Assembly: GCA_023145965.1 (NCBI GenBank)
Contig: JAGLDC010000011.1
Location: forward strand, 1 to 40,987
Reading direction: 5' to 3'
Length of the DNA stretch: 40,987 bases
From: a bacterium
GTDB lineage: Bacteria; UBP14; UBA6098
Shown one piece after another: positions 1 to 40,987 of the stretch. The first letter of the stretch is position 1; each line of letters starts with the position of its first letter. The notes below the pieces were generated by a model. It worked only from the letters and a program-made list of their open reading frames with translations, searched no databases and was not told where the DNA came from. The position numbers and the translations under genes are program-made.

Positions 1-593
1 GCGCCTTTTTCTTCCCCTTCATAAGGGGGAGATGTTTGGCTTCCTTTGCTTTTTTCTCCCCCTTCATAAGGGGGAGATGTCCGAAGGACAGAAGGGGTCA
101 ACTCCTCCACGCCGTCGGCGCTGTAGCGCTTGAAATTCGTGAGCACCTTCGGGTCGAGGAGTCGGTCTATCTCGTCCGGGGCGAGGGTTTCGTTGTAGAA
201 AATCTCGTTGCGCTTCTCGTCCTCTTTGTCCTGCCCGCCTTCGAGCACGCAGTCCTTATATGGCCACGCCAGCACAACGTCGTTTATCTCCCTGAAATAT
301 TTCCCGCGCGAATCCATGAGGCCAATCTTGTTGCGAAACGCGGTGAACGAATCCGGCAGAAACTCCTTGTCGTTCACGAACTGCACGAATTTGTCCTCGT
401 CGAACACGAGTATTTTGTCGTCCACCTCCACGAAAAAGTGTTTCTTTATCTGCGCGTCTTTGAGGAGCAGGCGAATGAGCGGGGCCTCGTGCTTGAGGGC
501 GTCCTCGGTGAGTTTGTTCTTTAGCGGTTTGCCGTCCGCGACATATTCGGTGCCCTGTATAAGCGCGACGAGATTATCTTTGAGATTTTGCAT
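1..593 (-). CDS. mod: Type III restriction-modification DNA methyltransferase (Mod), N-terminal part, cut by window edge
   Basis: The minus strand is open from an ATG at 593 to the window edge, about 197 codons. It starts MQNLKDNLVALIQGTEYV and contains VVLAWPYKDCVLEGG and LDPKVLTNFKRY, which I recognise from the N-terminal region of type III Mod adenine methyltransferases. The catalytic DPPY and AdoMet motifs would lie beyond the edge and are not seen. After the NFKRY segment the frame runs through a palindromic repeat (6-99) without a stop, giving a peptide with TSPPYEGGEKS. In the family this position leads into the methyltransferase domain, so the repeat may form a linker. Only 2 bases separate the start from the stop of the upstream gene, and the ribosome site is a weak purine run. 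Base composition is clearly richer in GC than the neighbours (35 of 60 bases at 121-180), suggesting transfer. The Res subunit would be expected further left. Confidence 0.82.
   Translation of the reverse strand, partial: MQNLKDNLVALIQGTEYVADGKPLKNKLTEDALKHEAPLIRLLLKDAQIKKHFFVEVDDKILVFDEDKFVQFVNDKEFLPDSFTAFRNKIGLMDSRGKYFREINDVVLAWPYKDCVLEGGQDKEDEKRNEIFYNETLAPDEIDRLLDPKVLTNFKRYSADGVEELTPSVLRTSPPYEGGEKSKGSQTSPPYEGEEKG
6..99. repeat. Palindromic interspersed repeat, one fuller copy and one partial copy 45 bp apart, in frame in mod
   Basis: A unit containing CCCCTTCATAAGGGGGAGAT occurs at about 14-33 and again at 59-78, exactly 45 bases apart (15 codons). The similarity extends left over a T-rich stretch with two mismatches. 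Each unit is an inverted repeat (CCCCTT-cat-AAGGGG). The right copy is followed by a second small palindrome GTCCGAAGGAC (80-90) and then AGAAGGGGTC, matching the organisation of short palindromic elements scattered in many bacterial genomes. Here both copies lie inside the Mod reading frame and keep it open. Family membership is from memory; the duplication and palindromes are read directly. Confidence 0.75.
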
Positions 594-595
594 GG

Positions 596-1507
596 TTATT
601 CTTTCTCTCTTAATACGGAGCTTAAATATCTAAAAAGGCCGGTAGTCACTAAAATAATTCCTTCCGCCTGTTTGCGGTCGAAATGAAGATTTTTATCGGT
701 GTGACGAACCCTATTGGCAATGCCGGAAGTTTTCTTACGGACCTCCTCGAACCATTTAGCCACCGATTCGCCATTATTATCTTCGTAGCGGTCGAATTCA
801 CTCAACATCTCCGCTATTTTCTGGGTTTTTTTTGAGCTTTTTAGAGGTTCCAGGGCGTTATAACATTTGGCAACAGCTGTTTCGTAATCGCCCTTATGGA
901 ATTTTTCAACGGCCTCTTCGAGTCTTTTGACCGCCGTTTTATATTCTTCGCCCAAGTCTATGCTTTCCATTGGCAGTTCGATAATCGCAATCGAACCGTA
1001 ACTGAAGTCATTTATTTTTTTCGTCCAATCGGATTGCGCGATACACAGTCTGCAGGTTCCAGTAACAGTTTGCCTTTCGCCAATAACGCTTATTTCTTTT
1101 TCCCCATCTACCTTCAAGGGGTATAAGATACCCGTTTCCAATTCTATATTTATCTCGAAATTCGCATCGCCCTTTCTCGTCTCTTCGATTTTAGCCAGAA
1201 TTCTCTGATTTAACGGAAATTCGATTAAAATATCCTGAGGATGACTTCGTTTAGAAGAAATATGGCCAAGTTGTGCGTTGCTATGCCCGAACGAAATTAT
1301 ATCGTTTTCATAAATTAATTCTGCTTTAACGCCGGTTATTTCATAGTGGCGTTGTTCGCTTTTCGGTCCTATTGGCTTCAAATCGAGTTTAATCGGTAAT
1401 CCCAGAATAGGGAATAACGTGCCCCCTTTTGCATAAAAATTTCTTTCTGTTATTGAACCTTCAATACAGCTATAATTCTCAATAGAGTTGAATCTTATTC
1501 CCGCCAT
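596..1507 (-). CDS. Uncharacterised protein with HEPN-like C-terminal domain, upstream of mod
   Basis: A protein of 303 residues. I place the start at the ATG at 1507 (MAGIRFNSIENY) because AAGGAG lies seven bases before it; the frame is open upstream to 1570 without a ribosome site. The first ~190 residues look beta-rich and I do not recognise them. A helical segment follows (about 195-225, AVEKFHKGDYETAVAKCYNA, TPR-like). The C-terminal ~100 residues are helical and contain R268 and H275 in RHTDKNLH, which fits the R-x(4-6)-H signature of HEPN domains and resembles abortive-infection C-terminal domains. The stop is 2 bases from the mod start, so the two genes are probably cotranscribed. A defence or regulatory role beside the methyltransferase is an inference. 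Local GC is low (21 of 60 at 1261-1320), unlike the mod segment. Confidence 0.6.
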   Translation of the reverse strand: MAGIRFNSIENYSCIEGSITERNFYAKGGTLFPILGLPIKLDLKPIGPKSEQRHYEITGVKAELIYENDIISFGHSNAQLGHISSKRSHPQDILIEFPLNQRILAKIEETRKGDANFEINIELETGILYPLKVDGEKEISVIGERQTVTGTCRLCIAQSDWTKKINDFSYGSIAIIELPMESIDLGEEYKTAVKRLEEAVEKFHKGDYETAVAKCYNALEPLKSSKKTQKIAEMLSEFDRYEDNNGESVAKWFEEVRKKTSGIANRVRHTDKNLHFDRKQAEGIILVTTGLFRYLSSVLREKE

Positions 1508-1541
1508 CTTTCCGCTCCTTAATTTTCTTTTTGTCCTAAAC

Positions 1542-1570
1542 AATATAAATCGTGAATTCCGGGGGCGCAA
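1542..1570 (-). promoter_or_regulatory. Possible sigma-70 promoter for the 1507-593 genes
   Basis: On the minus strand TTGCGC (1570-1565) is followed after 17 bases by TATATT (1547-1542), about 35 bases before the ATG at 1507. The -10 matches the consensus at five of six positions, but the -35 only at three, so this is tentative. Confidence 0.3.
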
Positions 1571-1783
1571 GAAAAATTCGGTCTTTTCCGCGGCGCTAAG
1601 TAAAAAATCACCCGATGTTTAACCAGCCGTGGTCGGCAGCGGCGACGGGCGTTCTTGCTCAACGGATTTGCTGTTAACAAATCCCTAGCTAAAATTGCAT
1701 GGATATTTCATTTGATATGTCCCAGTATTCCAATAATAGAGGTTTGACTGCTGTAAGTTGTGGATAGAAAATGCGCTCGCGAT

Positions 1784-3958
1784 TCAACTTTGAGGAGAAA
1801 GAACCTGCCCAGTTTTAAAGTCATCTAGGGCGCTTTGGGCTTTCGCCCTTTGATAATTATATTTGGCACGGAGGAGATAGTCTTCCATGACCTCCAGCGC
1901 TTGCTCCTTATGGCCGTCGAGATAAAGAGCATATGAATAATTGTAATTGAAGTCGAAGCGTTGGGGGCTGTCTTCGAGTGCGGTTTTAAAGAAGTGTCTA
2001 GCAGATTTATCGTCGCCATCAATGAAATATGAAAGTGCAATGTTTGTTTGGATGTTCCCCCGATTGGCTCCTGACTGTTCAGCTTTGATCAGATAATGCC
2101 GGGCTTCGTTCGTTCTACCCATCTCGATAAGTGTTCCTCCCCAGTTTAAAAGTAGCACAGGATTGTCTGGATAAAGCTTGTTTCCAGCTAAAAAGATTAA
2201 TTGTGCGAGTTCAAAGTCTTTGCCAGCGCTAATATCCTTAATCAACAGAGTAATGACCATCAACTCCATCAGGGATTTGTCCCAATCGGCTGGAGGTTCC
2301 TCGTCGCTGTTTCCGAGGTCCAAAAGAGTAGTGACATGTTTGGCATCATACTCGAACTTGACTATACTTTTTCCATCTAATTTCTTGGAAACCAAGGGAT
2401 ACATCATGCCGGCTAGAGAGGCTATACGCTTATATTCCTTCGGCATTTGAATACCGTAATCGAGTGCTTTGAGTGCTACATTTGCGGCAAGTGAGTATTG
2501 TTTTCGGACGGAATATTCTCCAATTAAATAAGAATAAGGGGGCTCAGAGAATGGTTCGTTTTCGAGGCACCAGTTACAGTGTCTTATTATTTCGCTATGC
2601 CTTATTTCACTATTTGGATTGAAAAAATAAATCTGTGCTAGGCGCTCATGTGGCGATTTAAGCTTGAGATAGGGGCTGGATTCCCTGAGGAGTATATCTT
2701 CTGTGCGTCGAAGCCCGCGCATGTTATCGACGTTTATATACAGCCACGAAAAAAGAAGTAGCAACGTAGCCATAAGCGCAATAATCGATTGGCGTTGTGG
2801 AAGAAGGGGGAGCTTCAGGGCGGTTAAGATTATCAAAGGTAAAAGCAAGGTTGCAGCTAAATCCCAGTCCAGCCCACCGAATGACAGATTGAGGCAAAAA
2901 AGCATCACTAAAGAAACTACGACAACCGGTGTTAGGTGGCTTTTTGGGTGGTTTTTAGGATATATTATTAATATTGCAAGAACCGTTGGACTTGCGAATA
3001 GAATTAAGTTCAGATAGGTTATAAGATGGTTTAGCGATAGGAAATAATCCAGGTCGGCTATCGGCAAGAAAGCCTGTTCCGAAGGCATATCCGCAACAGA
3101 TGACAATATCCAAAATAAAACTGCTATCAATATTGCGCTGGCAAGCGCGATATATCCAGCTCTTCTAAAACGATTCAGCAAGAGGGCGAGTAGTATTGCC
3201 ATGGGGAAATATAGTGCGGTGGATACTATTGCCGGAATTATAAAAAGGTATCTTTTAAGGGAGTTTTCAGAGCTGTTTTTTAGATATACATGCAAGGCCC
3301 ATATTGCCACGGCCAATGATGGTGCGTAGTATTCACAATGAGTGAAAACCAAAACCGCTCCAGAAAATGCTATGCCGAAAAAAACGAGAATTCGGTTGAA
3401 TGCTTCCTCTTCAACAACCGAGGAGAGTTTGTAGGCAAACATCCCGAAAAATCCTGCCGAAATAAAATGCCAGAGATAGATCGATATTCTCCATGAAAGG
3501 ATGTCCCCATTGCCAAAAACCCCACCGATCCACCCGATTAAGATCGAGGTAACTTTATATAATGCAATTGTGACTATACTGTGGATGGAATACGCCGATG
3601 TATCAGGAAAATTATGAACTACGCTGAATATCATGTGGGAATCGCCCCATAGAAAATGCGAAGACTTGAGGAAACATGCACCGAAGGCAAATACTACAAA
3701 AATGAAAAAACAGATTATCCTTTTCCGAGAGTCTTTAAAAAGAACATCGCCGAAACAACTGAGAATACCAGCGAAATATCGTGTTGTTTTTTCATCTATA
3801 AAGGACAGAAATATTAACCACAGAGTGATTTGTATTCCCAGCGGAAGGTAGAAAAACCCCGAGAAACTCCATAGTTTGCCCGGTAGAAAATACCCAATTT
3901 GAAGCAATGCGGCATAGACCGCGAAAAGTAATGGAATTGTCTTTTTCGCGGTATTCAT
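1784..3958 (-). CDS. Multi-pass membrane protein with C-terminal TPR region
   Basis: A 724-residue protein. Residues ~5-410 hold about ten or more hydrophobic segments, including an early luminal loop SSHFLWGDSHMIF whose acidic residues recall the first loop of GT-C glycosyltransferases. Later come FGGLDWDLAAT, a motif common in related membrane-TPR proteins, and a final membrane segment near 400. Residues ~430-720 are soluble and helical with TPR-like units (NPVLLLNWGGTLIEMGRTNEA, IQTNIALSYFIDGDDKSA, FNYNYSYALYLDGHKEQA). The layout is that of a membrane glycosyltransferase or O-antigen-type enzyme with TPR tail, but no defining catalytic motif is certain. It starts 8 bases after the stop of the NtrC-type regulator and is probably the last gene of this minus-strand cluster. 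The ribosome site is weak, so translation may be coupled. Confidence 0.6.
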   Translation of the reverse strand: MNTAKKTIPLLFAVYAALLQIGYFLPGKLWSFSGFFYLPLGIQITLWLIFLSFIDEKTTRYFAGILSCFGDVLFKDSRKRIICFFIFVVFAFGACFLKSSHFLWGDSHMIFSVVHNFPDTSAYSIHSIVTIALYKVTSILIGWIGGVFGNGDILSWRISIYLWHFISAGFFGMFAYKLSSVVEEEAFNRILVFFGIAFSGAVLVFTHCEYYAPSLAVAIWALHVYLKNSSENSLKRYLFIIPAIVSTALYFPMAILLALLLNRFRRAGYIALASAILIAVLFWILSSVADMPSEQAFLPIADLDYFLSLNHLITYLNLILFASPTVLAILIIYPKNHPKSHLTPVVVVSLVMLFCLNLSFGGLDWDLAATLLLPLIILTALKLPLLPQRQSIIALMATLLLLFSWLYINVDNMRGLRRTEDILLRESSPYLKLKSPHERLAQIYFFNPNSEIRHSEIIRHCNWCLENEPFSEPPYSYLIGEYSVRKQYSLAANVALKALDYGIQMPKEYKRIASLAGMMYPLVSKKLDGKSIVKFEYDAKHVTTLLDLGNSDEEPPADWDKSLMELMVITLLIKDISAGKDFELAQLIFLAGNKLYPDNPVLLLNWGGTLIEMGRTNEARHYLIKAEQSGANRGNIQTNIALSYFIDGDDKSARHFFKTALEDSPQRFDFNYNYSYALYLDGHKEQALEVMEDYLLRAKYNYQRAKAQSALDDFKTGQVLSPQS

Positions 3959-3966
3959 AATTCAGT

Positions 3967-5364
3967 TTATTCCGATTCCAAGTCTTTCAAGTCGTATTTT
4001 TCTATTTTTCGGTATAGAGTGCTAACATCTATTCCGAGCATCTCTGCAGCTTTGGCTTTCTTCCATTCATGAGACATTAGAACCCAAAAAATATAGGCTT
4101 TTTCGACAGTTTCCATTGTGGGAAGATACTCGTCAGGGATTGTAATAAATGGCGATGTGGTTTCATGTGGCGTCGCCTCTTTGGCCGAATCCGGAAGATG
4201 TTTGGGTTGTATCTCGCTTTTATCGGCCATGAGGATTGCGCGTTCGAGGGCGTTCTCCAGTTCACGGACATTGCCCTTCCATGGGGCTCTTTCGATTAGT
4301 TCGGCCGATTTTTCTGAAAAGGTCTTTGGGAGTTCTTCGGTGCGAATAGCAATTTTTTTCAATATTTGATTGGCGATGGGGAGTATGTCCTCGCGCCTCT
4401 CCCGTAGCGGAGGAATATGCACGTGAAACACGTTAAGTCGGTAATATAGGTCTTCTCTGAAAGAGCCGTCGGCGACCATAGTCTTGATATTAGAGTTTGT
4501 TGCGGCTATAAGGCGGACATCGATTACAGTAGGCGATGTTGCCCCGACAGCAGTTATCTCGCGCTCTTCTAATGCGCGAAGTAGTTTAACCTGAATAGCT
4601 GGTGATGTAGTTCCCACTTCATCGAGAAGGAAAGTGCCGTTGTTGGCGGCCTCGATAAGGCCCATTTTGTCCTTGATTGCGCCGGTGAACGAACCTTTCC
4701 GATGGCCGAAAAGCTCACTCTCCAGAAGTTGCTCGGGAATTGCGCCGCAGTTAATTGCTTTGAAAGGACCGTTCTTTCTGGATGAAAGTGAGTGGATAGC
4801 CTTTGCTATTACCTCTTTACCGGTGCCTGATTCTCCGGTGATCAAAACAGAACTGTCCGTTGGGGCTATTTTTTTCACCAGTTCTTTTAACTCACAACCA
4901 GCCTTTGACACTGCGATGAAATCATCGATAGCACCGCCGGAAGCGCGGAGTTTCTGTTTCAATAAACGGTTTTCGTCACGAAGTTTCTTATTCTCGAATG
5001 CGCGCGAAATGGCGTATTTTATCTGGCTAACCTCGAATGGTTTAGTAATATAATCGAAAGCACCTTCTCTTAAGGCCTCCACAGCCGTTTGAAGGCTGGC
5101 ATAAGCCGTAATCATGATAACCGGGATATTCGAGTTCATCGAGTGGGCTTTTTTAAGAAGCTCGAGACCGGAGCCTCCAGGCATCTTGATATCAGAAATG
5201 ATAAGATCGTATTTGGATTCAGCAAGTAGGTTGATCGCGCCGCGAAAACTACCCACAGTTTGAATTTCGTAACCCTCGCGCGTGAGCATAATATCGAGGA
5301 ATTCCTGCATTGATTCCTCGTCATCGACGATAAGAATTCTACCTAATCGTTCTTTAATAGCCAT
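3967..5364 (-). CDS. Sigma-54-dependent response regulator, NtrC family
   Basis: A 465-residue regulator with all three expected parts. The receiver (about 8-122) has the acidic pair VDDE, the phosphoacceptor Asp58 in DLIISDIKMPGG, and KPFE at the end. The AAA+ domain (about 145-380) has Walker A GESGTGKE and the sigma-54 contact loop as GSFTGA in place of the usual GAFTGA, a common variant. The C-terminal Fis-type helix-turn-helix (about 420-460) contains AKAAEMLGIDVSTLYRKI. The start ATG has GGAG at a good distance and overlaps the end of the PH-like gene by 22 bases. No histidine kinase lies in this cluster. It should activate sigma-54 promoters after phosphorylation; the targets are unknown. 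Confidence 0.95.
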   Translation of the reverse strand: MAIKERLGRILIVDDEESMQEFLDIMLTREGYEIQTVGSFRGAINLLAESKYDLIISDIKMPGGSGLELLKKAHSMNSNIPVIMITAYASLQTAVEALREGAFDYITKPFEVSQIKYAISRAFENKKLRDENRLLKQKLRASGGAIDDFIAVSKAGCELKELVKKIAPTDSSVLITGESGTGKEVIAKAIHSLSSRKNGPFKAINCGAIPEQLLESELFGHRKGSFTGAIKDKMGLIEAANNGTFLLDEVGTTSPAIQVKLLRALEEREITAVGATSPTVIDVRLIAATNSNIKTMVADGSFREDLYYRLNVFHVHIPPLRERREDILPIANQILKKIAIRTEELPKTFSEKSAELIERAPWKGNVRELENALERAILMADKSEIQPKHLPDSAKEATPHETTSPFITIPDEYLPTMETVEKAYIFWVLMSHEWKKAKAAEMLGIDVSTLYRKIEKYDLKDLESE

Positions 5365-5819
5365 TCTGCATCTCCACTTTTTAGTCCTTTTATTCTATCG
5401 ACCCATGATTTTGCATTTGTAAGTATCCATGCAGTTTCAAGAATCTCACCGGCGCTATGAAATTTAATGTGTAACATAGGCAATCTTCCCCATCTTCCGG
5501 CGAACTTTCTAACTGTGTCTATTAATGTAATACCGCTTAGAGGAATAGTCAATCTCTTATCGGAGGTCCACATCCAAAATTGTAGTTCCTCTTCAGTTAG
5601 CACTAAAAGCCCGTTACCGCGAAGGTTAGATTTTGAATCGGGAATTGGGAAAGCTGCACAATTCGCACCGTTTGCAGAGAGAATAACATCGATACCGGGA
5701 TTGGCCTTATGCCAATGTTTGTCTGTGCGATATGCAATGCGGACCACCATCCAGATTAAGAACGCGAATAGCAATAAGCCTGCTGTAACTCCAATAATTA
5801 TTATTGTCCAAACTGGCAT
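5343..5819 (-). CDS. Small membrane-anchored protein with PH-like domain
   Basis: A 158-residue protein with one N-terminal membrane helix (about residues 4-27, IIIIGVTAGLLLFAFLIW) followed by a soluble domain. The strand pattern GNGLLVLTEEELQFWMW, RLTIPLSGITLIDTV and LPMLHIKFHSAGEILETAWIL, ending in a helix (NAKSWVDRIKGL), resembles bacterial PH-like/GRAM folds that sit on the cytoplasmic face of a membrane. AGGAG precedes the ATG. It starts 9 bases after the stop of the peptidase-propeller-barrel gene, and its 3' end overlaps the regulator gene by 22 bases, so the three are probably translated from one mRNA. Function is unknown. Confidence 0.65.
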   Translation of the reverse strand: MPVWTIIIIGVTAGLLLFAFLIWMVVRIAYRTDKHWHKANPGIDVILSANGANCAAFPIPDSKSNLRGNGLLVLTEEELQFWMWTSDKRLTIPLSGITLIDTVRKFAGRWGRLPMLHIKFHSAGEILETAWILTNAKSWVDRIKGLKSGDAEWLLKND

Positions 5820-5828
5820 ATTAATCTC

Positions 5829-8800
5829 CTAAAACTCTCCTCCGAGGCTTATATGATGATAGGGTTTTGCCGAAAATTCGCTTAAATCGTATTGCCAGGC
5901 AATATCGTAGTTAAAAAGCAACCACCAAATCCAAGCACGTGCTCCGAAGCCCATGCCGATCTTGATGTCTTCGAAATGGCTATCACGCCACCCGCGAAAC
6001 TCTGACAAATCTGTTCCCGTGATGGTGCCGATGTCTGTGAAGAATACGCCGTTTATCCCGCCGATGGTTATCGGTGGCATGCCTAATTTTAAATATTGAA
6101 TAAAAGGATACCTTAATTCGAGATTTGCTAGAAGATATGTCTGTCCCGAATATGCGAAGTAATTAAATCCCCTGAGTGGTAAAAGCATACGCGAGTAGTA
6201 GATATCTCTAACGGAATAGATATCATTATTAGTGGTTCGCCAATTGAGCCAGGATTCGGTTCCCCCTAACCAATAACGAGGTGTGCGCTCGCCTCGAGCT
6301 GCACCTGTAGCTAACCTTATTGCAAAAGAATATCCTTGCCCGAAATGAGTATATTTTCGTAAATCCATTCTGCCGGCGTAATAATCCATTGCGCTGTTAT
6401 CTATTCCGGGCATAAGCTCGAAGGATACCTTCATTCTCGAACCCGTAAGTGGACCGGTGTTTCCCCAAAGCGAATTATCTCTCACAGCACCTAGAGATAG
6501 CTTAATATCGAAGGGTTTTTCGTTCTCGGGAAGTTCTTCGCCTTGTGGAACACCGATGAAGTTACGAATGACTTGGATGCCCTCGATAGAGCATTCCAAT
6601 CGATCGAATTGGCTAAGGGGATAATGCGCGTAAAACCCACCACCTATAACACGGTCAGAGAAAATACGGTCATTGTTGTCCCAAAAATAATCACGGTAAT
6701 GAAAAAGCGTCGCACCTAAATCTGTCCTTCGGGCGAGGTATGAATAATTAGCGTAAATCGTCGAGTTCTCGATATCGTCGAGTAAGTCAACAATAAAAGT
6801 AATTCGTTGGTTGCCAAGGAGATCGCTGAAACTTAAGTAGGTTTGCCCGACAAAACCATAGTAAGTATCATAGCCCACCACGCCTGAAATAAGGTCTAAG
6901 GAAAACTGTGGAGTATAGCCCTGAACTTCGCGCGAGAGGCTGTCTTTACTTTGTTCTTCATAGTCTAAACCAGTGAATTCATAGCGCCTGAGATCGCCGT
7001 TAAATATGGGAAGTGGTGACGAAGGTTCATCGTCGATGTTGCAGGCACAAATGCTATCGCGACCCGAGATGAAAGGCGTATTCACAAGTGAATCAAGAGC
7101 AATGGGGTGCTCAAGATAATAAACATCAAAGCCGCCATCGAAGTAAGCCGAGAAAACTATCCTGCGGCTATCTGTATCCCAACTCGGCGAAAATGCGCCG
7201 GAAAGTAAGTCAGAATAAGGTCGATGCACTACACTATCCCCAAGTTCCGCCATCCAGAGATTGCGAATGCCATTCCGTTCGCTGGTATATGCAATAAATT
7301 CGCCATTTGGAGAGTATGCTGGGTGATCGTTACCGAATCCATCAGTGGTAAGCGCCATGAAGGACGCATCGTCTAGATTGTAAATCCAGATGTTATATGC
7401 ACCATAAGGGAATTCTTCAGGTTTCGGTTGCGAAGACATTTGCCCTTGTTCTTCTTTTAGTGATTCGATACTTTTTTCAATTGGTCTGTCGCTGGAGAAG
7501 GCAATACGTTTGCCATCCGGAGAAATCGAGGGCATTCTGTCGTCATATTTATCGGCCGTAATTGCTAAGGGTGTTGAGCCATCGAATTTTGCGATAAAAA
7601 TATCCGACCTGTCACTAACGAGCGCCGAAAACGCTATAGCGCTATCGCCGGGAATGAAAACGGGCGAGGAAATCTCCCGAAAATCTTGCCAGCTGAGAGT
7701 TTTAATGATCTTCCAATCCTCGCTACTGTATATAACAAGTTCGTCATTATCTCCATGTTTACGAGAAAAAGCGAGGTAATTGCCGTCGCTCGACCAGCCC
7801 GGGCGGCTTCTAAAGGGGTGGAAACTTTCGGAAGAACCTTTGCGCTGACTGCTTGCTATCTTATGCCTTTCCTCCGTAATAATATCGATTGTGTAAAGAC
7901 CAACATAGTCGTCTTTATCCGAGAGAAAGGCCACGGTGTGGCCATCGGGCGAGAAGGCTGGCATGACATTGTAATATGAGTGCTCCTTTTCATGGTCTGT
8001 AACGCGCGATGCTATGTCCTTAGGGCGCTTACGGAAGCCGTATTCAGGGAAATACTCAGTCTTTTTGGTTTCGAGCCAATCTTCATATAGTTTTTTCTGG
8101 TCTTTACCGATGGCGGATTTTAGGGCGGCATCGGCGGTTATATGCACCTGTCCTTTGCCGAGTATCTCTCCGACTTTGCGCCGTCCATAGCGACGCGCAA
8201 TATAATTCACAACGCTCGCACCCTCTTTATAGGCAAGAAAACCCGATAAGTAATTGAGTGGAACAACATAATCGTTAAGGATTGCGTCACGGAGATACAT
8301 ATCGCTTTCGACATCCCAACATATCGATTCCCATTCACTTATACCTTCGGCAAGCCAGAGCGGCATCTCGAATATACGATTAGCTGCAAGCTGATTGACC
8401 GGGCCGCGCCCGAGAAGTTTATCGAAAACGATCCCGTGCGCCATCTCATGGATAAGGACATGTCGAAAATCCTCATAGCTTCCATTGAATGGCAAAACAA
8501 CGCGTGTCTTAAATGACTCGGTGAAACCACCGGTGCCTTCGCCGAGAATCGACATTGTAATATTCGTTTGTTGGAAATCCCCGGGTGAGGCGTATAATAT
8601 CACCGGCACCGGTTTTTCAACTCCGTGGCCTAAATCATCGCTGATTATATCGTAGGCCTCTTCGAGAATGTCGGCTGCGATAATCGCGAGATTCTCGAAA
8701 CCATTCTCAAAATAAAGCGTGAAATGCTGCTCCTCGAAATAATACCACTCCCCGGTGTCATATTGCACCTTATTTCTGCCGAAGCTTTCGCAAAAAATTG

Positions 8801-8855
8801 AACCGACAAAAGACAGCAGGATCAAAGTAGTTATGTATGCGTGTTTAAAGGTCAT
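5829..8855 (-). CDS. Secreted zinc-peptidase / PD40 beta-propeller / outer-membrane barrel fusion
   Basis: A 1008-residue protein. A signal peptide (about 1-22) is followed by a gluzincin-type peptidase domain with HEMAH near residue 136 and a possible third ligand in WLAEGISEWE about 30 residues on, as in peptidase MA-like proteins. Residues ~290-600 hold six PD40/TolB-type blades with motifs such as FSPDGHTVAFLSD, WSSDGNYLAFSRK, ISPDGKRIAFSSD and YSPNGEFIAYTSE. The last ~350 residues are rich in alternating aromatic strands and end in a barrel of the surface-antigen/Omp85 type (GINGVFFTDIGTI, final residues HHISLGGEF). The protein is likely anchored in the outer membrane with peptidase and propeller in the periplasm or outside. 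Its substrate is unknown. The start has no good ribosome site, so it is the least certain part. Confidence 0.85.
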   Translation of the reverse strand: MTFKHAYITTLILLSFVGSIFCESFGRNKVQYDTGEWYYFEEQHFTLYFENGFENLAIIAADILEEAYDIISDDLGHGVEKPVPVILYASPGDFQQTNITMSILGEGTGGFTESFKTRVVLPFNGSYEDFRHVLIHEMAHGIVFDKLLGRGPVNQLAANRIFEMPLWLAEGISEWESICWDVESDMYLRDAILNDYVVPLNYLSGFLAYKEGASVVNYIARRYGRRKVGEILGKGQVHITADAALKSAIGKDQKKLYEDWLETKKTEYFPEYGFRKRPKDIASRVTDHEKEHSYYNVMPAFSPDGHTVAFLSDKDDYVGLYTIDIITEERHKIASSQRKGSSESFHPFRSRPGWSSDGNYLAFSRKHGDNDELVIYSSEDWKIIKTLSWQDFREISSPVFIPGDSAIAFSALVSDRSDIFIAKFDGSTPLAITADKYDDRMPSISPDGKRIAFSSDRPIEKSIESLKEEQGQMSSQPKPEEFPYGAYNIWIYNLDDASFMALTTDGFGNDHPAYSPNGEFIAYTSERNGIRNLWMAELGDSVVHRPYSDLLSGAFSPSWDTDSRRIVFSAYFDGGFDVYYLEHPIALDSLVNTPFISGRDSICACNIDDEPSSPLPIFNGDLRRYEFTGLDYEEQSKDSLSREVQGYTPQFSLDLISGVVGYDTYYGFVGQTYLSFSDLLGNQRITFIVDLLDDIENSTIYANYSYLARRTDLGATLFHYRDYFWDNNDRIFSDRVIGGGFYAHYPLSQFDRLECSIEGIQVIRNFIGVPQGEELPENEKPFDIKLSLGAVRDNSLWGNTGPLTGSRMKVSFELMPGIDNSAMDYYAGRMDLRKYTHFGQGYSFAIRLATGAARGERTPRYWLGGTESWLNWRTTNNDIYSVRDIYYSRMLLPLRGFNYFAYSGQTYLLANLELRYPFIQYLKLGMPPITIGGINGVFFTDIGTITGTDLSEFRGWRDSHFEDIKIGMGFGARAWIWWLLFNYDIAWQYDLSEFSAKPYHHISLGGEF

Positions 8856-9478
8856 TTACACCATGGCTTTTGTTATAAAGTAATCTTCTGGTTTGTGTTA
8901 AATAGTTCATTTCTCTGTATCGATATTCTAGATGCACGAATGTATATTCCTTTTATTTTGCTTTGATAAAAAAACCAATAATTCCAGCTAGTAGCATTTT
9001 TGCTGCCTAATCGTGTTTCAAAAGAATATAATGTAAACTGCCGGAGATTTCCAGCGGTAATCGAGGTTTTGGAATTGTTGAATGGAATTAATTATGGTAT
9101 TATGAACAAGCTGCTATTGATAGGGGAGGGCTATGAGTTCCCGCTTTTGTTACAGAAGGTGGGAGGGCATGTTGGCTTTCCTTTACATCGTCATTGGGAG
9201 GAGGGCGAATACTCGCAGTGACCGTGTCGAAGCAGGAGATTTATCGCTTTGGTCAAAATGACAGGTTGGACGAGCATAAGATCAATCGCCATCTTTGGGT
9301 TTTCGACCGGACGGAAATGATAGACCTCCGTAAGTTTTAAAAAAAACAGCAATGAAGGTTCTAACACGCATAAGAGCGCTCTTAAGTGTGTCCAGAACAC
9401 ATGACCTTCCTTAAAATCCCTTGCGCCTTGGAGGAAAAATCATATCTTACAACGAAAATATTTATTTGAGGTAGTATT
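8856..9478. other. Long intergenic region between divergent gene clusters
   Basis: This 623-base gap separates the minus-strand cluster from nrdR. It should hold both outward promoters, but I find none that is convincing. Part of it (9174-9284) reads on the minus strand like a worn interspersed repeat, listed separately. Short open frames here have no recognisable product. Confidence 0.5.
9174..9284 (-). repeat. Probable degenerate interspersed noncoding repeat
   Basis: Read on the minus strand this segment contains CTGTCATTTTGACCAAAGCG, then ATCTCCTGCTTCGACACGGT, then CACTGCGAG and CAATGACG. Phrases of this kind (cell-wide GTCATTCTGA... and CACTGCGAG... ...CAATGACG) recur as dispersed repeats in draft genomes of related bacteria. 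Only one copy is present here, so assignment rests on recall. Confidence 0.35.
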
Positions 9479-9964
9479 GTGAAATGTCCGTTTTGTAACA
9501 GTGATTTCGATAAAGTGGTAGATTCGCGTTCGGTGCGCGAAGGCACCGCTGTGCGAAGGCGTCGAGAATGCTCCTCTTGCGGTAACCGTTTTACAACCTA
9601 CGAATATGTCGAGGAATTCCAGATAACAGTTCTCAAGCGTGATGGTAGGAGCGAGTCGTTTGACCGCGAGAAAATTGTTACAGGCGTTAGGTTTGCGTGT
9701 AGGAAAAGACCTGTAAACGCAGAACAAATAGAATCGATGGCGAATTCGATAGAAGCTGAATTACTTGAACACAACGGCCTCGAGGTTAAATCCTCACTTA
9801 TCGGTGATATGGTTATGAAAAGGCTAATAGATATGGATAGGGTAGCTTATATCCGTTTCGCCAGCATCTACAGAAACTTCGACGATGTAATCGATTTTGA
9901 AGCTGAGCTTTCTAAACTGAAAGTTGAAATTCCACAGAGCGGAGAAGAAGATGTTTCTCTCTGA
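9479..9964 (+). CDS. nrdR: Transcriptional repressor NrdR
   Basis: A 161-residue protein that matches NrdR along its whole length. The zinc ribbon uses Cys3, Cys6, Cys31 and Cys34 (MKCPFCNSDFDKVVDSR ... CSSCGNRFTTYE), followed by the ATP-cone domain (VLKRDGRSESFDREKI to VAYIRFASIYRNFDD). NrdR binds nucleotides and represses ribonucleotide reductase genes. The start is a GTG preceded by GAGG. Its last 14 bases overlap the rfaE1 start, so the two are probably translated together, although their functions are unrelated. No nrd gene lies in this window. Confidence 0.97.
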   Translation: MKCPFCNSDFDKVVDSRSVREGTAVRRRRECSSCGNRFTTYEYVEEFQITVLKRDGRSESFDREKIVTGVRFACRKRPVNAEQIESMANSIEAELLEHNGLEVKSSLIGDMVMKRLIDMDRVAYIRFASIYRNFDDVIDFEAELSKLKVEIPQSGEEDVSL

Positions 9965-10961
9965 AAAAAGACTTGCCGAGATCTTTGATAAGGTTTCCCA
10001 ATTGAAGATAGCAGTGATCGGCGATGTTATGCTCGATAAGTATCTTTGGGGTGAGGCCGATAGGATTTCTCCCGAAGCGCCTGTGCCGATAGTTGACCTT
10101 AAAAAGGAGGAGATCCGTATTGGTGGTGCTGCCAATGTGGCCGACAACCTCAGTGTTCTTGGGGCTGAGCCCCTGCTCATTTCGCTGATTGGCAATGATA
10201 TCGCTGGGGAACAATTCAAAGCCCATTCAGCGGAGCTTGGGCTTCCAATAGATTTATTGGTAGTTTCCGATAAAAGACCGACCACAGTTAAAACCCGTAT
10301 TATTGCCAGGAATCAGCAGGTATGCCGAATTGACAGCGAATTAGCGGTGGAAATGTCACCAGCTGTTTATAAAAAACTCGCCGAAAGACTGGATTCGGTT
10401 GCCTCTGAAGTAGATGCTGTGATAATCTCCGATTACGGTAAGGGCGTAATTACTTCAGATTTCGTCAGCAGGATAGTTAATTTATGTCGTAACTCGGGGA
10501 GTATCGTAACAGTTGATCCTAAAGAGCATCATTGGAAATATTATAAGGATGTCGATCTTATAAAGCCGAACGACAACGAAACATCGCATGCAACCGGTAT
10601 TGCTACGGATACGGAGTTTAATCTCGAAAATGCGGGTTGGAAACTTCTGGAGATGACCTCGGCGAAAGCCGCGCTTATTACTACTGGCGAGCGCGGAATG
10701 AGCATATTCAAACCCGGTGAAAGGGTCGAACATCTCAAGACTATGGCACAAGATGTTTTCGATGTTACTGGCGCGGGTGACACAGTTATTGCTGTGGCAA
10801 CAACGGCATTGGCTGCTGGTGCAAACTTAATCGAGGCTGCAATAATTGCAAACCACGCCGCAGGAGTGGTTGTTGGTGAGGTTGGAACTGCTGCAGTGAA
10901 TCTCGAAGGTATAGCTAATAGTATGGTTAGGGAAAAAACCGTCCAAAAAACTAATGGATAA
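9951..10961 (+). CDS. rfaE1: D-glycero-beta-D-manno-heptose-7-phosphate kinase (RfaE1)
   Basis: A PfkB-family sugar kinase corresponding to the N-terminal half of HldE. The characteristic opening GDVMLDKYLWGEADRISPEA is followed by the glycine-rich IGGAANVADNL, and the C-terminal anion-hole/catalytic segment DVTGAGDTVIAV is intact. It phosphorylates heptose 7-phosphate at C1 in ADP-heptose synthesis for LPS core. I prefer the ATG at 9951 (MFLSEKRLAEIF) over the in-frame ATG at 9924, because GGAGAAG sits just before it and family members start here; this gives 336 residues. The stop TAA overlaps the rfaE2 start (ATGGATAA). Kinase and nucleotidyltransferase are separate genes here, not the fused HldE of E. 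coli. Confidence 0.94.
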   Translation: MFLSEKRLAEIFDKVSQLKIAVIGDVMLDKYLWGEADRISPEAPVPIVDLKKEEIRIGGAANVADNLSVLGAEPLLISLIGNDIAGEQFKAHSAELGLPIDLLVVSDKRPTTVKTRIIARNQQVCRIDSELAVEMSPAVYKKLAERLDSVASEVDAVIISDYGKGVITSDFVSRIVNLCRNSGSIVTVDPKEHHWKYYKDVDLIKPNDNETSHATGIATDTEFNLENAGWKLLEMTSAKAALITTGERGMSIFKPGERVEHLKTMAQDVFDVTGAGDTVIAVATTALAAGANLIEAAIIANHAAGVVVGEVGTAAVNLEGIANSMVREKTVQKTNG

Positions 10962-11409
10962 ATTTAATCGTATAGCCGAACTCAAAGACGAAGGCAAGAG
11001 GATAGTCTTCACCAATGGCTGTTTTGATATTATTCATAGAGGACATATAGAGTATCTAAAGAAAGCAAAAGCCCTCGGTGATATTCTTGTTATTGGGCTG
11101 AACTCCGATGCGAGTGTTTGTCGGATAAAGGGCGAAACACGCCCTATAGTTCCGCAGGAAGATAGAAAGCTTATCTTAGAATCACTCCGTTTTGTCGATG
11201 TAGTAATTATCTTCGACGAAGACACCCCAGAAAAACTCATAAACAAAATCAAACCCGATGTTTTGGTCAAGGGTGCTGATTGGAAGATAGATGATATTGT
11301 CGGATCGAAATTGATTATCGACAATGGAGGAGAGGTTGTTACGATAGACTTCGTGGAGGGCAAAAGCACCACCTCTATTATCGAGAGGATATTACGCACA
11401 AAGAAATGA
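10954..11409 (+). CDS. rfaE2: D-glycero-beta-D-manno-heptose 1-phosphate adenylyltransferase (RfaE2)
   Basis: A 151-residue cytidylyltransferase-like protein matching the C-terminal half of HldE. TNGCFDIIHRGHIEYL contains the nucleotide-binding HxGH motif (HRGH), and GKSTTSIIERI near the end is the family ISTS-like signature. It transfers AMP to heptose 1-phosphate, forming ADP-heptose for LPS core. The start ATG overlaps the stop of rfaE1 by 8 bases, giving the kinase and the transferase in a coupled pair. Length is normal for the stand-alone enzyme. Confidence 0.95.
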   Translation: MDKFNRIAELKDEGKRIVFTNGCFDIIHRGHIEYLKKAKALGDILVIGLNSDASVCRIKGETRPIVPQEDRKLILESLRFVDVVIIFDEDTPEKLINKIKPDVLVKGADWKIDDIVGSKLIIDNGGEVVTIDFVEGKSTTSIIERILRTKK

Positions 11410-11416
11410 GGTTCCT

Positions 11417-12391
11417 ATGATGGAAAAGAGTCTTAAAGATTTCGCCAAGGATGAATTCTTTGCTGGCCATTTCGCTTTGAGGTTGTGTAATAAGCGCTTA
11501 AAGAGTAACGGCGAGCCTTATCTTTTATTAGAGATAGGCGATGCCTCTGGAAGGCTTCCTGCAGTTTACTGGGGAGCCGATTCCAAGGAAGTTTTTGATG
11601 AGATTGGCGATTCGCAAGTTGTTTTTGTCAAAGGTGTAGTCAATGAATATCGAGATAAGCTTCAAGTAACGATTAATGAAATTAGACCAGCCTTACCTGA
11701 AGAACTCGATAGCACAACCCTGCTTCCAAAAGGAGAATTTGATTTTGAAGAGCTCGAGAGGAGGCTCTCGGCCAAAATAGAATCCATTTCCGATAAATGG
11801 CTTTCAGCCCTTATCCGTTACATTTTTGACGACGATAAAACGAAGAAAAAATATCTCGAAACGCCTGCTGGGAAGCTATGGCATGGCGCATATATCGGCG
11901 GTCTTGCAGAGCATTCCATTAATGTTGCCATATTGTGCGAAACTACGGCAGGGTTTTTCCCTATATGCCGGAGAGACCTTGTTGTCGCTGGAGCATTGTT
12001 GCATGACATCGGCAAGATCGAAGAGTTATCCTCAGATGCATACTTTGATTATACTATTCCCGGGAGGCTTATCGGGCACATCGTTATTGGAAATCAGCGA
12101 ATTTTGGAAGCTATTTCCAAAATTGAAGGCTTTCCTCAAGCTCTCTCCGACGAGTTGTCGCACATGATACTCTCGCACCATGGCTCGCCAGAAATGGGTT
12201 CACCGGTTGCCCCAATGACAATCGAGGCCTGTATTCTTCATCATTCAGACCTGCTTGAAGCGCAGGCCAACGCATATAAACATATTATAAAGCGTGACTT
12301 GCAGAATCCGGGGGAGTTGTCAAAGTGGGTGAAGCCATTAGGGGGGTTCCTATATATCGACCAATACCGCGATGAAAACGGCAAGGAGTGA
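11417..12391 (+). CDS. yhaM: YhaM-like 3'-5' exoribonuclease: OB-fold plus HD domain
   Basis: A 324-residue protein. The N-terminal ~90 residues form an OB-fold nucleic-acid-binding domain (LLLEIGDASGRLPAVYWG, VVFVKGVVNEYRDKLQVTI). The rest is an HD phosphohydrolase domain with AEHSINVA, the metal-binding LLHDIGKIEEL, and later HMILSHHGSPEMGSP, which is the conserved arrangement of YhaM/CBF1-type nucleases. In Firmicutes these trim RNA and DNA 3' ends; activity here is by homology. GAGG lies five bases before the ATG; the next codon is also ATG, so the start could be 11420. It follows rfaE2 by 7 bases and its end overlaps the next gene by 20 bases. Confidence 0.88.
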   Translation: MMEKSLKDFAKDEFFAGHFALRLCNKRLKSNGEPYLLLEIGDASGRLPAVYWGADSKEVFDEIGDSQVVFVKGVVNEYRDKLQVTINEIRPALPEELDSTTLLPKGEFDFEELERRLSAKIESISDKWLSALIRYIFDDDKTKKKYLETPAGKLWHGAYIGGLAEHSINVAILCETTAGFFPICRRDLVVAGALLHDIGKIEELSSDAYFDYTIPGRLIGHIVIGNQRILEAISKIEGFPQALSDELSHMILSHHGSPEMGSPVAPMTIEACILHHSDLLEAQANAYKHIIKRDLQNPGELSKWVKPLGGFLYIDQYRDENGKE

Positions 12392-13778
12392 TCTAAAAAC
12401 GCAATCGCTAAACGATGCCCGAAATTCACTATTCTGGCCAGCGCTTGCTATAATGTATTTCGCGAGTCGTGTGATATTTTTTCCATTGGGCTATGGTGTC
12501 GATTCGGATGCTTGGCGTGTTGCTAAAACCGGTATCGATTTCATCGGAAAAGGGATTTATTCACCTTCGCGTCCTCCGGGCTATCCGGCAATGGAAATTC
12601 TTGTCGGTCTTTTAAAAAGCTCGTTCGCATCCAATCTTGCGATTGCTATACTGGGTTTTGCTGCGATAATAGCCTTCCATTTTCTATGCAAACAACTCGC
12701 GTTACCTCGTCCTCGTTTGACGACAATTGTATTCGCCTTCACCCCGTTATTTTTGGTTTTCTCAGCGACTACCATGGATTATATTCCATCGCTGACTTTT
12801 GTGCTATGGGCGTTAGTTACAGCCGGTATGGGCCTTTTCCCAATATCTGGTTTTCTTTTTGGAATGTCGCTTGCCTTTCGTCCCGCAGGAGTGATCTTAT
12901 TACCTTGCTGGCTTTATTATCTTTGGCTGAATAAGATGTCGAAAAAAGACGCGCTTTTCAGTATTTTAGCAATGGCCTCGGTCGTGGCTATCTGCTTTAT
13001 CACATTGCTTGTAGGGTCTAGTAATGGAGCGAGTTCTGTCCCGTTTTCATTGGATTTAGCGCTTTTACAACGCTTTGTATTTATACTATATCGGTCATAC
13101 GGTGCTTTCGATCTATTAGGGTGGATTGCGATATTAATTGGATTATACCATGTTTTTCTTAAAGCGAAAACACATGATATAGCTGAGATTTTGTTTGTGC
13201 TGTCGGCTTTACCATTTATTGCATTATGGATTGTTCTGCCCCACGAATCGGCCTACTGGTTAACGCTTTTGCCTTTTATTCTTTTGGCAATATTTACTGT
13301 TAAATTCAAAAAGAAAATAATGTTATTCCTCGGATTGATGCTTATCTTGCCGGCGTTTATATCCATAACGCCACGCCTAAAAACCCCGACTGGTTATATA
13401 TTGCGCCCGAATATCACTCGCGGTATAGTAATAGAAGATATAGTCGTTCGTCGTAGAATAATGAGATATCGAAGTCTTCTCTCAAAAACTGCTTTTCCCG
13501 ATAATTCCCTTGTTATTTGTGGAAGATCCTCAGCCTATTTTGAATTAAATACAGATTTCGAGTTTATTGGCGAACTAAAGGGCCATGATATGTGGCGTTC
13601 GAAAACCTCCGAGGTGTATTTCGTCGATGGCGTAAGCAAAATGACTGTCGATTCATGGTTATCCGAAGGTAAAAAAGTGTTTATCCTCGAAGAGGCCGTT
13701 CCTGCAACTAAAATGACCTTCGGATGGTTGCCTGAAGAACTCGGTGTCGAAGTGGTGAAGCTGGGGGATGGCTACTAG
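12372..13778 (+). CDS. Multi-pass membrane protein, possible GT-C glycosyltransferase
   Basis: A 468-residue protein with about nine to eleven hydrophobic helices in residues 20-330 and a soluble C-terminal part of ~120 residues. The first extracytoplasmic loop has GYGVDSDAWRVAKTG followed by SPSRPPGYPAME, with an acidic pair and an RPPGYP motif as in GT39/PMT-type transferases that use lipid-linked sugars. This suggests a glycosyltransferase acting on the outer face of the inner membrane, in line with the LPS-core genes before it, but the substrate is unknown. The ATG at 12372 lies inside the yhaM-like gene and lacks a good ribosome site, so the start is uncertain by some codons. Confidence 0.68.
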   Translation: MKTARSDLKTQSLNDARNSLFWPALAIMYFASRVIFFPLGYGVDSDAWRVAKTGIDFIGKGIYSPSRPPGYPAMEILVGLLKSSFASNLAIAILGFAAIIAFHFLCKQLALPRPRLTTIVFAFTPLFLVFSATTMDYIPSLTFVLWALVTAGMGLFPISGFLFGMSLAFRPAGVILLPCWLYYLWLNKMSKKDALFSILAMASVVAICFITLLVGSSNGASSVPFSLDLALLQRFVFILYRSYGAFDLLGWIAILIGLYHVFLKAKTHDIAEILFVLSALPFIALWIVLPHESAYWLTLLPFILLAIFTVKFKKKIMLFLGLMLILPAFISITPRLKTPTGYILRPNITRGIVIEDIVVRRRIMRYRSLLSKTAFPDNSLVICGRSSAYFELNTDFEFIGELKGHDMWRSKTSEVYFVDGVSKMTVDSWLSEGKKVFILEEAVPATKMTFGWLPEELGVEVVKLGDGY

Positions 13779-13796
13779 ATAGTCATTGGCCGAAAA

Positions 13797-13820
13797 GGCG
13801 AATCTTGTATTCGCCCGCTT
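13797..13820 (+). terminator. Weak hairpin after the membrane protein gene
   Basis: GGCGAA (13797-13802) and TTCGCC (13810-13815) can pair around a 7-base loop 19 bases after the stop, followed by a T-containing but not continuous T run. It may end the nrdR-to-GT transcript. Confidence 0.35.
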
Positions 13821-14176
13821 TCTAATATTTAGACCGATGATAGAAAATTAAAGCCTTCCAAAAATAAACTAAATTAAATAGCATGATCAAAGCACCATGT
13901 CGGTGATTCATGTCTGGCGCTGGCGCGTGGGAAAGGTCGGGAGGTGTGGGGATTTTTGCGGGCGAAAATTAGGTAAAAAATATACAGTATCGACCGTAGC
14001 AAAAATCGTGACAGCGCGGCGAGAATAATAGAAAAACGGGAGTGCACAGCATTGCTTCACTACAAGTTGAAATTAAAGCCAATAGGCAAATCTAGCTTCT
14101 ATTTTTCATTTATCCCTTGCTAAAAAGAGAAGAATTCCATTTATTTGTAATAAACATAAAATCCCAGAGGTAAATT
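13816..14176. other. Intergenic region without recognised gene
   Basis: About 360 bases with no supported gene. A short GC-rich stretch (13916-13975) interrupts AT-rich sequence. A possible but weak promoter, TTGCTA at 14117, lies before the downstream gene, which has its own GAGG ribosome site; I do not call it separately. Confidence 0.4.
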
Positions 14177-16180
14177 ATGAAAAAAATACTCTTGCTTTCT
14201 TTAATTATCATTGTCCCAGTATTTGCACAAAACTGGACAATGCGATTCACCATAGAGGCGATGGATTCAGCGATTTTCCTTCGTAGCTTTGGTGTCGCCG
14301 ATGGCGCGTCCAACGGTTACGACATACTCAACGACATTCCCGCCTTTGTTTCGCCAGACGATACTACGGTTTTTTTCCCGGTTACCGGGACCTTTGTCAC
14401 TGCATTGTCCACAGATATACGCAATTCGCGAGTTTCATCTCATATATGGGATGTTAGATTTCAGAATATGCCCTTTTCCACAGTTACATGGTTCACCGAT
14501 TCCCTGCCGCTTGAAGGCGTTTTCGAGATAGCCCCATATCATCCTGATTCCACGCCATCGCATTGGGTGGATATGAGAGTGGCCAGCGCGACTGCTGTGC
14601 CATCAGGTTTTCAAGCTGCTATAAAATGGTCTATACCGATGGGGGAGGATACAATCCCGCCTTATGTGGCTGCATGGTCTCCAGCCGATGGAAGCACCGG
14701 TAACCTGCGCGAAACGAATATCTATTGCGAGGTTTTCGATGATGGTTCTGGTGTCGATGAAGGCACTATAGAGCTTATTGTTAATGGAATGGGCGTAACA
14801 TGGCTTTCAACTATAGACACTATTGCGGGTGGATTTTCGCTTAGCTACGACCCTTTTACGGATTTCGGATGGGGAGAAGAGGTTCAGGTTATCCTAAATG
14901 CATTCGACCTAGAAACACCCGTAAATTCTATCGCTGACACCATAGTTTGGTGGACAATAATGGACAGTCTAGCCCATACTGTTACAGGCACTGTCGGCAC
15001 AGGTGACCCATTCGTGCCCATAGAGGGTGCAGAGATTTCATTGGCGGAAAAATTCGATACAACTAATTCAGCAGGATACTTTCACATAGATAGCATCTCC
15101 GATGGCTTTTACAATCTTAGAGTATCAGCAGAGGGATATTCGACTAACACAACCTTTATTAATATTGTTTCAGATACAGTTTTGCATATAGTCCTCGAGG
15201 AGACACCACCTCCAGAGGTTCTCCTTATAGATTACGATTCGGGAATACACCCCTTTATCGATGGCGGGGATACACTAGGCGAAGATGATGTTATCGCGGA
15301 ACTGCTTACAAACAATGACTATTCCTATATTCGCACCGAACAGAATCCGGATATTGCTGCTTACCGTCTCGATGAATATAAATATGTAGTCCTGATAACA
15401 CCTGTTAGAACGGATGGCTCTCGCGTGATCATCCCTGACGGCGATCTCGATCTTCTTGCATCGTGGCTCGAGGACGATGGCAGACTTCTCTGGATAGCCC
15501 CAGATGCAGGACCAGATTATGCCGGAGGAAGTGCCTCCTCGGGCGCATTTTACGACTTGTTTGGCGCTATTTATGAATCGGATGGTCGATCGGCTGAACC
15601 AACCGGCAATGTTGCCACTCTTTCCGGCGAGCCTGAATGGTTTTTCCTCTCTGTCGATGCAGATTATTGCCTTAACTCACCCGCTGATAATTACATAGAT
15701 GAATTCTCACCTGCCGATGATAGCACATATATTGCACTCGCAAGTCAGGATTCAGAACCCGAGCCTATTTTGGCAACCGGCCGTGTCATGTTTCGTGATC
15801 TACCGCGTTATCGCACAGTGCTTTCGTCGATCCTCTTCGGTGGCATCGATGATGGTTTTTTCCCGAATAACAAATCCTCGATTTTCCGTGCCTGTATGGA
15901 TTTTCTAAGCAATGAATATGGTGTCGATGAGGCTATCACTAGACCAAAAACCCAGGAACTCGTTGCGTATCCAAATCCCTTTAATTCTGCTGTTACAATT
16001 AACGGCCTGAGCGAAGGTGGAAGCGCTGAAATATACGATCTTTCAGGAAGATTGATCGAGCGTATTGATAGGACAGAAATTAATACTCTGTGGAATCCCG
16101 AGCTTAAGACATCTTCCGGCATATATCTGATAAAAGAAATAGGTTCAAATAGAACCGTAAGGGTTTTATTGATTAGATAA
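14177..16180 (+). CDS. Secreted multidomain protein with Por/type IX-like C-terminal sorting domain
   Basis: A 667-residue protein. A clear signal peptide (MKKILLLSLIIIVPVFAQ) is followed by an N-terminal domain with FGVADGASNGYD, often seen in secreted FCB proteins. Next comes an Ig-like segment (about 160-255, DTIPPYVAAWSPADGSTG), then a carboxypeptidase-regulatory-like beta-sandwich (about 265-345, VTGTVGTGDPFVPIEGAEI). A region resembling a class I amidotransferase/ThuA-like fold follows (about 348-580, VLLIDYDSG, LASWLEDDGRLLWIAPD). The last ~75 residues have YPNPFNSAVTI, EIYDLSGRLI and SSGIYLI, the usual form of type A sorting domains that direct cell-surface export. GAGG precedes the ATG. 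No catalytic residues are evident; the role is probably at the cell surface. Confidence 0.82.
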   Translation: MKKILLLSLIIIVPVFAQNWTMRFTIEAMDSAIFLRSFGVADGASNGYDILNDIPAFVSPDDTTVFFPVTGTFVTALSTDIRNSRVSSHIWDVRFQNMPFSTVTWFTDSLPLEGVFEIAPYHPDSTPSHWVDMRVASATAVPSGFQAAIKWSIPMGEDTIPPYVAAWSPADGSTGNLRETNIYCEVFDDGSGVDEGTIELIVNGMGVTWLSTIDTIAGGFSLSYDPFTDFGWGEEVQVILNAFDLETPVNSIADTIVWWTIMDSLAHTVTGTVGTGDPFVPIEGAEISLAEKFDTTNSAGYFHIDSISDGFYNLRVSAEGYSTNTTFINIVSDTVLHIVLEETPPPEVLLIDYDSGIHPFIDGGDTLGEDDVIAELLTNNDYSYIRTEQNPDIAAYRLDEYKYVVLITPVRTDGSRVIIPDGDLDLLASWLEDDGRLLWIAPDAGPDYAGGSASSGAFYDLFGAIYESDGRSAEPTGNVATLSGEPEWFFLSVDADYCLNSPADNYIDEFSPADDSTYIALASQDSEPEPILATGRVMFRDLPRYRTVLSSILFGGIDDGFFPNNKSSIFRACMDFLSNEYGVDEAITRPKTQELVAYPNPFNSAVTINGLSEGGSAEIYDLSGRLIERIDRTEINTLWNPELKTSSGIYLIKEIGSNRTVRVLLIR

Positions 16181-16217
16181 ACTCTATAACATATTATTGT
16201 AGAATATGTTATAGAGT
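16181..16217. terminator. Perfect 15-bp hairpin between convergent genes
   Basis: ACTCTATAACATATT (16181-16195) pairs perfectly with AATATGTTATAGAGT (16203-16217) around a 7-base loop. It begins directly after the TAA of the plus-strand gene and lies 35 bases beyond the stop of the minus-strand DUF3795 gene. There is no T run on either side, so it may protect 3' ends or act as a weak two-way terminator. Confidence 0.55.
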
Positions 16218-16251
16218 ATGCCTTATAGTATAGATTATATAAAAAGGCTAA

Positions 16252-16596
16252 CTATATATTAGCGTGAATTATAGCCAATTTTTTGCCTAATTCTGGCGCA
16301 AAAGAGATAAATTGTTTCATAGTATCGCACATGTAATCGGGGCAATGGGCGCAGGTCGGAACGCCTTTATTTATCGCGCAAATACGCAGCGAGCATTCGT
16401 TTGCATGGGCTGTGCTTAGCCTTCCGCCTTCCATGCAACCATCGCAGATACAATTTTCGGGACAAATATCACCGCTGTATGCCTGATTCCATTTTTCGGC
16501 AATCTTGGCGAATTCCCCGGTGTTATTATTTTTTGTAGCGATGTATGCTTCACATTCGTTGCAATTTAGCCCACAAGCGGCGATTTTTGCTGCCAT
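16252..16596 (-). CDS. DUF3795 cysteine-rich protein
   Basis: A 114-residue protein with twelve or so cysteines. The opening KIAACGLNCNECEAYIATK, then CPENCICDGC and later CAINKGVPTCAHCPDYMC, are characteristic of DUF3795, a family thought to bind metal or an Fe-S cluster; no function is established. The start could be the ATG at 16599 or at 16596; GAGGAGG is better spaced for the latter. It overlaps the stop of thiE, so it is the third gene of the riboswitch-controlled operon. The co-transcription hints at a link with thiamine metabolism, but this is inference only. Confidence 0.85.
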   Translation of the reverse strand: MAAKIAACGLNCNECEAYIATKNNNTGEFAKIAEKWNQAYSGDICPENCICDGCMEGGRLSTAHANECSLRICAINKGVPTCAHCPDYMCDTMKQFISFAPELGKKLAIIHANI

Positions 16597-17231
16597 CATT
16601 CCTCCTCGTGTATAACTTCGATTAATTTCTTAGCGGCCATGAGCGGATCGTCTGCTTTCATTATAGCGGAAACAACCGCCGCGCCATCGCAACCTGCCTG
16701 AATGACCTGTTTTGCATTATTATATTTAATATTCCCAATTCCTACAATTGGAATTTTTACCACAGCCCTGATTTTACGGACACCTTCCAAACCGACCTGG
16801 GGTGGAGTATCCAGTTTTGTAGGAGTAGCCCATATTGGACTTACAGCTATGTAATCAGCACCATGCTTTTCCGCGAGAATGGCCTCATCCACCGAACTGA
16901 CGGATACTCCGATAATATAATCACTCTTCAGAATTTTGCGTGCTTGAATTAGCGACATATCTTGTTGACCGATATGCACTCCACGGGCACCGATTTCGAG
17001 AGCTACGTCGATGTTGTCGTTTATTATCAAAGGCACTCGGTGTTGTTCGAGTTTTTTCTTTAGTCTTTTTGCAATAGCTACAAAATGGGAATTATCCAGG
17101 TTTTTTTCCCTTAACTGAACTATCGTTACTCCGCCAAGAACGGCCTGAGTGACAATGTCTATAAGCTCTTGGTCTCCACACATTGCACTATCTGTGACAA
17201 GATATAGGGTGTATTTAATATCAGTTTTCAA
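16596..17231 (-). CDS. thiE: Thiamine-phosphate synthase
   Basis: A 211-residue TIM-barrel enzyme that joins HMP-pyrophosphate to thiazole phosphate. Motifs LYLVTD, VQLREKN, PLIINDNIDVALEIGARGVHIGQQD and VSPIWATPTK...VGLEG are all present, with the phosphate-binding IPIVGIGNI and GAAVVSAI near the end. The start is a TTG directly behind the thiM stop (TAA-A-TTG), with a poor ribosome site, so translation is probably coupled to thiM. No in-frame ATG would keep the first strand. The family is usually 200-220 residues, as here. Confidence 0.96.
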   Translation of the reverse strand: MKTDIKYTLYLVTDSAMCGDQELIDIVTQAVLGGVTIVQLREKNLDNSHFVAIAKRLKKKLEQHRVPLIINDNIDVALEIGARGVHIGQQDMSLIQARKILKSDYIIGVSVSSVDEAILAEKHGADYIAVSPIWATPTKLDTPPQVGLEGVRKIRAVVKIPIVGIGNIKYNNAKQVIQAGCDGAAVVSAIMKADDPLMAAKKLIEVIHEEE

Positions 17232-17232
17232 T

Positions 17233-18036
17233 TTATATCTCGTCGATCTTCAATTTATTTAGGTTTTTGTTCTCGATATAACTCAATGCATCTATGAATT
17301 TAGCAAGGAAGCTTCCCGGATACGGAGTTTCCTGAAAAGCTAGGTCTCCGGCAATAGCATAATAACCGAAGGCCGATACTGCTGCAGTGAGAGGGTCTTC
17401 ATTTGCTCCAATAAAAGCTCCTACGGTGGCGGTGAGTCCGCAGCCTATGCCAGTTACCCTTGTCATTATTGGATTTCCGTTTGAAACCCGGACAATTCGA
17501 GTGCCGTCTGTTATTAAATCGCGCTTTCCGGAGATGCCGATTATGCAGTTGTAGCGCTGGGATATATCGAGTGCAAAATCGACCATTTTATCTACATCGT
17601 GGATGGAATCCACTCCACGGGCACCATCCGAGCCTGCAATTGAATTTATTTCCGAGGCGTTGCCACGAATAACTGCCAGTTTTACTTCTCGGAGTATCTC
17701 CATTGATTTTTCCGTTCTAAGACGCGTAGCTCCAGCACCGACAGGATCAAAAATCACCGGAACACCGAGCTTATTGGCTTTTTTGCCCGCAAGAATCATA
17801 GCCTCGACCAATTCGTTACTGAGTGTACCAATATTGAGAACCAAGCTATTTGCTATCGAGACCATGTCTTCGACCTCGTTTATCGCATGTGCCATAACCG
17901 GTTGTGCGCCAATGGCTAGGAGTATATTAGCGGAAGAATTCATTACAACAAAATTTGTAATATTATGAACGAGGGGCTTTTTTTGGCGAACGGCCTCCAA
18001 ATTTGCTTCAACATGCTTTATCCAGTTTATTTTCAT
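17233..18036 (-). CDS. thiM: Hydroxyethylthiazole kinase
   Basis: A 267-residue ribokinase-fold enzyme that phosphorylates 4-methyl-5-(2-hydroxyethyl)thiazole for salvage. Family segments KPLVHNITNFVVMNSSAN, PVIFDPVGAGATRLRTE and RGNASEI are present, along with the catalytic VTGIGCGLTATVGAF carrying the conserved cysteine. GGAGG precedes the ATG and lies immediately after the T run of the riboswitch terminator, so premature termination removes the whole coding region. thiE follows after 1 base. No thiD lies beside them, so the pyrimidine kinase must be elsewhere or missing. Confidence 0.97.
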   Translation of the reverse strand: MKINWIKHVEANLEAVRQKKPLVHNITNFVVMNSSANILLAIGAQPVMAHAINEVEDMVSIANSLVLNIGTLSNELVEAMILAGKKANKLGVPVIFDPVGAGATRLRTEKSMEILREVKLAVIRGNASEINSIAGSDGARGVDSIHDVDKMVDFALDISQRYNCIIGISGKRDLITDGTRIVRVSNGNPIMTRVTGIGCGLTATVGAFIGANEDPLTAAVSAFGYYAIAGDLAFQETPYPGSFLAKFIDALSYIENKNLNKLKIDEI

Positions 18037-18050
18037 AATCGACCTCCAAT

Positions 18051-18075
18051 AAAAAAAAGTTCCTAACGGAACCTG
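18051..18075 (-). terminator. Riboswitch expression platform: intrinsic terminator
   Basis: Behind the aptamer, AGGTTCC and GGAACTT pair around GTTA, followed by eight T residues (18058-18051) and then the thiM ribosome site. The left arm with its preceding C (CAGGTTCC, 18075-18068) is exactly complementary to GGAACCTG in the conserved aptamer core (18111-18104). Without TPP these can pair as an antiterminator; with TPP bound, the core is locked and the terminator forms. The complementarity is seen; the switching is inferred from known TPP riboswitches. Confidence 0.88.
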
Positions 18076-18080
18076 CTACT

Positions 18081-18150
18081 TCCTACGCCGGTATTACCCG
18101 GATCAGGTTCCACGGGTATAATCTCAGGTTTTAATACCACCCCGGTAAGA
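18081..18150 (-). ncRNA. TPP riboswitch aptamer (THI element)
   Basis: On the minus strand the segment contains CGGGGTGG, then CTGAGATTATACCCGT, then GAACCTGATCCGGGTAATAC and CGGCGTAGGAA, the conserved parts of the THI element. P1 can form between TCTTAC (18150-18145) and GTAGGA (18086-18081). It lies directly before thiM and thiE, as expected for TPP feedback control. Confidence 0.96.
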
Positions 18151-18152
18151 TA

Positions 18153-18180
18153 ATTATAGCCTCATATCACAGATTATCAA
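18153..18180 (-). promoter_or_regulatory. Sigma-70 promoter of the thiM-thiE operon
   Basis: TTGATA (18180-18175), 16 bases, then a consensus TATAAT (18158-18153) on the minus strand. The expected RNA start falls at about 18146-18150, at the very beginning of the aptamer, which supports the assignment. Confidence 0.8.
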
Positions 18181-18258
18181 GAATAAAAGTAAGAAAGGAT
18201 TACATGCGTGGGATTTTATAATTCAGCATAGTAATTAGCAAATAATAATGCTTTTTCG

Positions 18259-20850
18259 CTAATCGTAATTATATCCAAATGAGAAGTTAATCTGTTGGAG
18301 CTTTTCTGTATTGGTTCCCCATGAAAGCTGTAAAGGGCCAAGTGGAGTCGCTATTCCCCAACCAGCACCCCAACCCCAAATAGTTTCTTTTAATTCTAAT
18401 TTATCATCTTTTTGCCATGTTCGGCCAGAGGTCACTCCTGAAAAAATATAAACTGGGTCCATCGGGTTAACTCTAAAATTGAATCCCATTTTGAAAAACG
18501 AGTTACCTCTTCGTTCATCGCCACGTAAGCCCCAAAAAGCTACGTCTTGTCCCAGTTCAAACTGCTCGAAAAATGGAGGTCCTCCCGACATATAGCCGCC
18601 CATGACATAGGGGTGAAATGTAAGCGCTTCCGTCCATGTCCAATAGCTCTGAAAACTGGCGTATGATTTAGAAAAGGAGTATTCACCGCCGAGGATGTCC
18701 TTGCTGATCATGAAATAACTCTCGTGGTATTTGCCATGTCTGGGGAATTGCCTGTCGTCGAAGGTGTCCACAATTGAGCGAATAGCAAATCTATTAAGTG
18801 GATACTCTTTATGGTTGCTTTTTTCCGGTCCAAATACTACATATTCAGATCCAATCTCCAAAAAAAGCGTCCCAAATCTTTTAATTTGCTGTCCCAGAGA
18901 TAGTTTAATGCCATATAAATATATATCGTAGGTCTCAGAAATCGTATCGGCTTGCCATAAATCGTATTTCGTTCCTTTGGCAAAAACAGTTGTGTTTCCT
19001 GCTATAAATGAACGCCATATTCTATCAGTTTCAATTTTAGAATAGATGTTCCAACGACGCGAACCACCATTAATACCAAAATTCAGTCTCCATGCAATTC
19101 CAAAAAGATTATCATCTCCTATTTCGACGGCTCCCTCAACTCCATTTAAAATATCATACCGCGCACCTAATCTTATCCCTAAGAAGGGTTTTTCAGCTAA
19201 CTCTAATAAAACAACAACGCCGCTATCGCCCCTTTCTAGTCTAGGAATAATTGACTCGAAAAGATTGGTCGCATGAATATTCGACATCGTGTTTTCAAGT
19301 AATCGATTTTGATATTTTTTGCCTATTTCAAGGTCTGAAAAACTTCTAATCACCCAATCTTTTGTTCGGTTATTCCCTTCAATTCTGATATCTTCGATTA
19401 GACCTTCTTCAAAAATTATGCCGAGGGTTCCAGCATCTACAGCTGCGAAATAAATATGGGAGAGGTCGAATCCCTTCGATTTATAAAAATCCTCTATCGA
19501 GGAAAGAAGAGAATCGATTTCCCGATGATTAGCCGGTTGCGTTGTATCTATTACAAATTTTGAAATAAAAGTATCAACATCGAATGATTCTACTCCGACC
19601 ATTTTTATACCGTGTAATGGCGGATTTAGTTCCACATGAACCTGCAAATTCATAGTGTCATGACTAACTGCGTAATCTATTGCAACATCCTTATAAATAC
19701 CCTGAGAGTATAACTCGTTTAGTTTGTTCTTTAGTGTAGAGATCGATATTTTATTGCCTGAAATTAAACCAATCAAATCACCATTATCAATTGAAGAGAT
19801 TGTATATATTGTGATATTATTATCTTTGTATTCGAGGATTTCTTTTATATCTTCCAATTTAGTTTCAGCAGCCTTTTTACCAATTTCAATTATTGAATCG
19901 ATATTGTCGAAATCATAACTACCTTGTGAACCGAGATCGGGTTCAATAAGTATATCGGCGAGTTTTCTCTCATACTTTTTTTTATCCTCAGCCATGATAT
20001 TGGTGGTTTGGTCTAAAATATAGAGCGCATTATCTAAAGCCCTTGAATAGTTTAAATCTGCCGTTGCGTCTACAGCGATGATTTTTGCGCTACTTAAAAC
20101 TTTGGCAATTTCTACAGGTATGGGATATAATAACCCGCCATCGGCCAGAAGAATCGAATCTATCTCGAGAGGGGAAAGAAATAAAGGTATAGCCGAGCTT
20201 GCGCGCAATGCGACAGCAAGATCTCCTTCTGAAAAAATTAATGGTTTTCCAGAACGAAGATCGGTTGTTACAGCCCTAAAGGGAATTTGTAGCCTGTCAA
20301 AATCGCCATTGGCAGCGAAATTAGGGGCGGCACAATATAGCACAAGTAAACTTGATATTCTATTTGCAGCGCTGATGCCCTCTGGAATATATGGTCTAAA
20401 ATTCAAAAACCTAAGATGAACTAGAAAGCGTTCAGTTGCCATTCTCTGAGTCTGGAAAAGCTTTGTTCGTTTAGGAGAATCGTAGATCAAATCGCCCCAT
20501 TCGATCTGATGAACAATTTGGTTTAGCTGTGATGTGTTATAACCTGCCGAATATAGACCACCGATTATCGCTCCCATACTTACACCAACAATAGCACTCG
20601 GATGCAAATCGTGCTCCTCGAAAACTTCTAAAACACCAATTTGGGATAGCCCTCGAGCGCCTCCACCAGAGAGAACAAGTGTAAAATCATTCTTATCTGC
20701 GGATGGATGTCTCCATATGCGACCATCTTTTGGATCGGAAAAAGAAACCTCGATTTTTCCAACTGATTCTTCAGTCGGGGAATCATCAGCTATTATTATC
20801 GTGCAAGAAAGAAAAAAAACTCCAGCTAGTATGGAATATAATGGCCTCAA
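18259..20850 (-). CDS. Patatin-like phospholipase with POTRA and outer-membrane barrel (type Vd-like)
   Basis: An 863-residue protein. After a signal peptide comes a patatin domain (about 54-320): oxyanion loop SGGGARG (61-67), nucleophile Ser91 in GVSMG, and catalytic Asp237 in ADGG, so the lipase dyad is intact. Residues ~340-550 look like POTRA modules (ISTLKNKLNELYSQGIYKDVAI, SLLSSIEDFYKSKGFDLSHI), and the last ~310 residues form an Omp85-type barrel ending in FSFGYNYD. This is the PlpD/type Vd arrangement, in which the patatin domain is exported or displayed. The start is a TTG with AGGA six bases before it. It lies 8 bases behind the HEAT gene and is the last gene of a four-gene unit. 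The substrate is unknown. Confidence 0.93.
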   Translation of the reverse strand: MRPLYSILAGVFFLSCTIIIADDSPTEESVGKIEVSFSDPKDGRIWRHPSADKNDFTLVLSGGGARGLSQIGVLEVFEEHDLHPSAIVGVSMGAIIGGLYSAGYNTSQLNQIVHQIEWGDLIYDSPKRTKLFQTQRMATERFLVHLRFLNFRPYIPEGISAANRISSLLVLYCAAPNFAANGDFDRLQIPFRAVTTDLRSGKPLIFSEGDLAVALRASSAIPLFLSPLEIDSILLADGGLLYPIPVEIAKVLSSAKIIAVDATADLNYSRALDNALYILDQTTNIMAEDKKKYERKLADILIEPDLGSQGSYDFDNIDSIIEIGKKAAETKLEDIKEILEYKDNNITIYTISSIDNGDLIGLISGNKISISTLKNKLNELYSQGIYKDVAIDYAVSHDTMNLQVHVELNPPLHGIKMVGVESFDVDTFISKFVIDTTQPANHREIDSLLSSIEDFYKSKGFDLSHIYFAAVDAGTLGIIFEEGLIEDIRIEGNNRTKDWVIRSFSDLEIGKKYQNRLLENTMSNIHATNLFESIIPRLERGDSGVVVLLELAEKPFLGIRLGARYDILNGVEGAVEIGDDNLFGIAWRLNFGINGGSRRWNIYSKIETDRIWRSFIAGNTTVFAKGTKYDLWQADTISETYDIYLYGIKLSLGQQIKRFGTLFLEIGSEYVVFGPEKSNHKEYPLNRFAIRSIVDTFDDRQFPRHGKYHESYFMISKDILGGEYSFSKSYASFQSYWTWTEALTFHPYVMGGYMSGGPPFFEQFELGQDVAFWGLRGDERRGNSFFKMGFNFRVNPMDPVYIFSGVTSGRTWQKDDKLELKETIWGWGAGWGIATPLGPLQLSWGTNTEKLQQINFSFGYNYD

Positions 20851-20858
20851 ATGGTGTC

Positions 20859-21782
20859 CTAACGATTTCCAATGTTGGCAAGCGATTTCCCAGCCATCAT
20901 TCGGACAAAACCGGAGGCATCCGTTTGGCTTTGCTTAAGTGCGTTTGCTACCTTATAATTTCCACGATAATACCCTAAAGCTTGACAGGCGAAGCCTCTG
21001 TTTAAATAGGAAGGATCTTCCAACAAATCAAATAGAAGTGGAAGTGACTCTTCGGATGCGAACATACCGATTGTTTCAATAATATGGGATTTTTCGATAA
21101 TATCTATCGAATCGCTTTCAAATCTCCTCATTAAAATATCTATAACGGAATTATCTCCGATATTAGCAATGGCATAAGAAGCCGAATATCTGACGAAAAC
21201 ATTTGAATCACTAAAAAGGGGAATAAGAGATTCAACAGCACGATTTGAGCCGATTTCACCAAGACTGATAGCAGCCTGCCTTCTAATTGAAGGCAGATCA
21301 TCATCTAATGCATCTATTAAAACGGGCAGTGCATTAATATCAGCACAGTTCCCTAGGGCTCCTAGCGCAGAATACCTTAGTTTACTGCTTTGAGATTGAG
21401 CCGCTAAGATCAGAGGGACGCCGGAAGATTTGGAGCCGATTTCACCAAGTAAGTAAGCTGCGAATGAAGATTCAGTCTCGTTAGGATGAGCGAGAACTTC
21501 GGTAAGCGGTTCGAGTGCCTCTTTTCCAATAATGATGATTACTTGCTCAATAGCATCTCGAATAGGGGGATACTCTCTATCGAAATAGCATATCATAAAC
21601 CTAACAGTTGTTTCTCCACCATCGATAAGTTTAGATAATGCCTCTTCTACCTTTTCGGGTTCACTTTGTTTTTGAGATATCAAAACCATGAAACTATGCT
21701 TGAGTTTATTTTCACTAGGTTTCGCAATAATTGACGAAATAGCGGTTAGGAGTATAAAAAATGTAATAATATGATTTTTCAT
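20859..21782 (-). CDS. Secreted HEAT-repeat protein
   Basis: A 307-residue protein with a signal peptide (MKNHIITFFILLTAISSIIA) followed by helical HEAT/PBS-lyase-type repeats of about 31 residues. Clear units are ESSFAAYLLGEIGSKSSGVP, SKLRYSALGALGNCADINAL, PSIRRQAAISLGEIGSNRAV and VFVRYSASYAIANIGDNSVI. Such repeats bind proteins and have no catalytic residues, so it is probably a periplasmic scaffold. The ATG is 1 base behind the SDR stop, and the patatin gene follows after 8 bases, so it may work with the patatin translocator; this is inferred from position only. Confidence 0.85.
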   Translation of the reverse strand: MKNHIITFFILLTAISSIIAKPSENKLKHSFMVLISQKQSEPEKVEEALSKLIDGGETTVRFMICYFDREYPPIRDAIEQVIIIIGKEALEPLTEVLAHPNETESSFAAYLLGEIGSKSSGVPLILAAQSQSSKLRYSALGALGNCADINALPVLIDALDDDLPSIRRQAAISLGEIGSNRAVESLIPLFSDSNVFVRYSASYAIANIGDNSVIDILMRRFESDSIDIIEKSHIIETIGMFASEESLPLLFDLLEDPSYLNRGFACQALGYYRGNYKVANALKQSQTDASGFVRMMAGKSLANIGNR

Positions 21783-21783
21783 C

Positions 21784-22599
21784 TTATTCTGAATTTGCTA
21801 TGATCGAGTTAAACTTATTTTTAGCATATCCCATTATTCTCTCTGTAAACTCAGGGAATAAGGGAGATATCTTTGCTCCAATTCGCTCGAACCCTCCCGT
21901 GAAAACGAGTTTTTTGCCCAGAGCCGTAGCTCGTAAAATTTCTTCCGCTACATTTTGAGCTGAATCAATATGCCAACCTGCTGCCTCAAATGAAGGTCTG
22001 TATTTCGAAATAAAATGAGTGTCAACTGCACCGGGAACAATACAAGTTAAGGAGATACCTTTTTCAGAGAACTCTGGAGCAGCTGAACGGCAGAACATAA
22101 CAAGTCCAGATTTGGCAGAATTATATACTGAGAGATACGGCAAAGGCACAATGCCAGCAAGGCTCGATACTATAGTTATTCTCCCTTCGCCTCTGGGTGC
22201 CATTTCTTTGAATAAAGAACTTGCGAGTATAATTGGCGAAATCAAATTGAGAGTAACATCTTGGTTTATAATTCTCGATTCTAGTTCACAAACAGGATAA
22301 AATGTAAATGAACCAGCTAATAAAAAAGCCGTATCGATCTTTCCAAATTTATCCATCGCCTCTTCAATAAAGCTGTCTCCCTCAGTTTGGTTGGATAGAT
22401 CGGCTTTGATCACAGCACACTGTCCTCCGATGGATTCGACATATTCTTTCAAATCGCTCAATCTTTGTTCGTTATAACCGATAGCCGTGATTTTGCAGGC
22501 TTCTCGAGCCAATCTTGCAGCAATTATCGATCCTATGCCACCGGTAGCCCCGGTGATAAATATATGTTGTCCTGCAAAAGCGCCAGCGGCTTCGATCAC
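21784..22599 (-). CDS. Short-chain dehydrogenase/reductase
   Basis: A Rossmann-fold SDR of 271 residues. It has the cofactor-binding TGATGGIG near the N-terminus, the DLSN strand end, and the catalytic Ser in IVSSLAG and YNSAK with Tyr and Lys. The C-terminal part has IVPGAVDT. I choose the GTG at 22599, where GGAGGAG lies just upstream, over the longer frame from 22662: the GTG overlaps the stop of the previous gene (GTGA) and starts shortly before the first strand. The substrate cannot be predicted. It is a cytoplasmic enzyme in a unit of otherwise exported proteins, perhaps for lipid or sugar modification. Confidence 0.92.
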   Translation of the reverse strand: MIEAAGAFAGQHIFITGATGGIGSIIAARLAREACKITAIGYNEQRLSDLKEYVESIGGQCAVIKADLSNQTEGDSFIEEAMDKFGKIDTAFLLAGSFTFYPVCELESRIINQDVTLNLISPIILASSLFKEMAPRGEGRITIVSSLAGIVPLPYLSVYNSAKSGLVMFCRSAAPEFSEKGISLTCIVPGAVDTHFISKYRPSFEAAGWHIDSAQNVAEEILRATALGKKLVFTGGFERIGAKISPLFPEFTERIMGYAKNKFNSIIANSE

Positions 22600-24512
22600 T
22601 GTTTTTTCTCCTCCAAATTCGCAGGGAAATCTATCCCAATTCCGTATTTCCCGGTGCCCCACCAGCTAGAATTATTGCCTTTCCCACTAAAATTATCATC
22701 TCCAGCACAATCCAGCATAAGCCCAATCGAACCAAAGTCTCTGTTCCAATTTCCATACCCTTGCACATTGTATTCATTTCTGGCAGTATAATTGTCGTTT
22801 CCCGCAAAGTCGATAAACACTCCAACTCCATTTGCATTTCCGGTTCCCTGAGAAAGATCGTGGACGATGTAATTATCGTTGCCATCCAGATCGAGGAAAT
22901 ATCCTACTGCCAGGTCGTGTCCTGAACCCTGAGAAACTCCATGCGAGCAATAGGAATCGTCGCCTGTTTTATCCAATAAGATCGCCGCACTTAGATGTGT
23001 AGCTGTTCCCTGTGAGTATTGGAAACCAATATAAGAATCGTTGCCGCCACCATCCCATAGGCCACCGAGTGCTAACCAATAACTCGAGCCTTGAGAAAAG
23101 ATGTCCGCAATATAATTATCGTCGCCACTACGATCAAAGAGAAAGCCTATTCCACCAGACCAATCTGGTCTATTGCCGAGGCCGAATCCTTGAGAAAGAG
23201 ATAGATAATGACCAGTATAACTAAGTTTATTGCTATATGTTCCTTGAGAAATGTAATTGTCATTCCCTCCAGTATCGATAAGGAGGCCTAAACCACCTAT
23301 ATAACCAAATCCTTGAGAAAAAATAGTGGAGGAGTATTTGTCATTTCCCCCTTTATCAAGAAGCGTGCCCCAGCCTAGAAAACCGCAGCCTTGAGTGCAG
23401 GCTTTACCGCTGTATTCATCATCGCCGGCCTTATCGACAAGGATTCCAGCACCATAACACCCACAAGCAATGCCCATGTTATCGGTTAAATAAAGGTCAT
23501 TACCGTTATAGTCGATAAGAACCCCTATTCCCATTCCTCCGGAACCGAAAGCGAAAGGTTCATCAGATATATAAGAATCGTTGCCGCCTAAATCTATGCA
23601 CACCGCGAATGGATTTTGTGGATCGGCTCCACCTGCAGAAGAAAGATAGAAGTCGTTGCCCCCTAAGTCGAGAATTACAGCGGCTCGTTTTCTATAGACC
23701 GTTTCTCTAGGGCCTCCTATAACTACCAACCCTCTATCTGTTTCACACCAATAAATGACATCCCCCGATGCTATACTATCCGGTATGTCTATTTCGGAGG
23801 GGTTTTTTGCTGTAAGGCCTTTAGATTTTTCCGCAGCTGAGAGAGCCGCTTTAAATGTAATCGCATAAGCAGACGCAATCTTGGCTCTGTTAATTTTAGT
23901 GGAAATATTGAAAATCCTATCGGTGAGTTTTTCGATTTCAAGTTGGCTTTCATCGAAATCTTCAAGCGATGTTTCCCCTTGCTCAGAATCGATGTCATGT
24001 TCCGCGTCATTTGACAAATAATTCAAACCCCATTCTTCCAACGAATCCATCTGAAAGCTATCAACTGATGAGAAAGCAGCAGTGAATTCAACTGATGCCT
24101 GTTCGAAGGAGGCAAAAATGATGTCCAGCACGTTCCTCAATCGAACTGGAATTTCCTTTTTCCCTTTCCATGGGTATTCCTCCGACACTGATTTAGCCAC
24201 AGGTTGTTCAATTTCATTGTCGGTGAGTCTAATCGATGCTTCTACGACCTTGAAAGCACTCGTATTATTATCGGACAAAACTATCCCAAGCGAGTCGAGC
24301 AAGTAGGGCATTTCGAGAGGTCTATGCATACTGGAATCGATTAAAGACATTCTGAAGGGTCCCGAAATTAATGATAGGACAGAAAGATCGATATTGTGCA
24401 TTTTGAGTGCAGTAAGACCTTCATTGATGAAAGGGTCCAAATCGACTTGCTTTCCACTACTATATAAAAAAGTCGGGATAATTAAAATTAATAACAGCGC
24501 CGTTTTTTTCAT
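22596..24512 (-). CDS. Secreted protein with about twelve GGND...SQG repeats
   Basis: A 638-residue protein with a signal peptide (MKKTALLLILIIPTFLYSSG). The ATG at 24512 has GGAGG in front of it and is preferred to the ATG at 24527. Residues ~25-270 are largely helical and unrecognised. From about residue 276 to the end there are about twelve repeats of ~26 residues with the pattern G-x-hydrophobic2-D-x2-G-(N/D)-D-x-Y ... S-Q-G-x-G, for example GTLLDKGGNDKYSSTIFSQG and GGLWDGGGNDSYIGFQYSQG. The GxD and ND positions recall calcium-binding beta-rolls, but the period is longer than the nonapeptide of RTX proteins. I do not know a named family. It is the first gene of the unit with the SDR, HEAT and patatin genes and overlaps the SDR start by 4 bases. 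Confidence 0.8.
   Translation of the reverse strand: MKKTALLLILIIPTFLYSSGKQVDLDPFINEGLTALKMHNIDLSVLSLISGPFRMSLIDSSMHRPLEMPYLLDSLGIVLSDNNTSAFKVVEASIRLTDNEIEQPVAKSVSEEYPWKGKKEIPVRLRNVLDIIFASFEQASVEFTAAFSSVDSFQMDSLEEWGLNYLSNDAEHDIDSEQGETSLEDFDESQLEIEKLTDRIFNISTKINRAKIASAYAITFKAALSAAEKSKGLTAKNPSEIDIPDSIASGDVIYWCETDRGLVVIGGPRETVYRKRAAVILDLGGNDFYLSSAGGADPQNPFAVCIDLGGNDSYISDEPFAFGSGGMGIGVLIDYNGNDLYLTDNMGIACGCYGAGILVDKAGDDEYSGKACTQGCGFLGWGTLLDKGGNDKYSSTIFSQGFGYIGGLGLLIDTGGNDNYISQGTYSNKLSYTGHYLSLSQGFGLGNRPDWSGGIGFLFDRSGDDNYIADIFSQGSSYWLALGGLWDGGGNDSYIGFQYSQGTATHLSAAILLDKTGDDSYCSHGVSQGSGHDLAVGYFLDLDGNDNYIVHDLSQGTGNANGVGVFIDFAGNDNYTARNEYNVQGYGNWNRDFGSIGLMLDCAGDDNFSGKGNNSSWWGTGKYGIGIDFPANLEEKKQ
22605..23690 (-). 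repeat. Coding tandem repeats of the GGND protein
   Basis: About twelve degenerate units of roughly 78 bases encode the GGND...SQG repeats. Two units are longer: one with a ~20-residue extension around 23160-23240 (containing NKLSYTGHYL) and one near 22750. The DNA copies have diverged, while the amino-acid pattern is kept, which points to selection on the protein. Confidence 0.75.
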
Positions 24513-24631
24513 CCATCCTCCGCGCATTTCAATTTATATTTGATTAATTAAGTATGTAATTTAAAAAACAAATCTATAAAGGCAACATGATTCTCAAATC
24601 AAACAATCTAATCTACTGTTTTTTTTACTAA

Positions 24632-25654
24632 TTATTCTTCGACCTTCAAATTTCCAGCAATAACCGTGCCCGTGGAATCAAGAAAAATAGCCTCGAGTTG
24701 AGGATTGCTTTTTAGAAATTCCATCCCGTATTCTGGTCCCATAACGAATAGTGCGGTCGAATAGATATCCGCCGTAAGGCCTTTGTCTGCGATAATCGTG
24801 ACACCGGAACATCCCCTTGCCGGTTTTCCATCCTTGGGGTCCAAAATGTGATGGTAATGCACTCCATTCTTAACGAAATATCTCTGATAGTCGCCTGTTG
24901 TAGCGCACGCCCATCCGGATTTAAGCCTAAATTTAGCGGAAATTATATTTCCCCCTACAGGGCTTTGAATGCCGATAGTGAAATTATCATTTTTTTTAGA
25001 TTTGACTCGAATATTTCCTCCGAGGTCCAGGATCATCCTATCTATTCCCTCTATAGTATCGAGAAATGAATAAATCATATCTAAGGCATAACCTTTTGCT
25101 AGCCCGCCAAGGTCGAGTTTTGGGAAGAAGTCTGTTTTAATAAGAGTATCTCCCCTGAGCTTAATAGGGTAATGCACTCTTTCTATTGCAGCTGAAATCT
25201 CTTTATCGTTCGGGATTTTTCCTTCGCCTGAAAAGTCCCATAATGCGGTCAACTCGCCCAGACGAATATCGAAATGCCCACCTGTTGCAATTATCGCGTC
25301 GAATCCCTCGTGAATGCTTTTGCTCAGCCTCGAAGGGACAATAATATCACAATCGGAAGCATTGGCTGCAAAAAGATATGAATTCATATCATAAGCATCT
25401 ACTTCCTTTTCCCATAATTCGAGTTCTTCCCAGATTGCGTGGAAGATTTGTGGATAATCGAGACCTTTATCGCCCTCGAGTTCTATCCTTATGAGTGTAT
25501 CGAACATAACTCGTGTTCGTGTCTGATATGTTGGTTTGGAAAAACCGTGGTATCCACCACTGAAATAAACAGCAAAAGCGACAAGAACAATAATAAGCAC
25601 AACTGCGAATGTCATCCTCGGCGAAGATCTTTTATTTTCAAATTCCATAGTCAT
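24632..25654 (-). CDS. apbE: FAD:protein FMN transferase (ApbE)
   Basis: A membrane-anchored ApbE of 340 residues from the ATG at 25654; an in-frame ATG at 25684 is also possible and no strong ribosome site settles it. One N-terminal membrane helix (MTFAVVLIIVLVAFAVYF) is followed by the flavin transferase domain with DLGGLAKGYALD, ILDLGGNIRV, HHILDPKDGKPA and the metal site ADIYSTALFVMG. ApbE attaches FMN to threonine in flavoproteins such as the NQR or RNF subunits, and acts in the periplasm. No such target is in this window. Length and motifs are normal. Confidence 0.95.
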   Translation of the reverse strand: MTMEFENKRSSPRMTFAVVLIIVLVAFAVYFSGGYHGFSKPTYQTRTRVMFDTLIRIELEGDKGLDYPQIFHAIWEELELWEKEVDAYDMNSYLFAANASDCDIIVPSRLSKSIHEGFDAIIATGGHFDIRLGELTALWDFSGEGKIPNDKEISAAIERVHYPIKLRGDTLIKTDFFPKLDLGGLAKGYALDMIYSFLDTIEGIDRMILDLGGNIRVKSKKNDNFTIGIQSPVGGNIISAKFRLKSGWACATTGDYQRYFVKNGVHYHHILDPKDGKPARGCSGVTIIADKGLTADIYSTALFVMGPEYGMEFLKSNPQLEAIFLDSTGTVIAGNLKVEE

Positions 25655-25731
25655 AATTGTAGTTATAAAACTTTTTAACTTCAATGATAAATTGTAAATA
25701 ATAAAACTTAACCTATTGAGTTAAAAATGAC

Positions 25732-25760
25732 TTGTGTTTAAATTCACCATCGCTTATAAT
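25732..25760 (+). promoter_or_regulatory. Sigma-70 promoter of the OmpA-like gene
   Basis: TTGTGT (25732-25737), 17 bases, then a consensus TATAAT (25755-25760), followed by a leader of about 29 bases with AAGGAGAAGAT before the GTG start. The -35 is poor but the -10 and spacing are ideal. Confidence 0.65.
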
Positions 25761-25795
25761 TAAAAAAGAAGTCAAATACCAAACAAGGAGAAGAT

Positions 25796-28066
25796 GTGAA
25801 AAAGCATTTTTTTTGCATTCTATCAGTGTGCATTCTATCGAGCTTTTTATTAGCTCAACCAACTTACTGGGGAACCAGCGGACTGATTCGAACGGTTTCT
25901 GCCGATAACTTTGGAAAAGGTTATTTAACGATTTCCGTCCATGGTAATTATTATCAGACGAATCTGAATAATCAAATAATCGAAGGAGCTCTCACCGATT
26001 ACACTCAAAGGCATTCAAATTCCTATATTTCTGCGGCATTTTCCCCGTTGTGTTTTCTAGAAATATCGGGCGGCATTTCTGGATTGCTTGTTTCAGATAA
26101 AGGTATCTATGGAAATGATCCCACACAGTTTGGTTTCGGCGATACCTATTCCGGTCTCAAACTGTCCTATACCCCATGGTGGTGGATTACAATCGGTGGA
26201 TACGGCTATCTGACATGGCCTACCGGAAGTGCAATTCTTAAAGATAGTCTTTTCACCGAAACAGATAAGAGTTTTGCGGGTCTCGGGCTTCTTACTTTCG
26301 ATTTCACAAGCGATAAAGCACGTTTTCCGCTTCCTTTGAGATTGCATTTTAATTTCGGCTATATTCAAGATCATTCGATAACCTCGATATTTGAAAGTGC
26401 CTTTCCTGGGCGTGAGGATCAACACGACGATCAATACATAGCCCGAGCAGGCATAGAAATCCCCGCTGGTTATTTCGACCTTTTCTGTGATTTTTCAACC
26501 GAACAATCGACTCGAGAATTGGTCGATTTTGGAGACAATCCAATGTGTATAACTCCGGGTATTCGATTCAACAGCGATTGGTTTTCCACCGATTTTGGAG
26601 TTGATATAGGGCTTGGGAACAAAGGAGTGCAAGATGTTCGCCATATAGACAACATGGAATGGAAATTAACTGCAGGCGTTTCTTTTATGACAAGGCTTAT
26701 TCAGGAACCCCCTCAGACAATTTATGGTAAACTCACAGGGTCGATTATCGATGTCGATAAAGGTAGTCCTTTAATAGCAATGGTTACATCCGATGATACA
26801 ACCATGAAAGCCCCATTTATCACAAAAAAAGATGGGATTTACACAATCTGGTTAACTAAAGGCGCGCACAATGTTACTTATAGCGCGAATGGCTATGAAA
26901 CATTTACTAAGTCCGTGATTATTACAGATTCAATAGGTATTGCTTTGGACGTGGCATTGAGGCCACTTCGTTATTTTGGAACGCTTACGGGCAAAGTTAC
27001 CGATGTTGTGAGCGGCGAAATTGTTGATGCTGATGTGATGATAGTTGAGGAGAAAATTAAGATGCAAGTCGATTCGCAAACAGGTATATATCGTGGACAG
27101 GCCAAAGTAGGGACATATACTCTGACAGCGGAAGCCGAAGGCTATCACCCCGTTTCCGAGGTGGCTATCACAGAGAAGGACAAAACGACGGTTAAAGATT
27201 TTCAACTCAGACCGCTTATTACCGCGACAGACGGCGAACTCACAGGCAATGTTGTCGATGTCAGGACCGGTGAGGGAATTTCGGCAAGCATCAATGTCGA
27301 AACACCCGGTTTTGCACCTATTATGAGCGAGAATATTACCGGGAGTTATAAAATGACTTTACCCAGTGGTAGTTGGACTGTTATGGCCTCAAAAGACGGT
27401 TATCAAACAGCCACGCAAACAGCTGTGATAAAAATCGGCGAAACAACTGTTCAAAAGATAGAACTTCGGCCGATACCAATGTCGATTATTACAGGAAAAG
27501 TAATAAATATTAAGGATGGTTTATCACTGACCGCAGAAATTTCTTTCACGGACTCGGATATTCCCTCGATCAAGGCCAACAAAAACGGAATATATAATAT
27601 CTCGATAATGCCGGGAACATACGAGATAGAGGCTAGATACGAAGGTTTTATTCCGCAGGTTTTTCCGATTATAGCTGAAGCGGATAAAAGCATAATACGT
27701 GATTTTGAGCTTGTAAAAGCCGGGGAGAAAATTACCCTCAAAGGAATATTTTTCGATTTCAATAGGGCTTCAATCAAGCCGGAAAGTAAACCGGCGCTCG
27801 ATAAGGCTATAAAAATAATGACAGATAATCCGGGGGTCCGAGTTCGTATCGAAGGCCACACAGATTCTGTCGGTTCTGACAGTTATAACCAAAAGCTCTC
27901 TCAAAAACGCGCCGATTCAGTTAAAGTATATCTTGTCAAGAGCGGGGATATAGATGCTGCCAGGATTATCTCTATGGGAAGGGGAGAGCTCGAACCGATT
28001 GCTTCTAATGAGAATGATGAAGGAAGGAGTCTCAATAGGCGTATAGAATTTGTGATTCTCAAATAG
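25796..28066 (+). CDS. Outer-membrane barrel with four carboxypeptidase-like repeats and OmpA peptidoglycan-binding domain
   Basis: A 756-residue protein with a signal peptide (ending SSFLLAQP) and a GTG start behind AAGGAG. Residues ~25-300 have the alternating strands of a barrel porin (PWWWITIGGYGYLTWPTG). Four beta-sandwich repeats of the carboxypeptidase regulatory type follow, beginning near 306 (GKLTGSIIDV), 395 (GTLTGKVTDV), 479 (GELTGNVVDV) and 562 (SIITGKVINI), each ending in a RPL/RPI-like linker. The last ~115 residues are an OmpA domain with FDFNRASIKPES, VRIEGHTDSVGS and SLNRRIEFVI. It should tie the outer membrane to peptidoglycan. A strong terminator follows. Confidence 0.92.
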   Translation: MKKHFFCILSVCILSSFLLAQPTYWGTSGLIRTVSADNFGKGYLTISVHGNYYQTNLNNQIIEGALTDYTQRHSNSYISAAFSPLCFLEISGGISGLLVSDKGIYGNDPTQFGFGDTYSGLKLSYTPWWWITIGGYGYLTWPTGSAILKDSLFTETDKSFAGLGLLTFDFTSDKARFPLPLRLHFNFGYIQDHSITSIFESAFPGREDQHDDQYIARAGIEIPAGYFDLFCDFSTEQSTRELVDFGDNPMCITPGIRFNSDWFSTDFGVDIGLGNKGVQDVRHIDNMEWKLTAGVSFMTRLIQEPPQTIYGKLTGSIIDVDKGSPLIAMVTSDDTTMKAPFITKKDGIYTIWLTKGAHNVTYSANGYETFTKSVIITDSIGIALDVALRPLRYFGTLTGKVTDVVSGEIVDADVMIVEEKIKMQVDSQTGIYRGQAKVGTYTLTAEAEGYHPVSEVAITEKDKTTVKDFQLRPLITATDGELTGNVVDVRTGEGISASINVETPGFAPIMSENITGSYKMTLPSGSWTVMASKDGYQTATQTAVIKIGETTVQKIELRPIPMSIITGKVINIKDGLSLTAEISFTDSDIPSIKANKNGIYNISIMPGTYEIEARYEGFIPQVFPIIAEADKSIIRDFELVKAGEKITLKGIFFDFNRASIKPESKPALDKAIKIMTDNPGVRVRIEGHTDSVGSDSYNQKLSQKRADSVKVYLVKSGDIDAARIISMGRGELEPIASNENDEGRSLNRRIEFVILK

Positions 28067-28075
28067 CTTTAGTTT

Positions 28076-28112
28076 AAAAAGCCCCTAACTTTTCGAGTTT
28101 GGGGCTTTTTTT
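28076..28112 (+). terminator. Intrinsic terminator after the OmpA-like gene
   Basis: GCCCC-t-AACT and AGTT-t-GGGGC pair around a short T/C/G loop, preceded by an A run (28076-28080) and followed by seven T residues (28106-28112). It ends the OmpA-like transcript before the tRNA gene. Confidence 0.92.
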
Positions 28113-28131
28113 ATTCGGGAAAAAATAATGC

Positions 28132-28159
28132 TTGCAACAACACTCTTTGCGCTTATATT
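28132..28159 (+). promoter_or_regulatory. Probable promoter of the tRNA-Pro gene
   Basis: TTGCAA (28132-28137), 16 bases, TATATT (28154-28159), placing the RNA start some 28 bases before the mature tRNA. Confidence 0.5.
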
Positions 28160-28193
28160 TGGAAATCGTCAAATTTATGTTGACGTTTTGGTT

Positions 28194-28270
28194 CGGGGCG
28201 TAGCGCAGTCTGGTAGCGCACTTGGCTGGGGGCCAAGGTGCCGCTGGTTCAAATCCAGTCGCCCCGACCA
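28194..28270 (+). tRNA. tRNA-Pro (anticodon GGG)
   Basis: A 77-base gene that folds as a full cloverleaf. The acceptor arm CGGGGCG pairs with CGCCCCG and begins with C1-G72, typical of bacterial tRNA-Pro. The anticodon arm is CTTGG-CTGGGGG-CCAAG, so the anticodon is GGG. The T arm is GCTGG-TTCAAAT-CCAGT. The 3' ACCA is encoded. Confidence 0.97.
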
Positions 28271-28277
28271 TTTAATA

Positions 28278-28301
28278 CCCTCTCGCGAGGGCTTTTTTTT
28301 T
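28278..28301 (+). terminator. Intrinsic terminator after tRNA-Pro
   Basis: CCCTC (28278-28282) pairs with GAGGG (28287-28291) around TCGC, followed by C and nine T residues. It lies 7 bases beyond the tRNA. Confidence 0.9.
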
Positions 28302-28335
28302 GGTAAATGATTGGATTGTTTAGCGTGATAAAGAA

Positions 28336-29016
28336 GTGAAAGTTCTCGCAATAACCCCGGCTTTCAATGCAGAGAAGACGATAGATAGCCTTATTGAAGT
28401 TCTTTTACAGACTTTCGATACCGAGGACATTCTTCTCATTGACGATGGAAGCACAGATCATACTCTAGAAATAGCGAAGCGGAACAGAATTCAAGTAATA
28501 AGATTTGAGCGCAATATGGGAAAAGGCGCGGCTCTTAAAACCGGCTTTAAATTGGCTATTGAAAAAGGCTATGATGCAGCTCTGACTATAGATTCCGATT
28601 TACAACATCCACCGGAGTTATGCGCTAATTTCATTGATAAGATGAAGAAATCTTCTGCGGATCTTGTCCTTGGCGACCGAATGACCGATGTAAGAGGTAT
28701 GCCCTTTATTAGGAAATTTTCAAACAGTGCAACGAGTTTTTTTGTCCGTTTATGGACAGGCGAAAAGATGCGCGATTCGCAGTGTGGTTTCAGACTGATA
28801 AGCACATCCATTTTGCGCAATGTTCATCTTAGGATAGACCGCTATCAAACCGAAACCGAATTATTACTTGAAGCATCGAGTCTTGGTGCAAAATTCTCTT
28901 ATGTTACTATACCGACAATTTATAATGAGCAACCAAGTAACATCAATGGATTTTCTGAAACCCTAAGCTTTATTGGTCTTATGTTGTCATATCCCTTCAG
29001 GAGAATTCCCAAATGA
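28336..29016 (+). CDS. Family 2 glycosyltransferase, dolichyl-phosphate-mannose-synthase type
   Basis: A 226-residue GT-A enzyme. It has an N-terminal nucleotide-binding part (VLAITPAFNAEKTIDSLI), LIDDGSTDHTLEIA, GKGAALKTGFKLA and the metal-binding DSDLQHPPE, followed by QCGFRLIS and TETELLLEASSLG, the usual order in DPM1-like transferases that load a sugar on a polyprenyl phosphate. No C-terminal membrane helices are seen. The start is a GTG with weak ribosome site; the overlap with the next gene (ATGA) suggests coupling. Donor and acceptor are not known. Confidence 0.92.
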   Translation: MKVLAITPAFNAEKTIDSLIEVLLQTFDTEDILLIDDGSTDHTLEIAKRNRIQVIRFERNMGKGAALKTGFKLAIEKGYDAALTIDSDLQHPPELCANFIDKMKKSSADLVLGDRMTDVRGMPFIRKFSNSATSFFVRLWTGEKMRDSQCGFRLISTSILRNVHLRIDRYQTETELLLEASSLGAKFSYVTIPTIYNEQPSNINGFSETLSFIGLMLSYPFRRIPK

Positions 29017-29699
29017 AATCTATGGCAGGGAAAAGGGCCAAAATAGCATTATTTGTGCTGATAATATTATTCGTGAGCTCGCTGGTCGCTTCTGAAACGG
29101 TTCCCAGAGATGAGGAAGCTTTGTCCCACGGAGATAAGATTGCTTCGTGGCTGCACAAAAAAGGCATACCCTCCGATCTTGTAGTTCTCATTATAGCGAT
29201 GCTGCCGATAGTCGAGCTCAGGGGAGCCATTCCTGTGGCAATGCACCTCTTCGGAATGTCTATACCCCATAGCTATATTTTATGTGTATTAGGCAACATG
29301 ATACCAATTCCCTTTATCCTTCTTTTGTTGGGTCCTGTATCAAGGTTTTTAAGGCGTATGAAGATATTCGATAAGTTTTTCATATGGCTGTTCAACAGGA
29401 CGCGTAAACGCTCTAACAAAATAAAGAAGTATGAAGAATTGGGTCTTATTGCTTTTGTAGCTATACCTCTTCCTATAACGGGTGCATGGACAGGAAGCCT
29501 TGCTGCTTTTCTTTTCGGATTAAGGTTTTGGCCCTCTTTTTTCTGTGCTCTTGCTGGTGTATGTATTGCTGGTGTTGTTGTTACTGCCTTTTCAGCTTTG
29601 GGATGGGTTGGAGCCATATCCGCAGGCGTAATCCTGATAATTATCGCTGCAACGAGTATATTCTCTAAAAAACAACAGAATAATTCTCAAGTGCAATAA
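29013..29699 (+). CDS. COG2426 small multidrug-export-like membrane protein
   Basis: A 228-residue protein with a hydrophobic N-terminal segment (a signal or membrane helix, ending around SLVASETV) and several membrane helices. The conserved family motifs MLPIVELRGAIPVAM, LGNMIPIPFILL and AIPLPITGAWTGSLAAFLFG are present. The family is annotated as a putative small multidrug exporter, but its transport function is not established. Its ATG overlaps the glycosyltransferase stop by 4 bases. It ends in a charged, glutamine-rich tail. Confidence 0.88.
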   Translation: MKSMAGKRAKIALFVLIILFVSSLVASETVPRDEEALSHGDKIASWLHKKGIPSDLVVLIIAMLPIVELRGAIPVAMHLFGMSIPHSYILCVLGNMIPIPFILLLLGPVSRFLRRMKIFDKFFIWLFNRTRKRSNKIKKYEELGLIAFVAIPLPITGAWTGSLAAFLFGLRFWPSFFCALAGVCIAGVVVTAFSALGWVGAISAGVILIIIAATSIFSKKQQNNSQVQ

Positions 29700-29716
29700 A
29701 AATATTACCAGAGAAC

Positions 29717-29745
29717 TTGCTTTTTGAGATCTTTATCATTAAAAT
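29717..29745 (+). promoter_or_regulatory. Possible promoter of the binding protein/kinase pair
   Basis: TTGCTT (29717-29722), 17 bases, TAAAAT (29740-29745), about 42 bases before the TTG start of the binding protein. A TATAAT at 29745-29750 offers an alternative -10. Confidence 0.35.
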
Positions 29746-29787
29746 ATAATGAGATTATATTGAATTCAAAAGCTACAGGGAGTTCAG

Positions 29788-30810
29788 TTGAACAAGAATT
29801 TGTTAATTGTTTTTGTTTGTATTATCTTTGTAGCTATACTGTTACTTTCATCCAAACTCGCTGATGATAAATACCATTTGCGCGATCCAAGAATAAAGCC
29901 ATCCAGCAAACTAGAGCTTTCACAAAAAAAAACTGTATTATCGTTTATGCCAAACTGGTATTCAGGGGCCCAGTTTTCGGGATATTATTATGCTGAGCAC
30001 TACAAGATATATGAAAGTTTTAACCTTGATGTTAATATTTTAAGATTCGATAACGATTATGATGTTCTTGGGCATCTTATAGCCGGAGAGCTAGATGTAG
30101 CAGTTATGAGCATGAATTATTTTACTGATGCATGTAAACAAACAGATCAAATTGTGGTCTTAGCCGCTATATTTCAATATGAACCCTCTGTATTTATAGT
30201 TAAGGAAAACAGTGGGATTGAATGTCCAACTGATTTTAAAGAGAAGAAAATAATTTGCAAAAATAAAGACTGGAAGAGAATGATTTATCGGATTATCTCG
30301 ACAGCCGGCCTCGATTCCAGTCAAGTCGAGTTGGTATATGGCCAGAATGATTTGGCTGCCTTCACATCGGGCGATATAGATATATGGGCAGGTTATGCTC
30401 ATAACGAACCTGTTGAATTCGACATGGCAGGTATAGAGACTTCGAATATATATGCTTATGACTATGGAGTTATTAATTACGAAGGTTTGTTAGTAACTAC
30501 CAGAGATTTACTCGAGCATAATAGCGATGCAGTAGAATCATTTCTTTCTGCTTCCATGATTGGTTGGGATAACTCTATAAAAAATCCTGAATTAACCCTG
30601 AAAGCGATTCAATGCTTCGATTCTTCTATTTCAATTTCGTTTCAGAGACAATCTTTGGCTAAAATCGTGCCTTTTATTCACACTGGGGAAAAACCTCTAG
30701 GCTGTGTAGATATCTCGCGATGGAACAGCTTAATGGGTGAGAATGGTTTGGAAGACGAATCGTATCTTGCTATCGATTTGATTAATAAAATTCACTCCAA
30801 GCAATATTGA
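29788..30810 (+). CDS. NMT1/THI5-like periplasmic solute-binding protein, membrane-anchored
   Basis: A 340-residue protein with an N-terminal hydrophobic helix (LLIVFVCIIFVAILLL) that has no obvious cleavage site, so it may remain as an anchor. The rest is a type 2 periplasmic-binding fold: LSFMPNWYSGAQFSGYYYAE, HLIAGELDVAVMSMNYF and LVYGQNDLAAFTSGDIDIWAGYAHNEP match NMT1/SsuA-like binding proteins that take up thiamine-precursor pyrimidines, sulfonates or similar compounds. The start is a TTG with GGGAG ahead. No permease or ATPase gene is near; instead a histidine kinase starts 4 bases behind its stop, so it probably senses a ligand for that kinase. The ligand is unknown. Confidence 0.83.
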   Translation: MNKNLLIVFVCIIFVAILLLSSKLADDKYHLRDPRIKPSSKLELSQKKTVLSFMPNWYSGAQFSGYYYAEHYKIYESFNLDVNILRFDNDYDVLGHLIAGELDVAVMSMNYFTDACKQTDQIVVLAAIFQYEPSVFIVKENSGIECPTDFKEKKIICKNKDWKRMIYRIISTAGLDSSQVELVYGQNDLAAFTSGDIDIWAGYAHNEPVEFDMAGIETSNIYAYDYGVINYEGLLVTTRDLLEHNSDAVESFLSASMIGWDNSIKNPELTLKAIQCFDSSISISFQRQSLAKIVPFIHTGEKPLGCVDISRWNSLMGENGLEDESYLAIDLINKIHSKQY

Positions 30811-30814
30811 TAAT

Positions 30815-33328
30815 ATGTTAGATCGTTTTAAAAAGGACGTTGGAGTTCGCCTCACAGCTATATTTATTATGGGATGCATGATTCCTCTGTTTTTTTTCGG
30901 TGTTTATATCTATTTTAAAACTGTGAAAAATCTTGTTGATATGTCGCGCGACCGGGTAAGCACAAATATTCAGTTAAGAGAGCATTATATCCATTCATGG
31001 ATTGAAGCACAGGAAAATTCTATTGAAGAAATCGCCGAATTATATAAGCACAATGTGAACATTCCTCTATCCAAGAATGACATAATAAGCTTTTTTATTA
31101 AGGACAATAGCGAATTCTTTGAAATTTTCATTTTATCTACAAAAGATGGAAATATTATACAATCCACTGAGCCTTTGAATATTGGTAAAATAAAAAAGGA
31201 GAGAGCCTATTTCCATAATGGAATAAAAGGGACTTACACCTCTAATATTTATTTTAGCCCCTCTCTTCAGGGACCGGCAATGACCATCGCTACTCCCATA
31301 GAAATCAGTGGCGATACTTTGCTTGTTTTAGCGGGAAGAGTTAAACTCGATAAGCTTATTTCGGTTCTTGGACTCGGATTTTCAGATAAAACCTCAATCA
31401 ATTCCTACCTTGTGAATAGGTGGAATGCTTTTACAATAGGTTCAGATAAGGTTGAAGAAAAAACAGGAAATTTTTCTTTTGGTATTCAAAAAGCTATTGA
31501 AGAAGGCCGATTTATTGGCAAGTATAAGGATTGGAATGGGACAACTGTAATCGGATGTTGTAGGTTTATATCTACTTTAGGTGCAGTGCTTGTTGTCGAA
31601 GTTGAATATGATTTGGCAACCAGCCCGCTAAAAAAAGATATTGTAGTTATTTTCGCTATTCTTATAGCTTCAATATTAATAGCATCTTTTTTCTTCTATT
31701 TTCTTTTAAAAAACACTCTTAAGCCAATCGACGAAATTTCTAAGGCCGCTCAAACCGCTGCTCAAGGAAATCTTAATGTTCGTGTTAGAAGCAAGGGCAT
31801 GGACCAGATTGCCCTCTTAGCATCGAGTTTTAATTCTATGGTTTCTAAATTAGCCGATAGTTTGCACGAAAAAGCCCTGTCGGATCAAAAACGAAGTCAC
31901 CTTATCGAACGCGCAAATGATGGGTTTATTACAATCGATAGGTTTGGAAACATACTCGATATTAATCAAAGTGTTTCTAGGATGTGGAATTATACTCAAG
32001 TCGAACTTAAACAGATGCTTGTCTTTGAACTGTTTCAAGAAGACGATGCTAAAACCTTTGGGCGACAGATCCGAAGAATAGAATATAATGATTCTGCTGG
32101 ACTGATAGAATTGAATGCTGTTAAACAAAATGGAGTGTTTTTTCCGACTGAGATGAGTCTTATATCTTTGGGCGATGGAACATATCTTGTTATAGCAAGA
32201 GACATCACTGAAAAGAAAATACTTGAACGCGAGCTTGTACAAGCACAAAAGCTGGAAAGCGTCGGAACCCTTGCAGCAGGTATTGCCCACGATTTCGATA
32301 ATTTACTCGTAGGTGTTTTAGGTGCCGCCTCACTTATAAAATCGACAACTAATAACTCTGACCCGAGATACGAGATGCTCGAAATTATTGAAACTTCCGC
32401 TGAGCGGGCTGCAGGGTTAGTCAAACAATTAATGACATTTGCCAGACAGGAACCACCGCATAGAGAGACTACTAATATCTCGACATTAATCGAAGAGGTC
32501 ATGAGAGTTTTGCGCACAAGTGGAAGTCCTGATATCTTTTTCAGAACCAGAGTAGCTTCTAATCTGCCTATGGTTTTTGTCGATCCAGTCCAGATTAAGC
32601 AGACTTTCTTCAATCTTTGTTTAAATGCTATTGATGCCATGCCCGATGGTGGAGAGCTGACGGTCGAGGTCAATTTTGTTGAAGTAGATTCTTCAAAATT
32701 TAAAACCCTAAAGGATTCCCGAAATAAGAATTTTGTTGAGATTTTAATCTCAGACACAGGTATTGGAATCTCCGAGGATAAAATTGATAGGATTTTCGAA
32801 CCGTTTTTTAGCACTAAAGGCCCCGGCAAGGGAACTGGATTGGGGCTTTCAATTTCATATGGTATTGTGGAATTCCACGGTGGGGCGATAAATGTCGATT
32901 CAGTTGAAGGTATTGGTTCTACTTTTAGGGTTTATCTTCCAGCTTTATCTCATGATGTCAATTGTCCAATAGAGCAAAAACCATCCATTTTCTTTATCGA
33001 TAAAAATCCTTCCTTAAGGAGATTATATCGAGTGGCTCTCGATGGAGGACATTATTCCTTATTAAGCTTCTCCTCGCTAAATATGGCCCTATTGGAAACA
33101 AAGAAATCTCAGTTACACCCGGATATTATATTGCTGGGTTCTTCTGCTCTCGATGATGATCTATCAGCGTCTCTTTATATTTTAAAAACAAGCTTTCCAA
33201 AGGCGGCTAGGATTCTTCTGGGAGAAATCGAAGGTATATCAGAGATAGATTTTGATGAAATGATTCCTGAATACAACGATGTAAAAAAAGTTCTAGAAGC
33301 TCTCGGAAGGATTAGTTCGAATCTATAA
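30815..33328 (+). CDS. Hybrid sensor histidine kinase (Cache, HAMP, PAS, HisKA, HATPase) with degenerate receiver
   Basis: An 837-residue kinase. A membrane helix at ~14-35 is followed by a periplasmic Cache-like sensor (about 40-268), a second helix (about 273-295), HAMP (about 296-350) and a PAS domain (about 365-470). HisKA has His492 in AGIAHDFDNLLVGVLG, an NtrB-like H box with the usual HDFNN as HDFDN. The ATPase has NLCLNAIDAMPDGG, DTGIGI and GKGTGLGLSISYGIV. The C-terminal ~105 residues look like a receiver (IDKNPSLRRLYR, DIILLGSSAL) but the phosphoacceptor Asp is replaced by Gly, and one acidic residue is Lys, so it is probably inactive. The stop overlaps the end of the opposite GH3 gene. 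Confidence 0.92.
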   Translation: MLDRFKKDVGVRLTAIFIMGCMIPLFFFGVYIYFKTVKNLVDMSRDRVSTNIQLREHYIHSWIEAQENSIEEIAELYKHNVNIPLSKNDIISFFIKDNSEFFEIFILSTKDGNIIQSTEPLNIGKIKKERAYFHNGIKGTYTSNIYFSPSLQGPAMTIATPIEISGDTLLVLAGRVKLDKLISVLGLGFSDKTSINSYLVNRWNAFTIGSDKVEEKTGNFSFGIQKAIEEGRFIGKYKDWNGTTVIGCCRFISTLGAVLVVEVEYDLATSPLKKDIVVIFAILIASILIASFFFYFLLKNTLKPIDEISKAAQTAAQGNLNVRVRSKGMDQIALLASSFNSMVSKLADSLHEKALSDQKRSHLIERANDGFITIDRFGNILDINQSVSRMWNYTQVELKQMLVFELFQEDDAKTFGRQIRRIEYNDSAGLIELNAVKQNGVFFPTEMSLISLGDGTYLVIARDITEKKILERELVQAQKLESVGTLAAGIAHDFDNLLVGVLGAASLIKSTTNNSDPRYEMLEIIETSAERAAGLVKQLMTFARQEPPHRETTNISTLIEEVMRVLRTSGSPDIFFRTRVASNLPMVFVDPVQIKQTFFNLCLNAIDAMPDGGELTVEVNFVEVDSSKFKTLKDSRNKNFVEILISDTGIGISEDKIDRIFEPFFSTKGPGKGTGLGLSISYGIVEFHGGAINVDSVEGIGSTFRVYLPALSHDVNCPIEQKPSIFFIDKNPSLRRLYRVALDGGHYSLLSFSSLNMALLETKKSQLHPDIILLGSSALDDDLSASLYILKTSFPKAARILLGEIEGISEIDFDEMIPEYNDVKKVLEALGRISSNL

Positions 33329-34189
33329 CAATTCTGTTTGGCCTTCAAACTCCTTGCATATTAAAACAATATCGTGACCCGAGTCTAGGGTTTTCTTAAC
33401 ACGATCTTCTAGGGATTGATATTCTTGAGCTCCGCCCATAAATAGGTCGTCGCTGATAATTGAACCTGTGAATCCTAAGTCTTCCCTTATTATATTTATT
33501 ATTTTTGAAGAATATGTTGCTATTTTGCCGGATGGATCGAGCTTTTTTGCAACTAGATGTGTTGTCATAATATACGGAATAGCAGCCTCGATAACCGATT
33601 TATACGGTATAAAATGCTTTAACCAAAAGTCTTCATTTTTTCCCGCAAAAGATACACCAAGATGCGGATCAATATCCGCAGAACCTAATCCAGGGAAATG
33701 TTTTGCGCAGGGTTTTATTCCTGCGGAAAAAAGCCCTTCGATAATCGCAACCGCATATTCTGCACAGATATAGGGATTATCGGATAAAGCGCGACCTCCT
33801 AAAATGTGGCCCTCAGAGGCAACATCGACTACCGGAGCGAGGTTGATATCTATCCCTAAATCAGCAAGTGCATTTCCAAGTGTTCTATAGGCTTCACGAA
33901 CCTGAAGAGGTGTCATCGATGAAGGCAGTTCACGCGGGTTGGGTGGATTCGGGAAGCCATGTTCTAATCTTAATCTACTTTTTTCACCGCCCTCTTCATC
34001 GATCATGAACATTGCTTTTGGGCAAATACTTCGGAGGTTTTTTATTGTTTTTTTAAGGCCTTTAGAGCTTATAAAATTGTGTTCAAATATAATAAAACCA
34101 TAAGGTTGAGCCTTTTCGATGAAATCGATAAAATTCTTATCGGGGATTGACCCAGAGAAACCGAAGACGGCTTTATTCATATCGAGCAT
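33323..34189 (-). CDS. Glycoside hydrolase family 3, NagZ-like
   Basis: A 288-residue single-domain GH3 enzyme. It has FMIDEEGG, INLAPVVDV, KHFPGLGSADIDPH (with the D-x-H catalytic dyad of NagZ-type enzymes) and the nucleophile in IISDDLFMGG. Such enzymes remove N-acetylglucosamine from muropeptides during cell-wall recycling. The substrate here is assigned by the short length and the dyad. AAGGAAA precedes the ATG; no signal peptide is seen, so it is probably cytoplasmic. Its stop codon lies against that of the opposite kinase gene, with a 6-base overlap. Confidence 0.88.
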   Translation of the reverse strand: MLDMNKAVFGFSGSIPDKNFIDFIEKAQPYGFIIFEHNFISSKGLKKTIKNLRSICPKAMFMIDEEGGEKSRLRLEHGFPNPPNPRELPSSMTPLQVREAYRTLGNALADLGIDINLAPVVDVASEGHILGGRALSDNPYICAEYAVAIIEGLFSAGIKPCAKHFPGLGSADIDPHLGVSFAGKNEDFWLKHFIPYKSVIEAAIPYIMTTHLVAKKLDPSGKIATYSSKIINIIREDLGFTGSIISDDLFMGGAQEYQSLEDRVKKTLDSGHDIVLICKEFEGQTELL

Positions 34190-34203
34190 ATTTTCCTTTT
34201 AAT

Positions 34204-34231
34204 TTGAAAATCTTCGAAGAATAATTATATT
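34204..34231 (+). promoter_or_regulatory. Promoter that would give a leaderless DUF1858 mRNA
   Basis: TTGAAA (34204-34209), 16 bases, TATATT (34226-34231). The expected start of transcription falls at about 34238, on the ATG itself. No ribosome site precedes that ATG. Confidence 0.45.
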
Positions 34232-34237
34232 ATAATA

Positions 34238-34432
34238 ATGATGATAGATGAAAACACAACACTTGAGGCAATATTAAAAACCAATTCCAGCGCAATGAAG
34301 ATTGTTGCACGCCACGGTCTTCACGCCCTAAGTTGTCCCAGTGAAATATACTGTTCGCTCAAATCTATCTCGGAAACGAGGGGAATTCCTTTGGAACATC
34401 TATTAATCGATCTCAGGCAGATTTTGGAATAA
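34238..34432 (+). CDS. DUF1858 small protein
   Basis: A 64-residue protein matching DUF1858, found alone or fused to ScdA/hybrid-cluster-type proteins. The pattern is a short strand, a helix (TLEAILKTNSSAMKIVARHGL), a Cys (HALSCPSEIYC) and a helix ending in the tail. The family Cys is retained at CPSE, though the typical C-x2-C is not. The start may be the ATG at 34238 or the next at 34241. It is divergent from the GH3 gene across 48 bases. Function is not established; metal or redox roles have been suggested for the family. Confidence 0.82.
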   Translation: MMIDENTTLEAILKTNSSAMKIVARHGLHALSCPSEIYCSLKSISETRGIPLEHLLIDLRQILE

Positions 34433-34437
34433 TCTCT

Positions 34438-34644
34438 CTATTCCATTAATTCTTTTACAGCAGGTGATTCTGTAAATTGAGCATCGAGCCATTTATCTAT
34501 AAGTGATCTACGGAATCGCCATTCTTTACCAAATTTAGCGGCTGGAATTTGGCCCTCTCGGGCCCATTTGTATATAGTCTGAGGTTTGAGTTTAAGATAT
34601 TTTGAAACATCCTGGACTGTCATAATTTCGTCATTAACGAGCAT
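34438..34644 (-). CDS. Small excisionase-family helix-turn-helix DNA-binding protein
   Basis: A 68-residue protein that is almost wholly a MerR/excisionase-type helix-turn-helix: MTVQDVSKYLKLKPQTIYKW, EGQIPAAKFGKEWRFRRSLIDKWL. The winged part with FGKEWRF is typical of the HTH_17 group. It overlaps the end of the membrane protein gene by 11 bases. No integrase or other phage gene is near, so it is probably a local regulator rather than an excisionase. It converges on the DUF1858 gene with only 5 bases between. Confidence 0.9.
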   Translation of the reverse strand: MLVNDEIMTVQDVSKYLKLKPQTIYKWAREGQIPAAKFGKEWRFRRSLIDKWLDAQFTESPAVKELME

Positions 34645-35455
34645 CTTGCATATCCTCGTTTTCGGAATTCAAATCCTCGATTTTCTTTTCAATATTCCCA
34701 GATTCCTCGAATTCTTTGAGATGCTCATCGCTGTAGAATTGACTAGCCTTCTTTTCCACGTTTGTTTCTTTTTTAGCTTTATCGCCAATCACGAAATCTC
34801 CGAATGTCCTGATAAAATGGCTATAAAAATTCCCATCTTGCTTCCTGAAAAGTTGGAATTGAAGGTCCTTATTCCCAAGAAATGGCCTTAGATTCCAGGC
34901 TAATTGAGTCCCTACAAATGCGAAAATAATAACCCATATTTTAAAAATTTGAACACCTTGTTTTGGGTAAACCGAATGTTCTTCACAGGCATAAACAAGC
35001 CCATCGTTGAGAGTTTTCATGCTTGTTAATCCTGCAATTGTAAAAATAGCAATATGAAGCAATCGAAGAAAAGTATAACTCGATCCAATAAGCATAAAGA
35101 AAATTACTATCGGTGCGAATGAAGCCAATATGCAACCAGCCATTACAAACGCACTGAGTATCATTGCTAGCGATTGTGCTAGGCTAAGCTTGCTACCAAG
35201 AAGTATATTGAAGATGAAAAGAGCCGGGGAACAAATGATTAGGGAAAGAATAAACAGAACCGGAACCTTTATTGCAGCTGAAATGGCCTGTGGAATCGAA
35301 TTATATAAACCCATCGAAATCCCATAAACACTGAACAATAAAAGAGAACCGAGGATCATTTTAATAATTAAAATCCCGTTATTATCGGTTTTTAATACCT
35401 CATCATAAAATGATTCACGATCACGAATAATTGAAGACAGAATGTTTTTTGTCAT
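34634..35455 (-). CDS. Membrane protein with W-x-LRPFxG motif and charged tail
   Basis: A 273-residue protein with six or so membrane helices in residues 25-190 (MILGSLLLFSVYGI, VPVLFILSLIICSPALF, ILSAFVMAGCILASF). After them comes TQLAWNLRPFLGNKD, a motif I recall from Yip1-like or unassigned membrane proteins of several phyla. The last ~55 residues are highly charged (KKASQFYSDEHLKEFEESGN) and probably cytoplasmic. AAGGAG precedes the ATG. The HTH gene follows with an 11-base overlap, so the two are coupled. Function is unknown. Confidence 0.72.
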   Translation of the reverse strand: MTKNILSSIIRDRESFYDEVLKTDNNGILIIKMILGSLLLFSVYGISMGLYNSIPQAISAAIKVPVLFILSLIICSPALFIFNILLGSKLSLAQSLAMILSAFVMAGCILASFAPIVIFFMLIGSSYTFLRLLHIAIFTIAGLTSMKTLNDGLVYACEEHSVYPKQGVQIFKIWVIIFAFVGTQLAWNLRPFLGNKDLQFQLFRKQDGNFYSHFIRTFGDFVIGDKAKKETNVEKKASQFYSDEHLKEFEESGNIEKKIEDLNSENEDMQDAR

Positions 35456-35979
35456 ATTTAACTCCTTTTTATTGAATATAACTATATAAACATATATTTC
35501 AATATATTTTGATGTTTATTACTATTTTGCTACCCTAAACTGTATTTTGCTAATTTGGCAGCAGATCAAGGTGCTATTTAGCCGCAATATAAGTTTAGTT
35601 CGCAAATATTATTCTGCTTGATTATTCGAAGCTCTCGAACACAACGAACGATAAAGCTGGTTATCACTCTCTCATTTTTTACAAATAATTCGTGATTATT
35701 GACCTGATTGGAATAAAATATTTTTGTGGTTGTTAAGACTTATATATATATTTGATAATGCTCTAAGGACAATATTATTAATCTCTATAATATTATTTTT
35801 TTTACTTGCCAAGCGATTTCTATATCTTAACTTTCAATAGATAAATTATCAGTATGGTTAATAAATTAAGATTGATAAATTATTATTGTAAATAAGATAA
35901 GCATAAGAGAAAAAGCTTCCAGAGGAGTGGATTTACAGGGGTGGAAAGTCAATAAATAACCGAAAAACTAAGGATGGAA
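35456..35979. other. AT-rich divergent intergenic region
   Basis: About 520 bases of strongly AT-rich sequence between the membrane-protein gene (left) and the aconitase gene (right). It must hold promoters for both directions. Candidate elements such as TTGATA (35752) with TATTAT (35773), or TTGATA (35873) with TAAGAT (35894), have short spacings (15 bases), so I do not call them. No gene is supported. Confidence 0.6.
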
Positions 35980-37923
35980 ATGGGTCTTACTATCGCGCAA
36001 AAGATAATTAAAAAGCACATTATAGTCGGCGAGGAGAATGCTGGTTTGCCAGTTGGGATACGAATAGACCAAACACTCACCCAAGATGCAACCGGCACTA
36101 TGGCCTATCTTCAGTTCGAGGCCTTAGACATGCCTAGAGTAAAGACTGATCTTTCTGTGAGTTATATAGACCACAATACTCTCCAAATGGGTTTTGAGAA
36201 TGCTGATGACCACAAATACTTGCAGTCGGTAGCAGCCAAATTTGGGATTTATCTCTCAAAACCCGGGAATGGCATATGCCATCAAGTGCATCTCGAGAGA
36301 TTTGGTCTCCCCGGAAGAACATTATTGGGTTCTGATAGCCACACACCAACCGGAGGCGGTATTGGTATGATGGCCATCGGAGCTGGTGGCCTGGATGTCG
36401 CTGCTGCAATGGCACAACAGCCTTTTTTTATTGCATATCCTCGAATAGTCCGAGTGGAGTTGAACGGTAAACTTAGGCCATGGGTGGCTGCAAAAGATGT
36501 CATACTGAAATTGCTCGAAATAATGACGACAAAGGGAAATGTCGGTGTTATTGTCGAATATGGCGGCGAAGGCGTAAGAACCCTTTCAGTCCCGGAACGG
36601 GCCACGATAACCAATATGGGCGCCGAGCTAGGCGTTACAACTTCAGTTTTTCCAAGCGATGAGATAACTTTTCAGTTTCTAAAAGCTCAAAATCGTGGTG
36701 ATGGTTGGGTCGCTCTCGACTCGGACCCCGATGCTGAGTTCGATAAGATAATCGAGATAGACCTTTCGACATTAGAACCCATGGTTGCGCAACCGCATTC
36801 TCCCGATAATGTTGTAAAAGTTAGGGATATCGCAGGGATGAAGGTCAATCAGGTTGCTATTGGAAGTTGCACAAATGCTTCTTTCAAAGACTTAACTATT
36901 GTGGCCGAAGCGCTCAATGGCAAGAAAGTCAATCCAGATCTTAGCTTTGTTGTTTCACCTGGATCGAAGCAGGTTTTAAGAATGCTATCCGATAACGGCG
37001 CGCTTTCAAAGATAATTTCTGCAGGCGCGAGAATTATGGAAACTACTTGCGGATTTTGTATCGGTTGCGGTCAGGCTCCTTCCACCGATGCAGTCAGCAT
37101 TCGCACAAATAACAGAAATTTTTATGGCCGCTCAGGAACAAATTCGGCGGGTATATATCTCGTTAGTCCGGAAACGGCAGTTGCTTGCGCACTGAAAGGC
37201 GAAATTACCGATCCACGCGATCTCGGAGAAGATAATTATCCTGTAGTCGAAATGCCTGATAAATTCACTATAGACGATTCTATGATACTCCCGCCATCGG
37301 AGAATCCAGAGTCGATTGATATTTTCCGCGGGCCGAATATTGGTGATCCACCACGCAACGAGAAACTCCCAGAAAAGCTTCACGGTCCAATTACCATTAA
37401 AGTGGGGGACAAGATCACAACAGACCACATCATGCCTGCAGGTCAGCGCCTGAAATATCGTTCTAACACTCCAAAATATTCGACCTATGTCTTCGAGCCT
37501 GTCGATGAGACCTTTTCAGCCCGAGCCTCTACTAACAGAGATAATGGTTTGCACAATTTTATAGTTGGCGGTTTCTCTTACGGACAAGGCTCTTCGCGTG
37601 AACACGCCGCACTTTGTCCCATGTTTCTCGGAGTAAAAGCGGTTATCGCAAAATCTCTTGAGCGAATTCATTCCGCGAACCTTGTGAATTTCGGAATCCT
37701 CCCGCTTCGCTTCATTGATTCCAAAGATTATAAGCGCATAGAACAAGATGATGTCCTTGAAATCGATAACATACGCGAACTATTAGAAAAGAACGAACAG
37801 ATTTTTATTAAAAACACGACGAAAGGATTCTCTTTCGAGGTCGAACACGGGCTTTCCAAACTTCAAAGGGCGATTATTCTCGCAGGCGGTAAACTCAACT
37901 ATATTAAGAACATAAACCAATAA
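35980..37923 (+). CDS. acn: Aconitate hydratase
   Basis: A 647-residue aconitase of the shorter (about 650 residues) bacterial type. LLGSDSHTPTGGG, GSCTNAS and CGFCIGCGQAP carry the three cysteines of the 4Fe-4S cluster, and the C-terminal swivel domain has TTDHIMPAG and SYGQGSSREHAA. It interconverts citrate and isocitrate. I place the start at 35980 (MGLTIAQKII) because AAGG is six bases upstream; the ATG at 35974 lies against the same site. The icd gene follows after 24 bases, giving two consecutive TCA-cycle steps. No citrate synthase lies in the window. Confidence 0.95.
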   Translation: MGLTIAQKIIKKHIIVGEENAGLPVGIRIDQTLTQDATGTMAYLQFEALDMPRVKTDLSVSYIDHNTLQMGFENADDHKYLQSVAAKFGIYLSKPGNGICHQVHLERFGLPGRTLLGSDSHTPTGGGIGMMAIGAGGLDVAAAMAQQPFFIAYPRIVRVELNGKLRPWVAAKDVILKLLEIMTTKGNVGVIVEYGGEGVRTLSVPERATITNMGAELGVTTSVFPSDEITFQFLKAQNRGDGWVALDSDPDAEFDKIIEIDLSTLEPMVAQPHSPDNVVKVRDIAGMKVNQVAIGSCTNASFKDLTIVAEALNGKKVNPDLSFVVSPGSKQVLRMLSDNGALSKIISAGARIMETTCGFCIGCGQAPSTDAVSIRTNNRNFYGRSGTNSAGIYLVSPETAVACALKGEITDPRDLGEDNYPVVEMPDKFTIDDSMILPPSENPESIDIFRGPNIGDPPRNEKLPEKLHGPITIKVGDKITTDHIMPAGQRLKYRSNTPKYSTYVFEPVDETFSARASTNRDNGLHNFIVGGFSYGQGSSREHAALCPMFLGVKAVIAKSLERIHSANLVNFGILPLRFIDSKDYKRIEQDDVLEIDNIRELLEKNEQIFIKNTTKGFSFEVEHGLSKLQRAIILAGGKLNYIKNINQ

Positions 37924-37947
37924 TATATAACCTTATTAAGGAGTAGC

Positions 37948-39297
37948 ATGATCGAATTTGAAAGACTGCAGTATCCCAAAATTGGTTCTCGGATCGAGTA
38001 TGTTAATGGCAAGATCTCGGTGCCGAATAATCCGGTAATTCCATTTATTCGAGGCGATGGCATCGGTCTGGACATCACACCAGCTATGAAGCTAGTTGTC
38101 GATAATGCCGTTAAGAAAGCCTATAATGGTAAGAAGGAGATACACTGGTTCGAGGTCCATGCGGGGCTTTCTGCCCTCCAACTCTATGGCAACGATAATA
38201 TCTTACCAGATGACACTATCAAAGCAATAGAGCATTTTTACGTCGCGATAAAAGGCCCATTGACCACACCTGTGGGTGGGTTTAAATATGTTTGCCTTGA
38301 TTGCGCGAAAGAACAAGGCGAAATCGATGGCAAACGCCCCAAAAAGTGCATTCAATGTGGCTCTGAGTGGATCACGCCAAGGTTCCGTTCGCTCAATGTT
38401 GGTCTTCGCCAGATCATGGATTTATATGCCTGTGTTCGTCCAGTGCGTTGGTTTAAGGGTGTGCCTTGTCCGGTAAAGCGGCCCGATCTTTTAAACGTGG
38501 TAATCTTCCGCGAAAATACCGAGGATGTTTATGCGGGTATCGAATTCGAACAGGGCGAACCGGAAACCATTAAAGTAATAGATTTCTTGAAAAAAGAAAT
38601 GGGTAAGAAGATCCGCCTCGACAGCGGTATCGGTATTAAACCTATCAGCATTACTGGAACCAAGAGACTTGTTCGCAAAGCTATCCAATACGCTATAGAA
38701 CACGATCTGCCTTCTGTTACTTTAGACCACAAAGGCAACATCCAGAAATTTACCGAGGGAGCTTTCCGCGATTGGGGATACGAACTTGCCAAAGATGAAT
38801 TTCGCGATAAGATTGTTACCGAACAGGAGCTTTGGGCAGATTTCGATGGCAAAATGCCTGAAGGTAAAATCCTTATTAAAGACCGCATTGCTGATCAGAT
38901 TTTCCAGCAAGTGCTACTTAGACCAAGTGAATACAGCGTTCTTGCAACTCCCAACCTGAATGGAGACTATATCTCTGATGCTTGCGCTGCTCAGGTTGGA
39001 GGTTTAGGATTAGCTCCAGGAGCAAATATTGGCGACAAAGTTGCACTGTTTGAAGCTACGCATGGCACTGCGCCAAAATATACAGGTCAGGATAAAGTGA
39101 ACCCCAGTTCGCTGATTCTCTCTGCCGTGATGATGCTTGAATATATGGGGTGGCAAGAAGCTGCAGACCTGATTGTAAAGGGTATAGGGAAGACAATTAA
39201 CAATAAAACCGTTACTTATGATCTCGAGCGCCAAATGGAGGGTGGAACAAAACTTAAGTGCTCCGAATTTGCCTCGGCGATTGCATCGAATATGTAA
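37948..39297 (+). CDS. icd: Isocitrate dehydrogenase with zinc-ribbon-like insertion
   Basis: A 449-residue enzyme of the E. coli type: [64 protein letters not shown] and [13 protein letters not shown] are all present. It oxidises isocitrate to 2-oxoglutarate, probably with NADP. Between PVGG and RSLNVGLRQ there is an extra segment (residues ~112-146) with Cys116, Cys119, Cys134 and Cys137 in C-x2-C-x14-C-x2-C spacing, a zinc-ribbon pattern that E. coli Icd does not have. Ser148 corresponds to the regulatory Ser113 of E. coli Icd, so the insert sits next to the substrate and phosphorylation loop. AAGGAG precedes the ATG. An intrinsic terminator follows. Confidence 0.95.
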
Positions 39298-39325
39298 TTG
39301 AATAGGAAGCGTAAGGGATTCTCAC

Positions 39326-39360
39326 AAAAACGCGAGGGTTTTACCCTCGCGTTTTTTTTT
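39326..39360 (+). terminator. Intrinsic terminator after icd
   Basis: AAAACGCGAGGG and CCCTCGCGTTTT pair perfectly around TTTTA, followed by a run of T residues to 39360. It ends the acn-icd transcript. Confidence 0.95.
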
Positions 39361-39497
39361 ATAACATAGTAGGTTACATTATATCAATTAAAGTAATATA
39401 TCAGGTTGCTGGCTATAATAACATACACACTAAATAATAAAGATAATTAATTAAACAATAAATTGCAAAGACCTTGCCAATATGGCAAATTCAGCAA

Positions 39498-40987
39498 CTA
39501 GGGCAAATCCCATTTCTTGCGTAGGATCCATTCCGCACAAAGCAATAAAACAAATATGATTAAAAGAACTGGATGGTCCCAAATATCTCTTTCTCGGCGT
39601 TCCTTGTGAACCAATTTCGGTGTTTGGATATAATCATCGAGTGAGTCGATGTTTTCTGGCAGAAAGAATTTTCCACCTGTTGCGTCGGCAATTGCTTTAA
39701 GCGCAATGGTATTTAATTGGACGTTTTCCAATTCGATTGAATAAGGCTCGACAAGAAAACTGTAGTTGGCAGTGTTGATCGATTGTTCGTTTAGACTAGC
39801 TACAGAGTTGATTACCCATCTTCCAATATCGAAAGCAGGTAATTCCAGAGAATATATGCCATCGCCACGGTCTTCTAAAACGATAACCATAGAATCAGAA
39901 GAATTATCTTTGCTCGTGAATTTAGTAGCAATCTTTGCTCCTTCAAGGGATTGGTTAGATTGATCCCTCAGCCGAGCGGTGATAATAACCTTCTCTCCAC
40001 TACGATACACTTGTTTATCTGTCTCAACAGCGAAGTCGCTTCCTTCACCTGCTGCAAGTAGCCAGCTAGAGCTTCTGTTGACTAGGCCACGATATAGATC
40101 ATTATCTTTACCGAAGCCCAGCGGAACAAAGGCCCATCTCCAAAAACCCGCACCATTGATTATCATAGTTCTTCCCCTGCCAACCTCTCGAACAGAGAGG
40201 ATAGGGACGTCGTCCATTTTTGGATGTGCCATTAAAATTTCTGAACCGGGAGTGTTTCCTGTTATCATTGTGAATCCGGAAAGGGGTGGAATGCGTTGAT
40301 AATCTTCGACCTTAAGCGAGGTTTCATTTTGAGGACGTGTAATGGAATGCGCCAAGCCCCGAACTGTAACCTCAGGAACGAAATCGTCTTCCATCCAAAC
40401 ATGTGAACCGGCCGAATAAATAAAAGGAAACATTTTAGCCCAGGTGTTGCCTGAGCTTTTATTCAAAATGATGTTTCCGAGGAATTGAAATCCCAAGGCA
40501 CCTCCACCGTTAACATAATCCAAAAGAAGTGGTGCGAGGTTCATACCATCGAGTTGATTTATTGCATCTATAATATAAACGGCATCATTTTTACTGAGCT
40601 CATCCAGTGTTTTTGGCATTTTCGTTTCGCTGGCAGGGGAGGCCTTCCCAAGAAATGCGCTTTTAACAACGATATCGGGATCCTGCGCAAGAGTTCTAAG
40701 CAAAAAGGTCATCTCCCAGTTAGGTTTGGAGCCGATAAGAAGAATGGACTTTTTCGAAGGTAAAACCTTTACACAAACGCTTCTTGCGTTATTAGAAGAG
40801 GATAATTCTCCATCTGTGGCAGGTAAAAAAGCCCGATATGTAAATTCACCCTCGTTTTCAGGCATGACATTGAACTTAACATCGAGAAATTCGCCGTTTC
40901 TCGGCAGGGAAATCCTTTTTTCACCAATCTTCTTATCCTCGAGGTAAAGATTTATGGATGTTTCGAGGCCACCGTAACTGTTGGCGT
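39498..40987 (-). CDS. Membrane-anchored surface/periplasmic protein, C-terminal part, cut by window edge
   Basis: The frame is open from the TAA at 39498 to the right edge (about 496 residues), and the N-terminus lies outside; the internal ATG at 40865 is not the start, since protein-like sequence (ANSYGGLETSINLYLEDKK) continues upstream. The visible part begins with Ig-like strands (LEDKKIGEKRISLP), then has a class I amidotransferase-like domain (SILLIGSKPNWEMTFLLRTL, YVNGGGALGFQFLG, VREVGRGRTMIINGAGFWRW), then another beta-sandwich (VYRSGEKVIITARLRD). It ends with a membrane helix and the short cytoplasmic tail AEWILRKKWDLP. This is the layout of a family of large membrane proteins often next to von Willebrand/DUF58/MoxR genes; catalytic residues are not evident. 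Confidence 0.75.
   Translation of the reverse strand, partial: ANSYGGLETSINLYLEDKKIGEKRISLPRNGEFLDVKFNVMPENEGEFTYRAFLPATDGELSSSNNARSVCVKVLPSKKSILLIGSKPNWEMTFLLRTLAQDPDIVVKSAFLGKASPASETKMPKTLDELSKNDAVYIIDAINQLDGMNLAPLLLDYVNGGGALGFQFLGNIILNKSSGNTWAKMFPFIYSAGSHVWMEDDFVPEVTVRGLAHSITRPQNETSLKVEDYQRIPPLSGFTMITGNTPGSEILMAHPKMDDVPILSVREVGRGRTMIINGAGFWRWAFVPLGFGKDNDLYRGLVNRSSSWLLAAGEGSDFAVETDKQVYRSGEKVIITARLRDQSNQSLEGAKIATKFTSKDNSSDSMVIVLEDRGDGIYSLELPAFDIGRWVINSVASLNEQSINTANYSFLVEPYSIELENVQLNTIALKAIADATGGKFFLPENIDSLDDYIQTPKLVHKERRERDIWDHPVLLIIFVLLLCAEWILRKKWDLP

Follow-up and report, generated by a model that had tools for sequence, protein, structure and literature searches.

The locus carries a gene for an NMT1-type solute-binding protein (SBP) directly ahead of a gene for a hybrid-type sensor histidine kinase, both on the plus strand, as are all features located below. 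It lies in a 40,987-nucleotide stretch of DNA from a bacterium of the UBP14 lineage, which as a whole we call the window. The SBP gene (29788..30810, TTG start) encodes 340 residues that match PF09084 (NMT1; E 1.9e-33) at 116.6 bits against a gathering cut-off of 20.5, and the kinase gene (30815..33328, 837 residues) begins after a gap of 4 bases, so that the coordinates, order and spacing given in the original prediction were exact. The same two-gene pair occurs in all five family genomes, at gaps of 4, 1, -1, -17 and -20 bases, and pairs of an SBP with a Cache receptor also occur in another phylum. Kept with the pair in all five family genomes are a Gly in the terminal receiver of the kinase and two syntenic upstream genes, one for a family 2 glycosyltransferase (28336..29016) and one for a Sm_multidrug_ex (PF06695) membrane protein (29013..29699).

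The modelled SBP (pLDDT 83.8) has the two-lobe periplasmic-binding fold. Its best fold matches are ThiY (3ix1; Z 28.7 over 285 residues, rmsd 3.9) and 4nmy (Z 28.6), which are also the closest solved sequences (E 2.3e-27 and 1e-28, respectively), both in the ThiY/THI5/NMT1 group of pyrimidine binders. Scores against the SsuA and TauA models of NCBIfam (45.3 bits against a cut-off of 163.5, and 20.7 against 304.25) reach neither cut-off. At the N terminus is a predicted membrane helix (residues 3-28; 29794..29871), where the top 19-residue window has a mean hydropathy of 2.86 and the fold model shows a single helix, with low confidence at residues 24-44. This region is hydrophobic in all five orthologues and contains a lipobox in none of them, according to a motif scan; the helix is predicted to remain uncleaved and to act as an anchor.

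Thiamine pyrimidines, which had been put forward as possible ligands, now look less plausible. Following a conserved Trp, the SBP has Phe63 (codon 29974..29976) where alignments place a His common to the solved pyrimidine/thiamin binders 3ix1, 4nmy and THI5 (4esx/4esw). This substitution weakens the case for a thiamine ligand, as does the presence in the same genome of its own TPP-controlled thiC, thiM and thiE. No riboswitch was detected ahead of the pair at the Rfam gathering threshold.

The kinase is arranged as Cache-HAMP-PAS-HisKA-HATPase with a receiver fold at its end. Four of these domains exceed their Pfam cut-offs, namely HAMP (31700..31852; PF00672, E 3e-9), PAS (31916..32212; PF13426, E 2.3e-9), the HisKA dimerisation/phosphoacceptor domain (32264..32452; PF00512, E 6.4e-9) and the HATPase_c catalytic domain (32582..32944; PF02518, E 4.5e-24), and the motif residues H492, N604, D647, G649 and G651 are invariant in the five orthologues. 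The extracytoplasmic domain (30983..31597), flanked on both sides by hydrophobic stretches, appears from its sequence to be of the dCache type: it matches dCache_1 at E 3.9e-5 and 23.8 bits, below the cut-off of 45, as do its orthologues. Among the Thermoleophilia partners described below, the Cache regions of L032 (54.5 bits), G022 (64.7) and G093 (47.5) exceed this cut-off and that of L031 (34.7) falls under it, and the window kinase and L032 are alike in their N-terminal regions, their Caches matching by BLAST at E 6e-9. The Cache profile matches the sensor domain of Bacillus subtilis KinD (4jgo) at E 1.3e-9 and, more weakly, the chemoreceptors PctA, PctB and PctC.

The kinase had also been predicted to end in a receiver whose phosphoacceptor Asp is replaced by Gly, and realignment bears this out, with no Asp at the site in any of the five orthologues. 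In the modelled C-terminal domain (32984..33325), strands and helices follow a receiver-like order with Gly775 (codon 33137-33139) at the end of beta-3, and Foldseek returns Spo0F as the top match (E 2.9e-5), followed by KaiA (E 3.1e-5) and other receivers. By profile, Response_reg (PF00072) gives no match in the window kinase at E 0.1 and a match of 4.1e-5 in the G016 orthologue, and its cut-off is reached in none of the five kinases. The Asp and Thr positions are both Gly, and the second acidic residue is missing, in all five. In ShkA and CikA, as described in PMC12632262, a receiver fold without catalytic residues restrains kinase autophosphorylation; the window kinase has lost the Asp, Thr and second acidic positions alike. 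Such a pseudo-receiver would be unable to accept a phosphoryl group and would most likely, like those of ShkA and CikA, gate the kinase domain or serve as a docking site for another protein, in keeping with the allosteric role originally suggested for it.

The surroundings of the pair bear on whether the SBP serves sensing rather than uptake, as the original prediction had proposed after noting that the locus has neither an ABC permease nor an ABC ATPase. Pfam scans found no ABC family in 20 window proteins and no response regulator among the scanned window neighbours. Around the other four pairs (28 flanking genes, matching 33 Pfam families, 25 of them among the matches listed), neither an ABC family nor a response regulator appears among the matches listed. 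A genome-wide profile search yielded a single NMT1 match in the window's genome, together with three BPD_transp_1 permeases, which are PstA and PstC (above NCBIfam cut-offs) and a MalG-like protein (below), none of them NMT1-associated. Among the matches covered, then, no cognate permease accompanies the pair at these loci or in this genome. Because the assembly is fragmented (139 contigs, 96.13% complete), a transporter could have been missed.

Pairs of this kind extend to Thermoleophilia. A search of genome contigs for related loci returned none with a single-protein query and eight with an alignment query. Across 299 genomes of this class (that of G018), 204 have a match to the SBP profile at E <= 1e-15, and each of the four best matches (E <= 5.1e-59, the next being 1.4e-39) lies close to a dCache receptor gene; the matches in G022 and G093 were absent from the SBP profile. 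The Cache profile matched in six of the 299 genomes and ranked the same four first, a rank that is partly by construction because all four were members of that profile. The receptor halves differ in output: HisKA with a pseudo-receiver in UBP14, HisKA_3 beside a LuxR-type regulator in L031, and HisKA beside a lone receiver in G093, where a PorA-like gene separates the SBP and kinase genes. Response regulators adjoin the pairs of L031 and G093. A Cache of this type is not always accompanied by an SBP: in the two other genomes that the Cache profile matched, no NMT1 match lies in the 16-kb stretch covered for G276, where the Cache (E 1.7e-41) belongs to a PAS-GGDEF-EAL protein, or in the 10-kb stretch covered for G110.

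Other NMT1 loci in the class have a different setting. The next 26 loci (L049-L074) contributed 129 flanking frames, with no more than five, the longest, taken from any one locus, and counted as frames rather than loci these include 18 BPD_transp_1, 8 ABC_tran and 1 dCache (L072). ABC-transporter frames beside other NMT1 loci would suit an SBP that is an orphan import component for a transporter encoded at another site, with the kinase sensing the same compound through its Cache and tuning uptake or use; the fact that Cache domains usually bind ligands directly points the same way. We nevertheless consider this unlikely, given that the three BPD_transp_1 permeases of the genome include no NMT1-type permease and that none appears by the four orthologous pairs among the matches listed (25 of 33 families). 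Context, in the form of recurring Cache-receptor pairs and no cognate permease, supports sensing well. As the SBP is paired with a membrane receptor and not a pump, also in distant bacteria, it probably acts as the external part of a two-part chemical sensor.

The NMT1 domains that the tree places nearest outside the pairs, with moderate support, are found in long single chains, which often also contain PAS, GGDEF or kinase domains. In 229 Gammaproteobacteria genomes (the class of G316), 25 NMT1 matches at E <= 1e-35 fall in 14 genomes, all within frames of 469-2267 residues apart from a single match whose frame is cut by a contig end. We scanned 24 of the 25 and placed them in a tree, omitting L090, for which no frame was found. 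Over the stretches covered, GGDEF is present in 9 of the 24, HATPase_c in 4 and SBP_bac_3 in 14, and no Cache family is among those matched. Their NMT1 domains have Phe63 (23/24) and Pro208 (24/24), as do the pair SBPs, and the tree unites the two sets on one branch with moderate support (84/82), a grouping that an earlier quick tree also gave (82). On this grouping, the one-chain NMT1-PAS-GGDEF/kinase proteins stand closest to the pairs, although in them the SBP domain is fused to signalling domains, whereas in the window it is a separate protein. These findings bear on a reading in which the SBP is a THI5-type enzyme or scavenger that is incidentally co-transcribed with the kinase. THI5 structures are indeed among its nearest folds (Z about 26), yet the pairing recurs in two bacterial phyla, NMT1 domains occur within receptor chains and the SBP has a predicted signal-anchor. 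The Cys-rich motif of THI5 is absent from the SBP as read from its sequence, and we regard this explanation as highly improbable.

We think it likely that the SBP and the kinase form a two-protein extracytoplasmic co-sensor in which the ligand-loaded SBP acts on the Cache. Tethered by its N-terminal helix to the inner membrane, on the external side, the NMT1-fold protein would close on a small molecule and dock on the Cache of the neighbouring kinase; docking would shift the HAMP-PAS region and so set the balance of kinase and phosphatase activity, and the phosphoryl group would pass to a response regulator whose gene lies at another locus. Counting against this reading, the Cache may bind a ligand of its own; the PorA-like gene within the G093 pair, the Caches of G276 and G110, the moderate support of the tree branch, the separate grouping of the second pair type described below and the lack of a regulator by the UBP14 pairs, among the neighbours covered, weigh on the same side. 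In a variant that presupposes this co-sensor and overlaps with it, the empty SBP would hold the kinase, ligand would release it and the Cache would bind a second ligand, making the pair a two-signal integrator. PctA, PctB and PctC, which the Cache profile matches more weakly than KinD, bind ligands directly; nothing favours release by ligand over activation, and even granted a co-sensor we find this variant somewhat doubtful.

SBP-triggered kinases are already known, AioX-AioS among them, and the NMT1-type pair is a variant of these. AioX belongs to a different SBP family, and AioS is not known to carry a pseudo-receiver. KinD, whose sensor domain the Cache resembles, is reported to require the SBP-like lipoprotein Med; Med is a BMP-family protein, the Med and KinD genes are unpaired, and KinD is not known to have a pseudo-receiver. 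From the ThiY/THI5 proteins, the SBP differs in having Phe63 at the aligned His and in neighbouring a receptor, not an ABC permease. According to PMC7533571, AioX is a membrane-associated periplasmic-binding protein required for signalling, and its gene lies upstream of a membrane kinase gene with the cognate regulator gene adjacent. The pairing of an SBP gene with a membrane sensor kinase gene is matched here in all five family genomes, whereas no regulator gene was seen by the UBP14 pairs among the scanned neighbours and listed matches. Statements in a survey (PMC9602780) we also count as precedent for a co-sensor. Judging by the titles and abstract openings of the papers listed, we found no description of an NMT1 protein partnering a kinase. 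One paper does contain NMT1 together with a diguanylate cyclase.

More tentatively, the NMT1 branch marked by Phe63 and Pro208 may have left transport for signalling, either as an anchored subunit whose partner is a Cache receptor resembling KinD, in UBP14 and Thermoleophilia, or as a built-in sensor of diguanylate cyclases and kinases, in Gammaproteobacteria. It would then be a portable input module with at least three swapped outputs, whose members may see one related class of heteroaromatic ligand. Genome annotation commonly labels NMT1/THI5-like genes as belonging to ABC transport or to thiamine, which would be partly misleading if the branch is sensory; a chemical cue would then act through kinases, diguanylate cyclases and, perhaps, partner-switch phosphatases across unrelated bacteria. 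Because the pairing is tight, the domains are small and relatives with both parts in one chain exist, the search for a ligand lends itself to direct tests. As an SBP-gated kinase with a receiver stripped of catalytic residues, the pair would also add a case to a group whose mechanisms, according to PMC12632262, are poorly known.

A second type of NMT1-Cache pair leads to a SpoIIE phosphatase and is found in one genome each of the UBP14 family and Thermoleophilia. In the tree, these pairs group with four comparators, and a crude motif scan places an ABC-like frame close to three or more of the four; L072, being of this second type (L077), was excluded from the comparators. NMT1 matches in G011 and G012 are distant, lie beside ABC ATPase and permease genes and were rejected as ordinary transporters. 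By eye, these ABC genes are PhnC/PhnE-like, which makes the accompanying proteins candidate phosphonate SBPs.

The NMT1-type solute-binding protein (SBP) gene (29788-30810, + strand, TTG start; PF09084, 116.6 bits) is followed after 4 bases by the sensor kinase gene (30815-33328, + strand), as the original prediction held. Within a phylum sample of 17 genomes, each of the five genomes of the window's family has one NMT1 match, the SBP orthologue, and keeps the order glycosyltransferase, Sm_multidrug_ex, SBP, kinase; TTG is the first listed SBP start codon in all five. No permease was found beside the pair, in keeping with the original note: of the 33 families matched in 28 genes that flank the pair in the other four family genomes, the 25 listed include no ABC family. 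The window's genome as a whole yields three BPD_transp_1 matches, of which two exceed the NCBIfam cut-offs for PstA and PstC and the third is nearest MalG, under its cut-off. Around the pair, a tRNA gene (28194-28267, + strand) lies 5' of the glycosyltransferase gene, and a gene for a protein with a glycoside hydrolase family 3 N-terminal domain (33323-34189, - strand) shares 6 bases with the kinase gene in a tail-to-tail overlap; 2 of the 28 flanking genes likewise match GH3.

The HAMP, PAS, HisKA and HATPase_c domains of the kinase each exceed Pfam cut-offs, and its main catalytic residues are invariant across five orthologues. The Cache region matches its Pfam model weakly; it resembles (E 6e-9) the Cache of L032, a Thermoleophilia locus. 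The last 110 residues have no Pfam receiver match; the orthologue in G016, another family genome, reaches Response_reg at E 4.1e-5, under the cut-off. In a model of this C-terminal domain (pLDDT 79.1), strands and helices follow one another as in receivers, with the fourth helix not clear, and Foldseek ranks Spo0F, KaiA and further receivers highest. The domain is a pseudo-receiver: the expected phosphoacceptor Asp is indeed Gly (Gly775, at the end of strand 3), Gly likewise occupies the receiver Thr position and the second acidic residue is missing, each in 5/5 orthologues. According to a 2025 review (PMC12632262), pseudo-receivers make up about 6% of the bacterial receivers in a representative set. 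The review also describes ShkA and CikA, which, like the window kinase, carry a pseudo-receiver, and in which it restrains autophosphorylation. The nearest NCBIfam kinases, all far under cut-off, include CckA, AtoS and ZraS. As AtoS and ZraS partner sigma-54 activators, one guess is that the window kinase may act on a regulator of that type encoded elsewhere in the genome, which has 21 receiver matches, 18 over cut-off. Separately, the window contains an NtrC-type sigma-54 response regulator gene (3967-5364, - strand) adjoining a TPR-protein gene.

Related two-gene pairs were also found outside the family. A profile scan of genome contigs led to two Thermoleophilia loci, L031 and L032, in which an NMT1 lipoprotein gene precedes a dCache-HAMP-GAF-HisKA_3 kinase gene; a LuxR-type response regulator gene precedes the L031 pair. 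Among 299 Thermoleophilia genomes, 204 with an SBP-profile match at E <= 1e-15, the top four (G017, G018, G022 and G093; E <= 5.1e-59, next 1.4e-39) all have a dCache kinase gene near the SBP; the profile contained G017 and G018, the genomes of L031 and L032, with G022 and G093 outside it. In G093 a PorA-like gene (PF11271; L075:4027-4884, - strand) lies between the two genes, and a lone receiver follows. Over their first 420 residues, a stretch that takes in HAMP, the kinases match at E 8e-17 to 2e-23. A Cache profile of which all four genomes were members ranks them first among the 299. Next come G276 (E 1.7e-41), where the Cache protein carries GGDEF and EAL, and G110 (8.7e-11), neither with an NMT1 match nearby (stretches of 16 kb and 10 kb). 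Among solved structures, the profile best matches the KinD sensor (1.3e-9) and, more weakly, Pct chemoreceptors.

A second type of pair occurs in G009, from another UBP14 family, and in the Thermoleophilia genome G028, where the NMT1 SBP gene overlaps a dCache-HAMP-SpoIIE phosphatase gene. HATPase_c_2 genes, one with a GNAT domain, lie 3' of the latter, with a STAS gene in G009. As these pairs drive SpoIIE, and the G009 Cache has no likeness to the window's detectable by BLAST, the NMT1-Cache pairing arose, or was retained, with another output. The similar cluster in two phyla (L022:5195-10599 and L077:3025-9346; SBP, phosphatase, HATPase_c_2 and HATPase_c_2-GNAT) looks like an SBP-driven partner-switching system.

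The next 26 NMT1 loci of the Thermoleophilia listing (L049-L074) served as comparators, with L072, a second-type pair, left out for the tree. Their 129 flanking frames include 18 BPD_transp_1, 8 ABC_tran and a single dCache, at L072 in G028. In the gammaproteobacterial class of G316 (229 genomes), 14 genomes gave 25 matches at E <= 1e-35; one runs off its contig, and the others all sit in frames of 469-2267 aa. The 24 of these one-chain proteins scanned contain NMT1 (24), SBP_bac_3 (14), GGDEF (9), HATPase_c (4) and HisKA (2), counts that are lower bounds downstream because many loci end inside the gene. A tree built from 60 NMT1 domains places the nine first-type SBPs (the window's kind) and the 24 one-chain proteins on the same side of a branch with moderate support (84/82), and second-type SBPs cluster with four comparators. 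Phe63 is present in 8/8 first-type pairs covering the site, 2/2 second-type, 23/24 one-chain proteins and 5/25 comparators (19/25 have His), and Pro208 in 8/9, 0/2, 24/24 and 1/25, a contrast confounded by taxonomy, as the comparators belong to a single class and the one-chain proteins to a different one.

Outputs swapped behind a common receptor half, together with one-chain proteins, are as expected of a sensor, not an importer, and this part of the original interpretation stands. The simplest account is that the SBP is a co-sensor. It would shut on its ligand and then dock on the kinase Cache, held close to the receptor by a helix or lipid anchor; we infer the docking, the sign of regulation and the ligand. 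The window SBP and its family orthologues (5/5) have a single N-terminal hydrophobic stretch and lack a lipobox, which is present in the Thermoleophilia SBPs of G017, G018 and G093. A model for such docking is AioX, an SBP that signals to the kinase AioS (PMC7533571), and a survey covers SBP docking on several receptor types (PMC9602780). The window pair probably belongs with SBP-gated receptors, already known as a kind; the titles and abstract openings searched describe no receptor partner of the NMT1 family.

The SBP model (mean pLDDT 83.8) comprises a helix (residues 3-28), a low-confidence segment (24-44) and a two-lobe fold. Its nearest solved folds are ThiY (3ix1, Z 28.7), thiamin-bound 4nmy (Z 28.6) and THI5 (Z about 26), so the predicted fold points to the ThiY branch. 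However, the change of His to Phe at 63 and the genome's own TPP-controlled thiC argue against a simple thiamine cue, and so weaken the thiamine pyrimidines among the ligands first suggested. A link to a xanthine riboswitch is described for genes that carry an NMT1/THI5-like annotation (PMC7373994), and purine-like ligands are therefore worth considering. One TPP riboswitch lies ahead of thiC, on contig C103 of the same genome; a second (18063-18154, - strand, 72.5 bits) precedes genes for a ThiM-type hydroxyethylthiazole kinase (17233-18036, - strand) and a ThiE-type thiamine monophosphate synthase (16596-17231, - strand). Nearby, 18259-20850 (- strand) encodes Patatin, POTRA and Omp85 domains in a single protein, an autotransporter-like phospholipase.
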